DNA from: Accumulibacter sp.
GTDB taxonomy: Bacteria > Pseudomonadota > Gammaproteobacteria > Burkholderiales > Rhodocyclaceae
Length of the DNA stretch: 64,000 nucleotides
Direction: 5' to 3'
Assembly: GCF_029255125.1 (NCBI RefSeq)
Contig: NZ_JAPUVR010000076.1
Location: forward strand, 62,001 to 126,000
Both the position numbers and the translations under genes were made by a program. The notes under the pieces are model-generated. The model searched no databases. It was not told the DNA's origin and saw nothing but the letters and a program-made list of their open reading frames with translations. Positions 1 through 64,000 of this stretch are shown here, piece after piece. The stretch's first letter is position 1. Each line of letters opens with the position of its first letter.

Positions 1-823
1 CCGCGTGGCGCCCAGTGGACATGCCGTCACCGGCCGCCTCGACGCCGATCAGGCGAACGCCGGCCACCGGGATGTACGGGTGGAAGATGCCCATCGCGTT
101 CGATCCGCCGCCGACGCAGGCAATCACTGCGCTCGGCTGGCGGCCGCATTGCTCCTGCATCTGGGCGATCGATTCGCGCCCGATCACCGATTGAAAGTCG
201 CGCACCATCATCGGATAGGGGTGCGGGCCGGCAACCGTGCCAATGATGTAGAACGTATCGGAAACGTTCGTCACCCAGTCGCGCATCGCCTCATTCAAGG
301 CATCCTTGAGCGTCTGTGAACCGCTGTTCACCGGAACCACATCGGCGCCCAGCAACTTCATGCGGTATACGTTGGCGGCTTGCCGCCGCATGTCCTCCGA
401 CCCCATGTAAACGACGCACTGCATGCCGTAGCGCGCGGCGACTGTCGCCGTCGCAACACCGTGCTGGCCGGCACCGGTCTCGGCAATGACGCGCCGCTTG
501 CGCATGCGGCGGGCCAGCAGCGCCTGCCCGATGCAGTTGTTTATCTTGTGTGCGCCGGTGTGGTTCAGGTCTTCGCGCTTCAGGAAAATCTGCCCGCCAG
601 CGAGCGCGTCCGACCAACGCCGAGCGTGATACAGCGGGCTGGGCCGGCCGACGTAGTGCCTCAGGTCGCTTTCAAACTCGGCCATGAACTGCGCATCGTG
701 CATGGCGGCCGCATAGGCCTCGCGCAGATCTTCGAGCGCCGGAATCAGGGTTTCGGCCACGAAGACACCTCCGTAGTGGCCGAAATGGCCTTTTGCATCA
801 GGTAGATCGTACTCGGAAACCAC
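1..823 (-). CDS. trpB: Tryptophan synthase beta subunit, C-terminus cut by window edge
   Basis: TrpB condenses indole with serine to make tryptophan, using pyridoxal phosphate. Translation of the minus strand from a GTG at 823 gives [20 protein letters not shown], the usual TrpB N-terminus. It continues through [14 protein letters not shown], whose lysine forms the PLP Schiff base, and [12 protein letters not shown]. The phosphate-binding glycine-rich loop GGGSNAMG follows further on. About 274 codons are present of roughly 400; the C-terminal third lies outside the window. GTG is chosen because no ATG is in frame nearby and AAGGAG lies 10 bases upstream. It follows trpF in the same direction with a 125-bp gap that holds nothing else, and trpA would be expected just beyond the edge. 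Family identification is secure; the exact start is less so. Confidence 0.93.
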
Positions 824-948
824 TATCCACAAACTCCTTGCCGGGGGCCACGAGCTAACGCCCGTGCGGCCCGCCGTCGACTGAACACTGAGCGGCGATG
901 GACTGCCCGAGCGCCGGCCCGGCCGTTCCGACGGGTAGCGCAGGCCGC

Positions 949-1578
949 CTACTCGCCGCGTTGGTCGGCTGCCCGCACGGCCTTGACGAAAGCGCGGATC
1001 TTCTTCGCATCCTTGATTCCCTTGTCGGCCTCGACGCCAGAGGAAACGTCGACGGCCGCCGGCTTGAGGCGGCGCACGGCGTCGCCGACATTGCCGGCAT
1101 CCAGTCCCCCGGAGAGAATCAGCGGCTTGCCCAGCGTCGGCGGCACCAGAGACCAGTCGAAGACCTTGCCGCCGCCGCCGTAACCCTCCATGAAGGCATC
1201 GAGAAGAAGCGCCTGCGCCGAGGGAAAGCCCGCCGCGTATTGTAGCAAATCCATGCCCGCCCGCACGCGCGCCGCCTTGACGTAGGGGCGATCGAACTGT
1301 CGGCAATACGCTTCATCCTCGTCGCCGTGCATTTGCAGCAAATGGATAGGGACTGCGGCGAGCGTCGCGCGCACCTGAGGCGGGTCGGCATTGACGAATA
1401 GTCCAACGATCGTCACCAGCGGCGGCACGCGACTGGCCAGGGACGCCGCCGTCGCCAGATCGACGTAACGCGGGCTAGGCGGGTAAAAGACCAGGCCCAA
1501 TGCATCGACGCCCGCGTCGACGGCCTCCTGCAGATCACTGGCACGCGTCAGACCACAGATCTTGATTCGCGTCTTCAT
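949..1578 (-). CDS. trpF: Phosphoribosylanthranilate isomerase
   Basis: TrpF converts N-(5-phosphoribosyl)anthranilate to the ribulose form (CdRP), the third step from chorismate to tryptophan. The 209-residue protein is normal length for a stand-alone TrpF. It begins [11 protein letters not shown], carrying the catalytic cysteine in KICG, and continues with [15 protein letters not shown]. The catalytic aspartate of the TIM barrel is in LLLDAF, and the phosphate-binding [11 protein letters not shown] is near the C-terminus. Its ATG overlaps the truA stop in an ATGA arrangement, so the two genes are probably translationally coupled. trpB follows downstream. The truA-trpF-trpB order is common in beta- and gammaproteobacteria. 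Confidence 0.96.
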
Positions 1579-2396
1579 CTTTCAAACGGATCGGTGATGG
1601 CGCGCGCGTTCACCGCAAGAGGCAGCAGCGGAATATCGTCGGCCACCGGCAGGCCCCAACGCGCCGGATAGTGGACGGCCACGAGATAAAGCCCATCGGC
1701 CGTAAAGGTTGGCGCAGCCAAGCGGCGGTCGCGGCTGGCCAGCAGGCTGCTGATCCAGTCGGGTGCTTGCTTGCCCTGGCCGACATGCACCAGACTGCCG
1801 ACCAGATTGCGCACCATATGGTGGAGAAAAGCCGAGGCAATGAAATCGAAGACGAGCAGATCGCCGTTTCTCTCGACGCGCGCCTGGTACATGAACTTCA
1901 CCGGCGACACGGCCTGGCACTCGGCGGCGCGAAAAGCTGAGAAGTCGTGTTCGCCAAGGAGCAAACCGGCGGCCGCCTGCATCGCGTGCACGTCCAGAGG
2001 GTGGTGATACCAGCCTAGCCGGCCGTGCCAGACGCCAGGCCGATGCGCACGATTGAGCAGGAGATAGCGGTAGTGTCGGGCAAGCGCCGAAGCGCGCGCA
2101 TGAAAATCCGCTTCAACGGCATGCGCCCAGCGAACGGCAACGCTCGTCGGTAGAAAGGTATTGCTCCCGCGCACCCAGGCGTACAGCGAGCGGTCTAGCG
2201 TGGTATCGAAATGAACGACCTGGCCCAGCGCGTGCACTCCGGCGTCGGTCCGACCGGCGCAAAAAACCTTTAGCTCGGCCCCGGAAAACTGTCTGAGCGC
2301 TCCCTGCAGGGCATCTTGTACACTATTCCCGGTCGGCTGCTGCTGCCATCCGCAGAAACGGCTACCATCGTACTCGAGCGCGAGAGCGATCCGCAC
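1575..2396 (-). CDS. truA: tRNA pseudouridine(38-40) synthase
   Basis: TruA isomerises uridines 38-40 in the anticodon arm of many tRNAs. The protein has 273 residues, typical of the family. It opens with RIALALEYDGSRFCGWQQQ and carries the catalytic aspartate in AGRTDAGVHALGQVVHFDT. The later stretch AFLHHMVRNLVGSLVHVGQG is also characteristic. The start is a GTG 3 bases after the stop of the upstream membrane-protein gene; no strong ribosome binding site precedes it, so reinitiation after the upstream gene is likely. The stop overlaps the trpF start by 4 bases. Nothing suggests loss of function. Confidence 0.96.
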   Translation of the reverse strand: MRIALALEYDGSRFCGWQQQPTGNSVQDALQGALRQFSGAELKVFCAGRTDAGVHALGQVVHFDTTLDRSLYAWVRGSNTFLPTSVAVRWAHAVEADFHARASALARHYRYLLLNRAHRPGVWHGRLGWYHHPLDVHAMQAAAGLLLGEHDFSAFRAAECQAVSPVKFMYQARVERNGDLLVFDFIASAFLHHMVRNLVGSLVHVGQGKQAPDWISSLLASRDRRLAAPTFTADGLYLVAVHYPARWGLPVADDIPLLPLAVNARAITDPFER

Positions 2397-2399
2397 GCG

Positions 2400-3149
2400 C
2401 TAAATCCGCTGCAGGCAAAGAGCCGCCAGCAAACCACATGCCAGCAGGATGGCCAGATAGTCAAGGCAGGACAGCGGCGAGTCTGCCAGTTCGATCACCT
2501 CGCCCCCGGCATGTCCCCCGACACGTTCTTGCTGCGCAAGCAGGCTCCGCCAATCACGCAAATTTGCGGGCAGCTGATCAACCTGGCGCAGCACGAGGAG
2601 CAGGCGCACGAGGAAACGATCGCTATCGACACGGCAGCGGCGAAACGGCTGCAGCAAGCGGTGCAGACCCCTTAGCAAGTCGGGCAAAGGCATCCAGCGA
2701 CGCAGAACGGCAACTGCCATCAGCACCAGCAGCAGACGAGCGACATGCGTCATTGCCGTCGCCAGCCCTTCTCGGGTAGGCGCCAGTGCGCCTTGCCAGG
2801 CGGGCTCGCCAGCTTCTCCCCAGGCGAAAACGACAAACAGGGAAACGATCAGCCAGCGCGTGCTCCACGCCAAGCGTTTCCAATCTTGCCGAACGCTCTC
2901 GCCGAAAACGGCCAATAACAGAAGGGTCAGCAGAATATGCCAGCCGGCAAGCGACTGCCCGGCAAGAACGAACGAGAACCAGATGAACAGCAACGTCGTT
3001 GGATGCAGGACCGGCCACTTGCCGTTCGCTCGTCGGCGGCTGCTCGTCTGCCCCTTGCCAGACTCCGATGCTACTGCGTCCCGCACGCCAACATCAGCCA
3101 GAGCCGATCGCGTCAGGCGAGCTGACGCGACCGGCGTTATCCAGGGCAC
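2400..3149 (-). CDS. CbiQ/EcfT-like integral membrane protein of unknown role
   Basis: This 249-residue protein lies between fimV and truA. After a Lys/Arg-rich start it shows about five hydrophobic segments, beginning near residue 48 (LHPTTLLFIWFSFVLAG) and ending at the C-terminus (LAILLACGLLAALCLQ). The middle part, with GLATAMTHVARLLLVL and a following LLRGLHRLLQPF, has the layout of transmembrane T components of energy-coupling-factor transporters (CbiQ/EcfT). I do not see the Ala-Arg-Gly coupling motifs, and no ECF ATPase or S component is nearby, so transport is only a possibility. The GTG at 3149 comes 8 bases after fimV ends. The first 46 residues look atypical, and the true start may lie further in, at GTG 3086 or close to the first membrane segment. 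Confidence 0.65.
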   Translation of the reverse strand: MPWITPVASARLTRSALADVGVRDAVASESGKGQTSSRRRANGKWPVLHPTTLLFIWFSFVLAGQSLAGWHILLTLLLLAVFGESVRQDWKRLAWSTRWLIVSLFVVFAWGEAGEPAWQGALAPTREGLATAMTHVARLLLVLMAVAVLRRWMPLPDLLRGLHRLLQPFRRCRVDSDRFLVRLLLVLRQVDQLPANLRDWRSLLAQQERVGGHAGGEVIELADSPLSCLDYLAILLACGLLAALCLQRI

Positions 3150-3157
3150 CGCAAACC

Positions 3158-6100
3158 CTACTCGCGCAATCCGGCAAGGAGCGCTTGGGCTGCCGTCCGC
3201 TGCGTCGCATCGCCATCTCTGAGGACCTCCTGCAACAGCTCGCGAGCGCCTTCGAGGTCGCCCATCTCCTCGTATGCCTTGGCGAGTTCAATCTTGGTGG
3301 ACACCTCTTCGTTGGAGCTTATTTCGAGGTCGGAAACCATGTCCATCGCGGACGAGAAATCCGAGTTCACCAGGGTATCTTCCTGTGTTCCAGAAAACCC
3401 TGGGTTGACCAGTGTGTCTTCCTGCTCCATGTCGAACGCTGTCGTCGGAGCGCCGCTCTCGGGTCGGCTACTCGGTCCAAAAACGTCAACCTCTGTCAGT
3501 TCCAGACTAATTGATGACATGTCGACCGCCGACGGCGCCTGCATGGCGTGCCCAAGAACGGTCGAATCGGTCAGCTTCACGTCGAAATCGAGCGCCCCGT
3601 CATCCGCCGACCCGATGTCGACGACCTCTTCAATCTCGCGTGCCGGTGCCAGTGGCGGCGGCGGCGATGTCTTCCCGATCGCCGTCTCGGCTCCGCGGCT
3701 CGCGAGCGGTACGGCAAGCTCGGGCGACTCGCTCGCCAGATCAAACTGAAAGCCGAGGTCTGTGTCGTCTGAGGCGCTTCCGGCCGGAGGCCGCGGGGCC
3801 ACCAGCATGGTGATCTCGGGCGGATAAATCTCGTCGGTCACCGGGACAGCCCGGCTGTCGTCATCAAAATCGTCGTTGGCAAGCAGAGCGGCGTTCGGCA
3901 ACGAGGCGGTCAGATCGAAATCGAGCGCCTCGCGCTGTTCGGTGGGTCGATAGGCGATCGTCTTTTCGGCGACGGGCGTGTCGCCGCCAGCCGGCCTCGA
4001 CGGGCTTGCTCCAGTCGTATCACTAGTACCAAAGTCGAAGTCGAGATCTGCCAGGTCAGCGGTTTGCAGACGGGTTTCCACCTCGGCCGGCCGGGGTGGC
4101 ATCACGTGCGTAGGTGCGTCCGTGCCGACCGCGGCCTGCGCCATCTGGGCAAGTTGTCCCGGCTTGGCGACCGTGCTCTTCAAGGCGTCGGGACGGACGA
4201 TCAGCGTCGTCTCCGAATCCCGCACTGGCGCCACGGCATCGGCCACCGCACCAGCGAACAGGGGGTTGTCCGGATCGACCTGCAGGCCCATCGCGGCGGC
4301 CTTTTCCCAGTCCGGCCCGACTCCACCCGTCGCTTTGTATAGCTCGCTGACCAACAGATCGAAAGGCTTGCTGTCCTTCCGCGCGAGATAGATCTCGAGC
4401 AGCTTCAGGTGGATGGCGTGGCGTCCGGGGTCCTTCTGTTTCGCCTCGAGCAGGATTTCTTCCGCCTGTGCGTCGCGACCGTAAGCCATGTAGACATCGG
4501 CTTCGGCTACCGGGTCGACTTCATCGGTGTCAATGCTCCCCGGGCCTGCCTGGCTGAAGTCGGTTTGCGCCATCGAATGCGAGGTATCGACGCTCTGCCC
4601 ACCGGTGCTATGGAAGACCGAGTTGACCATCAGGCTGTCTCCCGCCGGGGTCAACGTGCTGCTCGCTTCGAATGGTCGACTGTTCTCCGCATCGCGCCGC
4701 CGCTTGAGCACCCAATAGGCGGCCAGCAGGGCAAGCACGCCGCCACTACCGGCGAGAAATGGCGTGCTGGTGACCAGTTCTTCCAGAAAGCCGGGTTCTT
4801 CCGGCGGTGGAACTACGGCTTTCGGTTTGGGCGTTTCGGCTGGCTTGGGCGCTTCGACCGGCTTTGGTGCTTCGACCGGTCTGGCTTGCTCGACCGGCCG
4901 GACGGCCTCGGGTTTCGCTTCGCTGACCGGCGGCGCGCTGCCCGCTTCAGTTCTTGGCGGAGTCTCCGGCTTCACCTCGGCCGGCTTGTCCGGCGGTCTC
5001 GCGGTTGCTTCAGATGGCGAGGGCGACGGTGCGGGCTCGCTGCGGCTACTCGGCGCTGCCGGCGGGGCCGCTGGGGTGGCGACTGGCGGCGCAACGGCCG
5101 TGCTTGCGGGTGCGGCAGCGCTGGCCGGCTTGCCGGCCTCGGCGGCGGGTGCCGTCTTGCCGGTAGACTGCCTTTCCAGTTCGGCCAGCGTCTTGCTCTT
5201 CAGTTCAAGCAAGCGCTGCAATTCGGCCACGCTGCGCTCGAGGCTCGCCAAGCGTTCGTTGGCCTCGCGCAACGCCTTCTCTTTGGCGATCAGATCCTCG
5301 TCGGGGCGCTTGCCGGCCGCTGCCGGCAGTCTGCTGGCCGCCTCGGTCCGCGACACGCGCAATTGATCCTTGGGCTCCTGGCCGCTGGTTGCCCTATCCT
5401 CCACCCGGGTCGTGACTTTCCCGCTCGCCTGCGGCCGCGCGCCCTCGGCTGCGATTGGCGCTTCGCTGGCGGCCGTCGCCAGTCTGCGCCGGTAGCCGGC
5501 CCAATCGGCCGATTGCGCGATGACCGTCCGCCTGGCCTCTTCACGCGGAATTGCTTGCAGCGCAGCCTTGTCGGGAACCGCGAGGACTCTCCCCGCTTGC
5601 AGGCGGTTCATGTTGCCGCGGTCAAAGGCGTCGGGGTTGGCGCGATACAGGCCCGCCAGCATCTGGTCGAGCGACACTCCGTCCGGGCGCAATTCGTTGG
5701 CAATCTGGCCGAGCGTTTCACCGCGGCGCACCTCGCGCGCCGTCGCACCGTCCGAGGCCGGAACCGGCGGCTCGCTCGGCCGTGGTCGCGGACTCGCCAT
5801 ACGCACAGGTGGTCGCTCTGCGCGCAGCGGTGCGTCGGCGAACGGTGGCGGCAAAGCCACCGGTTTGCTGACCGCCGTAGCGGCATTTCTCGCCGCGTAC
5901 TCCGGCGGATCAAGCAGGAAGGTGTACTCGCGGATCAGGCGGCCACTCGACCAGTTCAATTCAAGCAGCAGATCCATGAACGGTTCGTTGATCGGCCGCT
6001 CCGAACTCAGCCGGATGGCTGGTTGCCCATTGGCGCGCCTGATCAACGAAAAGGTGATGCCATGCAGAGCCGGAGCGTAGTCAACGCCTGCCTGCTTGAA

Positions 6101-6331
6101 AGCGTCCGCCGCAGCAAGCTGCGCTTTCATTCCGGCAAGTTCCTCGCGCGTGGCGAAGACCTCAACTTCGGCTCGCAGAGGCTGACCCAGGGCGGACAGG
6201 ACTGTCACCTTGCCCAGGCCGGCAGCGCCGCTCAGTTGCGGAAAAGCGGCGAGAGCCAGAGACGAAGCGACTACCCAGGCCGAAGTCCTTAGTCTGAAAG
6301 CCCTTGGTGTGTAATGTTTGTTCTTGGCCAC
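3158..6331 (-). CDS. fimV: FimV-type pilus assembly / polar peptidoglycan-binding protein
   Basis: FimV proteins organise the cell pole and help assemble type IV pili and their secretin. This one has 1057 residues. A Lys/Arg-rich start and hydrophobic stretch (WVVASSLALAAFPQLSGAAG) form a signal peptide to about residue 37. The conserved FimV N-terminal domain follows (GKVTVLSALGQPLRAEVEVF). A LysM domain lies at about 199-254 (VRRGETLGQIANELRPDG), then a coiled coil with repeated Leu/Glu heptads, and a long Pro/Ala/Lys linker. A single membrane segment (GGVLALLAAYWVLKRRR) precedes an acidic cytoplasmic half with TPR-like segments. The C-terminal FimV motif is KIELAKAYEEMGDLEGAREL. The start is GTG at 6331. 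Type IV pilus genes pilMNOPQ occur at 31567-36486, consistent with this role. The linker is low in complexity, so length will vary between relatives. Confidence 0.92.
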   Translation of the reverse strand: MAKNKHYTPRAFRLRTSAWVVASSLALAAFPQLSGAAGLGKVTVLSALGQPLRAEVEVFATREELAGMKAQLAAADAFKQAGVDYAPALHGITFSLIRRANGQPAIRLSSERPINEPFMDLLLELNWSSGRLIREYTFLLDPPEYAARNAATAVSKPVALPPPFADAPLRAERPPVRMASPRPRPSEPPVPASDGATAREVRRGETLGQIANELRPDGVSLDQMLAGLYRANPDAFDRGNMNRLQAGRVLAVPDKAALQAIPREEARRTVIAQSADWAGYRRRLATAASEAPIAAEGARPQASGKVTTRVEDRATSGQEPKDQLRVSRTEAASRLPAAAGKRPDEDLIAKEKALREANERLASLERSVAELQRLLELKSKTLAELERQSTGKTAPAAEAGKPASAAAPASTAVAPPVATPAAPPAAPSSRSEPAPSPSPSEATARPPDKPAEVKPETPPRTEAGSAPPVSEAKPEAVRPVEQARPVEAPKPVEAPKPAETPKPKAVVPPPEEPGFLEELVTSTPFLAGSGGVLALLAAYWVLKRRRDAENSRPFEASSTLTPAGDSLMVNSVFHSTGGQSVDTSHSMAQTDFSQAGPGSIDTDEVDPVAEADVYMAYGRDAQAEEILLEAKQKDPGRHAIHLKLLEIYLARKDSKPFDLLVSELYKATGGVGPDWEKAAAMGLQVDPDNPLFAGAVADAVAPVRDSETTLIVRPDALKSTVAKPGQLAQMAQAAVGTDAPTHVMPPRPAEVETRLQTADLADLDFDFGTSDTTGASPSRPAGGDTPVAEKTIAYRPTEQREALDFDLTASLPNAALLANDDFDDDSRAVPVTDEIYPPEITMLVAPRPPAGSASDDTDLGFQFDLASESPELAVPLASRGAETAIGKTSPPPPLAPAREIEEVVDIGSADDGALDFDVKLTDSTVLGHAMQAPSAVDMSSISLELTEVDVFGPSSRPESGAPTTAFDMEQEDTLVNPGFSGTQEDTLVNSDFSSAMDMVSDLEISSNEEVSTKIELAKAYEEMGDLEGARELLQEVLRDGDATQRTAAQALLAGLRE

Positions 6332-6470
6332 GCCGCCACCCTGAGCGTCGAAATCGGGATTCTTAAAATAACATCATGAAGTTAGCCGTGCAAGCCATAC
6401 TTTCTGCCGACCTGCCACCGGTGAATTTCTGAGCATCCTTGCTCGAAAAATACTTATTACATTTTTTCAA

Positions 6471-7601
6471 CTAGTTATCAATCAGTATCCGAAGCATGCG
6501 ACGGAGCGGTTCGGCCGCCCCCCACAAGAGCTGGTCACCGACTGTGAACGCCGCCAAATACTCTGGTCCCATGGCCAACTTGTGCAGCCGGCCCACCGGT
6601 ATGCTGAGTGTTCCGGTAACGGCTGCTGGCGTCAGTTCGCGCTCACTAAGCTCGCGTTCGTTGGCGACAACTTTCACCCAGGCATTGCCTTGCGCAACGA
6701 TCTCCTCAACCTCGTCCAACGGAACGTCGCGGCGTAACTTGATGGTCAATCCTTGCGCATGGCAACGCATCGCCCCAATGCGGACACACAGGCCGTCCAC
6801 GGGTATGCTGCCAGCGGTGCGAAAAGCAGGGCGCCCGAGGATCTTGTTGCACTCGGCACCGCCTTTCCATTCCTCTTTCGACTGGCCACCGTCGACCGGC
6901 ACGTCGACCCATGGAATAAGGCTGCCGGCGAGCGGCACGTGACGGAAATTCTTCGTCGGAAAAGCCGGCGAGCGCATCGTTTCGGCCACCTTGCGGTCGA
7001 TCTCGAGAATTGCCGAAGCGGGTTGCGCCAGCTCGGCTTCGACCGCGGCGTGCAAGGCGCCCATCTGGAGCAGCAACTCGCGCATGTTTTGCGCCCCGGC
7101 ACCGGACGCCGCCTGGTAAGTCATCGCACTGACCCATTCGACGAGGTCGTGGCGAAACAGGCCGCTCAGGCCCATCAGCATCAAGGAGACCGTGCAGTTT
7201 CCGCCGATCCAGTTGCGCCCGCCGTTGGCCAACGCGGCGTCGATCACGTGGCGATTGACCGGGTCAAGGATGATCACCGCGTCGTCCTGCATGCGCAGTG
7301 TGGACGCCGCATCGATCCAGTGGCCCTGCCATCCGGCGGCGCGCAAACGGGGAAAGATCTCGCGAGTGTAGTCGCCGCCCTGACAGGTCACGATGATGTC
7401 CATCGGCGCGAGGTCGGCCAGCGACAGCGCATCATGCAGCTTGCCCGCGTCCTTGCCGGCGATCACCGGGGCAGCTTCGCCCACCGCCGAGGTCGAGAAA
7501 TACCGCGGCTCGATATGTTGAAAATCACCCTCTTCAAGCATGCGCTGCACGAGCACCGATCCCACCATGCCACGCCAGCCCACCAGACCCACTCTATTCA
7601 C
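6471..7601 (-). CDS. asd: Aspartate-semialdehyde dehydrogenase
   Basis: Asd reduces aspartyl phosphate to aspartate semialdehyde with NADPH, the branch point to lysine, diaminopimelate, threonine and methionine. From GTG 7601 the protein has 376 residues. It begins with the nucleotide-binding stretch [20 protein letters not shown]. The catalytic cysteine is in [10 protein letters not shown], and [14 protein letters not shown] holds substrate-binding residues. This matches the gammaproteobacterial-type Asd of about 370 residues. The GTG was preferred over in-frame starts up to 7640 because GAGGAG sits 7 bases before it and the longer forms overlap leuB. It lies 35 bp after leuB and upstream of fimV, a common arrangement in Rhodocyclales. 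Confidence 0.95.
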
Positions 7602-7636
7602 CGACTTGCTCCTCTGCCATTCCATTCTTGTCCGAT

Positions 7637-8701
7637 TCACAGGGCGGCGAGAACCGCATCGCCCATCTCCCGCGTGCCCACCTTGCGCATGCCTGGCTCA
7701 TGGATATCCGCCGTGCGGTAACCTTGCGCCAGAACGGTTTTCACGGCCTGCTCGACGCGCTGGGCCGACGACTCCAGCGCAAACGTATAACGCAGCATCA
7801 TCGCAGCCGAGAGAATCGTCGCCAGTGGATTCGCCACGCCCTGGCCAGCAATATCGGGCGCCGAGCCGTGGCAGGGTTCGTAGAGCCCCTTCCGATTGGC
7901 GTCGAGCGACGCGGAAGGCAGCATGCCGATCGAGCCGGTGAGCATCGAAGCCTCGTCCGACAGGATGTCACCGAACATGTTGCCAGTGACGATAACATCG
8001 AATTGCTTCGGGTTTCTGACCAGTTGCATCGCGGCGTTGTCGACCAGCATGTGACTCAGCTCGACATCGGGGTATTCATTCGCCGTTTCTTCGGCAACGT
8101 CGCGCCACAACTGGGTGGTTTCGAGCACGTTCATCTTATCGACCGAACACAACTTTCTCCGACGTTGGCGCGCCGCCTCGAAGGCGACGCGGACGATGCG
8201 GCGAATTTCGCTCTCGCTGTAGTGCATCGTGTTGAAGCCGACCCTCTCTTGCCGGCCAGCCAGTTCGCGCACCTCGATGCCACGCGGTTGGCCGAAATAG
8301 ATGTCGCCGGTCAGCTCACGCACGATCAGGATATCCAGTCCGGCGACGACTTCGCTTTTCAGCGTCGAGGCATTCGCCAACTCGGGATAGAGAATTGCCG
8401 GGCGCAGGTTGGCGAACAGGCCGAGATGCTTGCGGATCCCCAACAACCCTCTTTCCGGGCGCAGCTCGCGCGCCAATCGGTCCCATTGCGGACCGCCAAC
8501 CGCGCCGAGCAGGACCGCATCGGCGTCTTGCGCAAGCTGTTGCGTGGCCAGCGGGTAAGGATCGCCGGTCGCATCGACCGCGCAACCGCCGAGCAGGCCC
8601 TCTTCCATTTCGAAACCCAGGTCAAGCGTGCGCAGCACTCGCACCGCTTCGGCCATGATTTCCGGCCCAATGCCGTCGCCAGGAAGAATACAGATTTTCA
8701 T
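7637..8701 (-). CDS. leuB: 3-isopropylmalate dehydrogenase
   Basis: LeuB oxidises and decarboxylates 3-isopropylmalate with NAD+ in leucine synthesis. From ATG 8701 the protein has 354 residues, the usual length. It starts [14 protein letters not shown], and carries [11 protein letters not shown], the substrate-binding arginines in [14 protein letters not shown], and the metal-binding aspartates in VDNAAMQL and [31 protein letters not shown] forms the nucleotide-binding loop. A second ATG two codons upstream sits too close to the AGGA ribosome binding site; the chosen one is 7 bases away. leuC and leuD are not adjacent on the upstream side, where an unrelated peptidase gene is found. Confidence 0.96.
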
Positions 8702-8785
8702 TCGCATTTCCTCAAATCACGCGATTATGTCACAGCACTGGCGTCTCGTCAGATGCCGCCGGCGCCTCGCCAGCCTCGCTCGCGC

Positions 8786-9625
8786 CTAACGCGCACGCCG
8801 CGCACCGGCATACAGGGGATATACGCGCTCGGCATAAACCCGCAGGTCGGCGATGCGCGACTCGTGCGACGGATGCGTAGACAACCACTGCGGCGGCTGG
8901 CCGCGGACGGTGCGGCCCATCTTTTCCCATAGGGCAATCGCGGCAAATGGATCGTAGCCGGCGCGTGCGGCGAGTTCGACACCGATGCGATCCGCTTCCT
9001 GTTCCATCTCGCGCGAGTTCGGTCGCATATACGCCAGATCGCCCAAGGTCCCGATGACGCTTTGGCCGAGCCCGGAGTCGATGCCGAAGTAAGCCCCGAT
9101 CAAGGCTCCGCCAATGCTGGCCGCCGCACCTACGCCAGCCGCCCGGCTCGCCTTCTCACGCCCATGCTCGCGCAAGGCGTGCGCGATCTCGTGTCCCATC
9201 ACGCCGGCAAGTTCATCGTCGGTCAGCTGCAGTTGTTCGAGCAGGCCGGTGTAGACGGCCATTTTGCCGCCCGGCATGCACCACGCGTTCAACTCGGAAG
9301 AAGTGATCACATTGACCTCCCAGGGCCAGGCTGTCGCGTCGCCGCGGAAAGCCGCGGTCATCGGAATCAGCCGCTGGGCAACCTGGCGCACGCGCTCGAA
9401 CTGTTGGGGGTTGCGATTGAGGCGATTCTTGGCATGCGCCTCGCGCATGGCCTCCTGGTAGGCTTTGGCGGCCGAGCGATTGATCTCGCCCGATGAGACG
9501 AGCATGGTTTGTCCGCGTTGGACACCGACTGTTCCGGCGGACGTCGTTCGGGTCGTCGCACAGCCGGCAGTCAGGCCGACGAGCAGCGCGGCCAGGCAGC
9601 AGGCGCGCAAGAGACCAATCTTCAT
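8786..9625 (-). CDS. M48-family metallopeptidase lipoprotein (LoiP/YggG-like)
   Basis: The 279-residue protein begins MKIGLLRACCLAALLVGLTAGC, a lipoprotein signal with the lipid-modified cysteine at residue 22. The M48 zinc site HEIAH is at about 145-149, inside ELAGVMGHEIAHALREHG. The third ligand glutamate lies in REMEQEADRIGVELA, and the substrate-side WLSTHPSHESRI follows. This matches the LoiP (YggG) group of envelope metalloproteases that degrade misfolded outer-membrane proteins. The hydrophobic glycine-rich stretch GVGAAASIGGALIGAYFG between the zinc-binding parts is usual for the group. The ATG at 9625 is supported by AGGAAA seven bases upstream; the reading frame is open further up but that part overlaps the MFS gene and lacks a signal peptide. 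It probably acts at the inner face of the outer membrane. Confidence 0.9.
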   Translation of the reverse strand: MKIGLLRACCLAALLVGLTAGCATTRTTSAGTVGVQRGQTMLVSSGEINRSAAKAYQEAMREAHAKNRLNRNPQQFERVRQVAQRLIPMTAAFRGDATAWPWEVNVITSSELNAWCMPGGKMAVYTGLLEQLQLTDDELAGVMGHEIAHALREHGREKASRAAGVGAAASIGGALIGAYFGIDSGLGQSVIGTLGDLAYMRPNSREMEQEADRIGVELAARAGYDPFAAIALWEKMGRTVRGQPPQWLSTHPSHESRIADLRVYAERVYPLYAGARRAR

Positions 9626-9647
9626 GGCTTTTTCCTCCCAATCAGTG

Positions 9648-10838
9648 TCAACTTCTGGCGACGCGCCGAGTGTGCCCGGCGTCGACCTCGACCAGATCGC
9701 TGGGCGGGATCCAGCGTGCGACGAAAAGCAGACCGACCAGGGCGAAACTCGCGCTGAGTGTATAGGTCGGCCCCGCGCCGAGGCGTTCCCACGACCACCC
9801 GCTGAGCAGCCCGCCGAGCAGGCCACCGGCGCCAAAAGAAACGCTCGAGTACAAAGCCTGCCCGCGCGCCTGGCAGTTTCCTGGAAACCAGCGATTCACC
9901 GCGGCAATGGCGGCTGCGTGGTAGGCACCAAAGGTCAGCCCGTGCAACAGTTGGGCGAGGAGAATCAAAGGCCAGTGGTCGACGCACCAGCCGATGACCA
10001 GGAAGCGGATGGCGGCTGCGGCGAAGCAGACGAGAAGAATGGTACGCAAGCCATAGCGGCGTAGCAAGTCGATCATGAAGAAGAAAACAGCAATCTCGGC
10101 GAGTACGCCGAGCGACCACAGACTGCCAACCGACAGTGTGCTGTACTGATGGCTGGCGAGGTGTATGGAGTAGAAAACGTAAAGCGCGCCGTGTGCCGCC
10201 GACATGGCAAAGCAGGCAGCAAACAGGGCGCGCACGCGCGGCTGGCGGAGAATGTCTACGATGGCCTGCGCCTGAGCTGCACCGGCAGCAAGCTCGACCG
10301 GCTCGGGTACCAGGACCGCGCACAGCAGGGTGCTGCTGAGTAGCGCAAAGATCACCCAGAGCAGGCGCGGCAGACCGCTTCCATCGAGCAACGCTCCGGT
10401 TGCCATGACCGCAACAATGAAGCCGATCGATCCCCACACACGGATCCGGCTGTAGCGCCCCGGATTGTCGCGCAGATGGGCAAAGGTCACGGTCTCCACC
10501 AAGGGGAGAGCGGCGCTCCAGAAGAAAGCAAACAGCGCCATCGCCATCAGCATGGCGGCGAAGGAGCGCGCGAGGAAAAACGCCGAGAAGCTTATCAGAC
10601 CGAGCGCTGCGGCCAGGCGCACGGCCGGTAGTCGGTGTACCAGTCGATCGGCCAGCGCCCCCCACAGGTACGGTGCAAGCAGGCGCATCAACGGGAGCTG
10701 CGACATCAACAGGCCGATGTCCCAGGCGGAAAAGGCAAGCGACTCCAGGTACAGCCCGAAATACGGTGAGAAAGCACCGATGCAGGCAAAGTGAAAAAAG
10801 TAGTAGCCCGACAGCCGCCAATAGGGCAAAGGTTGCAT
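9648..10838 (-). CDS. MFS transporter of the HcaT / 3-phenylpropionate-like group
   Basis: The 396-residue protein has about 12 hydrophobic segments typical of the major facilitator superfamily. The start YWRLSGYYFFHFACIGAFSP and the following SPYFGLYLESLAFSAWDIG resemble the MFS_1-like branch that includes HcaT. PYLWGALADR is the loop 2-3 signature. HGLTFGAYHAAAIAAVNRWF and GQALYSSVSFGAGGLLGGL are found in the C-terminal half. The substrate cannot be told from sequence; aromatic acids, nucleosides and sugars are transported by related proteins. The gene sits 22 bp upstream of the M48 peptidase gene and may be co-transcribed with it. A long open frame in another phase of the same strand (9622-10821) is its shadow. 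Confidence 0.85.
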   Translation of the reverse strand: MQPLPYWRLSGYYFFHFACIGAFSPYFGLYLESLAFSAWDIGLLMSQLPLMRLLAPYLWGALADRLVHRLPAVRLAAALGLISFSAFFLARSFAAMLMAMALFAFFWSAALPLVETVTFAHLRDNPGRYSRIRVWGSIGFIVAVMATGALLDGSGLPRLLWVIFALLSSTLLCAVLVPEPVELAAGAAQAQAIVDILRQPRVRALFAACFAMSAAHGALYVFYSIHLASHQYSTLSVGSLWSLGVLAEIAVFFFMIDLLRRYGLRTILLVCFAAAAIRFLVIGWCVDHWPLILLAQLLHGLTFGAYHAAAIAAVNRWFPGNCQARGQALYSSVSFGAGGLLGGLLSGWSWERLGAGPTYTLSASFALVGLLFVARWIPPSDLVEVDAGHTRRVARS

Positions 10839-10884
10839 CAGGCGCTTCTAGCGGACGCCTGCCCGCGTGCCGACACGCGCCGGC

Positions 10885-11136
10885 TCAGTCGCCGCTCTTG
10901 TGGGCAACGAGCATGCGGTACATCTGGTCCTTGAGCCGGACGCGCTGCTTCTTCAGATTCTCGAACGCGAAATCGTCCACCGGGACATCATCCTCCTCGA
11001 GCCGTTCGACTTCCCTGGTCACCTGATGGTATTCGTCGTACAAGTTGCCGAATTTCTCGCTTGATGCCTTGAGCGCGTGGATCGAGTCAACATACTCGGG
11101 GAAGTCAAGATGAAGGTCGTGGTGCTCAACTTGCAT
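10885..11136 (-). CDS. YdcH/SlyX-like small coiled-coil protein (DUF465)
   Basis: From ATG 11136 this is an 83-residue charged protein starting MQVEHHDLHLDFPEY. It matches the DUF465/YdcH family, with the conserved pattern of an N-terminal HDL..FPE segment, a central helix and a C-terminal KKQRVRLKDQMYRML helix. The family is widespread in proteobacteria and has no settled function. ATG 11136 was preferred to one two codons upstream because GAGG lies 8 bases before it. The gene lies between the MFS gene and aroC, all on the minus strand. Confidence 0.85.
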   Translation of the reverse strand: MQVEHHDLHLDFPEYVDSIHALKASSEKFGNLYDEYHQVTREVERLEEDDVPVDDFAFENLKKQRVRLKDQMYRMLVAHKSGD

Positions 11137-11214
11137 GATCATAGCCTCAGGAGACTCCGGCCGGCCCGATGCGCGACCAGACGGCGCGATTATACTGGCT
11201 ACAGCCGCCGGTCG

Positions 11215-12330
11215 TCACTTGCCCGGGGTGGCCGGAACGCGTCCGGCAAGCTGTGGGGTAAGGCAGCGGACGTCACCACACTGGGCGCGATGGCGCAGGG
11301 CGAGATCGATCAGGACGAGCGCCAGCATCGCCTCGGCAACCGGGGTCGCGCGCAGGCCGACGCAGGGATCGTGTCGACCGTGCGTTTCGACGATCGTCGG
11401 CTGTCCGTCGATGTCTATCGACCGACGTGGCAAGCGAATGCTCGAGGTTGGCTTGACCGCCAGCTTGACGAGGATCTCCTGTCCGCTCGATATGCCGCCG
11501 AGCACGCCGCCCGCATGATTGGACAGAAAACCCTGCGGTGTCATCTCGTCGCCGTGCTCGCTGCCTTTTTGCTGCACGCTGGCGAAACCGGCGCCGATCT
11601 CGACTCCCTTTACTGCATTGATGCTCATCATCGCGTAGGCGATCTGTGCATCGAGCCGATCATAAACAGGTTGTCCCCAACCAGGTGGGACGCCGCTGGC
11701 GCTCACCGTGACCAGTGCTCCGACCGAATCACCCGCCTTGCGCAACTGATCCATATAGTCTGCAAGTTGCGGGACGATCTCGGCGTTCGGCGCGAAGAAG
11801 GGATTGCTGGCAATCTCTTCGCGTGCGACGAACGGGATTTCGATCGGCCCCAGGCGACTCAGCCAACCGCAGATCTCCACCCCATGGCGCACGGCCAACC
11901 ACTTGCGGGCAATCGCTCCGGCGGCCACGCGTACGGCGGTTTCGCGCGCCGAAGAACGTCCGCCGCCACGGGGATCGCGCAGGCCGTACTTCTGCAGGTA
12001 AACGTAGTCCGCATGACCGGGCCGGAAAGTCGTCGCGATCTCGGCATAATCCTTGCTGCGTTGGTCCTGGTTGCGAATCAGCAGGGCGATCGGCGTTCCC
12101 GTTGTCTTGCCGGCGAATACACCGGAAAGGATCTCGACCTGATCCGGCTCGCGCCGCTGCGTCACATGGCGCGAAGTTCCAGGCCGACGCCGGTCGAGAT
12201 CGGCCTGGATGTCCGCCGCACTGATCGGCAGACCAGGCGGACACCCGTCCACAACGCAGCCGATCGCCGGTCCGTGCGACTCACCAAACGATGTCACGCA
12301 AAACAGGGTGCCGATCGTGTTGCCGGACAT
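11215..12330 (-). CDS. aroC: Chorismate synthase
   Basis: AroC removes phosphate from EPSP to make chorismate, using reduced FMN; it is the last step of the shikimate pathway. The 371-residue protein starts [20 protein letters not shown], which contains the conserved GESHG signature with an active-site histidine. [20 protein letters not shown] is the second signature, and the C-terminal region carries [18 protein letters not shown]. Length is usual. Other shikimate and aromatic genes in the window are aroK, aroB and aroG. The 295-bp space on its 5' side, up to yjcH, must hold divergent promoters for both; I see no confident -35/-10 pair for aroC there. Confidence 0.97.
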
Positions 12331-12625
12331 AACTGCCTCATCGAAGTTGTAACTGCCGGGTTGCGCATGCCGGCGGGCAGTCTACCACAGGGGTGGCGAG
12401 CAGACGCTCGCCACCCGTCATCGCCAGCCGGGTCGGCCTCGGGGGAACGATCCGTAGACGCGCGGCGCCAGCGTTCAGCGTCCGCCTAGCCCTCGCCAGC
12501 AAGACCTTGCTGGTTCTCCGCTTCGTGCTTTGCCGTAAGCCCGAAGTAAGTATTGCTGATTATGATCGGGCGCCAGTCATGGCAAGTGACTCGACAACAG
12601 TCCCTTTTGGAGGAGGAAAAACAAA

Positions 12626-12940
12626 GTGAACGACGACATCGTTGCGCGGATTGAGTCCAATCCGAAGTTTCACCAGTTCGTGCAGAAGCGCAATTCATAC
12701 GGCATCATCATGTCCATCCTGATGATCTTCGCCTACTACGGCTATATTCTGCTGATTGCTTTCAACAAGGAATGGCTGGCCACCAAGCTCGCACCCGGAA
12801 TGGTGACTTCCATCGGGATTCCGCTCGGGGTTGGGGTCATCGTGTTCACCATCATCCTGACCAACATCTACATTCGGCGCGCCAACACGGAATTCGACGA
12901 TCTCAATGCCCAAATTCTCAAGGAGGCGAACAAGAAATGA
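12626..12940 (+). CDS. yjcH: YjcH-like DUF485 inner-membrane protein
   Basis: This 104-residue protein has two membrane segments, [20 protein letters not shown] and [19 protein letters not shown], and the short cytoplasmic tail [17 protein letters not shown]485 proteins are almost always encoded directly before actP and are thought to help the acetate permease, but their mechanism is unknown. The start is GTG at 12626, preceded by a strong GGAGGAGG ribosome binding site 8-10 bases upstream. Its stop overlaps the actP start in an ATGA arrangement, so the two are translationally coupled. Confidence 0.92.
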
Positions 12941-14625
12941 TCAGCCAATCGACCCGCAAAATCCTCTTCGCTACGGCTGGTCTGCTCGCCACGGGTGGCG
13001 TCCTGGCGGCTGGCGCCGACCTCGGCAACACCACCAAGCAAGCCACCAACTGGGTGGCGATTGCCATGTTCGTCGTCTTCGTTGCGATTACGCTCGGCAT
13101 CACCAAGTGGGCGGCGGCGCGCACCAAGACGGCAGCCGACTTCTACACGGCCGGTGGCGGAATCACCGGTTTCCAGAACGGCTTGGCGATTGCCGGCGAC
13201 TACATGTCGGCCGCATCGTTCCTTGGAATTTCCGGCCTGGTTTTCGCCAACGGCTTTGACGGCCTGATCTTCTCGATCGGCTGGCTGGTCGGCTGGCCGG
13301 TGATCACCTTCCTGATGGCCGAACGCCTGCGCAACCTCGGAAAGTTCACCTTTGCCGACGTCGCCGCGTACCGCTTTGCGCAAACCCCGATGCGCACCTT
13401 CGCAGCGACCGGTTCGCTGGTCGTCGTCGCGTTCTACATGATTGCCCAGATGGTCGGCGCCGGTCAGTTGATCAAAGTCCTCTTTGGTCTGGAGTATACG
13501 GTGGCGGTGATCATCGTCGGCGTGCTGATGATGTGCTACGTGCTCTTCGGTGGTATGACCGCGACGACCTGGGTGCAGATCATCAAAGCAATCATGCTGC
13601 TCACCGGTGCGACGTTCATGGCCCTCGCCGTGCTCTGGAAGTTCGGCTTCAACCCCGAGGCGCTGTTTGCCAAGGCGGTCGAGATCCATTCCAAACACGA
13701 TGCCATCATGTCGCCTGGCGTGCTGATCAAGGACCCCGTATCGGCCATTTCCGTGGGAATGGCGCTGATGTTCGGTACCGCCGGCCTGCCACACATCCTG
13801 ATGCGCTTCTTCACCGTGCCGAGCGCCAAAGAGGCGCGCAAGTCGGTTGGCTGGGCGACGACCTGGATCGGCTACTTCTACATTCTTACCTTCATCATCG
13901 GCTTCGGCGCCATCGTCATGCTCACCCAATCGCCCGAGCTGTACTACGTTGATGGCGATCTCGCCAAGGGTCTGAAGGGCGGCGGCAACATGGCCGCTGT
14001 ACACCTGTCGAACGCCGTCGGTGGCAACTTGTTCCTCGGCTTCATCTCGGCCGTCGCCTTCGCGACGATTCTCGCCGTCGTTGCCGGCCTGACGCTCTCG
14101 GGTGCCTCAGCCGTCTCGCACGACCTCTATGCAACGGTGCTCAAGCACGGCAACGCCGATTCCGCTTCGGAACTGCGCGTGTCGCGGATCACCACCATCT
14201 GCCTAGGCATCGTCGCGGTCTTCCTCGGCATCGCTTTCGAGAAGGAAAACGTCGCCTACATGGTGATGCTGGCCTTCGTCATCGCGTGTTCGGCGAACTT
14301 CCCGATTCTGTTCATGTCGGTCTTGTGGAAAGACTGCACGACCAAGGGCGCGGTCGCCGGCGGCATCGTCGGGCTGGTCAGCTCGGTCGTTCTGACCATT
14401 CTCTCGGCGTCGGTGTGGGAAGCGGTCCTGAAGAATCCGAAAGGAAGTGCGTGGTTCCCGTATTCGTCACCCGCAATCTTCTCGATGACCGCTGCCTTCG
14501 TGGTCATCTACATCGTCTCGAAGATGGATAACAGCAAGCAGGCGCAGCTCGAACGGTCGCTTTATCCAGCTCAGCGGGTTCGCTCGGAAACCGGCGTCGG
14601 TGCGGCTTCTGCCTCGGGTCACTGA
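12937..14625 (+). CDS. actP: Cation/acetate symporter
   Basis: ActP is a sodium:solute symporter family protein that takes up acetate and other short carboxylates. The 562-residue protein begins with a cleavable hydrophobic segment ([20 protein letters not shown]) followed by about 13 membrane segments. Signatures include [20 protein letters not shown], then [14 protein letters not shown] with residues of the sodium site. [20 protein letters not shown] is typical of the ActP subgroup. The start at 12937 overlaps the yjcH stop. In Accumulibacter-like bacteria this uptake route would feed acetate to polyhydroxyalkanoate synthesis; that is inferred from lifestyle, not from this sequence. A strong terminator follows at 14755. 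Confidence 0.95.
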
Positions 14626-14754
14626 GCGAAGCGGAGAGATCTTGCTGTTGGACGGCGTGCGCAATGGTTGCGGCATCCCACCCGATGAGCGTCGACTGGC
14701 CCAAGTGACTCACACCGGGGATACGTAGCCGCTATCGGCACGCTGGACAACACA

Positions 14755-14790
14755 ACGGCTCGGGGTATAACCCCCGAGCCGTTTCTTTGT
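14755..14790 (+). terminator. Rho-independent terminator after actP
   Basis: An 11-bp perfect stem ACGGCTCGGGG / CCCCGAGCCGT at 14755-14765 and 14772-14782 encloses the loop TATAAC. TTCTTTG follows on the plus strand. It is 130 bp after the actP stop and 83 bp beyond the convergent glmS stop. The minus-strand side has a poorer T-tract, so it mainly serves actP. The 239-bp gap between the two genes holds no other feature that I see. Confidence 0.85.
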
Positions 14791-14864
14791 GCAGTCCGTC
14801 TATTGAAGGGAAGGCTTGTCGGCGGGCGGTCCTCGCCGCGCGGATCAGCAGAACCCGCTTGGCG

Positions 14865-16694
14865 CTACTCGACGGTCACCGACTTGGCCAGGTTACGCGG
14901 TTTGTCAACGTCAGTCCCGCGCACCAGCGCAACGTGATAGGCCAGCAACTGCAGTGGCACCACGTGCAGCAGCGGCGACAGGGCGCCGTAGTGCTCGGGC
15001 AGATGCAGGACATGCACGCCGTCGGATTCCTTCATCTCGCTGTCGGCATCGGCAAAGACATACAGTTCGCCACCACGCGCGCGGACTTCCTGCAGGTTCG
15101 ACTTCAGCTTTTCGAGCAAGACATCGTTTGGTGCGACGGCGATCACCGGCATCTCACGATCGACCAGGGCGAGTGGTCCATGCTTCAGTTCGCCGGCTGG
15201 ATACGCCTCGGCGTGAATGTAGGAGATCTCCTTCAGCTTCAGCGCGCCCTCGAGCGCAATCGGATAATGCCGGCCACGGCCAAGGAAGAGCGCGTGTTGC
15301 TTCATCGAAAAGCGTTCCGACCAAACGCGAATCTCCGGCTCAAGTTCGAGCGCGCTGGCGACCGCCATTGGCAGGTGGCGAACGGCGTGCAACTCGGCGG
15401 CTTCGGCTTCCGGCCCAAGACGCGAGCGTAGCTTGGCCAGCACCAGCGTCAGCAGGTAGAGCGCGGCAAGCTGCGTGGTAAAAGCTTTGGTCGAGGCCAC
15501 GCCGATCTCCGGGCCGGCACGGGTGATGAAGCGCAGGGCGTTTTCCCGCACCAGCGAGGACTCGGGAACATTGCAGATGCACAGCGTGCGCGACATGCCG
15601 AGCGCTTTGGCATGCTGCAGGGCAGCCAGCGTGTCGGCGGTTTCGCCGGACTGCGAAATGGTCACGACCAGGGTGCGCGGGTCGGGAACCGATTCGCGAT
15701 AGCGGTACTCACTCGCCACTTCCACCGCACACGGTATTCCGGCAATCGCTTCAAGCCAGTAGCGTGCGACCAGACCGGCGTGATAGCTCGTGCCACAGGC
15801 GATGATCAGCACCTGTCCGACATCCTTGAGCAGGGCTTCGCTCTCGGCACCGAATAGCCCCGCTTGAATGCTGCGCGCGGCGCCAAGCATTTCGAGTGTA
15901 TTCGCCAGGGCCACCGGCTGCTCGAAGATCTCCTTCTGCATGAAATGCCGGTAATGCCCCAGCTCGATCGCGTCGGCCGACAGGTGCGATTCGGTTTCCG
16001 GCCGGTCAACCGGCGTGCCATCGACTCGTGCGATCGTGTAGTGACTACGCAACAACTCGGCACAGTCGCCGTTTTCCAGGTACACCATGCGCCGCGTGAC
16101 CTGCACCAGCGCCGAAGCGTCAGACGCTGCGTAGCACGCGTCGTCGGTCAGACCAAGCAAGAGCGGCGCACCCTCGCGCGCCACGACGACACGCTCGGGA
16201 TCACTTTCGCGCAGAACTGCGATGGCATACGCTCCCTGGAGTTGGGCGACCGCCTGACGAACGGCAGTCAGCAAGTCGGGCGCGGTCTTGAGTTCGTGCG
16301 ACACCAGATGCGCGACGACCTCGGTATCGGTATCAGAGTCAAAGGTGTAGCCTTCGCCCTTCAGATACGCTCGCAAGGGCTCGTGGTTTTCGATGATGCC
16401 ATTGTGGACGACGGCCAGCCCATGCGAAACATGCGGGTGAGCGTTGCGCTCGCAGGGAACGCCATGCGTCGCCCAGCGTGTGTGGGCAATGCCGGTGTTA
16501 CCGGCAGCCTGCGACGCTTCAACCTGGGCAGTCAGCTCGGCAACGCGTCCAACCGAGCGCAAACGATGCAGACCACCTTCGTTGATCAGGGCCAGGCCAG
16601 CCGAATCGTAGCCGCGATACTCCAGCTTGCGCAGGCCTTCGAGAAGGATGGGGACAACATTGCGGTCGGCAACCGCGGCGACGATACCACACAT
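14865..16694 (-). CDS. glmS: Glutamine-fructose-6-phosphate aminotransferase (isomerising)
   Basis: GlmS makes glucosamine-6-phosphate from fructose-6-phosphate and glutamine, the first step to UDP-GlcNAc for peptidoglycan and lipopolysaccharide. From ATG 16694 the protein has 609 residues. The catalytic cysteine directly follows the initiator methionine ([13 protein letters not shown]), which fixes the start; upstream in-frame codons would bury it. The glutaminase part contains [10 protein letters not shown] and NAHPH. Two SIS sugar-isomerase domains follow, with [14 protein letters not shown] and [12 protein letters not shown]. The C-terminus ends [13 protein letters not shown], as expected. 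It lies 7 bp after glmU in the same direction, so both enzymes of the pathway are probably co-expressed. Confidence 0.97.
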
Positions 16695-16701
16695 GGTCAG
16701 G

Positions 16702-18060
16702 TCACTTTTTAGCTTTTTTGGGCCGTTGCCAGCCCGGGAGGGAAACCTGCCGAACACGCGAGAGCGTTAGCGTATCCGGCGGAGCGTCCTTGGTCAGGGT
16801 CGTACCCGCACCGAGGGTCGCGCCGCGGCCAACGGTTACGGGAGCGACCAGTTGCGTATCGGAACCAATGAAAGCGTCGTCCTCGATCAGCGTCTTGAAC
16901 TTGTTGGCGCCGTCATAATTACAGGTGATCGTTCCGGCGCCAATGTTGACCCGGCTGCCGACGACCGCGTCGCCGACGTAAGCCAGGTGATTGGCCTTCG
17001 ATTGTGCGCCGAGTTTCGTATTCTTCAGTTCGACGAAATTGCCGACATGCGCGCCGACAGCCAGCTCGGTTCCCGGCCGCAGCCGGGCATACGGACCGAC
17101 CACGGCGTCCGGTCCGATGAGCGCATCCTCGATGTGACTGAAAGCGGCCACCCGCGCACCGGCGCCGACCTGTGCATTCTTGAGAACGCAGGCCGGGCCC
17201 ACCTCGACGGCTTCGTCAAGGACCACTCGGCCTTCGAAGACGCAGTTGACATCGATGAAAACGTCGCGCCCACAGATCAGTTCCCCGCGCACATCGATGC
17301 GCGCCGGGTCGGCCAGGCGAACACCACGTTCCATCAGGCTCTCGGCATTCCGGCGCTGAGCGATGCGCTCGAGTTGGGCGAGCTGCACCTTGCTGTTGAC
17401 CCCAATGACTTCCCACTCGCCTTGTGGCTGCGTGGTGGTGATCGGCAACGCTGCCGCTAATGCCATACCGACGATGTCGGTGAGATAGTATTCCCGCTGC
17501 GCATTGTCGTTCGACAGCCGGGCGAGCCAGCCAACCAGGCGTTCGGTCGGGAGCGCGATGATTCCCGTGTTTACCTCGTGAATCGCGCGCTCCACGACGC
17601 TGGCATCCTTGTCTTCGACGATTCGCTGAACGGCGCCCGCGGCGTCGCGGACGATGCGCCCATAGCCGGTAGGGTCAGGCAGTTCGACGGCCAAAATGGC
17701 CAGGGCGTTGCGTGCTGCGTGTACGAGTCGCTGCAGCGTGTCGACCTGAGTCAGCGGTACGTCGCCGTAGAGAATCAGTGTTGTTCCACCCGGTGCCAGA
17801 TGCGGTGCTGCTTGCATCACTGCGTGTCCAGTACCGAGCTGTGGGTCCTGCAGGACCCAGGTCAAGTCAGGCGCATCCAGCGCCGCGCGCACGACATCGC
17901 CCCCGTGTCCATAGACGAGACATAGCGTCTCCGGCGCCAGCCGGCGTGCCGTTTCGATGACGTGCTGGACCAAAGGCTTGCCGGCCAGCGGATGCAGCAC
18001 CTTGGGCAGATTCGAATGCATGCGCTTGCCCTGGCCGGCAGCGAGGATGACGATATTCAT
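16702..18060 (-). CDS. glmU: Bifunctional GlmU (GlcN-1-P acetyltransferase / GlcNAc-1-P uridyltransferase)
   Basis: GlmU performs the last two steps to UDP-GlcNAc. From ATG 18060 the protein has 452 residues. The N-terminal uridyltransferase half begins [20 protein letters not shown], the nucleotide-binding loop, with [12 protein letters not shown] carrying a metal-binding aspartate. The C-terminal half is a left-handed beta helix of hexapeptide repeats, including [20 protein letters not shown] and the acetyl-CoA-side [10 protein letters not shown]. The start was chosen by this N-terminal motif; about 52 extra in-frame codons upstream have no family resemblance. It precedes glmS by 7 bp. The 232-bp gap to gltD on its 5' side should hold its promoter, but I see no convincing pair. 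Confidence 0.97.
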
Positions 18061-18292
18061 GGGCTGGTCGTAGTTGCTCAGGAAGTTATTTCGACGTCTA
18101 CCCGCACGCGTGGAGCGCGACTCCCGGCCGGGCTGGTGGCAGCGCGGGTTCCGCCGGAGCGGGTCCGCAGCACCGCGGTAGACAGGACATCCGTTCGCAT
18201 GCAGGAATTGTTCCACAACGCCGTGCCGACATCAGGAACAATATCACGATCGCCATTGTATCAAGTGTGCACCTGGTGCATCGCCGGCGTGC

Positions 18293-19735
18293 TCACCGTG
18301 GCAAGGTCGAACTGCCCATCAGGAAAGCATCGACTTCACGTGCGCATTGCCGGCCTTCCCGAATCGCCCAAACCACCAAGGATTGTCCACGTCGCATGTC
18401 GCCGGCAGTAAAAACCTTGGCGATGTTCGTCGCGTAACAACCGACTCCCTCGCTTGTCGCCTTGACGTTGCCGCGCGTATCGAGCTCGACTCCGATTTGT
18501 TCGAGCAAGCCGTGGTGGACCGGCGAGACAAAGCCCATGGCGAGTAACACCAGGTCAGCCGCGAGCTCGAACTGGCTGCCGGCGACCTCGCTCATTCTGC
18601 CGTCACGCCAATCGACGCGCACGACACGCACACCGGTGAGCTTGCCTTCCTTGCCGATGAATTCCCGCGTCGCAACCGCGAAGTCGCGCACGCAGCCCTC
18701 TTCGTGCGAAGACGAGGTGCGCAGCTTCAACGGCCAATACGGCCAGGTCAGGCTCTTGTCTTCCTGCTCCGGGGGCTGCGGCATCAGCTCGAACTGGACG
18801 ACCGAAGCGGCTCCCTGGCGGTTGCTCGTGCCGACACAATCCGAACCGGTATCGCCACCGCCGATGACCACGACCCGCTTGCCGGTCGCCCGGATCTGTC
18901 CACTGAGGCGGTCGCCGGCATTCACCTTGTTCTGTTGCGGCAGGAAGTCCATCGCGAAATGCACTCCGGCGAGGTCGCGCCCGGGTACGGGCAGGTCGCG
19001 TGGTGCCTCGGCGCCGCCAGCGAGGACCAGCGCATCGAATTCGGCGAGCAGCGTGGCGACCGGCAGCGCACCGGGTCCACTCCCACCCACTGTCTGGTTG
19101 ACACGGAACGCGACGCCTTCCGCCTCCATCTGCCGTATGCGCAGGTCGATCAGCGACTTCTCGAGCTTGAAATCGGGAATCCCGTAGCGCAGCAGGCCGC
19201 CAATGCGATCGTTCTTTTCGAAGACCACCACCGTATGGCCGACGCGCGCCAGTTGCTGGGCTGCCGCCAAGCCAGCCGGTCCGGAGCCGACGATTGCCAC
19301 CTTCTTGCCAGTTTTCGACTTTGCCAACTGCGGGCGGATCCAGCCTTTTTCCCAGCCCTTGTCGATAATCGCGTGCTCGATCGACTTGATGCCAACAGCG
19401 TCGGTGTTGATGTTCAGCGTGCAGGCTGCTTCACACGGTGCTGGACAAATGCGGCCGGTGAAGTCGGGAAAGTTGTTGGTCGAGTGCAGAACCGCCAGTG
19501 CCTGCTCCCAATTGCCGCGATAAACCAGATCGTTCCAGTCTGGAATGATGTTGTTGACCGGGCAGGAGTTACTACAGAAGGGGATTCCGCAGTCCATGCA
19601 ACGCGCACCCTGCATGCGCGCCTGTTCATCGTTCAGTACGTGCACGAACTCCCGGTAGTGCTTCAGTCGCGATTGACTCGGCTCGGCAGCTTCCGCCAAA
19701 CGTTGGTACTCGATGAATCCGGTGGGCTTTCCCAT
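18293..19735 (-). CDS. gltD: Glutamate synthase small (beta) subunit
   Basis: GltD passes electrons from NADPH through FAD and iron-sulfur clusters to the large subunit GltB, which makes glutamate from glutamine and 2-oxoglutarate. From ATG 19735 it has 480 residues, starting [20 protein letters not shown]. The N-terminal cluster-binding cysteines are in [17 protein letters not shown] and [10 protein letters not shown]. The FAD-binding [20 protein letters not shown] and the NADPH-binding [13 protein letters not shown] follow. The end carries [20 protein letters not shown]. The gene begins 2 bp after the gltB stop, so the two form one operon. Confidence 0.97.
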
Positions 19736-19737
19736 GA

Positions 19738-22700
19738 CTATGCTGCCTCCAGTTGCTTTTTCGCTGCCATTTCCTTGAGCACGCGTCTGTACTCGTGCGG
19801 CATGACCTTGACGAAGCGCGCGCGGTAGCGCTCCCACTCGGACAGCAAACGCCTGGCCTGGCGACTGCCGGTAAGGCCGTAGTGCCGTTCAATCAATCCC
19901 TTGAGCAGCGCCTCGTCGCTCAGGCCAAGATGGCGCAGATCGACCCGGCCGAGCCCCTCGAGATCTTCACCAGCGTCGCTGTCCTTACGCGCCGCGAATT
20001 CTTCGGCAATCGGTTCGAGCGAGACCTGTGCCATGTTGCAGCGCGAGGCGAAGCTTCCCTCCTCGTCGAGGACATAGGCCACGCCGCCCGACATCCCGGC
20101 CGCAAAGTTGCGACCAGTCTGCCCGATGACGACAACCGTGCCGCCCGTCATGTACTCGCAGCCGTGATCGCCGACGCCCTCGACAACCGCCGTCGCACCC
20201 GAGTTGCGCACGGCAAAGCGCTCGCCGGCGACCCCTGCGAAGAAGGCCTCACCCTCGATTGCGCCGTAAAGAACGGTGTTGCCGATGATGATGTTGCTCG
20301 GTGTCTCGCCACGAAAACCATGGTTCGGGCGGACGATGATCTGCCCGCCAGACAGGCCTTTGCCAACGTAGTCATTTGCCTCGCCAATCAGGTCGAAGCT
20401 GATTCCGTGCGCGAGAAAGGCGCCGAAAGCCTGCCCAGCCGTACCCTTGAAACGAACCTCGATGGTTCCATCGGGCAGTCCGGCGTGCCCGTAGCGCTTT
20501 GCCACCTGGCCGGAAAGCATTGCGCCAACGGTGCGGTTGACGTTGCGCAGCGGCAGTTCCAGGCTGACCTTCTCGCCTTGTTCGAGCGCGACCTGGGCAG
20601 CCGCGATCAGTTGCCGATCAAGCGCACCGGCCAGGCCGTGCTCCTGCTCTTCGCAGTGAAAAACCGGGACATCGGCGGCGTTTGGCGGACGCCGGAAGAT
20701 TCGGCTGTAATCCAGGCCGCGCGCTTTCCAATGCGCGATTCCCTTCTTCATTTCCAGCAGATCGAAACGGCCGACCAGGTCGTCGAAGCGCCTGATCCCG
20801 ATCTGCGCCATCGCTTCGCGCAGTTCCTCGGCAACGAAGAAGAAGTAATTCACGACATGCTCGGGCTGGCCGGAAAAGCGCCGACGCAGAACAGGATCCT
20901 GCGTCGCCACACCGACCGGACACGTGTTCAGGTGGCACTTGCGCATCATGATGCAACCTTCGACGACCAGCGGGGCGGTGGCGAAGCCGAACTCGTCAGC
21001 GCCGAGCAGGGCGCCGACCAGAACGTCGCGGCCCGTCTTGATCTGGCCATCGACCTGCACGCGAACGCGCCCACGTAGCCGGTTGAGCACCAGCGTCTGC
21101 TGCGTTTCGGCCAGACCCAGTTCCCATGGCGACCCGGCATGCTTGATCGAGGACAGCGGACTGGCCCCGGTTCCCCCATCGTGGCCGGCGATCACCAGAT
21201 GATCGGCCTTGGCTTTCGTCACGCCGGCGGCCACCGTGCCAACGCCGACTTCAGAGACCAGCTTGACGCTGATCGACGCGCCCGGGTTGACGTTCTTCAG
21301 GTCATGAATGAGCTGCGCCAGGTCTTCGATCGAGTAGATGTCGTGGTGCGGCGGTGGCGAAATCAGCCCGACACCGGGCACCGAGTGGCGCAGGAAGCCG
21401 ATGTACTCGGACACCTTGTGGCCCGGCAACTGGCCGCCCTCGCCGGGCTTCGCGCCCTGCGCCATCTTGATCTGGATCTGGTCAGCGTTGATCAGGTACT
21501 CGGCGGTTACGCCGAAGCGCCCGGACGCCACCTGCTTGATCGCCGAGCGCAAACTGTCTCCGGGTTGCAGTTGGTAGTCGCGCTCGATGCGCGACTTGCC
21601 GACCACATCCGAGAGCAGTTCGCCACCCTGCAGCACCTTGAAGCGCGCCGGGTCTTCGCCGCCTTCGCCGGTGTTCGATTTGCCGCCCAGGCGATTCATT
21701 GCGATCGCCAGCGTCGAGTGCGCCTCGGTCGAGATCGAGCCGAGCGACATCGCGCCAGTGGTGAAGCGCTTGACGATTTCCTTGGCCGGCTCGACTTCTT
21801 CGAGCGGCACCGGCGGGCCGGCCGGCTTGATCTCGAACAGGCCGCGCAGGGTCATGTGACGCGCCGTCTGATCGTTGATGATCTGGGCGTACTCCTTATA
21901 CGTTGCGAACTGGCCGCTGCGTGTCGCATGCTGCAGTTTGGCAATCGCCTCGGGCGTCCACATGTGCTCCTCGCCGCGCACGCGGTAAGCATATTCGCCG
22001 CCGGCGTCGAGCATGCCGGCGAGCACCGGGTCGTCGCTGAAAGCCTGCTTGTGCAGACGAATGGCCTCTTCCATGATCTCGAAGACGCCAATTCCTTCGA
22101 CCTGCGTCGAGGTTCCGGTGAAGTACTTGTCGACGACGCGCTGTTGCAAACCGACGGCTTCGAAGATCTGCGCTCCGGTGTACGACATGTAGGTCGAAAT
22201 GCCCATCTTGGACATGACCTTGAGCAGCCCTTTGCCGACCCCTTTGATGAAATGTTTGATCGCCTTGTCGCCCTTCTCGGCGCCGCCGCCAACCATTTGC
22301 TGGATCGTTTCGAGCACCAGGTAAGGATGCACGGCTTCTGCACCGTAGCCGGCGAGGACCGCGAAGTGATGCGTCTCACGTGCGGCGCCGGTTTCGACGA
22401 CGAGACCGACGCGCGTACGCAAGCCCTTCATCACCAGGTGCTGGTGGACTGCCGAGGTCGCCAGCAAGACGGGGATGGCCACATGTTCGCGGTCGATCCG
22501 ACGATCGGAAATGATCAGAATGCTCGAACCTCGGAGCAGAACGTGGTCCTCGGCCTCGTGGCAGAGCGAGGCCAGGCGCGCCTCGACGCCTTCGTTGCCC
22601 CAGGCGATCGGGTAGCAGATGTCGAGTTCGGCCGAGTGGAACTTGTTTCCCGTGTAGCTCGCGATGCGGCGAAGCTTGGCCATCTGGTCGAAATCGAGGA

Positions 22701-24420
22701 CGGGCTGCGCGACCTCCAGACGATACGGCGGGTTGATATCGTTGATTCCGAGCAGGTTCGGTTTCGGGCCGATGAACGAGACGAGCGACATGACGATCTG
22801 CTCGCGGATCGGATCGATCGGCGGATTGGTTACCTGCGCGAAAAGCTGGCGGAAATAGTTGAACAGCGGTTTGTTCCGCTGCGAAAGGATGGCGAGAGGC
22901 GAATCGTTGCCCATCGAGCCGGTCGCCTCCTCACCCGAGGTGGCCATCGGATCGAGAATGAACTTGAGATCCTCCTGGCTATAGCCGAAGGCCTGTTGCC
23001 GATCGAGCAGCAAGCTGGGGTCGGCACGCATCGGCGCGGTTCTCGGCGCCGGCAGGTCGTCAAGCTTGATGTTGATGCGACTCAGCCAATCCCGATAGGG
23101 CTTGCTGCGCGCCAGCGTGTCCTTCAATTCGGCGTCTTCGATGATGCGACCCTGGTCGAGATCGATCAGAAACATCTTGCCCGGCTGCAAGCGCCACTTC
23201 TTGACGATTCGCTCCTCGGGAATCGGCAGGACACCGGCTTCCGACGCCATGACCACCAGATCATCGTCGGTGATCAGATAGCGCGCCGGGCGCAGACCGT
23301 TACGGTCGAGCGTCGCACCGATCTGCCGCCCATCGGTGAAAGCGACGGCCGCCGGCCCATCCCAAGGCTCGATCATCGCGGCGTGGTACTTGTAGAAGGC
23401 GCTGCGCCCCTCGTCCATCAAGGTGTGCGACTCCCAGGCTTCCGGAATCAGCATCATCATCGCGTGCGCCAGCGAGTAGCCGCCCATGACGAGCAGTTCG
23501 AGGGCATTGTCGAAACATGCCGAGTCCGACTGTCCCGGATAGATCAACGGCCAGATCTTTTCGAGATCGCGTCCGAGCAAGGGCGAAGAGGTTCCTTTTT
23601 CGCGCGCGCGCATCCAATTGTAGTTGCCGCGCAGGGTGTTGATTTCGCCATTGTGGGCGATCATCCTGTAGGGATGCGCCAGGCGCCAGGTCGGGAAGGT
23701 GTTGGTCGAAAAGCGCTGGTGTACCAGCGCGATCGCAGAAACGCACTGCGCCTGCTGCAGGTCGGTGTAGTACGCGCCCACCTGGTCAGCCAGGAGCAGA
23801 CCCTTGTAGACGACGGTTCTTGCCGACATCGACGGTTGATAGAAGTCCTTGCCGTGCTTCAGGCCCAGCGCCAGGATGGCATTCGCGGCACGCCGCCGAA
23901 TGACATACAGTTTGCGCTCGAGCGCGTCGGTAACCATGACGTCGGCGCCGCGCCCGACGAAGATCTGCCGAATCACCGGTTCGCGCGCACGCACGGTGGG
24001 CGACATCGGCAGGCCATGGTCGACCGGTACGTCGCGCCAACCGAGAACCACCTGGCCTTCGGAGCGTACCGCACGCTCGATTTCTTCCTGGCAGGCAAGG
24101 CGCGAAGCCGACTCCTTTGGCAGGAAAACCATGCCCACGCCGTAATCGCCGGCCGGCGGCAGATGGACCCCTTTGGCAAGCATTTCCGCGCGATAAAGTT
24201 CGTCCGGAATCTGGATGAGAATTCCTGCGCCGTCGCCCATCAAGGGGTCGGCGCCAACCGCGCCGCGATGATCCAGGTTCTTCAGGATGAGCAGTCCCTG
24301 CTCGATGATCGAGCGACTCTTCTTGCCTCGGATTTGCGCTACAAAACCGACACCGCAGGCGTCGTGTTCGTTGGCCGGGTCGTAAAGCCCCTGCCGCTCG
24401 GGTATGGCTGAATCGATCAC
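19738..24420 (-). CDS. gltB: Glutamate synthase large (alpha) subunit
   Basis: GltB is the catalytic subunit of NADPH-dependent glutamate synthase. From GTG 24420 it has 1560 residues. The N-terminal glutaminase domain carries the nucleophilic cysteine in [14 protein letters not shown]. Next come the central domain, the FMN-binding synthase domain ([37 protein letters not shown]), the 3Fe-4S cysteines in [20 protein letters not shown], and the C-terminal GXGXG beta-helix domain ([20 protein letters not shown]). The GTG start has AGGA seven bases upstream. The frame is open to 24564, but that extension lacks family resemblance and runs over the promoter at 24526-24554. A 1090-codon open frame antisense to it at 21139-24411 is composition-driven. 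Confidence 0.97.
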
Positions 24421-25046
24421 ACTCAAATCCTCACAAGACAAAGACGTTTGCCCGGCAAGCGCTTTCGGGCAAGGCGCGCGCGACGCCCGCGAGCCTGCCC
24501 CCCAAGCCTGTTCGCGGGACTGGCGACTATACTCGGAATAGGCACGGCGTTCAAGATGGTGCACCGCACCAAAAAAGTGCGTCTATTCAGGTCCAGTGCT
24601 CCGAGAAGGGGCGAATTCGCGTCCGGAAACCAAGATTACCCGAATCCTGCTGCCTGACCAACACTGCAAGCAAAATATATGCCGCCCTTTTACTCGGTAC
24701 TCGTCGCCTGGTCGCTGCCCGGGCGAGCATGCTCTCCTTCTGCTAAGTGCCTTTGCCGTGCTAAAGTGCGCCTCCAGCCTGTGCCGGTCTGTCCGGGGCT
24801 GAACGGCTCCGGCGCGCAGCGGGAAGCGTATCAAGCAAGAAGCGTAGGGGACCGAGAGCGCAGCAGCTCGGACGAGGGGACCGCCCTGCGCACGTACCGG
24901 AATCAGCAAAATGTAGTCTACGCCTCGCGTTCTGTGCGTCGTCTCTGCCTGTAGTCTGCACGTGATCGAGGTGTACCGAGGGTGGCCGCTGTTTGGCAGA
25001 GCAGTTTCAGAAGAGTAGAGACAAGAAATCAATGATGGAGGACCAA
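24421..25046. other. Divergent intergenic region between gltB and pntA
   Basis: This 626-bp stretch separates the divergent gltB and pntA genes. Its left part holds the gltB promoter and leader. The rest shows no credible gene: an open frame at 24583-25071 on the minus strand lacks a recognisable product and a ribosome binding site. A perfect 10-bp palindrome GAGCATGCTC occurs near 24724. GAGGGGACCG-like 9-base repeats occur near 24847 and 24875. TGGCCGCTGTTTGGCA at 24983-24998 has GG and GC ten bases apart, as in sigma-54 promoters, but matches the consensus weakly. The pntA promoter is probably in 24880-25010; I cannot assign it. Confidence 0.5.
24526..24554 (-). promoter_or_regulatory. Sigma-70 promoter of gltBD
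   Basis: On the minus strand, TTGAAC (24554-24549) and TATAGT (24531-24526) are separated by exactly 17 bases. The expected transcription start is near 24519, about 100 bases before the gltB GTG. The leader contains the inverted repeat CCCGCGA / TCGCGGG at 24486-24492 and 24512-24518, right at its beginning. The hexamers and spacing are good; activity is inferred. Confidence 0.7.
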
Positions 25047-26633
25047 ATGCCGCTGACAATTGGAGTTCCAAGAGAGATTGCGCCTGGGGAAAAGCGCGTT
25101 GCGACCGTTCCCGAAGTCGTCGAGAAACTGATCAAGCTGGGCTTCGCAGTACGCGTCGAAACGGGAGCGGGGGACGCCGCGAACGTTGCCGACGACGTGT
25201 TTCGCGCCGCCGGAGCAGAAGTGGTGGACAACGCCGCCGAGCTGTGGTCGTCATCGGACATCATCTTCAAGGTGCGCGGGCCAAGCGCCGAGGAAGTCAA
25301 GCTGCTGCGCCCAGGAAGCACGCTGGTCAGCTTCATCTGGCCGGCGCAAAACCCCGAACTGTTGCAGCAGCTGGCGGCTCGCCAGGTCACTGTGCTGGCG
25401 ATGGACAGCGTACCGCGCATTTCTCGGGCGCAGAAGCTCGATGCGCTCAGTTCGATGGCCAATATTGCTGGCTACCGGGCAGTCATTGAGGCCGCGCATC
25501 ACTTCGGTCGCTTCTTTACCGGTCAGATCACCGCCGCGGGCAAGGTTCCGCCCGCCAAGGTCTTCGTCATCGGCGCCGGGGTTGCCGGCTTGGCAGCAAT
25601 TGGCGCGGCCTCGGGGCTGGGCGCCATCGTGCGTGCCAACGACACCCGCCCGGAGGTGGGCGATCAGGTCAAGTCGATGGGCGGCGAGTTCGTTACGGTC
25701 GATTACCAGGAGGAAGGCTCAGGCGTTGGCGGCTACGCGAAAGTCATGAGCGATGGCTTCCAGAAGGCGCAGCGCGAGGTTTTCGCCAAGCAGGCAAAGG
25801 AAGTCGACATCATCATCACGACCGCCCTGATTCCAGGTAAGCCGGCGCCGCGCCTGATTACCAGCGAAATGGTTCAGTCGATGAAACCGGGCAGCGTCAT
25901 CGTCGATATGGCCGCCGAGCAGGGCGGCAACTGCGAACTGACCGAGCCGGGAACGGTAACCGTCAAGCACGGCGTGACGATCATCGGTTATGCCGACCTG
26001 CCGAGCCGTCTGGCCAAGCAGTCGAGCACGCTCTACGCGACCAACCTGCTACGCCTGACCGAGGAACTGTGCAAGAACAAGGACGGCACGATCAACGTCA
26101 ACATGGACGACGAAGTGATCCGCGGAACGACCGTCATCAAGGACGGGACGATCACTTGGCCGCCACCGGCACCGAAGCTTTCAGCGGCGCCGCCGGCTGC
26201 CCCGGCGGCCGCCAAACCACCGGTTGCCGCGAAGTCGCACGGGCACGGCAAGGGCGGATCGCCGATGTCGGGCACGGCATTGGCGATCATCTTCGCCGTC
26301 GCCGCCGTCGTCTTCTGGTTCATCGGGGCGAGCGCACCGGCCGCCTTCCTCGGTCACTTCACGGTCTTTGTACTCGCCTGTTTCGTTGGCTACATGGTGG
26401 TCTGGAACGTCACGCCGGCGCTGCACACGCCGCTGATGAGCGTCACCAACGCGATTAGCAGCATCATCGCGATTGGCGCCCTGGTTCAGATTGCGCCACC
26501 CGTGGACCCCGGCCTCAGCCGGCCCGACGACTGGATTCGCTGGCTGGCGATCGGTGGCATCGTTCTCGCAACGATCAACATGTTCGGTGGTTTCGCCGTC
26601 ACCCAGCGCATGCTGGCCATGTTCCGCAAGTAG
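25047..26633 (+). CDS. pntA: NAD(P) transhydrogenase alpha subunit
   Basis: PntAB moves hydride between NADH and NADP+ in the inner membrane, coupled to proton movement. From ATG 25047 this subunit has 528 residues. The NAD(H)-binding domain I begins [20 protein letters not shown], with the [20 protein letters not shown] nucleotide fold. A Pro/Ala/His linker (about residues 372-407) joins it to four membrane segments, including [19 protein letters not shown] and [20 protein letters not shown]. This is the E. coli-like two-gene form. GGAGGA lies 5-6 bases before the ATG, whereas upstream in-frame starts have no such site. pntB begins 12 bp later. Confidence 0.95.
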
Positions 26634-26645
26634 GGGGAGTGCAAG

Positions 26646-28061
26646 ATGTCTGAAAGCCTGGCAACCGTCTCCTACCTTGGAGCAACGATTCTCTTCATTC
26701 TCTGCCTGGGCGGCCTGAGCAATCAGGAGACCGCCCGCCGCGGCAATCTCTATGGCGTCATCGGCATGACGATTGCGGTGCTGGCAACGGTCCTTGGACC
26801 ACACGTCGGCAGCGCCGGGTACGCCTGGTTGATCGGTGCCATGGTGGTCGGCGCCTCGATCGGTCTGTACGCGGCGCGTACCGTGCAGATGACCCAGATG
26901 CCCGAACTGGTCGCCCTGATGCACAGCATGGTCGGTTTGGCGGCAATGCTCGTCGGCTTTGCCAATTACATCGACCCGGTGGCCTCGGCACACATGAGTG
27001 GCGCCGAGAAGGCGATTCACGAGGTCGAGATCTACGTCGGTATCCTGATCGGCGCGGTCACCTTCTCCGGGTCGGTGATCGCGTTCGGCAAGCTGTCCGG
27101 CAAGATCTCCGGCAACCCGCTCCTCCTGCCCGCCCGGCACTGGATCAACCTGGCTGGACTGCTGGTGGTCATTTACTTTGGACGTGAATTCCTGCGTGCT
27201 GGCTCGGTCGGCGAGGGGATGACGCCGCTCATCGTGATGACCGTGATCGCACTGCTCTTCGGTATTCACATGGTGATGGCGATCGGCGGCGCCGACATGC
27301 CGGTGGTCGTCTCGATGCTCAACAGCTACTCCGGCTGGGCGGCGGCGGCAACCGGCTTCATGTTGTCGAACGACCTGCTGATCGTCACCGGCGCACTCGT
27401 CGGCTCAAGCGGCGCAATCCTTTCGTACATCATGTGCGCGGCGATGAACCGCCACTTCATCAGCGTCATCGCCGGAGGCTTCGGTACCGGCGGCGGAACG
27501 CCAGCGGCCGCCGGAGCAGCGCAACCGGCCGGCGAAGTGGTTGCGATCAGCGCCCCGGACACAGCTGAACTGCTGCGTGAGGCGAAGAATGTCATCATCG
27601 TTCCGGGTTACGGTATGGCGGTCGCGCAGGCGCAGCACACGGTGTACGAGATTACCCGCCTGCTGCGCGAGAAAGGCGTCAATGTGCGGTTCGGCATCCA
27701 TCCAGTCGCCGGTCGGATGCCAGGTCACATGAACGTCCTGCTCGCGGAAGCCAAGGTGCCTTACGATATCGTGCAGGAAATGGACGAACTGAACGACGAT
27801 TTCCCGCAGACCGACGTCGCGATGGTCATCGGCGCCAACGACATCGTCAACCCTGGCGCGCAAGACGATCCGACGAGCCCGATCGCTGGCATGCCAGTGC
27901 TCGAAGTGTGGAAAGCCAAGACCTCGATCGTCATGAAGAGAAGCATGGCCTCGGGCTACGCCGGCGTAGACAACCCATTGTTCTACAAGGAGAACAACCG
28001 CATGCTGTTTGGTGATGCGAAGAAGATGCTGGACGAGGTTCTGGTCGCGCTGAAGGCCTGA
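26646..28061 (+). CDS. pntB: NAD(P) transhydrogenase beta subunit
   Basis: The 471-residue PntB supplies most of the proton channel and the NADP(H)-binding domain III. About nine membrane segments occupy the first 265 residues, including [20 protein letters not shown], and the signature [20 protein letters not shown]. Domain III carries [40 protein letters not shown] and [20 protein letters not shown]. The family ending with [20 protein letters not shown] is present. It follows pntA by 12 bp. With PntA it would balance NADH and NADPH pools. Confidence 0.96.
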
Positions 28062-28201
28062 CAGGCGGGAATCGCTGGCGGCCGCTGACGGGCGCACCTC
28101 CGCGGCGCCATGTCGGCCGGCCGGCGACATCTATCTGATAGAATCTTGCTCGCCGAGCGCAGACAAGTCGCTGGCGAGCAAACCAATTTCTAGGGGGTGA
28201 C

Positions 28202-28663
28202 ATGGAGGTCAAAGAAGTTCTGCAAGTCAAAGATGCCAGGCTGTTCACGGTGCGTCCAGAAACGCCGCTGTCAGAAGCGGTGATCATGATGGCGGACAAC
28301 GATATCGGTTCGGCCATTGTCATGGACGACGGAAAACTCGCCGGCATGCTGACCTTCCGTGAGGTATTGGTGATCCTGGCCAAGAGGCAAACCGAGCGGC
28401 GGGTTGGGCCGACGCCACCGATCGCCGAGATCCTGGTTCTCGAGGCGATGGACCGCGATCCACCAACGGCAACTCCCGACATGGACGTCGACGAGTTGCG
28501 CCGTATGATGGTGGACTCGCACACGCGCTATGTGCCGGTAATGGAGGACGACGCGGTCGTCGGAATCGTCTCGTTCCACGATGTCGCCAAGGCCGTGCTC
28601 GAGGAGCGCAACATGGAAAACAAGCTGCTCAAAGCCTACATCAAGGACTGGCCTGCCCCATAA
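28202..28663 (+). CDS. CBS-domain pair protein
   Basis: The 153-residue protein consists of two CBS motifs, about residues 8-70 and 80-145. The first contains VRPETPLSEAVIMMADNDIG followed by SAIVMDDGKLAGMLTF; the second contains MDVDELRRMMVDSHTRYVPV followed by VVGIVSFHDVAKAV. CBS pairs bind adenosine nucleotides and usually act as energy sensors. No catalytic domain is attached, so a partner must exist but cannot be named. The start has GGGGG 5-6 bases upstream. It lies 140 bp after pntB; TAGAAT at 28139-28144 may be its own -10 element, but no -35 is evident. The neighbouring dgt gene converges on it. Confidence 0.88.
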   Translation: MEVKEVLQVKDARLFTVRPETPLSEAVIMMADNDIGSAIVMDDGKLAGMLTFREVLVILAKRQTERRVGPTPPIAEILVLEAMDRDPPTATPDMDVDELRRMMVDSHTRYVPVMEDDAVVGIVSFHDVAKAVLEERNMENKLLKAYIKDWPAP

Positions 28664-28724
28664 GCCAGCCCACTGGCGGGCGCGGGCTAGGCTCTTGTGA
28701 ACCCGTGACGCCGGTGCGGCAAGC

Positions 28725-29849
28725 TTAGCGCTCGACCGCGTCGACCGCGAACAGGCGGCGGTGCTCCTTGATCGCGTAGCGATCGGTCATTCCGGCGATG
28801 TAGTCGGCGACCCGGCGCGGGGCGTCATCGGCCGCGGTCTGATACTGTGGCGGCAACAAGCGTTGATCGCTGAGGAACGCCGAAAAGAGATCGGTGACGA
28901 TGCGAGCCGCCTTGTTAGCTGTGCGTAACACGTGGTAATGGTGGTAAAGGTGAGTACGCAGGAAGCGCTTCATCGCCTGCTGCTGCGCCGACAACTCGTC
29001 GGAAAAAGCAACCAACGGCGCGGCAAGGCGCACATCGGCGAGTTCGCGCGGCGCGTGGCAAGCGATATTGGCGCTGGTCGTTTCGATCAGATCGCAGACC
29101 AGCGTATTGATCACGCGCCTGCTCGTCTCGTGGATTAGCCGACGCCCGGTCAGTCCGGGGTACCGTTCCCGGACTTGGCCAACATGCCGAGCAAAGAGGG
29201 CGACCTCTTCCAACTGTTCAAGGCTGATCAACCCGGCGCGTAACCCGTCATCGATGTCGTGGCTGTTGTAGGCAACCTCATCTGCCAGGTTGCAGATCTG
29301 GGCTTCCAGCGATGGCTGCCGCCGGTTCAGGAAGCGCTCGCCAAGATCACCGAGCTGGCGGGCGTTTTCCGGCGAGCAGTGCTTGATGATTCCCTCGCGC
29401 GTCTCAAAGCACAGATTGAGCCCGGGAAAGGTCGCGTAACGCTCCTCGAGCAGGTCCACCGTGCGCAGGCTCTGCAGGTTATGCTCGAAGCCTCCGTACT
29501 CGCGCATGCATTCATTCAGCGCTTCCTGTCCGGCGTGACCAAACGGGGTATGCCCCAGGTCATGCGCCAACGAGACCGCTTCCGCCAGGTCTTCATTGAC
29601 CCGCAGCGCACGAGCGATCGCCCGGGCGATCTGCGCCACCTCGAGACTGTGGGTCAGGCGCGTACGGAACAGGTCCCCTTCGTGGTTGACGAAAACCTGC
29701 GTCTTGTACTCCAGACGACGGAAAGCGGTCGAATGAACGATGCGGTCCCGGTCGCGCTGAAATTCGCCACGGTAGATCGGTTCGCTGTCCGGGTGCAGGC
29801 GACCGCGCGAATTGGTCGAAGCGACCGCGTACGAGGCGAGTTCAGGCAT
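28725..29849 (-). CDS. dgt: Deoxyguanosinetriphosphate triphosphohydrolase-like protein
   Basis: This 374-residue HD-superfamily protein resembles dNTP triphosphohydrolases, which split dGTP into deoxyguanosine and triphosphate. The N-terminus includes [20 protein letters not shown], followed by [11 protein letters not shown]. The metal-binding HD pattern has the first His in [16 protein letters not shown] and the HD pair in [15 protein letters not shown], and [20 protein letters not shown] supplies the last aspartate. It belongs to the shorter dgt-like subfamily, whose substrate preference is often untested. Its first 8 bases overlap the end of aroB, so it is probably translated from an aroK-aroB-dgt message. 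Confidence 0.92.
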
Positions 29850-30930
29850 TCGTGCAGCGCCGACGGATCGCCTGTTCGATCATGGCCCGGCGAATGCCGC
29901 TCACCAAGCGAGCTGTCCCGAGCTTTGGCACGAGGACGAGCCGAAGCTGCCCGTCCTCGACCTTCTTGTCATGCTGCATCAGCTCCAGGTAGCGGTCGAC
30001 CGTCAGCGGAGCGCCATGCACGGGCAACTCGGCGCGCAGCAGGAGTCGTTCAACGCGCTCGACATCTTCGCTGGCCAGCCAGCCGAGCAGTGCCGACAGC
30101 TCGACGGCCATCATGATACCGGCAGCGACAGCTTCCCCGTGCAGCCACTGGCCGTAGCCAACACCAGTTTCGATGGCGTGACCAAAGGTGTGTCCGAGGT
30201 TGAGCAAGGCGCGCTCGCCGCTCTCCCGCTCATCAGCCGCAACCACCTCGGCCTTGTTCGCACAAGAGCGGCAGATGGCTTCGGCCAGCGCCGACGCATC
30301 ACGGGCGAGCAGCCGCTCGACGTTGCGCTCGATCCATTCGAGAAAGGGCAGGTCGCGAATCAGGCCGTATTTGATCACCTCCGCCAGACCGGCCGATAAT
30401 TGGCGATCGGGGAGCGTGGCGAGCGTATCGGTGTCGGCGAGCACCATCACCGGTTGATGGAAGGCGCCCAACATGTTCTTGCCCAGCGGGTGATTGATCG
30501 CGGTCTTGCCGCCGACTGACGAATCAACCTGCGCCAGCAGGCTGGTTGGCACCTGGAGGAAGGGAACGCCGCGCTGGTAGCAGGCTGCGGCAAAGCCCGT
30601 GATGTCGCCGACAACCCCGCCGCCAAGTGCAATCAGCGTCGTCGAGCGCTCGCAGCGGCGTTGCAACAGTGCGTCGAAGATCAGGTTGAGGGTTGGCCAG
30701 TCCTTGAACTCTTCACCATCGGGCAGAATGATCTCGATGACCTCTACTCCTGCGCCCCGCAGCGGTTCGGCTACACTTTGCAGATAGAAGTCGGCGACGG
30801 TCGAATTCGTTACAATCGCAGCCTTCGCCTGCCGCAGGTGTGGGGTGATCAGGTCGGCATTCCTCAGCAACCCGCGGCCGACATGGATCGGGTAGGAGCG
30901 TTCTCCCAAGGCAACAGTCAAGGTTTCCAC
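29842..30930 (-). CDS. aroB: 3-dehydroquinate synthase
   Basis: AroB cyclises DAHP to 3-dehydroquinate with NAD+ and a divalent metal, the second shikimate step. The 362-residue protein carries [20 protein letters not shown], the NAD-binding glycine loop, and [20 protein letters not shown]. The metal-binding residues are in [24 protein letters not shown] and [14 protein letters not shown]. The start is GTG at 30930; aroK ends 3 bp before it. The ribosome binding site is weak, so coupling to aroK is likely. The gene overlaps dgt by 8 bases. Confidence 0.97.
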
Positions 30931-30933
30931 GAT

Positions 30934-31458
30934 CTACTTACACATTTCCTTCCTGAGCACACTGCAGATCGACTGCAGTGTGATTCGACTCCCGCTGATT
31001 ACCACATTAGCGACCTCGCGATAGAGCTGGTCACGCTCCAGGTGCAACTGCTGCAATCTGAGCAGCGGGTCGGCGACCTGCAGCAGCGGCCGGCTTCGGT
31101 CGCGCCGCGTTCGCTCCCAGAGCGTCGATAGCGGCACGTCCAGGTAGATCACGAAACCGCTGCTGCGCAGATGGTCGCGATTTTCCTGCCGCAGGACCGC
31201 ACCACCGCCAGTGGCCACGACGCGCCGCTTGTAGGTCGCCAACTCGGCGATGACCTGCGCTTCGCGCTTACGAAAGCCTTCCTCGCCTTCGATTTCGAAG
31301 ATCGTCGTCAGGCGGACCCCGGTTCGCGCCTCGATTTCGTGGTCCGAGTCCACGAACTGGTAGTCCAAGCGCTTCGCCAGCGCCCGCCCTAAAGTCGTCT
31401 TCCCGGCTCCCATCAGTCCAACCAGGTAGATGTTGTATTGCTCGTCGATCGTGTTCAC
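30934..31458 (-). CDS. aroK: Shikimate kinase
   Basis: AroK phosphorylates shikimate with ATP. From GTG 31458 the protein has 174 residues, the standard length. It has the Walker A loop GLMGAGKTT, the substrate-binding DSDHEIEARTG, and the conserved RVVATGGGAVLRQENRDHL. The lid region with RTRRDRSRPLL follows. A TTG seven codons upstream is also possible, but the conserved part begins only with YNIYLVGLMG and GTG gives the better length. A terminator stands between pilQ and this gene at 31519-31542, so aroK-aroB-dgt probably have their own promoter near 31460-31515. Confidence 0.96.
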   Translation of the reverse strand: MNTIDEQYNIYLVGLMGAGKTTLGRALAKRLDYQFVDSDHEIEARTGVRLTTIFEIEGEEGFRKREAQVIAELATYKRRVVATGGGAVLRQENRDHLRSSGFVIYLDVPLSTLWERTRRDRSRPLLQVADPLLRLQQLHLERDQLYREVANVVISGSRITLQSICSVLRKEMCK

Positions 31459-31518
31459 GTTTGCTGCGGCGCACCCCAAGGCTTACGCGTCTGGCTTCGG
31501 CAGCGGGTCAGGAGACAA

Positions 31519-31542
31519 CAAAAAGCCGGCTGTTCGCCGGCT
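31519..31542 (-). terminator. Rho-independent terminator after pilQ
   Basis: Read on the minus strand, AGCCGGC GAACA GCCGGCT forms a 7-bp stem with a 5-base loop (31542-31524). TTTTTGTTGT follows, seen as A-rich sequence on the plus strand before 31524. It is 25 bp after the pilQ stop and about 60 bp before aroK. It should separate the pil operon from aroK-aroB-dgt. Confidence 0.82.
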
Positions 31543-31566
31543 TCCTGCTGAGTACACCGGGAGTGC

Positions 31567-33624
31567 TCAACGCACCGACAGATTCTCGGAAATGATCCGC
31601 GGGGTGACGAAAACCAGCAGTTCCGTCTTGTCGTCAATGACTTCGCGGTTCTTGAATAGCCAGCCAATATACGGCAGATCGCCAAAAAATGGAATCCGCT
31701 GCGTGTTGTTGCGGGTCGTCTGCGTGTAGATACCGCCGATGACTACCGTTCCGCCGTTGTCGACCAGAACCTCTGTCTTTACGTGTCGCGTATCGATGGC
31801 AATTCCCGCGCCAGTCGTGAAGCTCGCACTCGGGGTATCCTTGTTGATGTCGAGTGCCATCGCAATCTTTCCATCGGGCGTGATCTGAGGCTTGACTTTG
31901 AGCGACAGATTCGCCTTGCGGAAGGCGATCGATGTTGCGCCGGAAGCGGTCGCCACCTGGTAAGGAAGCTCGAAGCCCTGTTCGATCAGCGCTTCAACCT
32001 GATTCGCCGTCATCACGCGCGGACTTGATACGACTTTGCCGCGCCCATCGGCTTCCAGCGCCGATATCTCGGCCGACAGGAATTGCGTGAAGCGCTGGTT
32101 ATACAGCGTGAAGGAGAGCAGGCCGGCACTTCCCGCACGCGGTGTGGCGGGCAGATTGACCGAGGCGGCGCTATTCAGGCTGCCGCTCAAATCTCTGGCG
32201 TTTCCGATGCGCGCCGTGTCCAGTCGATTGGCCTGATTCCACGACAAGCGGATGCCCAGGTTCTTGGCGAAACTGTCACCCGCTTCAACAATCCGCGCTT
32301 CGATCATCACCTGCCGGGCGGGCACGTCGACCTTGGCAATCATCGCGCGCACGTCGTCCAGCCGGCTTGGCGTGTCCTTGACGAACATCATGTTGGAGCG
32401 GTCATCGAGCAGCGCGCTGCCCCGCTTCGAAAGCAGCGTCTGTTTCGGATCGACCAGAAGCTTCTGCACCGCTTCCGCCCGAATGTAGTTCATCTGGAAA
32501 CTTTCGGTGAGCAGCGGCTCGAGGTCGCTGATTTGCGCTTTCGCTTCAAACTCCAGCTTCTCCTTCGTAGCGAGTTCCTCACGCGGCGCGATCAGAATCA
32601 CGTTGCCATTCTTGCGCATGTCCAGGCCCTTCTGCTGCATGATGATGTCAAGCGCCTGGTCCCAAGGAACATCTTTCAGAATCAGCGTTATCGATCCGCC
32701 AACCGAGTCACTGACGACCATGTTCATGCCGGTAAACTCGCCGATCACCTGGAGCAGGCGGCGGACATCGACGTTCTGGAAGTTGAGCGACAGCTTCTCG
32801 CCCTGATAGCCGCCGCGCGTTCCCTGTACCAGCTTGTTCGGATTCTCGATGATCGGCTTGACTTCGATGACGAACTGGCTGTCAGTCTGGTAGGCGTTGT
32901 GCTCCCACAGTCCGCGCGGAGTGATCGTCATGCGTGCGCCGGATCCTTTGCTGACCGTGTTCACGGTCAGCACGGGAGTCGCGAAGTCGGTGACGTCAAG
33001 CCGCTTGCGCAAGTGTTCAGGAAGCGACACCTTGACGAAATCGACGATCAGGCTGGCTCCCTGCTGGCGAATGTCGATTCCAGCGTTAGCGTCAGTCAGG
33101 TCGACGGTGATCCGTCCCTCGCCGTCCTTGCCGCGCCGGAAGCTGATGTCGCGGATGGCATTTGGAACCTCCGACTGACGGCCCTTGGCGAAATGCTCGA
33201 CCGGCCCGGCACTTTCCGCCGTAGCGCGCGGCGCAAGCGTGAGAAGCAGGCTGCGTCCGTCGATGCTTGCTTCATAATTCATCGTTTTCATCAGATTGAG
33301 CACGACGCGCGTACGGTCTTCCACCTGGACGATATTGGCGCTACGCAAGTCGCCCTCGTTATACGTCTCGCTCGCCTTGCCGAGGCCATTCGTCGTGTTG
33401 GCGAAATCGAAGGCGATACGCGGCGGCGTCGTCACGCTGAATGCCGGCGGCAGGGACTTGAGGGGCTCCTTGAACGTGATCCTGACGTTGACCAAGGAAC
33501 CCTGTTGAGCGACGCTCATCGCCTCGATGGTATTCGTACCGCTTTCCTGTGCGTTCACCAAGCCGAGCGCCAGCAGCACTACTAAACCAACAAGACCGAG
33601 CAGGTATTGCCTGATCTGTTTCAT
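31567..33624 (-). CDS. pilQ: Type IV pilus outer-membrane secretin
   Basis: PilQ forms the outer-membrane ring through which type IV pili extend. The 685-residue precursor has a signal peptide ending at about residue 25 (LVVLLALGLVNAQ). Two AMIN domains lie at about 35-130 and 155-265. An STN-like N0 domain follows (LSLNFQNVDVRRLLQVIGEF), then an N1 domain (TESFQMNYIRAEAVQKLLVD), and the secretin core with VPARQVMIEARIVEAGDSFA and VDNGGTVVIGGIYTQTTRNN. The end NREVIDDKTELLVFVTPRII is typical. It is the last of pilM-N-O-P-Q, beginning directly after the pilP stop, and a terminator follows. Confidence 0.96.
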   Translation of the reverse strand: MKQIRQYLLGLVGLVVLLALGLVNAQESGTNTIEAMSVAQQGSLVNVRITFKEPLKSLPPAFSVTTPPRIAFDFANTTNGLGKASETYNEGDLRSANIVQVEDRTRVVLNLMKTMNYEASIDGRSLLLTLAPRATAESAGPVEHFAKGRQSEVPNAIRDISFRRGKDGEGRITVDLTDANAGIDIRQQGASLIVDFVKVSLPEHLRKRLDVTDFATPVLTVNTVSKGSGARMTITPRGLWEHNAYQTDSQFVIEVKPIIENPNKLVQGTRGGYQGEKLSLNFQNVDVRRLLQVIGEFTGMNMVVSDSVGGSITLILKDVPWDQALDIIMQQKGLDMRKNGNVILIAPREELATKEKLEFEAKAQISDLEPLLTESFQMNYIRAEAVQKLLVDPKQTLLSKRGSALLDDRSNMMFVKDTPSRLDDVRAMIAKVDVPARQVMIEARIVEAGDSFAKNLGIRLSWNQANRLDTARIGNARDLSGSLNSAASVNLPATPRAGSAGLLSFTLYNQRFTQFLSAEISALEADGRGKVVSSPRVMTANQVEALIEQGFELPYQVATASGATSIAFRKANLSLKVKPQITPDGKIAMALDINKDTPSASFTTGAGIAIDTRHVKTEVLVDNGGTVVIGGIYTQTTRNNTQRIPFFGDLPYIGWLFKNREVIDDKTELLVFVTPRIISENLSVR

Positions 33625-34143
33625 TCACTTCGCTCCCTTTTCCTGCAGCAGCAAGCTGCTCGTTCTCTCCACCCAATCGCCGGCCGAATCCTGAACCAGC
33701 TCGCGCAGGGTCACTTCGGATTCGGATACGCCGACGATGACGCCGAAGTTCTGTCCCATGTAGTTGCCGATCCGGACCTGGTACAAGGAGCCGTCAACCT
33801 GGATGAGCGCATGCGAAGTCTTGTTCCGGGTCATCACGCCAACGTAGCGCAAAGTCTCGAGCGGATAAGCCTCCAGCGGTTCTTTCGGGCGATCCAGATC
33901 GGGCCGGAAACCGCCACCGCCGCTCTTTCTCTCCTCGGGTGCCATTTTGCCCGGCCGGAACGGATCGATCAGGTTGCTTGCATCATAAGGAACCGGTTCG
34001 TAGGGCTCGACCACTGGAAGCGGCGGAATCTTGCCTTTGGCATCGAGGGCGGCGGTCTTCATCCACTCCTGCAAGTCCTCGTGATCGCTCGTCGAACAGG
34101 CAGCCAGCAAGATTGCGCAGAAAACGATCGGCAGCCGCCTCAT
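33625..34143 (-). CDS. pilP: Type IV pilus inner-membrane lipoprotein
   Basis: PilP links the inner-membrane PilN/PilO complex to the secretin PilQ. The 172-residue precursor starts MRRLPIVFCAILLAACSTSD, with a lipobox (LLAAC). An unstructured linker rich in Pro and Val follows (KIPPLPVVEPYEPVPYDASN). The folded domain contains LETLRYVGVMTRNKTSHALI and VRIGNYMGQNFGVIVGVSES, as in the PilP family. Its ATG overlaps the pilO stop (ATGA) and pilQ starts right after its own stop. Confidence 0.95.
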   Translation of the reverse strand: MRRLPIVFCAILLAACSTSDHEDLQEWMKTAALDAKGKIPPLPVVEPYEPVPYDASNLIDPFRPGKMAPEERKSGGGGFRPDLDRPKEPLEAYPLETLRYVGVMTRNKTSHALIQVDGSLYQVRIGNYMGQNFGVIVGVSESEVTLRELVQDSAGDWVERTSSLLLQEKGAK

Positions 34144-34844
34144 TTCTTCGCTCCCTTGGCGGCTTGCGCCGCTTTCCTCTTGGCAGCCAATTCCTCCTCG
34201 TCGAGGTAGCGGAAAGTCTTCGTTACAGCATCGAGCGACAAGGTGCCGTCCTTGCTCTGCTGGCCAGCAACAATCGAGATGTTGTTCAAGGTGACGATTC
34301 TCGACAGCTTGCCAATATCGCCAGCGAAGGCGCCGAAGTCGTGGTAGGTGCCGGTCAGCCGAACGCTGATCGGCAGCTCGGCATAGAAGTCCTTGACCTG
34401 CTCGACGCCAGGCTTGAAGAGCTCGAACTGCAGACCGCGCCCCATGCCGGCCTGGTTGATCTCGACCAGCAGCGCCTCGACCTCCGACTTGTTGGGCAGC
34501 TGTTTGAGCAGGGCCCCGAACGAGCGATCGATGTCATTCAACTGTTGGACATGGAGGTCAAGGTTGACTGCCTGCTTCTTCTTGTTGACGAACTCGTCAC
34601 GCAGTTTCAGCTCGGCTTGTTGGCTGGTTTCCAGCGCCGCCATCTGGTCCAGCCAGACGAACCACCAGCCACCAAGCACGATTACCAGGAGCAAACCGGC
34701 GAGGACGGCAATGCGCGGCGCCAAGGGCCACGCGCCGACATCCCGCGGATTAAGATTCTGGAAATCGCGCAGAATCAACTGGTAATCAATTGTCGGCAGC
34801 GTGGGCGCCTTGAGTGTCGGCGCCTTCAGTGTGGGCACCTTCAT
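34140..34844 (-). CDS. pilO: Type IV pilus inner-membrane protein PilO
   Basis: PilO dimerises with PilN in the inner membrane and aligns the pilus machine. From ATG 34844 the protein has 234 residues: a short cytoplasmic N-terminus, one membrane segment (RIAVLAGLLLVIVLGGWWFV), a coiled coil, and a periplasmic ferredoxin-like domain with LLVEINQAGMGRGLQFELFK and LPISVRLTGTYHDFGAFAGD. The first residues are three near repeats of the five-residue unit KAPTL, encoded by three 15-base DNA repeats, which is unusual. The ATG overlaps the pilN stop; a longer open frame upstream is rejected because it lies over pilN. Confidence 0.95.
   Translation of the reverse strand: MKVPTLKAPTLKAPTLPTIDYQLILRDFQNLNPRDVGAWPLAPRIAVLAGLLLVIVLGGWWFVWLDQMAALETSQQAELKLRDEFVNKKKQAVNLDLHVQQLNDIDRSFGALLKQLPNKSEVEALLVEINQAGMGRGLQFELFKPGVEQVKDFYAELPISVRLTGTYHDFGAFAGDIGKLSRIVTLNNISIVAGQQSKDGTLSLDAVTKTFRYLDEEELAAKRKAAQAAKGAKK
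34794..34838 (-). repeat. Three 15-bp tandem repeats at the start of pilO
   Basis: On the minus strand, GTGCCCACACTGAAG, GCGCCGACACTCAAG and GCGCCCACGCTGCCG follow one another in frame, directly after the first two pilO codons. They encode V/A-P-T-L-K/P units in the cytoplasmic tail. They differ at a few positions, so the array is not freshly expanded. Confidence 0.75.
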
Positions 34845-35410
34845 TTTTGCTCTCCCTTGCCAGCCACCGGAGCTCGCTTGATCGACGCATTCATGCTGAA
34901 CTCGTTCACCCGACGCTTGTCGACCGTCACCGCCTTGATCTCGATCAACTGCGGCTTTTCCAGCCACGGCGATGCCTCGATGTTGCGCATCAGCGTCGAG
35001 ACGCGTGCGCTCGACTGCGCCAGGCCACCCAGGCTGATCCTCTGGCCGTCCTGTTTGAGCGAGCGGATATAAACACCTTCCGGCATCTGCTTGGCCAGCT
35101 CGCTGAGCAGACGAACCGCTTCGGCCCGGTCGCGCTGCAGCGATTCGATGATCTTCTTGCGCTCCATCAGCGCGTCGCTTTGTTCCTTCAGTCGCTTGAT
35201 CTGGTCGATCTGCTTGTCGAGGACGGCGATTTCCTTCTTGAGGAACTCATTTCTGGCTTCCTGCGCGGCGATTTCGCGGGCAATCAGCAGATAGACCAGG
35301 AAAACGGCCAGTCCCGAAATGATCGTGACCAGACCGAAAAAGGCCCAGAACTGCTGGCGTCTGGCCCGGCGCTTTTCTTCGCGGTGCGGAAGCAGGTTGA
35401 TGCGGATCAT
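34841..35410 (-). CDS. pilN: Type IV pilus inner-membrane protein PilN
   Basis: PilN binds cytoplasmic PilM through its N-terminal tail and pairs with PilO in the membrane. The 189-residue protein starts MIRINLLPHREEKRRARRQQ, containing the conserved INLLP motif that docks into PilM. One membrane segment follows (LVTIISGLAVFLVYLLIARE), then a coiled coil and a small periplasmic domain with SELAKQMPEGVYIRSLKQDG. Both ends overlap neighbours as ATGA (pilM before, pilO after), so stoichiometry is probably kept by translational coupling. Confidence 0.95.
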   Translation of the reverse strand: MIRINLLPHREEKRRARRQQFWAFFGLVTIISGLAVFLVYLLIAREIAAQEARNEFLKKEIAVLDKQIDQIKRLKEQSDALMERKKIIESLQRDRAEAVRLLSELAKQMPEGVYIRSLKQDGQRISLGGLAQSSARVSTLMRNIEASPWLEKPQLIEIKAVTVDKRRVNEFSMNASIKRAPVAGKGEQK

Positions 35411-36486
35411 GTGTCGAATCTCCGCAACGCCAAGCCGCAGGCAACCATCAATGACGATGCGTCAGCCAGCAGGCTCTTGCTCCGGACGCGTTCGGCGAGC
35501 ACCATATCGACGAAGGGATTGGCGATGATCGTATCGATCTGCGTGCGCGAGGCAACGACTTCGTCGACCCGCGGGATGACCGCGCAGCCACCAGCCAGGA
35601 CGATATGATTGATCCGGCTGAACTGCGTCGAGGTGAAAAAGAACTGCAGGGCGCGCGAAATTTCCAGCGCCATCGCCTCGCGAAACGGCTGCACCAGTTC
35701 GGTTTCGCACCGTTCGGGCAAGTTGTTGCGACGCTTCTCGGCCTCTGCTTCCTCAAAACTGACGCCGAGCGAACGCGCAACGTCCTGGGTCAACTGATTT
35801 CCGCCGAACGCCTGCTCGCGCGCGTAGATTTGCTGCCCGTTGCGCAACACCGTCAGGTTCATCACGTTCGCACCGACATCGACGAGCGCGATGATGTTCC
35901 CCTTGCCTTCATCGGGCAAGCGTTTCTCGATCAGTTCGAAGGCGGAAAGCACCGCGTACGACTCGACATCGAGGATCACCGGCTTGAGCCCGGCTGACTC
36001 CGCCACGGCCACGCGGTCCTCGACTTTCTCCTTGCGGGAAGCAGCGATCAGAACTTCGATCTCGTCCGGTGAAGACGGAGCCGGGCCGATCACCTGGAAA
36101 TCCAGATTGACCTCATCGAGGGGGAAGGGGATGTACTGGTTTGCCTCGGACTCGACGACGACTTCCAGTTCCTCTTCCCTTTGTCCACCGGCAACAATGA
36201 TCTTCTTGGTGATCACGTGCGAGGCCGGAAGGGCGATGGCCACTTGCCGCGTCGCGGTGGCAAGCTTTTTCCATGTCCGCCGAACGGATTCGGCTGCCGC
36301 TTCGAGGTTCACCACGTTGCCGTCGGAAACGACATCCCTGGGCAGCACTTCGATCGCGTAGCGTTCAACACGATATCCCCCTTTGCCGTCGCTACCCAAC
36401 TCGACCATCTTGACCGATGATGAGCTGATATCGAGACCGATCAGCGAGCGAGCCTTGGGGTTGAAGATCGAAAAATCAATCTGCAA
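35407..36486 (-). CDS. pilM: Type IV pilus cytoplasmic ATPase-like protein PilM
   Basis: PilM is an actin/FtsA-like cytoplasmic protein that binds nucleotide and the PilN tail. From TTG 36486 the protein has 359 residues. It carries LIGLDISSSSVKMVELG (phosphate-binding), the conserved PRDVVSDGNVVNLEAAAESV, the central IALVDVGANVMNLTVLRNGQ, and NHIVLAGGCAVIPRVDE near the end. TTG 36486 was chosen because AGAGG lies 7 bases upstream; another TTG ten codons earlier (36516) has no such site. ponA is divergent on the other side of a 158-bp AT-rich gap that must hold both promoters. Confidence 0.93.
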   Translation of the reverse strand: MQIDFSIFNPKARSLIGLDISSSSVKMVELGSDGKGGYRVERYAIEVLPRDVVSDGNVVNLEAAAESVRRTWKKLATATRQVAIALPASHVITKKIIVAGGQREEELEVVVESEANQYIPFPLDEVNLDFQVIGPAPSSPDEIEVLIAASRKEKVEDRVAVAESAGLKPVILDVESYAVLSAFELIEKRLPDEGKGNIIALVDVGANVMNLTVLRNGQQIYAREQAFGGNQLTQDVARSLGVSFEEAEAEKRRNNLPERCETELVQPFREAMALEISRALQFFFTSTQFSRINHIVLAGGCAVIPRVDEVVASRTQIDTIIANPFVDMVLAERVRSKSLLADASSLMVACGLALRRFDT

Positions 36487-36605
36487 ATTGCTACCTCTTG
36501 CCAAAAAACCCTTCAATAATTTGCAGTTAGCGCCACAATAAATATTCCACTTTAGATGCTAGCAACAAGCTCAGAGAGTGTAAAGTCATTTCTGCTGCAG
36601 CGCTA

Positions 36606-36611
36606 TATAAT
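36606..36611 (+). promoter_or_regulatory. Probable -10 element of ponA
   Basis: A perfect TATAAT lies within TATATAATATTG, 33 bases before the TTG used for ponA. The sequence 17 bases upstream (AAGTCA) is a poor -35, so strength and exact start are uncertain. The surrounding 36490-36610 stretch is markedly AT-rich compared with the coding sequence and sits between divergent pilM and ponA. Confidence 0.45.
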
Positions 36612-36644
36612 ATTGCAGATCTGCTTTCGCTGCCGGACACCGTC

Positions 36645-38939
36645 TTGCCTACTTTGCTGCGCTGGTTTCTTTACCCGATTGTCTTCGTTCTTGGTCTGGC
36701 CGGTATCGTGCTTGCCCTGGCGGTGGTCGTCCTCAGCCTGGCCTACCCGAACCTGCCGTCGCTCGACATCCTGACCGACTACCACCCGAAGATGCCGATG
36801 CGCATCTATACGGCCGATGGTTATCTTATCGGCGAATTCGGCGAGGAGCGCAGAGCCTTCGTGAGCATCCAGGAGGTTCCCGAGATCATGAAGCAGGCCA
36901 TCCTGGCCGCCGAGGATGAACGTTTCTACCAGCACCGCGGGATCGACACGCTCGGCGTCCTGCGCGCGCTGCACGCCAACCTGATCGGTGGCGGCAAACG
37001 CCAGGGCGCTTCGACGATCACACAACAAGTAGCCAAAAACTTCTTTCTATCGTCCGAGAAGACCTACACGCGCAAACTGTACGAAGCGCTGCTCTCTTTC
37101 AAGATCGAACATAACCTGAGCAAGGACCAGATTCTCGAGCTCTATGTCAATCAGATCTTTCTTGGCCAACGCGCCTACGGTTTCGCTACCGCCGCGCAGA
37201 CCTACTTCGGCAAACCTCTCGCCGATCTGACGATCGCCGAGGCCGCCATGCTCGCCGGTTTGCCGAAAGCGCCATCGGCCTATAACCCGGTGATCAACCC
37301 GACGCGCGCACGTCTGCGGCAGCAGTACGTCCTGCGTCGCATGAACGAACTGGGGTTCATCAGCGCCGCGCAACAGGAAGCTGCCTTGGCGCAGGCGCTG
37401 GTGATCAAGCGCGAAGTCAACGAGAGCGTGGTGCACGCCGAGTACGTTACCGAGATGGCGCGGCAGATCGCCGCCGAACGTTTTCCGGATGACGTCTATA
37501 CCCGCGGTTTGCGAGTCTACACGACGATCCTGAAGAAGGACCAGGAAGCGGCCTATAACAGCCTGCGACGCGGCGTCCTCGAGTATGACCGACGGCACGG
37601 TTACCGCGGTGCGGAAGCCTACGTTGACCTGAGCGAGATCAAGTCGGAACAGGACGAGGCGCTCGACGAACTGCTACAGGATTTTCAGGATGCTGAAGAC
37701 CTGCATCCGGCGATCATCCTGCACATCGATGCGCGCAAGGTCCGCGCCTACCGCCGCGGCGGCGAGGTGGTGACGATCAACGGCGACGGACTGCGCTTCG
37801 CCGCCCGCATGCTCGACGACAAAGCGCCGCCGACCAAGCGTCTACGGCGTGGCGCAGTGATCCGCGTGCAAACCGACGAAAAGAACAATTGGCGGATCGT
37901 CCAGATGCCCGAGGCTGAAGCGGCTTTCCTCGCCGCCGATCCGCGCGACGGAGCCGTACGCGCGCTGGTTGGCGGCTTCGACTTCAACCGCTCGCAGTTC
38001 AACCATGCGACGCAGGCGTGGCGGCAACCCGGTTCGAGCTTCAAGCCTTTCATCTATTCCGGGGCGCTGGAGAAGGGCTTCACGCCGGCCTCGGTAATCA
38101 ATGACGAACCGATCAGCTTCCCGGCGTCGGTGACCGGCAGCCAGTCGTGGGAGCCGAAGAACTACGACGGGCGATACGAGGGACCGATGCGCATGCGCAC
38201 CGCGCTCGCCAAGTCGAAGAACATGGTCTCGATACGCCTGCTGCAGGCGAGCGGCGTGCGCTTCGTGCAGGACTACGTGACGCGTTTCGGCTTCGACGCC
38301 GACAAGCATCCGCCCTACCTGACGATGGCGCTGGGCGCCGGTTCGGTGACGCCCTGGCAGATGGTTACTGCCTACGCCGTTTTCGCCAACGGCGGCTACC
38401 GCATTCGGCCCTACATCGTGAGCGAAATCCAGGACGACAAGAAACAGGTGCTGGCGCGAGCCGAGCCGATCACCGCTGGCGACGACAGCCTGCGCGCCAT
38501 CGACGCGCGCAATGCCTACCTGATGGACAGCATGCTGCGCGACGTAACCATCTATGGCACTGCCGCGCGCGCCTCGGCGACGCTCAAGCGCAAGGACCTG
38601 GCCGGCAAGACGGGCACGACCAACGAGCACGTCGACGCCTGGTTCTGCGGCTATCAGCAAACCGTCGTTGGCTGCTCATGGATCGGCTTCGATCAGCCGC
38701 GCAATCTGGGCAGCGGCGAAACCGGCGGCACCGCCGCCTTGCCAACCTGGATCGGCTATATGGCAAACGTTCTGAAGGACGTTCCCGAGTCCTTCATGTC
38801 ACCACCGGAAGGCGTCGTCGCGCGGGCTTCGCCCGGCCGCAAGAAGGGTCCGGCCGAGGAGTTGTTCTACGAGGAGAATGCGCCCGATGAGCTCGAACCG
38901 GAGCCCGCCACTGACGAAGCGGCCAAACCCGAGGACTAG
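36645..38939 (+). CDS. ponA: Penicillin-binding protein 1A (class A PBP)
   Basis: PBP1A polymerises glycan strands and cross-links peptidoglycan. The 764-residue protein has an N-terminal membrane anchor (VFVLGLAGIVLALAVVVLSL). The GT51 glycosyltransferase domain carries the catalytic glutamate region AILAAEDERFYQHRGID, followed by GASTITQQVAKNFFL. An OB-like insert lies at about 320-420. The transpeptidase domain carries the active serine in RQPGSSFKPFIY, then KSKNM and GKTGTTNEH. All catalytic motifs are intact. The start is uncertain: TTG 36645 and TTG 36654 are both possible and neither has a good ribosome binding site. Divergence from pilM is the usual arrangement in beta- and gammaproteobacteria. 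Confidence 0.94.
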   Translation: MPTLLRWFLYPIVFVLGLAGIVLALAVVVLSLAYPNLPSLDILTDYHPKMPMRIYTADGYLIGEFGEERRAFVSIQEVPEIMKQAILAAEDERFYQHRGIDTLGVLRALHANLIGGGKRQGASTITQQVAKNFFLSSEKTYTRKLYEALLSFKIEHNLSKDQILELYVNQIFLGQRAYGFATAAQTYFGKPLADLTIAEAAMLAGLPKAPSAYNPVINPTRARLRQQYVLRRMNELGFISAAQQEAALAQALVIKREVNESVVHAEYVTEMARQIAAERFPDDVYTRGLRVYTTILKKDQEAAYNSLRRGVLEYDRRHGYRGAEAYVDLSEIKSEQDEALDELLQDFQDAEDLHPAIILHIDARKVRAYRRGGEVVTINGDGLRFAARMLDDKAPPTKRLRRGAVIRVQTDEKNNWRIVQMPEAEAAFLAADPRDGAVRALVGGFDFNRSQFNHATQAWRQPGSSFKPFIYSGALEKGFTPASVINDEPISFPASVTGSQSWEPKNYDGRYEGPMRMRTALAKSKNMVSIRLLQASGVRFVQDYVTRFGFDADKHPPYLTMALGAGSVTPWQMVTAYAVFANGGYRIRPYIVSEIQDDKKQVLARAEPITAGDDSLRAIDARNAYLMDSMLRDVTIYGTAARASATLKRKDLAGKTGTTNEHVDAWFCGYQQTVVGCSWIGFDQPRNLGSGETGGTAALPTWIGYMANVLKDVPESFMSPPEGVVARASPGRKKGPAEELFYEENAPDELEPEPATDEAAKPED

Positions 38940-38951
38940 GAGCACGCCAGA

Positions 38952-39734
38952 ATGAAGGAAAGACTGGCCATGGCAGTGCACGACGAAATCGCTTCCCTCG
39001 TGCGCAGGGCGGCGGAAATCGTCGTCTTTTCCGGCGCCGGCCTGTCGGCCGATAGCGGCATTCCGACCTTCCGCGATGGCGCAACCGGCTTGTGGAACAA
39101 TGTCGATCCGGACGAGGTTGCCAGCATCGACGGTTTCATGCGTAATCCGCGCGTGGTCTGGAACTGGCTGCGCGAGTTGAAGAACCTGGTCGACGACCGC
39201 CAGCCCAATCCTGGGCACCGAGCAATCGCCCGACTGGAAAGGATAGTCGCCGACAAGCGGCTGACGGTGGTTACGCAGAACATCGACGGTTACCACTCAC
39301 GCGCCGGAAATGCCGATGTGCTCGAGGTGCATGGAACGATTCACCGATTGCGCTGCCACGCGCGCTGCGGTTTCGCCGAGGAGTGGGGAGAGGATCTGCG
39401 CGAACCCTTTCGCTGTCCGCAATGTGGTGCGCCAGCGCGGCCTGACCTGGTGCTCTTTGGCGAGGCGCTCGACCCGGAGGTGTTCACCGCCGCCGGGCGG
39501 CGCAGCGCGAGGGCAGACGTCTTCTTCTGCGTCGGCACATCGTTCACCGTCCAACCGGCGGCCCACTTGCCGGTCTGGGCGAAAGCTTCGGGCGCCACGG
39601 TGGTCGAAATCAATCCGCACCGAACGCCGCTCTCGGAGGTTGCCGACTACTCGATTCGAGCGGGCGCCTCGCAATTCTTCGCCGCTCTCTGCCAGACGTT
39701 GGCGCCAGACGCGGTGGACGCAACGGACGCCTGA
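38952..39734 (+). CDS. Sir2-family NAD-dependent protein deacylase
   Basis: The 260-residue protein has sirtuin motifs: EIVVFSGAGLSADSGIPTFR for NAD binding, VVTQNIDGYHSRAG, and the catalytic histidine in LEVHGTIHRLRC. Four zinc-binding cysteines are in CHARC and CPQC. FCVGTSFTVQPAAHLPVWAK completes the Rossmann fold. Sirtuins remove acyl groups from lysines while consuming NAD+; this one looks catalytically complete. It resembles the CobB-like class III family, and the exact acyl preference cannot be read. It starts 12 bp after ponA, with AGGAG ten bases before the ATG, and may be co-transcribed with ponA. Confidence 0.92.
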   Translation: MKERLAMAVHDEIASLVRRAAEIVVFSGAGLSADSGIPTFRDGATGLWNNVDPDEVASIDGFMRNPRVVWNWLRELKNLVDDRQPNPGHRAIARLERIVADKRLTVVTQNIDGYHSRAGNADVLEVHGTIHRLRCHARCGFAEEWGEDLREPFRCPQCGAPARPDLVLFGEALDPEVFTAAGRRSARADVFFCVGTSFTVQPAAHLPVWAKASGATVVEINPHRTPLSEVADYSIRAGASQFFAALCQTLAPDAVDATDA

Positions 39735-39763
39735 GCACGCCCGGCGGCGAATGCCGGCTAGGC

Positions 39764-39769
39764 TATAAT
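39764..39769 (+). promoter_or_regulatory. Possible -10 element upstream of mfd
   Basis: A perfect TATAAT lies 30 bp after the Sir2 gene and about 100 bp before the mfd ATG. No convincing -35 lies 16-18 bases upstream. The gap 39735-39868 holds nothing else that I recognise. Confidence 0.35.
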
Positions 39770-39868
39770 GCGCGCCTTTCGCCGTGCCCGCCGCGCCCGT
39801 CTGCGGCGGCCACATCCCCGCCAAGCCAGACCAGCGAGTCGTCCTTTTTGTCGCTATCGCTTCCCCGA

Positions 39869-42800
39869 ATGTCGCTGCCCGAGCCTGGCGAAAGGCGACA
39901 ACTACCCCCTTTCGTCGGCTCGGCTGATGCGCTGCTGATTGCCGAACTGGCGAATCAGGCGAAAAGCAGCGGCGAACCGCGCCTGCTTGCCGTGCTGACC
40001 GCGAGTGCCGGCGACGCGCAGCGCTTGCTGCACGAGATCGCGTGGTTTGCGGCGGACTTGCGCGTGCGCTTGCTGCCCGACTGGGAAACCCTGCCCTACG
40101 ACGCTTTTTCGCCGCACCACGACCTGATTTCAGAGCGGCTGGCTACGCTTTATGCGGTTACCCAGGGCGATTGCGATGTCCTGTTGGTGCCGGTCAGCAC
40201 CGCCGTCTGCCGTTTGCCGCCGCCCGCCTATCTGGCGGCGTATACCTTTTTCCTCAAGCAGGGCGACCGGCTGGACGCGGAACGCTTCCGAGCGCAGATG
40301 ACCGTGGCCGGCTACGCGCATGTGACGCAGGTCGTCGCACCGGGCGAATACGCGATTCGCGGAGGTCTGGTCGACCTGTTTCCGATGGGATCGCCTTTGC
40401 CCTACCGCCTTGATCTATTCGACGAGCAGATCGAGACGATCAAGACTTTCGACGCCGACAGCCAGCGCACGCTGTATCCGGTCGCCGAGGTTCGCCTCTT
40501 GCCGGCGCGCGAGTTTCCGCTCGACGAAGCCGGACGAACGCGCTTTCGCCGCAACTTCCGAACGGCTTTCGAGGGCGATCCACTACGTGCCGGAATCTAC
40601 AAGGACGTATCCAGCGGCATTCCGGTCGCTGGTCTCGAGTACTGGTTGCCGCTATTTTTCGACGACACGGCGACACTCTTCGACTATCTGCCGAAACGCA
40701 GCCTGGTCTGCCTGCACGCGGATGTTCCGGCTGCCATCCGCGCTTTCTGGCATGAGGCGCAGGGCCGCCATCGTCTACTCGCGGGCGACCGCAGCCGCCC
40801 GCTGCTGGCGCCGGAAGAACTGTTCCTCGCCGAGGAGCCCTTCTTCGTCGCCGCCAAACCCTACGCCAGGATCAGTCTGGAACGCGGCGACGGGGGCCCG
40901 AGCGGGCGCCTGCCATCACTCGCCATCGACCGGCGCGCCGACGATCCGCTGGGTCGACTGAAGACCTTCGTCGAAGGCTACGCGGGACGGGTCCTGCTGC
41001 TCGCGGAGACCGCGGGACGACGCGAAACGCTCGCCAGCCTGTGCGCCGAGTTCGCCATGCCGCTCGCCGCGTGCCCGGACCTGGCCAGCTTTCTCGCCGC
41101 CGATACCCGCCTTGCGCTGGCCGTTGGGCCGCTCCAGGATGGTTTTCAGATTGGCCAGCTCGCCTTGGTCACGGAAACCGAGCTTTATGCCGACAGCCCG
41201 TCGCGCCGCGGACGCCAGAGCAGCCAGCGCCGCGCCTCGGTCGACAACTGGCTGCGTGACCTGACCGAGCTCAAGGTGGGCGCACCGGTCGTGCATGAGC
41301 AGCACGGTGTCGCGCGCTATCAGGGCCTCGTGCACCTCGACCTGGGCGAGGGCGCGATGGAGTTCCTCGAACTGCACTACGCCGACAACGCCAAGCTCTA
41401 CGTCCCGGTGGCGCAACTGCACGTCATCTCGCGCTATTCGGGCGCCGATCCCGACGCCGCACCGCTGCACACGCTCGGTTCGCCACACTGGGAAAAGGCT
41501 AAGCGCCGGGCCGCCCAGCAGGCGCGCGACACGGCCGCGGAACTGCTCGCACTGTACGCGCTGCGCGCTGCGCGCCAGGGGCATGCCTGCCAGTACAAGG
41601 CGCTCGACTACGATGCCTTCGCCGACGGCTTCGGTTTCGAGGAAACGCAGGACCAGGCGGCGGCCATTGCTGCCGTGCTCGACGATATGAAGTCCGGCCG
41701 ACCGATGGATCGTCTGGTCTGCGGCGATGTCGGTTTCGGCAAGACCGAGGTGGCGCTGCGCGCCGCCTTTTGTGCAGTTGCCGGCGGCCGCCAAGTGGCC
41801 GTTCTCTGTCCGACGACGCTGCTCTGCGAACAGCATTTCCAGACCTTTCAGGACCGCTTTGCCGACTGGCCGGTCAACATCGCCGAACTGTCGCGTTTTC
41901 GCACGCCGCGTGAGGTGGCGCAAGTGGTCGACCGGCTGGCTGCCGGCAAGCTCGACATCATCATCGGGACGCATCGGCTGCTGCAGAAGGACATCCGCTT
42001 CAGCCGGCTGGGCTTGGTCATCATCGACGAGGAGCACCGCTTCGGCGTTCGCCAGAAAGAGGCGCTGAAGGCCTTGCGCGCCGAGGTCGACGTCCTGACG
42101 CTGACGGCGACGCCAATTCCGCGCACTTTGGCGATGTCGCTCGAGGGCCTGCGTGACTTCTCGGTCATTGCGACAGCGCCACAGAAGCGGCTGTCGATCA
42201 AGACCTTCGTCACCCGCTACTCGGAGGGCATCATTCGGGAAGCGCTGTTGCGCGAGTTCAAGCGCGGCGGCCAGGTCTATTTTCTGCACAACGAGGTCGC
42301 CAGCATCGAGCGTATGCACGAGCACTTGCGCAGGGTTCTGCCGGAAGCGCGCATCGTCGTCGGACATGGCCAGATGAGCGAACGCGAGCTCGAACGCGTC
42401 ATGCGCGACTTCACGCAGCAGCGCGCCAACGTTCTCCTGTGCACGACGATCATCGAAACCGGCATCGACAACCCGCACGCCAACACGATGATCATCAACC
42501 GGGCCGAGAAATTCGGCCTCGCCCAGCTTCATCAGTTGCGCGGACGCGTCGGGCGTTCACACCATCAGGCGTATGCCTATCTGTTGACCCACGACGAAGG
42601 CGCGCTCAACAAGCAGGCTCGCCAGCGGCTGGAAGCCATCCAGATGATGGATCAGCTCGGCGCCGGCTTCTATCTGGCGATGCACGACCTTGAAATCCGC
42701 GGCGCCGGCGAGGTTCTCGGCGATAACCAGTCGGGCGAAATGCAGGAAGTCGGCTTCACCATGTTCAGCGAGATGCTGACGCGCGCCGTCGCCGCTCTGA

Positions 42801-43273
42801 AGCAGGGCAAGGAAGTCGATCCGGCAGCACCGCTGGCGCTTACCTCGGAGATCAACCTGCATATGCCGGCGCTGCTGCCGGCCGATTACGCCTCCGACGT
42901 CAATGAACGTCTGACGCTGTACAAGCGGCTGGCCGATTGCAGCAGCGCCGACGAGCTGACTGCGCTGCACGAGGAACTCGTCGACCGTTTCGGCGAATTG
43001 CCGGAGCCAGCGCGCGCACTGCTCGACGGCCACCGTCTGCGTCTCCTCTGCAAACCGTTGGGGATAAGCAAGCTGGACGTCACGGCCGGGCAAGTCGTAC
43101 TTCAGTTTTCGCCCGAAACGCCGATCGAGCCGGTACGGATCATCAATCTTGTTCAGAAGGACCGCAACTGCCGGCTTGCCGGTCCGGACAAACTGATCCT
43201 CAAGCGGCAAAGCACGACGCTCGCCGAGCGCGTCGTGGCCGTGCGGGACCTCGTTAAACGCCTAGCCAACTGA
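39869..43273 (+). CDS. mfd: Transcription-repair coupling factor
   Basis: Mfd pushes stalled RNA polymerase off DNA lesions and recruits UvrA. From ATG 39869 the protein has 1134 residues. The N-terminal UvrB-like region includes LLPDWETLPYDAFSPHHDLI. The RNA polymerase interaction domain has APVVHEQHGVARYQGLVHLD. The RecG-like helicase core carries Walker A GDVGFGKTEVALRAAF, the DEEH box in IIDEEHRFGVRQKE, and TLTATPIPRTLAMSLEGLRD, followed by the translocation motif GRVGRSHHQAYAYLL. The C-terminal TRCF domain ends the protein. A TTG seven codons upstream (39848) is an alternative start. aroG follows after 9 bp. Confidence 0.97.
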   Translation: MSLPEPGERRQLPPFVGSADALLIAELANQAKSSGEPRLLAVLTASAGDAQRLLHEIAWFAADLRVRLLPDWETLPYDAFSPHHDLISERLATLYAVTQGDCDVLLVPVSTAVCRLPPPAYLAAYTFFLKQGDRLDAERFRAQMTVAGYAHVTQVVAPGEYAIRGGLVDLFPMGSPLPYRLDLFDEQIETIKTFDADSQRTLYPVAEVRLLPAREFPLDEAGRTRFRRNFRTAFEGDPLRAGIYKDVSSGIPVAGLEYWLPLFFDDTATLFDYLPKRSLVCLHADVPAAIRAFWHEAQGRHRLLAGDRSRPLLAPEELFLAEEPFFVAAKPYARISLERGDGGPSGRLPSLAIDRRADDPLGRLKTFVEGYAGRVLLLAETAGRRETLASLCAEFAMPLAACPDLASFLAADTRLALAVGPLQDGFQIGQLALVTETELYADSPSRRGRQSSQRRASVDNWLRDLTELKVGAPVVHEQHGVARYQGLVHLDLGEGAMEFLELHYADNAKLYVPVAQLHVISRYSGADPDAAPLHTLGSPHWEKAKRRAAQQARDTAAELLALYALRAARQGHACQYKALDYDAFADGFGFEETQDQAAAIAAVLDDMKSGRPMDRLVCGDVGFGKTEVALRAAFCAVAGGRQVAVLCPTTLLCEQHFQTFQDRFADWPVNIAELSRFRTPREVAQVVDRLAAGKLDIIIGTHRLLQKDIRFSRLGLVIIDEEHRFGVRQKEALKALRAEVDVLTLTATPIPRTLAMSLEGLRDFSVIATAPQKRLSIKTFVTRYSEGIIREALLREFKRGGQVYFLHNEVASIERMHEHLRRVLPEARIVVGHGQMSERELERVMRDFTQQRANVLLCTTIIETGIDNPHANTMIINRAEKFGLAQLHQLRGRVGRSHHQAYAYLLTHDEGALNKQARQRLEAIQMMDQLGAGFYLAMHDLEIRGAGEVLGDNQSGEMQEVGFTMFSEMLTRAVAALKQGKEVDPAAPLALTSEINLHMPALLPADYASDVNERLTLYKRLADCSSADELTALHEELVDRFGELPEPARALLDGHRLRLLCKPLGISKLDVTAGQVVLQFSPETPIEPVRIINLVQKDRNCRLAGPDKLILKRQSTTLAERVVAVRDLVKRLAN

Positions 43274-43282
43274 ATCTGCCCC

Positions 43283-44362
43283 ATGACGACCCTAGACCTC
43301 GACAATATCAACGTTACCGCCTTCGACCCGATGCCTTCTCCGGAAGAGATTCTCGAGCATCTGCCGCTGACGCCGAGCGCCGCCGGCGCTGTCCGGCGCG
43401 GCCGGACAGTGTTGAGCCAAATTCTCGATCGGCAGGATCATCGCCTGTTCGTCATCGTCGGACCTTGCTCGATCCACGATCCGATTGCCGGGCTGGACTA
43501 CGCCCATCGTCTGCTCGAACTGGCGCACGAGGTCGAGGACACGCTCTACCTCGTCATGCGCGTCTATTTCGAGAAGCCGCGCACGACGACCGGCTGGAAA
43601 GGTTACATCAACGATCCCGACATGGACGACTCGTTCCGCGTCGACGAAGGAATGCGCAAGGCACGCAGCTTTCTTCTCCAGCTGGCCGAACTCGGACTGC
43701 CGGCAGGCACCGAAGCGCTCGATCCGATCTCGCCGCAATATCTGGGCGACCTCATTTCGTGGACAGCGATCGGCGCGCGCACCAGCGAGTCGCAGACGCA
43801 TCGCGAGATTTCGTCCGGCCTGTCGACCCCGGTAGGGTTCAAGAACGGCACCAATGGCGACATTGGAATCGCCGTGAACGCCATCCTTTCCGCGGCGCGC
43901 CCGCACAGCTTCCTCGGCATCAACGGGCAGGGCAGGACGGCAATCGTCCGTACGCGCGGCAACCGCTATGGCCACCTGGTTCTGCGTGGCGGCGGCGATC
44001 GGCCGAACTACGACACCGTGAGCGTCCAGATGGCCGAAATCGCCTTGCGTAAGGCAGGCTTGTCGAGCAATATCGTGATCGACTGCTCGCACGCCAACAG
44101 CTACAAGAAATACGAACTGCAGCCTCTGGTGCTCGCCGATGTGGTCAATCAGGTTCGTCTCGGCAACCGCTCGATCGTCGGCATGATGATCGAATCGAAC
44201 ATCGTGGCCGGCAACCAGCCGATTCCCGAGGATCTGTCGCAGTTGATCTACGGCTGTTCGGTCACCGACTCGTGCGTCGATTGGGCCACCACCGAACGGA
44301 TGATTCGCGACGCGGCCGGTTTGTTGCGCGAGGTGCTGCCCGCCCGCCTCGACCGGGCGTAG
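43283..44362 (+). CDS. aroG: 3-deoxy-7-phosphoheptulonate (DAHP) synthase, class I
   Basis: This enzyme condenses phosphoenolpyruvate and erythrose-4-phosphate, the first shikimate step. The 359-residue protein matches class I-alpha AroG/AroF/AroH in length. Diagnostic stretches are FVIVGPCSIHDP, MRVYFEKPRTTTGWKGYIND, LPAGTEALDPISPQYLGDLI, WTAIGARTSESQTHREISSG and GFKNGTNGDIGIAVNAI. DCSHANSYKKYE and GMMIESNIVAGNQPIPEDL complete it, with the metal ligands Cys, His, Glu and Asp in place. Which aromatic amino acid inhibits it cannot be decided by eye. It starts 9 bp after mfd. Confidence 0.96.
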   Translation: MTTLDLDNINVTAFDPMPSPEEILEHLPLTPSAAGAVRRGRTVLSQILDRQDHRLFVIVGPCSIHDPIAGLDYAHRLLELAHEVEDTLYLVMRVYFEKPRTTTGWKGYINDPDMDDSFRVDEGMRKARSFLLQLAELGLPAGTEALDPISPQYLGDLISWTAIGARTSESQTHREISSGLSTPVGFKNGTNGDIGIAVNAILSAARPHSFLGINGQGRTAIVRTRGNRYGHLVLRGGGDRPNYDTVSVQMAEIALRKAGLSSNIVIDCSHANSYKKYELQPLVLADVVNQVRLGNRSIVGMMIESNIVAGNQPIPEDLSQLIYGCSVTDSCVDWATTERMIRDAAGLLREVLPARLDRA

Positions 44363-44529
44363 CGCCGGTCGCTTCTGGCCGCTGCCGCAAGCGGACGAGG
44401 CGGCTGGCGCCTTGCGCTCGGCTTGCGGTGCACCAGCGAGCGCGCCCGCAGCGCCTGGCAAATGGCGCATAATCGCCGTCGGTGCGATGGTCGGCAAGCA
44501 CCGCTGAACGCTGGGGCAGGAGGATACGG

Positions 44530-45513
44530 ATGGATGTCATGCTCGGTATGCTGGTCGGCCTGCTCGCCTGGTTGGCGGTGCGCTACGGGCTTAGCTGTTT
44601 GTACACGGTGGACCAGAACGAACGTGCCGTGAAGACCGTCTTCGGTCGCGTACAGCGCGTGGGTGAGGCAATGACCGCGCAGTCGGCACTCGGCGAAAGC
44701 CTGAGCGATGACGACAAACCGCGCTACAACTATCCGCAAGTGCGCGTCATTCCGCCCGGCGGGCCTTACTTCAAATGGCCCTGGGAAAGGATCTACAAGG
44801 TCTCGATCGCCACGCAGACGATGAACATGGCGCATGACCCGGAAGATCCGACGGCCAACGCGCACGGGACAGTACTCGAGGCGGTGACCAAGGACCAGCT
44901 CGACACCGGCCTGACGGGCCAGATTCGCTATCGCGTTGCCGAGAGTAATCTTTACGCCTACCTTTTTGGCGTCAAGCATCCGATTTCGCACGTCATGGGC
45001 TACTTTGTCTCGGTGCTGCGCGAGCGCATCGCCGGTTTTGCCGCACCGATTGGCGCTGACGCCGCTCGCGGCGGCGAAATGAGCGCTGTCACCGGCGTCT
45101 CGATCAACGATCTGCGCAAGAATCTGCGCGACCTGAACGAACACATGGAACGTGAATGTGCCTCGTCGGCTGCGCGCTACGGGATCATCCTCGATGCCTC
45201 GCTGATTACCGGGATCGACCCGCCGGGAGAGGTGGAAACCGCGCTGGCGGCAATCAATACGGCTTATAACCAGGTCTCTTCCGACATCAGCCTGGCGCAG
45301 GCGCTGGCCGATCAGAAGATCGTCCAGTCGAAGCGAGCGGTTGAAATCCAGACGCTCAATGCGCAAGCCGAGGTCGAACCGCTGGTTGCCCTGGCCAGAG
45401 AACTCGGCGTCCTGCGCGAGAGCGGTCCGGATACGCTGCGCGCGTACTTGCGCAATGTCCGCGTGCCGCTCTTTGCGCATGCGCGGAGTGTGGTGCGCGA
45501 GGTAAAGGAATGA
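44530..45513 (+). CDS. SPFH/Band 7 membrane protein, first of a pair
   Basis: From ATG 44530 the protein has 327 residues: one N-terminal membrane segment (LGMLVGLLAWLAVRYGLSCL) followed by an SPFH (Band 7) domain beginning YTVDQNERAVKTVFGRVQRV. The domain continues through PYFKWPWERIYKVSIATQTM and RYRVAESNLYAYLFG, and ends in a long helix. Proteins of this group (stomatin, prohibitin, HflK/HflC) form large membrane-anchored oligomers. It is not a close HflK match, and no ftsH or hflX is adjacent. The start has AGGAGG six bases upstream. Its stop overlaps the next SPFH gene (ATGA), suggesting the two subunits form a mixed ring. Confidence 0.85.
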   Translation: MDVMLGMLVGLLAWLAVRYGLSCLYTVDQNERAVKTVFGRVQRVGEAMTAQSALGESLSDDDKPRYNYPQVRVIPPGGPYFKWPWERIYKVSIATQTMNMAHDPEDPTANAHGTVLEAVTKDQLDTGLTGQIRYRVAESNLYAYLFGVKHPISHVMGYFVSVLRERIAGFAAPIGADAARGGEMSAVTGVSINDLRKNLRDLNEHMERECASSAARYGIILDASLITGIDPPGEVETALAAINTAYNQVSSDISLAQALADQKIVQSKRAVEIQTLNAQAEVEPLVALARELGVLRESGPDTLRAYLRNVRVPLFAHARSVVREVKE

Positions 45514-46418
45514 GCGCCTGGATCGGTTTCTCGACCGCTGCCGCAGCGACCTTCATTGTCTTGTGGGCAGCCGTCCCGCTGACCCTGTTGCTGCTCCAGC
45601 GTCTCGGCTTGTACACCATCGTCCAGGAGGGAACGTGTCAGGTCTTCGTTCTCTTCGGGCGCGTCGTCGGGATTCTGAGCGAGCCGGGATTGCACTTCCT
45701 GCCGATCAACATTGGTCCAGCCGCCTTCCTGGTGATGTGGCTGGGCCGGCGCGAGGTCCTCGACATGCGGCTCGACCAGCAATACCTGCGCAGCAATCCG
45801 GTCAACTCGGAAGAGGGGGCGCCGATGGGCGTTGGCATCTGGTACGAGATGTACATCAGTCAGCCGGTCGCCTACCTCTTCCGCAACGCCGATCCGCGCG
45901 GCTCGCTGGCGGCAAACGTGAGCAATGCGGTCGTCCGTTCCTTGAGCAACATGCCGCTCGAGCAGATGCTGATCAACCGGCACGGAATGAGCAAGGCGGT
46001 GCGCGAGGAAGTTTCGCCGCGTTCGCACGAATGGGGCTACAAACTCGGTTCGGTCTATATCCGCAAGGTACATTTCCGCGATGCGGGAATGACCCGGCAC
46101 ATCCAGGAGAAAGTCGTCAACCGCTTGCGCCAGGTGACCTCGGCGATCAAGCAGGATGGCGCCAACCAGGTGAACATCATCACCAGTACGGCCGAGCGCC
46201 TGGCGGCGATCGAGTTCGCCAAAGCGGGCGCGATCCGGCCGCAGATCGTCGGCGAGGCGATCCAGGCGATCGCCGCCGACCGCGAAGTTGCCGATGCACT
46301 CTTCGAGATCCTGGAAGTTCAGCAACTGCTTGCCAGCAAGGGCCATCTGACGCTGCTCCCGCCGCATGATGAACTGCTCAAGCCCTTGGTCGCCGCTCGC
46401 CATGGAACGCAGCCGTAG
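45510..46418 (+). CDS. SPFH/Band 7 membrane protein, second of a pair
   Basis: This 302-residue protein has an N-terminal membrane segment (AATFIVLWAAVPLTLLLLQR) and an SPFH domain starting LYTIVQEGTCQVFVLFGRVV. It continues with GLHFLPINIGPAAFLVMWLG and REVLDMRLDQQYLRSNPVNS, then GVGIWYEMYISQPVAYLFRN. The helical C-terminal half ends with ADREVADALFEILEVQQLL. The start is coupled to the preceding SPFH gene by an ATGA overlap. The two differ clearly in sequence, so this is an old pair rather than a recent duplication. A membrane scaffolding role is likely by family; the client is unknown. Confidence 0.85.
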   Translation: MSAWIGFSTAAAATFIVLWAAVPLTLLLLQRLGLYTIVQEGTCQVFVLFGRVVGILSEPGLHFLPINIGPAAFLVMWLGRREVLDMRLDQQYLRSNPVNSEEGAPMGVGIWYEMYISQPVAYLFRNADPRGSLAANVSNAVVRSLSNMPLEQMLINRHGMSKAVREEVSPRSHEWGYKLGSVYIRKVHFRDAGMTRHIQEKVVNRLRQVTSAIKQDGANQVNIITSTAERLAAIEFAKAGAIRPQIVGEAIQAIAADREVADALFEILEVQQLLASKGHLTLLPPHDELLKPLVAARHGTQP

Positions 46419-46511
46419 GGCCATGCCGCACCCGGCAGACTTCGTTGACGCGACCGTGCGCGGCGACACGGTGGCCGACAAGTGCGAGCCTGTCCAGGCT
46501 GTTCTCCCGCC

Positions 46512-47405
46512 ATGCCAGTTGCGTTCGTTGCCCAACCCGCCCGAGCGTTGATCGCTGGCGGGTTGTTCCTCGCCGCAGCGCTGGGGGCCGCGCCGGCGCC
46601 GGGTGCGACATCGGCCGAGCGCTGCGCCGAGGTGTTTGAGGTCGCTACCCATGGCGGCAGCACGACGCGCTACGCTTTCGCGTCGGCGGAGCGCGGCGAC
46701 TCGCCGGGGGCGACGATCAGCTTGCTGCTGCTGCCCGGCGGCTCCGGGCATCTCGCGCTCGACGATTCGGGCTGTCCGCATAAGCTGACGGCGAATTCAC
46801 TCGTTCGCTCGCTCGCCGCCTTTGCCGCCGAGGGTTTCGCTACCGCCTTGCTCGACGCGCCGTCGGACTTCCAGGGCGAGGATGGGCTCGGCAGCTTCCG
46901 GACCAGCGCCGAGCATGCCGACGATCTGGGTAAGGTGATTGCCAGCCTGCGCCAGCGGAGCGGAGGCAAGGTATGGATCGTCGGGACCAGCCGAGGTTCG
47001 CTCTCGGCGGCCAATGCCGCGGCTCGCCTGCGCGGACTTGCGGCGCCGGATGGCGTCGTCCTCACCTCGCTCCTGATGTCCGGCCAGACGCCAGCCAAGA
47101 AGGCGTGGGCGGCGCAGACGGTCTTCGACCTGCCGCTGGAGAGCATAGACCAACCCTTGCTGCTCGTCGGTCATGTCGACGACCGATGTGTCCGCTCGCC
47201 GCCGGGGCTGATGGCGCAGGTCGCTGCGCGTACGCGCAGCGTGCGCTGGCAGATCGTCGAGGTTGCCGGCGGTTCCGGCGATGCCGGGCAAGTTGGCCTT
47301 GCCGGGTGTACGGGTAACAGCGCGCACGGCTTCAGCGGTCAGGACAAGGAGATTGCCACTGGCATCGCGCGCTTCATTCGCGGCGGAGAGTACAGCGAAC
47401 GATGA
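46512..47405 (+). CDS. Secreted alpha/beta-hydrolase-like protein
   Basis: From ATG 46512 the 297-residue protein begins with a signal-like segment (ALIAGGLFLAAALGAAPAPG). It shows an alpha/beta-hydrolase layout: an oxyanion stretch SLLLLPGGSGHLALDD, the nucleophile elbow WIVGTSRGSLSAANAAARLR with the candidate serine in GTSRG, an aspartate in LLLVGHVDDRC, and a candidate histidine in NSAHGFSGQD. Two cysteine pairs would suit the periplasm. The substrate is unknown. GTG 46482 is an alternative start, but the later one gives a cleaner signal peptide. Its stop overlaps the next gene (ATGA). Confidence 0.72.
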   Translation: MPVAFVAQPARALIAGGLFLAAALGAAPAPGATSAERCAEVFEVATHGGSTTRYAFASAERGDSPGATISLLLLPGGSGHLALDDSGCPHKLTANSLVRSLAAFAAEGFATALLDAPSDFQGEDGLGSFRTSAEHADDLGKVIASLRQRSGGKVWIVGTSRGSLSAANAAARLRGLAAPDGVVLTSLLMSGQTPAKKAWAAQTVFDLPLESIDQPLLLVGHVDDRCVRSPPGLMAQVAARTRSVRWQIVEVAGGSGDAGQVGLAGCTGNSAHGFSGQDKEIATGIARFIRGGEYSER

Positions 47406-47698
47406 TGAACAACATTCTCATTAGCTTGAGTGCACTGGCCTTTTCGGCCGCCGTACAGGCCGGCGGGCCGTGGCGAGCGAGCGAGGCGAACACGCGCGGA
47501 TGGCAACTGATGACGCCTGAGGAACGCATCGAACATCAGGCGCGCATCCGCAGTTTTCGCACCTACGAAGAATGCCAGAGCTACCGCTTGGCGCATCACG
47601 AACAGATGGAAGAGCGCGCCCGCCAGAGCGGCCGCGAACTGCCGCGCGGCAGGCGCGACTTCTGCGACCACCTGCAAGCGGACAAGGCTTCGCGCTGA
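47402..47698 (+). CDS. Small secreted protein of unknown function
   Basis: The 98-residue protein has a signal peptide (ILISLSALAFSAAVQAGGP). The highly charged helical remainder contains LMTPEERIEHQARIRSFRTY followed by EECQSYRLAHHEQMEERARQ, and two cysteines (EECQ and FCDH). Similar short periplasmic proteins with a TPEER..HQ core occur beside various envelope genes in betaproteobacteria, but I know of no function. It is coupled to the hydrolase gene by a 4-base overlap and lies 24 bp before the flavocytochrome-like gene. Confidence 0.7.
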   Translation: MMNNILISLSALAFSAAVQAGGPWRASEANTRGWQLMTPEERIEHQARIRSFRTYEECQSYRLAHHEQMEERARQSGRELPRGRRDFCDHLQADKASR

Positions 47699-47722
47699 CC
47701 GAGCCGTTTTCCGTTCCCGCTC

Positions 47723-48979
47723 ATGCGCCTGATCCGCCGCCTGTCGATTCCGCTGCTCGTACTGGCATGCACGGCTGTTCCGGTCTATTGGGCGTTTCCC
47801 GATGGACTCCCGGCAGCGCGCAGCCTGGCTATCGTTCTTGGTTGGGCGGGTTGCGGGCTGCTTCTCGCCAGCCTGCTCCTGATGCTGCGCGAGACCTGGC
47901 TGGCGCACTGGCTGGGCGGCCTGGAACGAATGTACCGCTGGCATCATCGGGTCGGCATGGCGGCCTACCTGCTGCTGTTGGCGCATCCTCTAGCGCTGGC
48001 TGCGGATGCGTTGATGGATTCGCCCAGGCGTGCCTGGCAAGTGCTTTTCCCCAGCACGCTACTCGGGCCGATCTGGCTCGGCTGGCTGGCGCTGCTGCTG
48101 CTGATGCTGGGTCTGGCGGCGACCTTTTCGACGCGCCTGGCCTACCGGACCTGGCGCTGGCTGCACTTTCTTCTCGGCATCGGCGTGCTGTGCAGCCTGC
48201 TGCACGTCCTGCTGCTCGGAATCGACGAGCCCGTCCTGCCACTGCTTGTACTGTGCGCCTTGCTCCTTGGCTGGCGGTTGATCGGCGAGGATTCGGCCCG
48301 CTTCGCGCGGCCCTATGTCGTCGCAGCCACGCTCCACGCTAGCGACGATGTGCTCGAAATCACCCTGGCGCCGCTCGCCCGCCCGGTCGCCGCGAACGCC
48401 GGCCAGTTTGTTCTAGTGGCCTTCTTTTCCGGCGCGGGTTTCCGCGCTTGTGGTGAGTTTCATCCGTTTACCGTCAGCGCCGTCGATGCCGACGGCCAGC
48501 TACGCATCAGTGTCAAGGCCCTCGGCGATTGCACGCGTCGAATGCAGGCGCTCGTGTCCGGTGTGCCGGCGCGTGTCCACGGTCCGTTCGGTTCCTTCCT
48601 CGCCAACCGGCCGGCAGCGCGCCAGCTTTGGCTCGCCGGCGGTATCGGCATCACACCGTTCCTGGCGTTGCTGCGTAGCGCCCGGCTCGTTCACCCGACG
48701 ACCCTGCTCTATCTTTATCGCAGCGAAGCTGATGCCGCTTTCCTCAGTGAATTGCAGTCAGTCGCCGCCGCCGACCGTAAGCTTGCCCTCTACACCCTGG
48801 CCACTGGCGACGAGCCACCGAACCTCGACCTCCTGCTGGCCGAAGCGGGCGCATTGGCGGGTGCGCCGGAGTGTTATCTCTGCGGGCCGCCAGGCATGCT
48901 GGCAGCGGCAGTGAAAACGCTGCGCCGGCATGGCATAAGGCCGCGCCATATTCACTTCGAAAACTTCGGATTCCGCTGA
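47723..48979 (+). CDS. Ferric reductase-like transmembrane flavoprotein
   Basis: The 418-residue protein has about six membrane segments in residues 1-190. Histidine-bearing helices (MYRWHHRVGMAAYLLLLAHP, WRWLHFLLGIGVLCSLLHVL) can ligate two b-type hemes. The cytoplasmic ferredoxin-reductase-type domain follows, with FHPFTVSAVDADGQLRISVK for FAD binding, WLAGGIGITPFLALL for NAD(P)H binding, and CYLCGPPGMLAAAVKTLRRH. The ending HIHFENFGFR is typical. This architecture moves electrons from NAD(P)H across the inner membrane, as in bacterial ferric reductases and NOX-like enzymes. The acceptor is unknown. Its last base overlaps the start of a cytochrome b5-like gene, a probable partner. Confidence 0.85.
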   Translation: MRLIRRLSIPLLVLACTAVPVYWAFPDGLPAARSLAIVLGWAGCGLLLASLLLMLRETWLAHWLGGLERMYRWHHRVGMAAYLLLLAHPLALAADALMDSPRRAWQVLFPSTLLGPIWLGWLALLLLMLGLAATFSTRLAYRTWRWLHFLLGIGVLCSLLHVLLLGIDEPVLPLLVLCALLLGWRLIGEDSARFARPYVVAATLHASDDVLEITLAPLARPVAANAGQFVLVAFFSGAGFRACGEFHPFTVSAVDADGQLRISVKALGDCTRRMQALVSGVPARVHGPFGSFLANRPAARQLWLAGGIGITPFLALLRSARLVHPTTLLYLYRSEADAAFLSELQSVAAADRKLALYTLATGDEPPNLDLLLAEAGALAGAPECYLCGPPGMLAAAVKTLRRHGIRPRHIHFENFGFR

Positions 48980-49341
48980 TGCGCCGTTTGTACCTGAGCG
49001 GAACCCTGGTCTTCTGGCTGCTCATAGCCGCCCTCTGGGGCGCCAAGTTCTGGCTGCCGGAGGCCGACGCGCCCGCTATCGCCGTCCACGAACGGCCGGT
49101 GTTACCGGCCGAGCTGTCCCGGCACGCGGTGCCCGACGACTGCTGGATGGCGATCCGCGGCAGCGTCTACGATGTCAGCCCCTATCTTCCCGAACATCCG
49201 TCTCGTCCCGAGTTCGTTCTCCCCTGGTGCGGCCGCGATGCGAGCGAAGCCTACGCAACGAAGAGCAAAGGCCGTCCACATTCGGCGCAAGCCGACGAGT
49301 TGCTGGCGAAATACCGACTCGGCAGCCTGGCTGCGCAGTGA
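48979..49341 (+). CDS. Membrane-anchored cytochrome b5-like heme protein
   Basis: The 120-residue protein has an N-terminal membrane anchor (LYLSGTLVFWLLIAALWGAK). A cytochrome b5-fold domain follows: DDCWMAIRGSVYDVSPYLPE, then HPSRPEFVLPWCGRDASEAY and KGRPHSAQADELLAKYRLGS. The histidines in EHPS and RPHSA stand where the two axial heme ligands of cytochrome b5 are expected, although the canonical HPGG is HPSR here. The domain would face the periplasm. It starts within the stop of the flavoprotein gene (TGATG), so the two products probably form an electron-transfer pair. It converges with the accessory operon, whose last stop is 31 bp away. Confidence 0.82.
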   Translation: MRRLYLSGTLVFWLLIAALWGAKFWLPEADAPAIAVHERPVLPAELSRHAVPDDCWMAIRGSVYDVSPYLPEHPSRPEFVLPWCGRDASEAYATKSKGRPHSAQADELLAKYRLGSLAAQ

Positions 49342-49372
49342 GCGCTGCGGCGAAGGTAAGCCGCGCGCCACG

Positions 49373-51928
49373 TCAATCCGGCGTGCTGGAGCGCCCAAAC
49401 TCGCGACTGGGCTGTTGTCGACCCGGTAGCCCTCCATCCTGACCGGAGGCTTCACGCCAATACGCGTCGATATGACCTCGAAGAGTGGCCTCATCCGCAC
49501 CTCTGTGGCGAAAGACACCTCGATCGATCATTCGCGCCACCTGACTGACAAGCCCGCGTACTTCGCGCTCTGTTTGACTGCTGACGAGCGCCAGCCGCTC
49601 GCCGAGACAACCCATCGCGGCTGCCTCGCCCAGGCTCTCCATCATGTCGAGATAGATCTCGGCATTGGCCTGAACCGTGTGCACCGCGAAGTCGATTGCT
49701 TCATCTCCTCCGTGCCAATGGCTCTTGGAGATCGTCTTCAAGGCATAGAAGACCGGTGCGCTGGATCGCGAGATCCTGTGAACGGCTTCGGCTATCTGGG
49801 CGACCGCCGGATCAGCAAAGCGGTAGCCAAACGCCATGAAGTTTGGTTCCTGCTCCCCGGTCAGAAGGCCCTGGCTTTCCAGCTTACGCTTGATCGCAGT
49901 ACCTTCATTGACGACAAGCGGTCGAAAAGGCCATGTGTTGTAACGCACCAGACCGTTCGCCCTGAAAAAGGCGGTATTCTCAAGAAGCTCTTCAACGCTT
50001 AGACTTGGATCGAACATGATGAAGCCGACGTCGATGTCCAAGTCGAGATCCTGAAGCACCTGCAGTGCGCACAAGGTATCGCCGAGAGTCTCTTTCCGGT
50101 TGTACCGGAGTTTCTGCGCTTGACTGCCGCTTTCCAGCCCAATATAAACGCGCGTCAAGCCGGCATTCCGGAGAAGCTGCAGCGCTTGTCGAATCCTCTC
50201 GTTTTCTTCGGCGATCTTCCTCGTTCTTGGCTCCCTGGAAACGATCAGAGGCGTTGTAAAGATTCGGAACGAGAGACGCGTTTGCCACTTCTGGCCTATC
50301 GCGGCCATCCCGAGAGCAAAATCATGAATCCGGTTCAAGGCGGCTGCGCTTCGCCCGCCAAAAAACTCGTCGTCGCAGAACTCGATTTCGCTGATTCCCC
50401 GAGAAAGGAAAATCTCGACGTTCCGAAAAACTCGTTCGAGAGAAAAATGCCGCCACTTTGTGCTGGGCGAAGGCGTGGTGACTTCGCCAATGGCTTCAAT
50501 CTTGGTTGAGGCGTTGAAGCTGCTCCAGCGGGTGCAATAGGTACAGCTAAACACACAGCCGCGGCTTGTCTGGATCATGTTCGTCATCCCCGGCTTGACG
50601 GTGTCGCCCGAGGGTGGGTGCGGCAGCGCCTCAAGGTCCAGGTTGACCAGCGGCGTGCGGCGGATCGCGCCCGTCTCGCGGCAACGGTAGACGACATTGT
50701 TGATGTCAGGAAGCTGGGTCCGCCCGCGAATCAGCTCGACGAGGCCGCGCATAACCAATTCGCCCTCGTGCAGGCAGACGATTGCAGTTGGTACACGCAA
50801 GTCATTCAGAAAGCGCTCAGGGAAATAGGTTGGCAGCTGATTACCGAGAACAAGAATCGATCCTCGTGCCCTGGGATCCTGGCTATGCCAATCAAGGTAA
50901 CGGTCTACCAGCGGTAGCGTACCGAGCTCGACCGACAATCCAACGATAGCAGGGAAAGTGGGGCGCGCACGATTGAATACGGTATCGACCAAATCCAGGC
51001 GATCCAGCCGGCGCACACTGATCGCGACTTCGTCGCCATACTCTCCACGCAAATCACCTGCCAGCGTTTCGACACTGAGGTTATTCCACAAGGCGTAGTG
51101 CCATGGAGAGCCGAAAGTTACGAACTCGATGTCGATCGGTGTGAGCGGAGACTCCTTGGCTAGGATAGCGCCCAGCCTGTTTCGCAAAAGCCCGTCATCC
51201 GGCCCATCCTTGCGTCGCAAGTCGCTGGCGCGACGCTCTGCGATCAGGTAGCCGGCATTAGTGCGAATCTGACGGCCGATCGTGCCAGGCAGGAGTTCGA
51301 GCTTGTCCAGAAGGTCCTCAGCGAACGCGAGTTCGGCGGCTTGACGAGGCGTCAGTCCGTAACCTGGGCTCTGCTGGTTCAGCTCGATCAGGCGATCGAG
51401 CACCCAGCGACGCGTGGCCGCGGGAACAGGGCCGCTACGGTCTTCGTTCGTCAGCGAGTGGTAATACGTGGCAAAGGCCAGTAGCTGACGCAGTTCATCG
51501 GTATCCAACTCGCTAAAAAGCTGTTCTCTCAGGTAGAGCGCGTTCCCATCGCAGGCGGCCAGAAAGTCAATGCCTTTGCAGCGAAAGGAATAGCGCCGGA
51601 GCGCTTGGCAGTGACTTGCGGAGGCGCTGCGTGCGGGCAAGCCGGCAGAGTCAACCGCGCGTCGTGGCTGGAGGCATCCGTCGGAAACCGCTTGAGCAGA
51701 TGGGTCACCAACGATCACGAGACGTGATGGTGAACTCGCGTGATCGATCTCGGGCGCCAAGTCCCGAAGTGAACGCGCTGACCATGAACACTGTGCGATC
51801 AGACTATCGAGGGAAGCCCCAAGGTGCTTTAGCTGGTAGCGCGTGGGGGGAGGGAAACCCGGCGCGACAAGCCCGGTTGTTCGACGGCCTGGGTTCGCTT
51901 CGCTGGCCGACGACCGTGACGCGCTCAT
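49373..51928 (-). CDS. B12-type radical SAM enzyme, last gene of accessory operon
   Basis: From ATG 51928 the protein has 851 residues. An unusual N-terminal part (about 1-120) is rich in Ser, Ala and Arg; a helical region follows. Residues about 265-420 look like a cobalamin-binding Rossmann domain (RGSILVLGNQLPTYFPERFL, then VCLHEGELVMRGLVELIRG), but without the DxHxxG motif of base-off B12. The radical SAM core has the CX3CX2C cluster motif in SRGCVFSCTYCTRW (cysteines near 458, 462, 465) and RVYIGLESGSQAQKLRYNRK. The substrate is unknown. The start forms an ATGA overlap with the upstream regulator gene; the frame is open 7 codons further. Codon choice is more A/T-rich than in neighbours, suggesting transfer. 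Confidence 0.8.
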   Translation of the reverse strand: MSASRSSASEANPGRRTTGLVAPGFPPPTRYQLKHLGASLDSLIAQCSWSARSLRDLAPEIDHASSPSRLVIVGDPSAQAVSDGCLQPRRAVDSAGLPARSASASHCQALRRYSFRCKGIDFLAACDGNALYLREQLFSELDTDELRQLLAFATYYHSLTNEDRSGPVPAATRRWVLDRLIELNQQSPGYGLTPRQAAELAFAEDLLDKLELLPGTIGRQIRTNAGYLIAERRASDLRRKDGPDDGLLRNRLGAILAKESPLTPIDIEFVTFGSPWHYALWNNLSVETLAGDLRGEYGDEVAISVRRLDRLDLVDTVFNRARPTFPAIVGLSVELGTLPLVDRYLDWHSQDPRARGSILVLGNQLPTYFPERFLNDLRVPTAIVCLHEGELVMRGLVELIRGRTQLPDINNVVYRCRETGAIRRTPLVNLDLEALPHPPSGDTVKPGMTNMIQTSRGCVFSCTYCTRWSSFNASTKIEAIGEVTTPSPSTKWRHFSLERVFRNVEIFLSRGISEIEFCDDEFFGGRSAAALNRIHDFALGMAAIGQKWQTRLSFRIFTTPLIVSREPRTRKIAEENERIRQALQLLRNAGLTRVYIGLESGSQAQKLRYNRKETLGDTLCALQVLQDLDLDIDVGFIMFDPSLSVEELLENTAFFRANGLVRYNTWPFRPLVVNEGTAIKRKLESQGLLTGEQEPNFMAFGYRFADPAVAQIAEAVHRISRSSAPVFYALKTISKSHWHGGDEAIDFAVHTVQANAEIYLDMMESLGEAAAMGCLGERLALVSSQTEREVRGLVSQVARMIDRGVFRHRGADEATLRGHIDAYWREASGQDGGLPGRQQPSREFGRSSTPD

Positions 51929-52767
51929 GCTTGCACAACCTCTTTCCACAGATCGGCCGCGAGTACGGCACCTAGCCTGCGCTGGTCCACCTTCCGATGA
52001 AGCGCCACCATCTCATCGACCACGTCTCGAGCGGGGCGAGTAACCGACAGGTATTCCCAGTCGAATCTGCTGAGGTAGATGTCGGGCAGCACCAAGCGGT
52101 AGGGAAGCCCGCGTCGAACCATTTCGAGCGCTGACAGATAGGAGGTCGCGATCGGTCCTTGCGGCGTCATGACTTCGGGGTCGACCAGAGCAACGCTGCG
52201 GTTAAGCTGTTCTCCGTAACTCCCGGACTCCCAGATCAGCGTCGAGGGCATCCCCCCGCTTGCTGCCCTCGGCGCGGCGATGGCAGCCTTCCACTGGGCG
52301 AGAGAAACCATTTCGACATCCTCATCGATCGCCGTCACAGAGCCTCGGTGCACGATGGCGAGGTCAATCTCCCCGTCGCGCAGCGCGTCCATCACTTGTG
52401 CCGATCGCAGAAGCAGTGCGCGAGGTGCGCAATCCAGTCGCGCAAAAACCTGCCGTACCAGCATGGCTGAAAGACTGCCGGCAGAAACGCGAGGAAAGCG
52501 TATGGCGGCAGCAACATCGGCTTCGCTGCGCCGAATCGCTGCAGCCAACCGCCTTACCTCTGCGGGGAAGACTAGTCGGTGCCCGTCCTTCCAGTTCAGG
52601 CCCGTGTCGCCGACAACCTCGTCTATCCGCTGCAACAAGCGGTCGACGGAGGCTCGGTCCACGCCGAGAAACGTTGCCGCTTCGCTCTTGGACGATGGGT
52701 TCCTCGCCACCAACTGGACGAGCGCTTCCATGTCTCGCCGCGTCAAGCTCATCCGATCACGAGGCAT
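51925..52767 (-). CDS. LysR-like transcriptional regulator
   Basis: The 280-residue protein has an N-terminal winged-helix region (MEALVQLVARNPSSKSEAAT, then FLGVDRASVDRLLQRIDEVV), laid out as in LysR regulators but divergent in the recognition helix. An effector-binding domain follows (LRSAQVMDALRDGEIDLAIV, VEMVSLAQWKAAIAAP, SALEMVRRGLPYRLVLPDIY). It lies inside the operon between the glycosidase-like and radical SAM genes, whereas LysR genes are more often divergent from their targets. AGGAGG precedes the ATG by about 7 bases, and the stop overlaps the radical SAM start. It may autoregulate the operon; the effector is unknown. Confidence 0.72.
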   Translation of the reverse strand: MPRDRMSLTRRDMEALVQLVARNPSSKSEAATFLGVDRASVDRLLQRIDEVVGDTGLNWKDGHRLVFPAEVRRLAAAIRRSEADVAAAIRFPRVSAGSLSAMLVRQVFARLDCAPRALLLRSAQVMDALRDGEIDLAIVHRGSVTAIDEDVEMVSLAQWKAAIAAPRAASGGMPSTLIWESGSYGEQLNRSVALVDPEVMTPQGPIATSYLSALEMVRRGLPYRLVLPDIYLSRFDWEYLSVTRPARDVVDEMVALHRKVDQRRLGAVLAADLWKEVVQA

Positions 52768-52778
52768 GGTGCCCCCTC

Positions 52779-53738
52779 CTAGAGATGATCCGCCAGCACC
52801 GGATGGCTTACCGGCTGCGGAAAGCTGCCCAAGTCGAACTCAATGAATGCGGTGCCTGTAGGCCGATGATTGGGGCCAGCAACGACGACAACCGGCGTAG
52901 CGCCTGCTTCCGGGCAGTAGTACCAGCCAACACTGCCACCGTTATCAAGGACAATCGCCTGTTCGACGCCCAAAGCCGCCAGAGTGCTGGCGATGCCGGT
53001 CAGCGCGCCGGTGATTGCCGCACACAGGACGGAGCCGTCGGAACGTCCGCCCAACACACAGTGCAGGAGATTGCGGCTTGGCTTCGCACCGTGGCATTGG
53101 GCGACTGCGTCTAGCCGCCGGTATAGGGTTTCGTCATCAACACCATCCTGCTTGCCAACCTCCCACGCGTTGGCCAAGTCGTGCCAAGCCTGCGCCGACG
53201 GTCCAATCAGACCCTTTGGATGCACCTCGTAGGCGTGCGCGGGGTCGGAGCAGTTGGCAACAACAAACGATCGCGGCACCGGTCTGCCGTCGATGACCAG
53301 CGGAAGTCCAGTCAAGGCGTCCAGTTCCTCAGGAAGACGGCCCAAGCTGTGGAACGAGACGCCACCTTCCCCCAGCGCGGCAACCGGCCAACCGGGATCA
53401 AGCGGCGGATCGCCGGCTCGACCAAACCACAAACCGTGAAACCGCAGCCGGAAACCGAACTCGTTCAACACATTCCGCGCACCGACGAAGATTGAATGCC
53501 GGCGACCTTCCCCGCGCGCCAGCAGATCAGCGGCGTACCGAACACCGGAGCCATAATCGCGCCAGGGAAGTTCAACGCGCGGCTCTTCGTTCCGAGCCGC
53601 GGCTATGCGCTCGGAACGGGCAGACGATCGCACGTACCCGTAGCTTGAGGTCGTCGCAGCCTCAGCCCCAGGAAAGTGCGCGCGAGCCGGTGTTCCCGCC
53701 GGGATATCGAGAAGTGCAAAGTGTGCGAAACAGCTCAT
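52779..53738 (-). CDS. Phosphodiester glycosidase-like (NAGPA-type) protein
   Basis: The 319-residue protein ends in a domain resembling phosphodiester glycosidases of the NAGPA/DUF2233 fold, which remove a sugar (classically GlcNAc) from a sugar phosphodiester. The best match is SVLCAAITGALTGIASTLAA followed by LGVEQAIVLDNGGSVGWYY (residues about 237-274), equivalent to the family's LDGGGS block. FVGARNVLNEFGFRLRFHGL corresponds to the N-terminal substrate region. One conserved Gly is Asn here (LDNGGS). No signal peptide is seen, so it is probably cytoplasmic, unlike many relatives. It starts 18 bp after the kinase gene, with AAGGA seven bases before the ATG. Family assignment is moderately secure; the reaction is an inference. 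Confidence 0.62.
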   Translation of the reverse strand: MSCFAHFALLDIPAGTPARAHFPGAEAATTSSYGYVRSSARSERIAAARNEEPRVELPWRDYGSGVRYAADLLARGEGRRHSIFVGARNVLNEFGFRLRFHGLWFGRAGDPPLDPGWPVAALGEGGVSFHSLGRLPEELDALTGLPLVIDGRPVPRSFVVANCSDPAHAYEVHPKGLIGPSAQAWHDLANAWEVGKQDGVDDETLYRRLDAVAQCHGAKPSRNLLHCVLGGRSDGSVLCAAITGALTGIASTLAALGVEQAIVLDNGGSVGWYYCPEAGATPVVVVAGPNHRPTGTAFIEFDLGSFPQPVSHPVLADHL

Positions 53739-53756
53739 GAAGCAATCCTTGCGGGC

Positions 53757-55637
53757 TCAAGCCAGAAACACGGGGTCAATCTCTCGGACGGATGTGTCGC
53801 CCCCGAGTTCAGACCTGGGCGAAGCAAAGATCTCCCATGCCGCCTTGGCAGCGCCCATGGCCGCCATGCTTGCCTGTGGCTTGTCGGCTAGGAATTCCAA
53901 GCCATTGATCGCGTGAGGCGCGTCCGGACCATCGGTGTCGAAGCCGTAAAGCGTCTTCAAGTGCTCCTTCGCTCTCCGGCTCAGTTCTGCGCCGATGGCG
54001 GTGATGGGGCCGCCAGACAAGTACACGGCATTTGCCTTGAGGACATCGGCACACATTGCAATAAGATCCGCTGCCAGCCATGACGCTCTTTCCAACAGGC
54101 AGCCCAGCGTGCAGGTACCGGAGATATCGCTCACCGTCAGGTATTTCTCGTCAAGGTAGTCCCGGCGCGCTTGCCAAAGAATCGTCTTGCGCTGCTGATC
54201 GTTTCCAATCCATTCGAGCTGCTCAGGTAGCCTGGCGAAGAGTTCCTCCGCGCACTGGGCCTCCTCTGATGGACACTCCTCTTGGTTCCAACGTTTGTAC
54301 AGCCAGCTCACTTCCCTGTTACTCACAGCCGAACCGACAAGATCCTTTGCGATGCGCGGATTGGTTTTTTCCGAGAAGAGCTGATTGGCAACCCCAGCGG
54401 GAAAGTTGCCACCTCTATCCTTCTGGCAGGCAAGAAACGGTTCAACCAGATTGATGATCGTCTTCCCGACCTCGCTGAGAAACGGAGCGATAGCGCCGTC
54501 TTCGATAAGCCCAAGCGCCGTTCCCGTTCCGGCCACCATGACCATCAAGCGTTTGTCGGACAACACCGTGGACGCCTTGAGTAGCGATCGAGCGAAGATG
54601 ACGTGGCCGTCACCGTCATTGATCAGTCGAACACAATCCCCAAAAAGACCTACGAAACCCTCGCGGATTTTCAGAGCATGAATGGCGTCCGGCGAATTGG
54701 CCGTGATCGTCGAGCTGAGTCTTTCGAAGTTGCCCATGATTCCACTCGGGCCAGCGACGTACTCACGCCCAGCTTTGCCGCGCACCGGACCGGGCCACGT
54801 TATCCCGACACACAGACTCTTTGGATTTAGACCTTCCTCGTCGAGGACCGGTTTGATCTGACTGAACACATACTGACAAAAATCCTGTCCGTCCTTGAAC
54901 TTGAACTCTCTTTGAGTGCGCAACGCACCCTGCCTGATTGGCGGCCAAGGGTAGCCGCCCGAGACCGATGGTCCGAACAAGCCCCATTTGATCGACGTGC
55001 CGCCAATATCGATACCAAGGACACGCGGAGACTTCTCAGCCGCCCGATGTGGAATCGCGTCGTGCGAACCTTGGTCAGCCAGATCGAGATACCGAGCGCA
55101 GCCAACCTGAAGCAAGAAGGCACGTAGCGTGTCGTGATTGTCTTGCTGCTGTACCCACTTGATCGCTTCGATCCATTGTTTCCACGGCGAATCGATTTGC
55201 TCGCCGGACTTTGCGTTGCGGAACTCGATTTCAAGCCGTCCTGGTCCAAGCAGCATGCGAAGATTGACCCAAGCTGCGGCCGCACAACGAGCGACTACCA
55301 AGCGTTCATTCCACCAGCCATCATCGGGAGAAGCATCTGATTCCCGCGCTAGGTCCAGAGCACTCTTCAGGCTGTCTTCCTCTGGGGCGTGCAAGGGCAG
55401 CGGTAGCGCGAAAGTTCTGACCGCGATGCTGTCGGGCACCTCTGCCGACCACTTGAGGAGCATCAGGCAAAAGCCTTCTGGTCGCTCGCGATGCAGTTCC
55501 CGCAGCACTCGATTCACATACGGAACTGGCAGAAAATCGTGGCCGCCGAACTTCCAAGACCGAGGCTCCCAGTTTCTATACCTCTCGATAGCTTTCCGAA
55601 TGTCGGGCCACGGATCAAAATCAGCAATCATGCTCAT
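53757..55637 (-). CDS. ROK/glucokinase-like sugar kinase with novel N-terminal domain
   Basis: From ATG 55637 the protein has 626 residues. The first 200 form an unrecognised domain (FGGHDFLPVPYVNRVLRELH, MLLKWSAEVPDSIAVRTFAL). The rest is an ASKHA-fold kinase. Its phosphate-binding loop is LGIDIGGTSIKWGLF (DIGGT at about 210), followed by LCVGITWPGPVRG and RLINDGDGHVIFARSLL with the candidate catalytic aspartate. MVMVAGTGTALGLIEDGAIA and AVYLSGGPITAIGAELSRRA bind adenosine. The ROK zinc motif (CxCGxxGC) is not visible, so it may be glucokinase- or BadF-like. The start overlaps the upstream gene's stop (ATGA). A sugar kinase beside a phosphodiester glycosidase suggests the released sugar is phosphorylated. 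Confidence 0.72.
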   Translation of the reverse strand: MSMIADFDPWPDIRKAIERYRNWEPRSWKFGGHDFLPVPYVNRVLRELHRERPEGFCLMLLKWSAEVPDSIAVRTFALPLPLHAPEEDSLKSALDLARESDASPDDGWWNERLVVARCAAAAWVNLRMLLGPGRLEIEFRNAKSGEQIDSPWKQWIEAIKWVQQQDNHDTLRAFLLQVGCARYLDLADQGSHDAIPHRAAEKSPRVLGIDIGGTSIKWGLFGPSVSGGYPWPPIRQGALRTQREFKFKDGQDFCQYVFSQIKPVLDEEGLNPKSLCVGITWPGPVRGKAGREYVAGPSGIMGNFERLSSTITANSPDAIHALKIREGFVGLFGDCVRLINDGDGHVIFARSLLKASTVLSDKRLMVMVAGTGTALGLIEDGAIAPFLSEVGKTIINLVEPFLACQKDRGGNFPAGVANQLFSEKTNPRIAKDLVGSAVSNREVSWLYKRWNQEECPSEEAQCAEELFARLPEQLEWIGNDQQRKTILWQARRDYLDEKYLTVSDISGTCTLGCLLERASWLAADLIAMCADVLKANAVYLSGGPITAIGAELSRRAKEHLKTLYGFDTDGPDAPHAINGLEFLADKPQASMAAMGAAKAAWEIFASPRSELGGDTSVREIDPVFLA

Positions 55638-56761
55638 CGCGTCGCTCCTCCCGCCTGCACGGACCTCGGCGAAACATGACCAGTGGTCTTGACATCGCGC
55701 ATTCTGGTCTCGAGCCAAGAATCAAACGAGCCCAGACTAACGTGGAAAAAACGATGCCCATCCGAAGAACCGCCGTACCAATCGCGTTCGACAGAGTCTT
55801 CCGGCATTGTAGAATGTCGGTCAAGAATCGCTTTGGACAACCTCTTTACGTCGGAATTGCACCACTGACGGCCTAGGCTGATCGAACAAAAACCCAGCGT
55901 GTCGGGGTCGAGAAGCTGCGGTTTGATCCCCTCGATAATGCTATCGCATAGCTCCGGCGCTTCACCAAAATGGTAGTTGCCGTACTCAATGGAAATGAGG
56001 ACACGCTTTTCTACCTGGCCAGGGGCTGCTGGTGACCGTTCGGCAAATTCGTCGATGGCATCGCACGAGCCCGCACCGGGCGAAGCTAAGCCATGAATGG
56101 CGTCGAGCGCCAGCGCCGCATACGCGCAGGAGCGCCAGAAGGGTTTTGATACCTGCCCACCGACGGCGTCCAAGATGACCGCCTTGAGGTCGGCCTGGAG
56201 CTTGCACTTGGAAGACTCCTCGTCATCACAAGGCGCCCCACAATGTGGATAGGTCAGCACCTCAGAAGGCTTTCCATGACTCCACAGGGTGGCGCGAAGC
56301 GAATTCTGGAAGGCAATCATCGCACAGACCAGACGTGCCACATCGTTTCCCAGTGTCGACTTCAGCACATGCCACGCGGCGTTGGCAGAGAAAAAGTCGT
56401 GGTGCCATGGCTGGTGCCAGGCGTCATGGCTGTGCAGAACGGCGAGATAGCTCAGGTAGGCCCAGGATGTGTGTCCCTTTCCCTTAGGCAGCTCGACATC
56501 TGGCCGCAGCATGTCCGCAGCATAGTCATACTCCGGGCAAAGGAAGTGGCCAAGCCGCTGCATCGAGCGCCCCAATCGCTGGCGGACCCGCTGGAGCAGA
56601 AAGTCCTGCACCCAGCGCCGGCTGGCGTTGGCGGTGACCCAGGCACTCGTGTCCACGTCCGCGGGCACCGACTGGCTCAACTGCTTGAAGAAGTCCCCCG
56701 CGCTTCCTTGGAATACCTCCTTCGAAGGAAGGATTACCCTGCTGATTCCACCCGCCGCCAT
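55634..56761 (-). CDS. First gene of accessory operon, Cys/His-rich protein of unknown family
   Basis: The 375-residue protein starts MAAGGISRVILPSKEVFQGS. I do not recognise the family. It is mostly helical, with a His-rich block (VLHSHDAWHQPWHHDFF, about residues 126-142), cysteines in PHCGAPCDDEESSKCKL, and a later mixed segment (KRVLISIEYGNYHFGEAPEL). The His block could bind metal. No signal peptide or membrane segment is seen. ATG 56761 is supported by AGGAGG eight bases upstream; an ATG two codons earlier is too close to it. The frame stays open to 57055, but that part covers the promoter at 56799-56826. Its stop overlaps the kinase start. Confidence 0.68.
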   Translation of the reverse strand: MAAGGISRVILPSKEVFQGSAGDFFKQLSQSVPADVDTSAWVTANASRRWVQDFLLQRVRQRLGRSMQRLGHFLCPEYDYAADMLRPDVELPKGKGHTSWAYLSYLAVLHSHDAWHQPWHHDFFSANAAWHVLKSTLGNDVARLVCAMIAFQNSLRATLWSHGKPSEVLTYPHCGAPCDDEESSKCKLQADLKAVILDAVGGQVSKPFWRSCAYAALALDAIHGLASPGAGSCDAIDEFAERSPAAPGQVEKRVLISIEYGNYHFGEAPELCDSIIEGIKPQLLDPDTLGFCSISLGRQWCNSDVKRLSKAILDRHSTMPEDSVERDWYGGSSDGHRFFHVSLGSFDSWLETRMRDVKTTGHVSPRSVQAGGATR

Positions 56762-56798
56762 CTTCATTCCTCCTCGGAGTACGTTGGAGAGCGACTTC

Positions 56799-56826
56799 AA
56801 TGTAGCATGTATACATCTAAAGTCAA
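56799..56826 (-). promoter_or_regulatory. Sigma-70 promoter of the accessory operon
   Basis: On the minus strand TTGACT (56826-56821) is followed after 16 bases by TACATT (56804-56799). Transcription would start near 56792, about 30 bases before the first ATG, with AGGAGG between. The palindrome at 56807-56816 lies inside the spacer, where a bound protein would block RNA polymerase. Confidence 0.6.
56807..56816. promoter_or_regulatory. Operator-like palindrome ATGTATACAT, proximal copy
   Basis: A perfect 10-bp palindrome lies between the -35 and -10 hexamers of the operon promoter. A second identical copy is centred 65 bp upstream, and a partial copy (ATGTATAAGT) lies near 56859. The TGTATACA core resembles operators of FCD-type GntR repressors, but no such gene is in the window, so the binding protein is unknown. 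Confidence 0.55.
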
Positions 56827-56871
56827 CCAGTTTGGCCCTTTCCGGCGACACTTGGTCGATGTATAAGTTGT

Positions 56872-56881
56872 ATGTATACAT
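56872..56881. promoter_or_regulatory. Operator-like palindrome ATGTATACAT, distal copy
   Basis: This is identical to the copy at 56807-56816. The 65-bp distance is about six helical turns, so two bound dimers would lie on the same face of the DNA and could cooperate or loop. Confidence 0.5.
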
Positions 56882-57158
56882 CAATTCCAAGTTTGAGCAA
56901 GAGAGTGTGGCTATGGCCATTGTGGGGTCGCGTAGTTGGATGACGGGCAGCAAGGCACATCCAGCGATCACCCCGTCTTGAGAAGCGAGCATCTGCGCAG
57001 GCTTCGCGCCGAACCCTGCGCCGGCCCTTGTCGCACCGCGCAACGGTGCCTTCATCCATGGTTTATCCAGGAATTTTGCGCCACGACCGGGATGTTGGAA
57101 GCGCTCTTGTTAATGGCGGTGAGAAACCGCGGCAATCTGGCGCAGAAAAGCGCAGGTC

Positions 57159-57201
57159 AGCATGGCTGCCAGCGCGGAACTGCCGCGCTTACAGCCATGC
57201 T
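57159..57201. repeat. Nested perfect hairpin
   Basis: The outer stem is AGCATGGCTG / CAGCCATGCT (57159-57168 and 57192-57201), 10 bp perfect. The inner stem is GCGCGG / CCGCGC (57172-57177 and 57183-57188), 6 bp perfect, with loop AACTG. The two stems are joined by a symmetric 3x3 internal loop. No T-tract follows on either strand, so it is not a classical terminator. Confidence 0.75.
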
Positions 57202-57225
57202 CCAGCGTACCCGTCCCTCCGCCCC

Positions 57226-57265
57226 GTCAAGGGGTTGCTGCGCCGGGCTGGCGCCCGCCCTTGAC
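57226..57265. repeat. Second nested inverted repeat
   Basis: The outer arms GTCAAGGG / CCCTTGAC (57226-57233 and 57258-57265) are perfect over 8 bp. Inside, CGGGC TGGC GCCCG (57244-57257) forms a 5-bp stem. It lies 24 bp after the hairpin at 57159-57201. Confidence 0.6.
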
Positions 57266-57407
57266 CCGGCTCCGGGCCGGCAATTTTCGTGCCCGAATTT
57301 TCGGCCGCGCCAGATTTCGGCGGTTTTTGGCTGCCATTGACAGCCAGACGAGAGGTATTCGGGGTTAAGCTTCGACAGGTCAAAGGAACAGGGCCGAGGT
57401 ACGGGAA

Positions 57408-57797
57408 ATGCTTGCACGCGTATTCGCCGACTGTCTGGTGGTCATTCACCTGTTGTTCATCTGCTTTGCCGTTGCTGGCGGCCTCTTGGTCCAGCGTTGG
57501 CCAAAGCTCGCGGTCGTTCATCTGCCGGCCGCGGGCTGGGGTGCTTTCGTCGAGCTGAGTGGCTCGACCTGTCCGCTGACACCGATCGAGAACCGCCTGC
57601 GGCAAGCCGCGGGGCAGGCAGGCTACACGGAAAGCTTCGTCGAGCACTATCTGCTGCCGGTGATTTACCCGGTCGGGCTGACGCACGACATCCAGTTCGC
57701 CTTGGCCGGCGTCGTCATCGTGGTCAATCTGGGCCTTTACGCGTGGCTGCTCCTCAACCGCTGTAGCGAGCGACATCGTCGCAATCCAGCAGACTAG
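57408..57797 (+). CDS. DUF2784 integral membrane protein
   Basis: The 129-residue protein has three hydrophobic segments: [29 protein letters not shown] as part of a weaker one, and [18 protein letters not shown]. The DUF2784 signature is present: an N-terminal VIHLLFI..F helix, then [20 protein letters not shown] and [20 protein letters not shown]. The family is common in proteobacteria and has no known function. The start has a weak GGGAA site. It is transcribed away from the accessory operon and converges with the collagen-like gene. Confidence 0.88.
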
Positions 57798-57914
57798 ACC
57801 GGGCGCTGCCCTCACCGCCGCGCCGACGAGTCTTCAGCCTTCAGCATGGCAAACCGAGCGGGCAGGCGGTTCGCCTGCGCTCCGCTCGTCGCCGGTAACT
57901 ACACTTGCAGGTCG

Positions 57915-58373
57915 TCAGGCGGCCGGCTCAGCCTGCGTCTTGCTGGCCGGTTCTCCCGGCGGACCTTTCGGGCCCGCCGGTCCTTTGGCGCCCGTTGGGC
58001 CTGGCGGTCCAACCGGACCTTGCGGGCCCGTCGGACCAGCGGCACCGCTCTTGCCGGCCGGGCCGGCCGGGCCGGCCGGGCCGGCCGGGCCAGCCGGCCC
58101 CTGCGGACCAGCCGGCCCCGTTGGTCCCGCCGGCCCGGCAGATCCTGTGGCACCAGTCGCTCCGCGTTCGCCCTTGGCTCCGCTCGGGCCAGGTGCACCG
58201 GGTGGGCCGGGCGGGCCTTCCTTCAGTTGGAGCTGGGCCAGGGTCTCCTCGAGCGCTGTAATGCGATCCTGCAGCGCCTGGAGCGCGCCCGGGTCGACGG
58301 CCGCGGCCGGTTGCGCCTTCGCTTCCCTCACTTTTGCCGAAGCCTTCTTGTCTTTCTTGTCCTTCTTCGTCAC
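57915..58373 (-). CDS. Collagen-like Gly-X-Y repeat protein
   Basis: From GTG 58373 the protein has 152 residues. The N-terminus is Lys-rich ([19 protein letters not shown]). A short coiled coil ([19 protein letters not shown]) could trimerise the chain. Residues about 53-142 are 30 uninterrupted Gly-X-Y triplets, many of them GPA or GPP. The short tail [10 protein letters not shown] ends it. No signal peptide, membrane segment or anchor is visible, so secretion is unexplained. The GTG has GAGGAG seven bases upstream; an open extension to 58502 is not convincing. Bacterial collagen-like proteins usually form triple helices at the cell surface, on spores or in phage tails; the role here is unknown. 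It lies downstream of msbA and the GGDEF-EAL gene in the same direction. Confidence 0.85.
58053..58097. repeat. 9-bp tandem repeat inside the collagen-like gene
   Basis: The unit GCCGGCCGG occurs four times without change (58053-58088), then once with one substitution (GCCAGCCGG). It encodes consecutive Gly-Pro-Ala triplets. Being in frame, gain or loss of units would change collagen length without a frameshift. Confidence 0.85.
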
Positions 58374-58523
58374 TCGGTGTCTCCTCTCTTGATCGGAATG
58401 TGCGGAGTATCGACGCTTCGACGCTCCGTTTTCACTAATACACTCAATGCAACACTGGGTCAATACGGAGAAAGCGTCGAGTTGGTCATCGGCCCCGCGC
58501 ATTGGCGGGTGAGCCGCTCGCGG

Positions 58524-61500
58524 TCAGTCCGGCTGCACAGTCGGGCCAGGAGGATCGGCGGAGTGTTGCTGCAGGAAGCGGTTGAAATCCGCAACCTGCA
58601 AAGGCCGGCTGAACAGGTAGCCTTGATACGCGTTGCAGCCGCGCGCCGCGAGCGCATCGCGCTGCTCGTCACTCTCCACACCTTCGGCAATCACCGCCAG
58701 GCCCAGACTGTGTGCGAGCGCGATGATCGTGTCGGCGATCACTTTGTCGTTGGCGTCGGTCAACAGGTCGCGCACGAACGACTGGTCGATCTTCAACTGG
58801 TCGAAAGGCAAGCGTTTCAGGTAGGAGAGCGATGAATAGCCGGTGCCGAAATCGTCCAGCGAGAAACCAACGCCGCGCTTCTTGAGCGCGGCCATCTTGC
58901 CGATGGCGTCCTGCATGTTGTCGAGGAGAAGACTCTCGGTCAATTCGAGCTTCAGGTTGCACGGCGAAGTGGCTGAGGCGGCGAGCACGGCGAGCACTTG
59001 GTCGACGAAGTTCGGTTGGCGAAACTGCCGGGCGCTGACGTTGACCGATACGGTGAACTGCTCACGTCCGGGCAGTGCGGCCCAGACGGCCGCCTGCGCA
59101 CACGCCGTTTCGAGCACCCATAGGCCGAGCGGCAGAATCAGCCCGGTTTCCTCGGCGAGCGGGATGAACTCGCTCGGCGAGATCATTCCGCGCTTTGCGT
59201 GTTGCCAGCGGACGAGCGCCTCGGCCCCGATCACCCGACCGCGATCATCGACCTGTGGTTGATAGGCGAGAAAGAAGCTTTGCCGCTCCAGTGCCTCGCG
59301 CAGGTCCTTCTCGAGTGCCACGCGGGCGGTGACCACGGCCTGCATCTGCGGGTCGAAGAAGCGCAGCGTATTGCGTCCACCAGCTTTGGCTTCATACATC
59401 GCGAGATCGGCGCGTTTCATCAGGTCGTCGGTGCTGACTCTTGCTCCGCCGAAGAGCGCCACGCCGATGCTTGGCGTGTTGTGGTATTCGTAGCCCACCA
59501 GATCGTATGAACGATTGAGCACCGCGAGAATCTTCTCGCCGATCGTGCGACACTGCGCCGCCGCGTCATCGATGCGCTCGCCGAGGTTTTCCAACATGAC
59601 GACGAACTCGTCACCACCGAGGCGGGCAACCGTGTCGCGCTCGCGCACACAGGCGAGCAGGCGACGCGCCACTTCCTGCAAAAGGCGGTCACCCATGTCG
59701 TGCCCTAGCGTATCGTTGAGCGTCTTGAAGTTGTCCAGATCGATGAAGAGCAGGGCGCCCTGCTGACGATTGCGCTTGCTCGCCGAGAGCGCCAGGCGCA
59801 GCCGCTCGTGCAGCAGGCGGCGGTTGGGCAGGCCGGTCAGCGCGTCGTAGAAGGCGAGTTGCTGAATTTCTTCCTGCGCCTTCTTGTGCGCCGTGATGTC
59901 GGCAAGCGTGCAGACGTAGTGCGTCACGTGTCCTTCGGCATCACGCACCGACGAAATGGTCAACCACTCGGGATAAATCTCGCCGTTGCGACGCCGGTTC
60001 CAGATTTCGCCCTGCCAGGCGCCGCTCTGGGCCAGCGACTCGCGCATGGCAGCGTAGAACGCTTCGTCGTGCCGCCCCGAGCGGAGCAGGCTCGGCGAGC
60101 GCCCGAGGCACTCCTCGGCCGAGTACCCGGTGATGTCGGTAAACGCCTGGTTGATGCGCAGAATGACGCCGTCGGCCGAAGTGATGAACATTCCCTGCTG
60201 CGACTCGAAGGCCGTCGCCGCAATGCGCTCCCATTGTTCTGCCTGCTTGCGCTGCGTCACGTCGTGCGAGACGATGACGATGCGCGCCGGTCGACCCTCC
60301 TTGTTGGTGATGACCTTGCCGGCCGACGCGATATGGCTGACGCTGCCGTCGTGGCGCAGGAGCCGATACTCGATCGCCTGGCCAACGCCGTTTTCGACCG
60401 TCTGGCGAAATACGGCCTGTACACGCTCGCGGTCTTCCGGATGCACGTCGGCGAACGAGTTGCTGCCGGTCAATTGACGCTCGTCGCCAAAAAACTGGCG
60501 GTACGACGGGCTGTTGTAGAGCCGCCGCCCCTCCAGGTCGAGCACCGCGATATGTTCGCCGATGCTTTCCGAAATCAGGCGAAAGAACTCCTTCTGCTCG
60601 CGCAGGCTGCTTTCGAGCATTTTTCGTGCGGTGATGTCCTGCGTCGTCCCGACGCTGCGCAAGGGGCGCCCCGCCTCGTCGAACTCGACTTCGGCACGCT
60701 GCGCGACCCAGCGCGTCGTGTCGCCGATGACGATGCGCACTTCGATATCGAGCGCTTCGCCGCGCAGCGCGGCTGCGCTGGCGTGCTCGAGGGCTCGGCG
60801 ATCATCCGGATGGATGCGCTGCATGAACTCGTGCAGATCGCGCGCTGTCCCGCTGCCGAAACCGTAGATCCGGCAGGCTTCGGCCGACAATTCGACGCGA
60901 CCGCTGGCCAGATCGAGCACCCAACTACCCACATGTGCCACCTCCTGCGCGCGATTCAGGCTTGCTTCGCGCACCTGCAGCTCGACGCTGCGCTGTTCAA
61001 GATCGCGACTCAGGCGGCGAACCTCCTCAAGTCGACCCTGATACGTGCGGATGAGGAAAATGATCAGGAGCAAGGCGACCGCGGCATTCGCCAGGTGTAC
61101 GACGCTGTGCAGCGCGTCCGGCGTCGGCGGTCTGGGCAGCAGCTTCAGTGCATCACTCAAGGCGAAACCGGCGATCGCGCTCATCGTCGCCGCGGCCAGG
61201 ACGACGGCCACGCGCGTGCCGAGCAGCCAGCCGCCCATCAGGATGAGCAGCGGGTAGCTCGCAGTGAGCGGCGCATGCGCACCGCCGAAGAGCAGCCCGG
61301 TACCGGTGATCGTGACCCAGCTTCCCCAAACGAACACGCTCAACGCTGCGTGCAGGCGACCGACCGAGAACAGGCGCAAGGCGAGCAGCGCGACCGTGGC
61401 CATCGTTGCCGGCCCGCAAGCGCGCAGCGGCTGCTCCGGAATGAGCAGGACAATCGCCGCCAGGCCACCCAAGGCGGCAAGCAGAATCAACCATGCGGCA

Positions 61501-61580
61501 TAGCGGAGAAATTCCAGCGGCGGCGCCCAGAACGACGGCGGTTCGTTCTTCCGCGGATGCGGCGATGACCGTTCGTGCAT
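58524..61580 (-). CDS. Membrane PAS-GGDEF-EAL cyclic-di-GMP signalling protein
   Basis: The 1018-residue protein has about six membrane segments (roughly residues 22-185). Three PAS/PAC domains follow (about 205-320, 325-440, 445-570), with motifs such as GSWVLDLASGRVELS and ITGYSAEECLGRSPSLL. A GGDEF domain begins LAFYDALTGLPNRRLLHERL and has an intact RLGGDEFVVML. An EAL domain carries AEALVRWQHAKRG, SLDDFGTGYSSLSYLKRLPF and KIDQSFVRDL. Both catalytic motifs look intact, so it could make or degrade cyclic di-GMP; many such proteins favour one activity. The membrane part and PAS domains suggest control by an external or redox signal. It starts 15 bp after msbA, with GGGGGA before the ATG. 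Confidence 0.94.
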   Translation of the reverse strand: MHERSSPHPRKNEPPSFWAPPLEFLRYAAWLILLAALGGLAAIVLLIPEQPLRACGPATMATVALLALRLFSVGRLHAALSVFVWGSWVTITGTGLLFGGAHAPLTASYPLLILMGGWLLGTRVAVVLAAATMSAIAGFALSDALKLLPRPPTPDALHSVVHLANAAVALLLIIFLIRTYQGRLEEVRRLSRDLEQRSVELQVREASLNRAQEVAHVGSWVLDLASGRVELSAEACRIYGFGSGTARDLHEFMQRIHPDDRRALEHASAAALRGEALDIEVRIVIGDTTRWVAQRAEVEFDEAGRPLRSVGTTQDITARKMLESSLREQKEFFRLISESIGEHIAVLDLEGRRLYNSPSYRQFFGDERQLTGSNSFADVHPEDRERVQAVFRQTVENGVGQAIEYRLLRHDGSVSHIASAGKVITNKEGRPARIVIVSHDVTQRKQAEQWERIAATAFESQQGMFITSADGVILRINQAFTDITGYSAEECLGRSPSLLRSGRHDEAFYAAMRESLAQSGAWQGEIWNRRRNGEIYPEWLTISSVRDAEGHVTHYVCTLADITAHKKAQEEIQQLAFYDALTGLPNRRLLHERLRLALSASKRNRQQGALLFIDLDNFKTLNDTLGHDMGDRLLQEVARRLLACVRERDTVARLGGDEFVVMLENLGERIDDAAAQCRTIGEKILAVLNRSYDLVGYEYHNTPSIGVALFGGARVSTDDLMKRADLAMYEAKAGGRNTLRFFDPQMQAVVTARVALEKDLREALERQSFFLAYQPQVDDRGRVIGAEALVRWQHAKRGMISPSEFIPLAEETGLILPLGLWVLETACAQAAVWAALPGREQFTVSVNVSARQFRQPNFVDQVLAVLAASATSPCNLKLELTESLLLDNMQDAIGKMAALKKRGVGFSLDDFGTGYSSLSYLKRLPFDQLKIDQSFVRDLLTDANDKVIADTIIALAHSLGLAVIAEGVESDEQRDALAARGCNAYQGYLFSRPLQVADFNRFLQQHSADPPGPTVQPD

Positions 61581-61595
61581 GGTGATCCCCCCTGG

Positions 61596-63419
61596 CTACG
61601 CCTGCTCGCCCGCCAGCGCAGTTGGCGCAATCGGCGAAGCCTCACTGAACTGCCGCGCGTGCAGCCGCGCGTAATGGCCGTCGACGGCAAGCAGTTCGGC
61701 ATGCGTGCCACGTTCGACGATTCGCCCCTCGTCCATGACAAGAATCAGGTCGGCTTTCTCGATCGTCGACAGTCGATGCGCTATCACCAGCGTCGTCCGG
61801 CCCGCCATCACCTGGTCGAGCGCGCTCTGAATATGGCGCTCCGACTCGCTGTCGAGCGCCGAGGTCGCTTCGTCGAGAATCAGGATCGGCGCATCCTTGA
61901 GGATGGCGCGCGCGATCGCCAGGCGCTGGCGCTGGCCGCCGGAGAGCAACACGCCGTTCTCGCCCACCGGCGTGTCGTAACGCTGCGGCAGGCGATCGAT
62001 GAACTGCGCCGCGTTGGCCATGGCTGCTGCCTGTTCGATTGCGGCACGCGGTGCGCTGGCGAGATCGCCGTAGGCGATGTTGCTCGCCACCGTGTCGTTG
62101 AAAAGGACGACCTGTTGCGTGACCAGAGCGATGTGTCGGCGCAGATTGCGCAAGGTATAGTCCTCGACCGCGACTCCGTCAATCATGATCTGGCCGCTGT
62201 CGTGCTGGTAGAAGCGCGGAATCAGGCTGACCAACGTCGATTTGCCGCTGCCCGAGCGTCCGACAAGAGCAATCATCTGCCCGGGTTGGGCCGAGAAGCT
62301 GACTTCGCTGAGCACTCGTCGCTCACTGCCCGGATAGGTAAACGAGAGCCCGCGCACCTCAAGTCGTCCGCTCACCCGCGCACGTTCAACGCGACCGTGG
62401 TCGGGCTCGGGCACCTCGTCGATCTGCGCGAAGATGCTCTCGGCTCCCGCCAGGCCCTTCTGAATCGTCGCGCTGACTTCCGAAAGCTGGCGGATAGGCT
62501 TGGGCAGCATTCCCGCGGCGGTGATGTACGCAACCAGACCACCTACTGAAGCGTCGCCGCGCAAGAGCAGGACGAGAACGAGCAGACCGGCCATCGCACT
62601 GAACGTGACGAACTGCAAGGCCGGCGTATAGCTCGCCGCCGTGCGCACCATGCGCAACTGCTTGGCGGTATTCTCGGCGCTCGCCCGGTGAAAGCGCGCC
62701 GTTTCGTAGTCCTCGCCGCCGAAGCTGCGCACGACGCGATAGCCCTGGATCGCCTCCGCGGCAACGTGCGTCAGATCGCCCATGGCGACCTGTATCTTGC
62801 GGCTCTGCCGGCGGAACTTGCGGCTTGCGCGGGTCACCATCAGGCCGATGATCGGCAGGATGGCCAGCATCACCAGCGTCAGTTGCCAGTTCATCCAGAG
62901 CAGATAGGCGAAAAGGAAGATCACCGTCAGACCTTCGCGAATGACCACCTTGATCGCCTCGGTCGCCGCTCCAGTCACCATCGTCACGTCGTAGGTGATG
63001 CGCGAAATCAGGTGTCCCGAGTTGTTCTGGTCGAAATAGGCGTTCGGCAAGCGCAACAGACTGGCGAACAGCGCGCGTCGCAGATCGTCGATCAGACCCA
63101 GCGAAACGCGCGCGAGGTAGTAGTTGCCGAGAAACGAGCCGAGCCCCTGCCAGGTAATGGCCAGCACCAGGAGGAGCGGAACAGCATGGATCAGGTCCAG
63201 TTCGCCGAACACCGGAAGCACTTGGCGAGTCACACCTGGACCCGCGTTCAACCCGTCGACGAAATACTTCAGGATGCCCGCCATCATCGGTTGCGACGAG
63301 GCGAAGATCAGATAGCCGAGCAGACTGACCGCAAACCAGCCGATCAGCGGGCGCAGATAACCCAGCAGGCGCAAGTAGACGCGCAGCGAAGATACCGGGA
63401 GCTGACTGGCTGAGGGCAT
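61596..63419 (-). CDS. msbA: Lipid A export ABC transporter (permease-ATPase)
   Basis: MsbA flips lipid A-core across the inner membrane. The 607-residue protein has six membrane segments in the first 320 residues (for example LRPLIGWFAVSLLGYLIFAS). The nucleotide-binding domain carries Walker A ALVGRSGSGKSTLVSLIPRF, the signature LSGGQRQRLAIARAIL, Walker B ILILDEATSALDSESERHI and a switch histidine in LVIAHRLSTIEKADL. Length and layout fit MsbA rather than a peptide exporter; other lipid exporters of the family cannot be fully excluded. The GGDEF-EAL gene follows by 15 bp and may share its transcript. Confidence 0.92.
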   Translation of the reverse strand: MPSASQLPVSSLRVYLRLLGYLRPLIGWFAVSLLGYLIFASSQPMMAGILKYFVDGLNAGPGVTRQVLPVFGELDLIHAVPLLLVLAITWQGLGSFLGNYYLARVSLGLIDDLRRALFASLLRLPNAYFDQNNSGHLISRITYDVTMVTGAATEAIKVVIREGLTVIFLFAYLLWMNWQLTLVMLAILPIIGLMVTRASRKFRRQSRKIQVAMGDLTHVAAEAIQGYRVVRSFGGEDYETARFHRASAENTAKQLRMVRTAASYTPALQFVTFSAMAGLLVLVLLLRGDASVGGLVAYITAAGMLPKPIRQLSEVSATIQKGLAGAESIFAQIDEVPEPDHGRVERARVSGRLEVRGLSFTYPGSERRVLSEVSFSAQPGQMIALVGRSGSGKSTLVSLIPRFYQHDSGQIMIDGVAVEDYTLRNLRRHIALVTQQVVLFNDTVASNIAYGDLASAPRAAIEQAAAMANAAQFIDRLPQRYDTPVGENGVLLSGGQRQRLAIARAILKDAPILILDEATSALDSESERHIQSALDQVMAGRTTLVIAHRLSTIEKADLILVMDEGRIVERGTHAELLAVDGHYARLHARQFSEASPIAPTALAGEQA

Positions 63420-63500
63420 GGTGTGGATCGGCGGCGCGCACGTCCGGCAAACGGAATGGCGAGTCTAGCATGCCACTCGCGCGACGAACGGGCAACGCCC

Positions 63501-64000
63501 TCAGCGCGAGCGCGCGAGGTCAAGATCAGCCGTGTTCAGCTCGTCGATGAAGACCTGCGCCGCCGCCGCTGGTTGCCCGTTACGGCAGGTGACGACGACA
63601 TTCGCCAAGGCCTGCTTCTTCTGCAGCACCTCAACCGCGCAGCGTCCATACGCCTGCTCGATGGTCGCCAGCAGGTTGCGCGCATAGGGCGTTGCCAGCG
63701 CGCTGTCGAGGATCAGATTGGCGATCAGCAGGCCATCCGGTTCGATCACCCGGCGCGTCGCCAGCCAGAACTCGCGCGTCACCAGATGGCCGGGAATCGC
63801 GACGTGCGAGGAATAGACGTCGACCACGACGGCAGCGAAGCGCTGCTCGCTGCGCGCGACGAAGCGACGCGCGTCGTCCGCGATGAAGTCGCCACGCGCC
63901 TTCTCGCGCAGGAAATGCTTCTCGGCGATGGCGCGCACCGCCGGATCGATATCGACGTAGGTATAGTGATTGAGCGGTTCGCGGTGCGAGAGCGTGAAAC
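63501..64000 (-). CDS. Spermidine synthase-like methyltransferase-fold protein, start beyond window
   Basis: The C-terminal about 166 residues of a spermidine-synthase-like protein are visible. On the minus strand from 64000 they begin HREPLNHYTYVDIDPAVRAI, with the acidic residues that bind the nucleoside of the co-substrate. FIADDARRFVARSEQRFAAV, VVDVYSSHVAIPGHLVTREF and VIEPDGLLIANLILDS follow, as in PABS-domain proteins. The N-terminal half, including the part that would show a fused membrane transporter, lies outside the window. Substrate specificity cannot be judged: many bacterial homologues are not true spermidine synthases. It stops 81 bp before msbA. Confidence 0.75.
   Translation of the reverse strand, partial: FTLSHREPLNHYTYVDIDPAVRAIAEKHFLREKARGDFIADDARRFVARSEQRFAAVVVDVYSSHVAIPGHLVTREFWLATRRVIEPDGLLIANLILDSALATPYARNLLATIEQAYGRCAVEVLQKKQALANVVVTCRNGQPAAAAQVFIDELNTADLDLARSR

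Follow-up and report, generated by a model that had tools for sequence, protein, structure and literature searches.

A five-gene cassette of Accumulibacter encodes an enzyme that, judged by its sequence, is a member of the OxsB clade of cobalamin-dependent radical SAM enzymes. The cassette lies on the minus strand at positions 49373–56767 of the window (the whole stretch of 64,000 nucleotides analysed here), behind one promoter with twin operator-like sites, and a second genome of the genus, G020 (locus L003), has the same five genes in collinear order. Its host is most likely a wastewater bacterium. We tentatively read it as an autoregulated cassette that would carry out radical modification of a phosphorylated nucleoside or sugar, a reading whose chances lie somewhat short of even. 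The features are as follows.

55634–56767, minus strand: gene A, protein of unknown kind, 377 aa (ATG at 56767) or 375 aa (ATG at 56761)
53757–55637, minus strand: gene B, with a C-terminal ROK-like kinase region (from motifs and hhalign), 626 aa
52779–53738, minus strand: gene C, weak NAGPA match (PF09992, sub-threshold; LDNGGS), 319 aa
51925–52767, minus strand: gene D, winged-HTH-like and LysR-substrate-like domains, 280 aa
49373–51928, minus strand: gene E, cobalamin-binding and radical SAM, OxsB clade, 851 aa
56799–56826, minus strand: sigma-70-like promoter, TTGACT-N16-TACATT
56801–56815, minus strand: proximal operator-like site TGTATACATGCTACA, 15 bp, overlapping the spacer and the −10 element
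56866–56880, minus strand: distal operator-like site TGTATACATACAACT, 15 bp, conserved in G020

Five ORFs in a row are read from the window, with ATGA overlaps at the A/B and D/E joints and gaps of 18 bp between B and C and 11 bp between C and D; the tight packing described in the sequence-only reading agrees with these coordinates. Between the window and G020, divergence in all five genes (for E over the first 648 codons) is higher at the third codon position than at the other two, which argues that the ORFs are real coding genes. The start formerly proposed for gene A, at 56881, has to be given up: that ATG falls within an operator-like palindrome, and comparison with G020 places the start at 56767 or 56761. 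The genes flanking the operon look housekeeping-like, by eye only.

The promoter keeps its position and spacer length in G020, where it reads TTGACA-N16-TACACT, and this conserved −35/−10 pair supports the earlier proposal of a single promoter ahead of the five genes. Two regions were scanned, and each has a single minus-strand promoter-like site, which in both is the same upstream element. The twin operator-like sites are 65 bp apart in the window and 64 bp apart in G020, and the core ATGTATACAT is present twice in the 3.83-Mb genome, each time in this upstream region. The operon is most likely autoregulated through these two putative operators, with D as the candidate regulator that would bind them. 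A GntR/UTRA gene was also considered as the conserved regulator, but it borders the operon in G020 alone and the window genome contains no match to it; D is therefore preferred. The LysR-like label first given to D is weaker than proposed: there is weak similarity to the substrate-binding domain (PF03466, E 0.001, 18.9 bits), below the cut-off of 28, but the LysR HTH family was not found (Pfam, E ≤ 1), the only matches being weak ones to TrmB (0.014) and HTH_29 (0.03). The PDB sequence search with D gave chance-level matches. For gene A, Pfam, NCBIfam and PADLOC yield nothing at E ≤ 1, in scans that used a longer reading starting at 57055, and the PDB yields nothing at E ≤ 5; one PHROG of unknown function is matched (E 0.046).

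Identity to the G020 copies is 44% for A, the fastest evolving of the five, 61% for B, 82% for C, 80% for D and 77% for E. The cassette is present in 2 of 28 genus genomes. Homologues of the kinase B were found in two of the 61 relatives, namely G020 and the window genome, which both hold the whole five-gene set; in a single class genome out of 369, that of the window; and in one genome_contigs record, Ca. Accumulibacter contiguus, in a scan by two short peptide patterns. Among 399 genomes of the order, gene C was found in its own alone, in a scan that scored no more than five candidates per genome. Plasmid searches with A, B, C and D gave no match for any of them, viral contigs scanned with two peptide patterns per gene gave none for A, B, C, D or E, and annotated phages gave none for E. 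Eleven plasmid records match E (best 1e-32, none with more than 80% of the query covered), and the E profile finds 3 of 28 genus genomes (the window genome, G020 and, weakly, G001) and 3 of 398 phylum genomes (the window genome and two weak matches). GC3 is 0.64–0.69 in the cassette against 0.76–0.82 in seven flanking genes, which together with its presence in 2 of 28 genus genomes suggests an accessory cassette. It is rare and was probably acquired from elsewhere by lateral transfer.

The upstream neighbour at 57408–57797, which we take to be DUF2784-like, is present in 23 of the 28 genus genomes. Ten of these 23 loci, some of them cut by contig ends, were compared by trying 13 window genes: only the 57408–57797 gene was common to all ten, weak GGDEF-like matches occurred in two and MsbA-like ones in two, and no clean empty site for the cassette was obtained from the ten.

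The central evidence comes from gene E, whose labelling as a B12-type radical SAM protein holds: the Pfam scan gives PF04055 at 1.6e-11 and PF02310 at 7.8e-5 (under its curated cut-off), and CVFSCTYC stands at residues 457–464 (458–465 counting Met). An N-terminal domain of its own (∼270 aa) is followed by the cobalamin-binding domain, the radical SAM domain (CxxxCxxC) and a C-terminal region. OxsB is the sole significant match of the E profile in the PDB (1.1e-25; next 0.76), with a core alignable over ∼340 positions. In a 19-row tree, E and its G020 copy group with OxsB and with the Sphingobium, G001, Agrobacterium, Nocardia and two Streptomyces rows at 100/99; in a 46-row tree the OxsB clade, E included, is kept at 98% SH-aLRT with 38 other rows outside, OxsB being entered in both trees as residues 166–495 only and the rows holding no characterised methylases. 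The enlarged tree took in 28 further B12/radical-SAM rows, from clade-profile loci other than the window and G619, and none of these rows falls into the clade: the clade profile matched 65 of 398 genomes, and 30 loci among the matches listed were placed, 28 of them new.

OxsB is the enzyme of oxetanocin-A biosynthesis that contracts the ring of a 2′-deoxyadenosine nucleotide (PDB 5UL2–5UL4). Passages of the review PMC13331322 name two ring-contracting cobalamin radical enzymes, OxsB and AlsB; the latter, the OxsB homologue of albucidin synthesis, is called albB in the cluster paper. E shares with OxsB and AlsB the cobalamin and radical SAM core and the clade, but differs in other respects. Identity to OxsB is 29% over 292 columns, a distance at which function changes, and this counts against the preferred reading. 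Glu333 of E (334 counting Met), conserved in G020, aligns with OxsB Asn186, given as a cobalt-side residue in passages of PMC13331322; since the other aligned clade members carry K or T at this position, Asn186 may not define the clade. The N-terminal domain of E is without detectable match (hhalign against the Agrobacterium and Streptomyces OxsB-like N-termini, 0.2%, with the OxsB N-terminus outside the comparison), and a C-terminal stretch is weakly similar to OxsB-like plasmid enzymes. Unlike the OxsB and AlsB loci, the operon lacks the OxsA phosphohydrolase and the second radical SAM protein, neither an OxsA-like nor an AlsA/albA family being found in the five proteins (Pfam, E ≤ 1), and has four other partner genes instead.

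E might also be an ordinary cobalamin-dependent radical SAM methylase whose small natural-product substrate has nothing to do with nucleotides. Methylation is the commonest B12/radical-SAM reaction according to passages of PMC13331322 and to abstracts, and two clade members (L059, L060) lie in clusters with PLP-enzyme and formyltransferase genes. Yet the solved methylases TsrM, TokK and Mmp10, named in PMC13331322, are absent from the PDB matches of the E profile up to E = 1, where OxsB is present, and NCBIfam methylase models score far below cut-off on E; a methylase of this kind is unlikely.

A salvage or editing role, in which C would free a sugar from a glycosylated phosphodiester, B would phosphorylate the sugar and E would modify the remainder (a lipid, polysaccharide or cofactor and not a nucleotide), depends on what B and C are. 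The two genes are adjacent and co-conserved. B consists of an N-terminal domain of ∼200 aa, of unknown kind, and a ROK-like kinase region with DIGGT, NDGDG, AGTGTA, ExGK and SGGP, in which the phosphate-1 (DIGGT), phosphate-2 (GTG) and adenosine-type motifs of ROK kinases follow in order. The label of ROK-like kinase is favoured by these motifs and by hhalign (76.6%, E 2e-5), but no Pfam family, PF00480 included, is matched at E ≤ 1. In comparison with ROK sugar kinases (PF00480), B has the extra N-terminal domain, carries EVGK in place of ExGH and lacks the CxCG zinc motif, both motifs being present in 25 of 25 ROK rows (30 top-scoring loci, less four with stops and one without the first motif). 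The PDB entry 1WOQ, a polyphosphate/ATP glucomannokinase, is matched at chance level (E 0.8), and structure prediction of B yielded no model that could be used (pLDDT 42).

For C, the phosphodiester glycosidase label retains a weak similarity to the C-terminal half of NAGPA (PF09992, 21.7 bits, E 2.6e-4), below the cut-off of 25. The LDxGGS stretch is matched and the N-terminal half is not recognisable; hhalign against NAGPA gives 9.5%, beginning just ahead of this stretch. LDGGGS is a mark of the NAGPA family, and C has LDNGGS. All four NAGPA rows used, out of five loci and one plasmid protein of which two lacked the ORF-picking motif, show a GGGS-type motif, a count that is circular because the rows were chosen by it. 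PDB sequence matches of C are at chance level, and its structure prediction, with a pLDDT of 36, is not usable either. Since B and C both miss the marks of their families, a biochemical story built on a glycosidase is weakly based; moreover, the nearest characterised kin of E found here is a nucleotide enzyme. Salvage or editing is accordingly a doubtful explanation.

The surroundings of E's relatives bear on all these readings. A–D were found at none of 6 clade loci and none of 37 other loci (tblastn, E 1e-3; G020 as positive control), which indicates that E's family is not tied to the five-gene set. The view of the five genes as a single system is supported for the cassette, where gene order, promoter and twin operators are conserved, all five genes recur together in G020 and homologues of the kinase were found only in the two genomes with the whole set, but not for the distant relatives of E, which occur without A–D. 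The nucleotide-like natural product suggested as one product fits the OxsB kinship, the best-grounded clue.

Among the genes near the six clade relatives are some for SurE nucleotidase, nucleoside-phosphorylase-type, phosphoribosyltransferase and endonuclease/exonuclease/phosphatase proteins. NUDIX genes accompany 3 of the 6 relatives in the OxsB clade, compared with 2 of the 37 remaining B12/radical-SAM loci (Fisher's one-sided test, 0.014, picked after NUDIX genes had been seen, with one motif pattern and some short loci). Plasmid matches H9–H11, H15, H22 and H23 lie outside this count, and L064, the same place as L021, is counted once. In neither the window nor G020 does a NUDIX motif lie closer than 4 kb to E, and the Fisher value becomes 0.023 when the cassette is entered as a seventh, NUDIX-negative clade member. 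A Sphingobium yanoikuyae plasmid cluster (L004) has the order GntR–SurE–radical SAM–NUDIX; its radical SAM protein, of the same clade and 29% identical to E over 480 columns, has 575 aa, lacks E's N-terminal domain and is partnered by nucleotidase and NUDIX and by none of A–D. On an Agrobacterium pusense plasmid (L019), an OxsB-like enzyme and a second radical SAM protein form an albucidin-like pair, with NUDIX, galE and a phosphodiester glycosidase. This glycosidase scores fully (PF09992, 2.1e-18) and lies four genes downstream of the OxsB-clade enzyme on the opposite strand; its best blastp match to C (E 1.7) is not meaningful, and none of A–D is at the locus.

An anti-phage or inter-bacterial system, in which the product of the cassette would be a toxic or chain-terminating nucleotide like those of viperin-like enzymes, draws on the cassette being rare and patchy and on such neighbourhoods. 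The clade relative in G001 adjoins a phosphorylase protein (PNP_UDP_1, 3.8e-11; PDC-M60C, 1e-38) that also has a NACHT-like ATPase region, the NACHT match being below cut-off, and an NsnA-like gene (2.2e-62) is nearby. The G619 relative stands beside a viperin-like protein (pVip, 1.2e-10), an adenosine-deaminase-like protein and NUDIX, and Streptomyces phage SF3, matched with the Sphingobium protein as query only (8e-6), encodes a B12/radical-SAM protein along with thymidylate kinase and NUDIX. This support comes from relatives, however, and the last two are outside the OxsB clade. In the cassette, PADLOC (E ≤ 1) finds one match, PDC-M51A at 2.2e-6 on a fragment of E (best stretch 428–521), and no viperin-like (pVip) or other defence family over most of any protein; the flanks, too, have a housekeeping-like look. 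A defence system is thus quite improbable. It is a long shot that the cassette is a new, self-regulated kind of nucleotide weaponry. In that case E would turn a cellular (deoxy)nucleotide into one with an abnormal sugar, the kinase and glycosidase-like proteins would add and take off a phosphate or sugar that protects it, and the target would be phage or competing bacteria. Such weaponry would be a parallel to viperins, with cobalamin chemistry.

In the preferred reading, that of radical modification of a phosphorylated nucleoside or sugar, E would, by analogy, use a 5′-deoxyadenosyl radical and cobalamin on a phosphorylated nucleoside, whose sugar part it would rearrange or change in another way, or on a comparable sugar phosphate. 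The substrate of E would come from B or be phosphorylated anew by it, C would remove a sugar or a phosphate group from an intermediate or from the product, D would detect a compound of the pathway, and A could be an accessory or substrate-specific part.

The OxsB clade is thereby placed in Accumulibacter, in a five-gene setting of which no description was found in the open-licence literature, and the conserved operator pair makes induction of the cassette testable. Together, the plasmid and defence-adjacent clade relatives and the distant phage relative suggest that nucleotides may be subject to B12 radical chemistry more widely than in two antibiotics.

Five closely packed genes, A to E, lie on the minus strand of the window, with ATGA overlaps at A/B and D/E and spacings of 18 bp at B/C and 11 bp at C/D, as described in the sequence-only reading:

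55634-56767, minus strand, gene A, unassigned protein
53757-55637, minus strand, gene B, ROK-like kinase
52779-53738, minus strand, gene C, NAGPA-like protein
51925-52767, minus strand, gene D, regulator-like protein
49373-51928, minus strand, gene E, B12-type radical SAM protein

That reading had placed the start of gene A at 56881, which is wrong: the position falls within an operator-like palindrome, and in G020, another genome of the window's genus and the only other source of gene A found, the protein begins at the residue matching the window ATG at 56761 (alternative start, 56767). Also on the minus strand, an ORF whose product carries a long G-x-y repeat of collagen type (57915-58502) is located directly downstream of a gene recognised by eye as encoding a GGDEF-EAL protein (58524-61580).

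The question of whether the five genes co-occur elsewhere is answered by G020, where the complete set is found in unchanged order on a 49,588-base contig (locus L003). Protein identity between the two copies is 44% for A, 61% for B, 82% for C, 80% for D and 77% for E, A and B evolving clearly faster than the others, and in every gene third codon positions diverge beyond first and second positions (over the first 648 codons for E). The frame of the G020 copy of E (L003, 5900-8654) is broken after about residue 658, through assembly error or decay. Kinase B was found in two of 61 relatives, 28 of which are genus genomes, and in one of 369 class genomes, the window's own, which is also the single match to the gene C profile among 399 order genomes. 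Searches for A-D on plasmids and for A-E in viral sequences found none. This patchy distribution, together with GC3 values of 0.64-0.69 in the operon versus 0.76-0.82 in seven flanking genes, suggests that the cassette was acquired.

Each scanned region contains one promoter-like site on the minus strand, the same element in both copies (TTGACT-N16-TACATT in the window, TTGACA-N16-TACACT in G020); counted on both strands, sites are no more numerous than in shuffles and stay within the shuffle spread. Given the position and spacing common to both copies, the cassette is likely to depend on one regulated promoter, in line with the single promoter originally proposed ahead of the operon. A proximal 15-bp operator-like sequence, which reads TGTATACATGCTACA in the window and TGCATAGATAGTACA in G020, overlaps with both the spacer and the -10 hexamer. 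It recurs farther upstream, as TGTATACATACAACT at a distance of 65 bp in the window and as TGTATAGATAGTACA at 64 bp in G020. Derived from these sites themselves, the pattern TGTATASATRSTACA has four matches per genome with up to two mismatches, two of them at the cassette, against 3 and 12 for the reversed control. The core ATGTATACAT is present twice in the window's genome, each time at the cassette, and is absent from the G020 locus. D is the regulator gene that both copies share and would be the regulator of the cassette. A GntR/UTRA gene adjoining the G020 copy was considered as a shared regulator and rejected, having no match in the window genome.

The assignment of E as a B12-type radical SAM protein holds: it matches PF04055 (1.6e-11) and, under the cut-off, PF02310 (7.8e-5), and its two-row profile has OxsB, the oxetanocin ring-contraction enzyme, as sole significant PDB match (1.1e-25; next, 0.76), in an alignment covering the cobalamin and radical SAM domains. 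NCBIfam models of other B12/radical-SAM subfamilies score far under their cut-offs. A 19-row tree groups E and its G020 copy with OxsB and proteins of Sphingobium, G001 (of the window's genus), Agrobacterium, Nocardia and two Streptomyces in one clade (100/99), which is kept at 98% SH-aLRT when 28 proteins from loci returned by a clade-profile search of other genomes are added, none of them falling inside. These trees have long branches, include OxsB as residues 166-495 only, contain no characterised methylase among their rows and give no resolved order within the clade. Sequence comparison places E as a relative of OxsB; that it is a plain methylase seems unlikely. According to the review PMC13331322, ring contraction by OxsB takes 2'-dAMP, dADP or dATP as substrate, AlsB works on 2'-dAMP, and in OxsB the cobalt is coordinated via waters by Asn186, whereas the aligned position in E is Glu333. 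In the albucidin cluster the OxsB homologue albB is required jointly with a second radical SAM gene (PMC7074753), a partner lacking in the window cassette.

The other family labels stand in part. For C, the phosphodiester glycosidase label retains a match to the C-terminal half of NAGPA, but this is under the cut-off, LDNGGS replaces LDGGGS and hhalign gives a probability of 9.5%. The sugar kinase label of B keeps ROK-like motifs in order (hhalign 76.6%, E 2e-5), but EVGK stands for ExGH, the CxCG zinc motif of ROK kinases is missing, and the first 200 residues matched no family. D combines a winged-HTH-like N-terminus with a sub-threshold LysR substrate domain and, judged on these features, is not a canonical LysR protein. 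A has no match in Pfam, NCBIfam or PADLOC (E <=1) or PDB (E <=5), and hits one PHROG of unknown function (E 0.046). The structures that AlphaFold predicted for C and B were too poor to use. With B and C so placed, the salvage pathway of the sequence-only reading is improbable.

Among the clade relatives of E, the Sphingobium plasmid carries GntR, SurE nucleotidase, radical SAM and NUDIX genes; Streptomyces MMBL, phosphoribosyltransferase and HAD genes; S. europaeiscabiei and Nocardia, endonuclease/exonuclease/phosphatase, PLP and formyltransferase genes. On an Agrobacterium pusense plasmid (L019, 4506-10791), OxsB-like and second radical SAM genes, an albucidin-like pair, accompany NUDIX and galE, with a phosphodiester glycosidase on the opposite strand (PF09992, 2.1e-18) and then an MFS transporter; this is possibly a nucleoside antibiotic cluster. 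In G001 (L016, C11, 5942-11066), a phosphorylase protein with a NACHT-like ATPase region, the B12 radical SAM and NUDIX follow one another, with an NsnA-like defence gene nearby, a possible defence operon with cobalamin radical chemistry; for the window cassette itself, a defence role is unlikely. Three of the six clade relatives have a NUDIX motif no more than 4 kb away, versus two of 37 other B12/radical-SAM loci (27 genome loci and 10 others; Fisher 0.014, a test picked post hoc), and none within 4 kb of E in the window or G020. The two outside the clade are genome G619 (L017, C3, 3808-8520), where NUDIX adjoins adenosine-deaminase-like, viperin-like radical SAM (pVip, 1.2e-10) and B12 radical SAM genes, and Streptomyces phage SF3 (L063, 3569-6143), where a B12-binding radical SAM gene precedes thymidylate kinase and NUDIX genes. 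A thymidylate-kinase-like ORF was recognised by eye in the G619 run.

Genes A-D have no match in the six clade loci nor in the 37 others. Among open-licence papers, no description of a phosphodiester glycosidase combined with radical SAM was found, which is not proof that the cassette is undescribed, and nothing was found on Accumulibacter with radical SAM and nucleosides. Confidence in the best-supported reading was slightly lowered because no relative outside the genus, among the loci examined, shares A-D, and it is put forward tentatively: E would use radical chemistry to modify a nucleotide, or a comparable sugar phosphate, at its sugar, B and C would add and remove phosphate or sugar groups, and D, acting at the operator pair, would sense a compound of the pathway.
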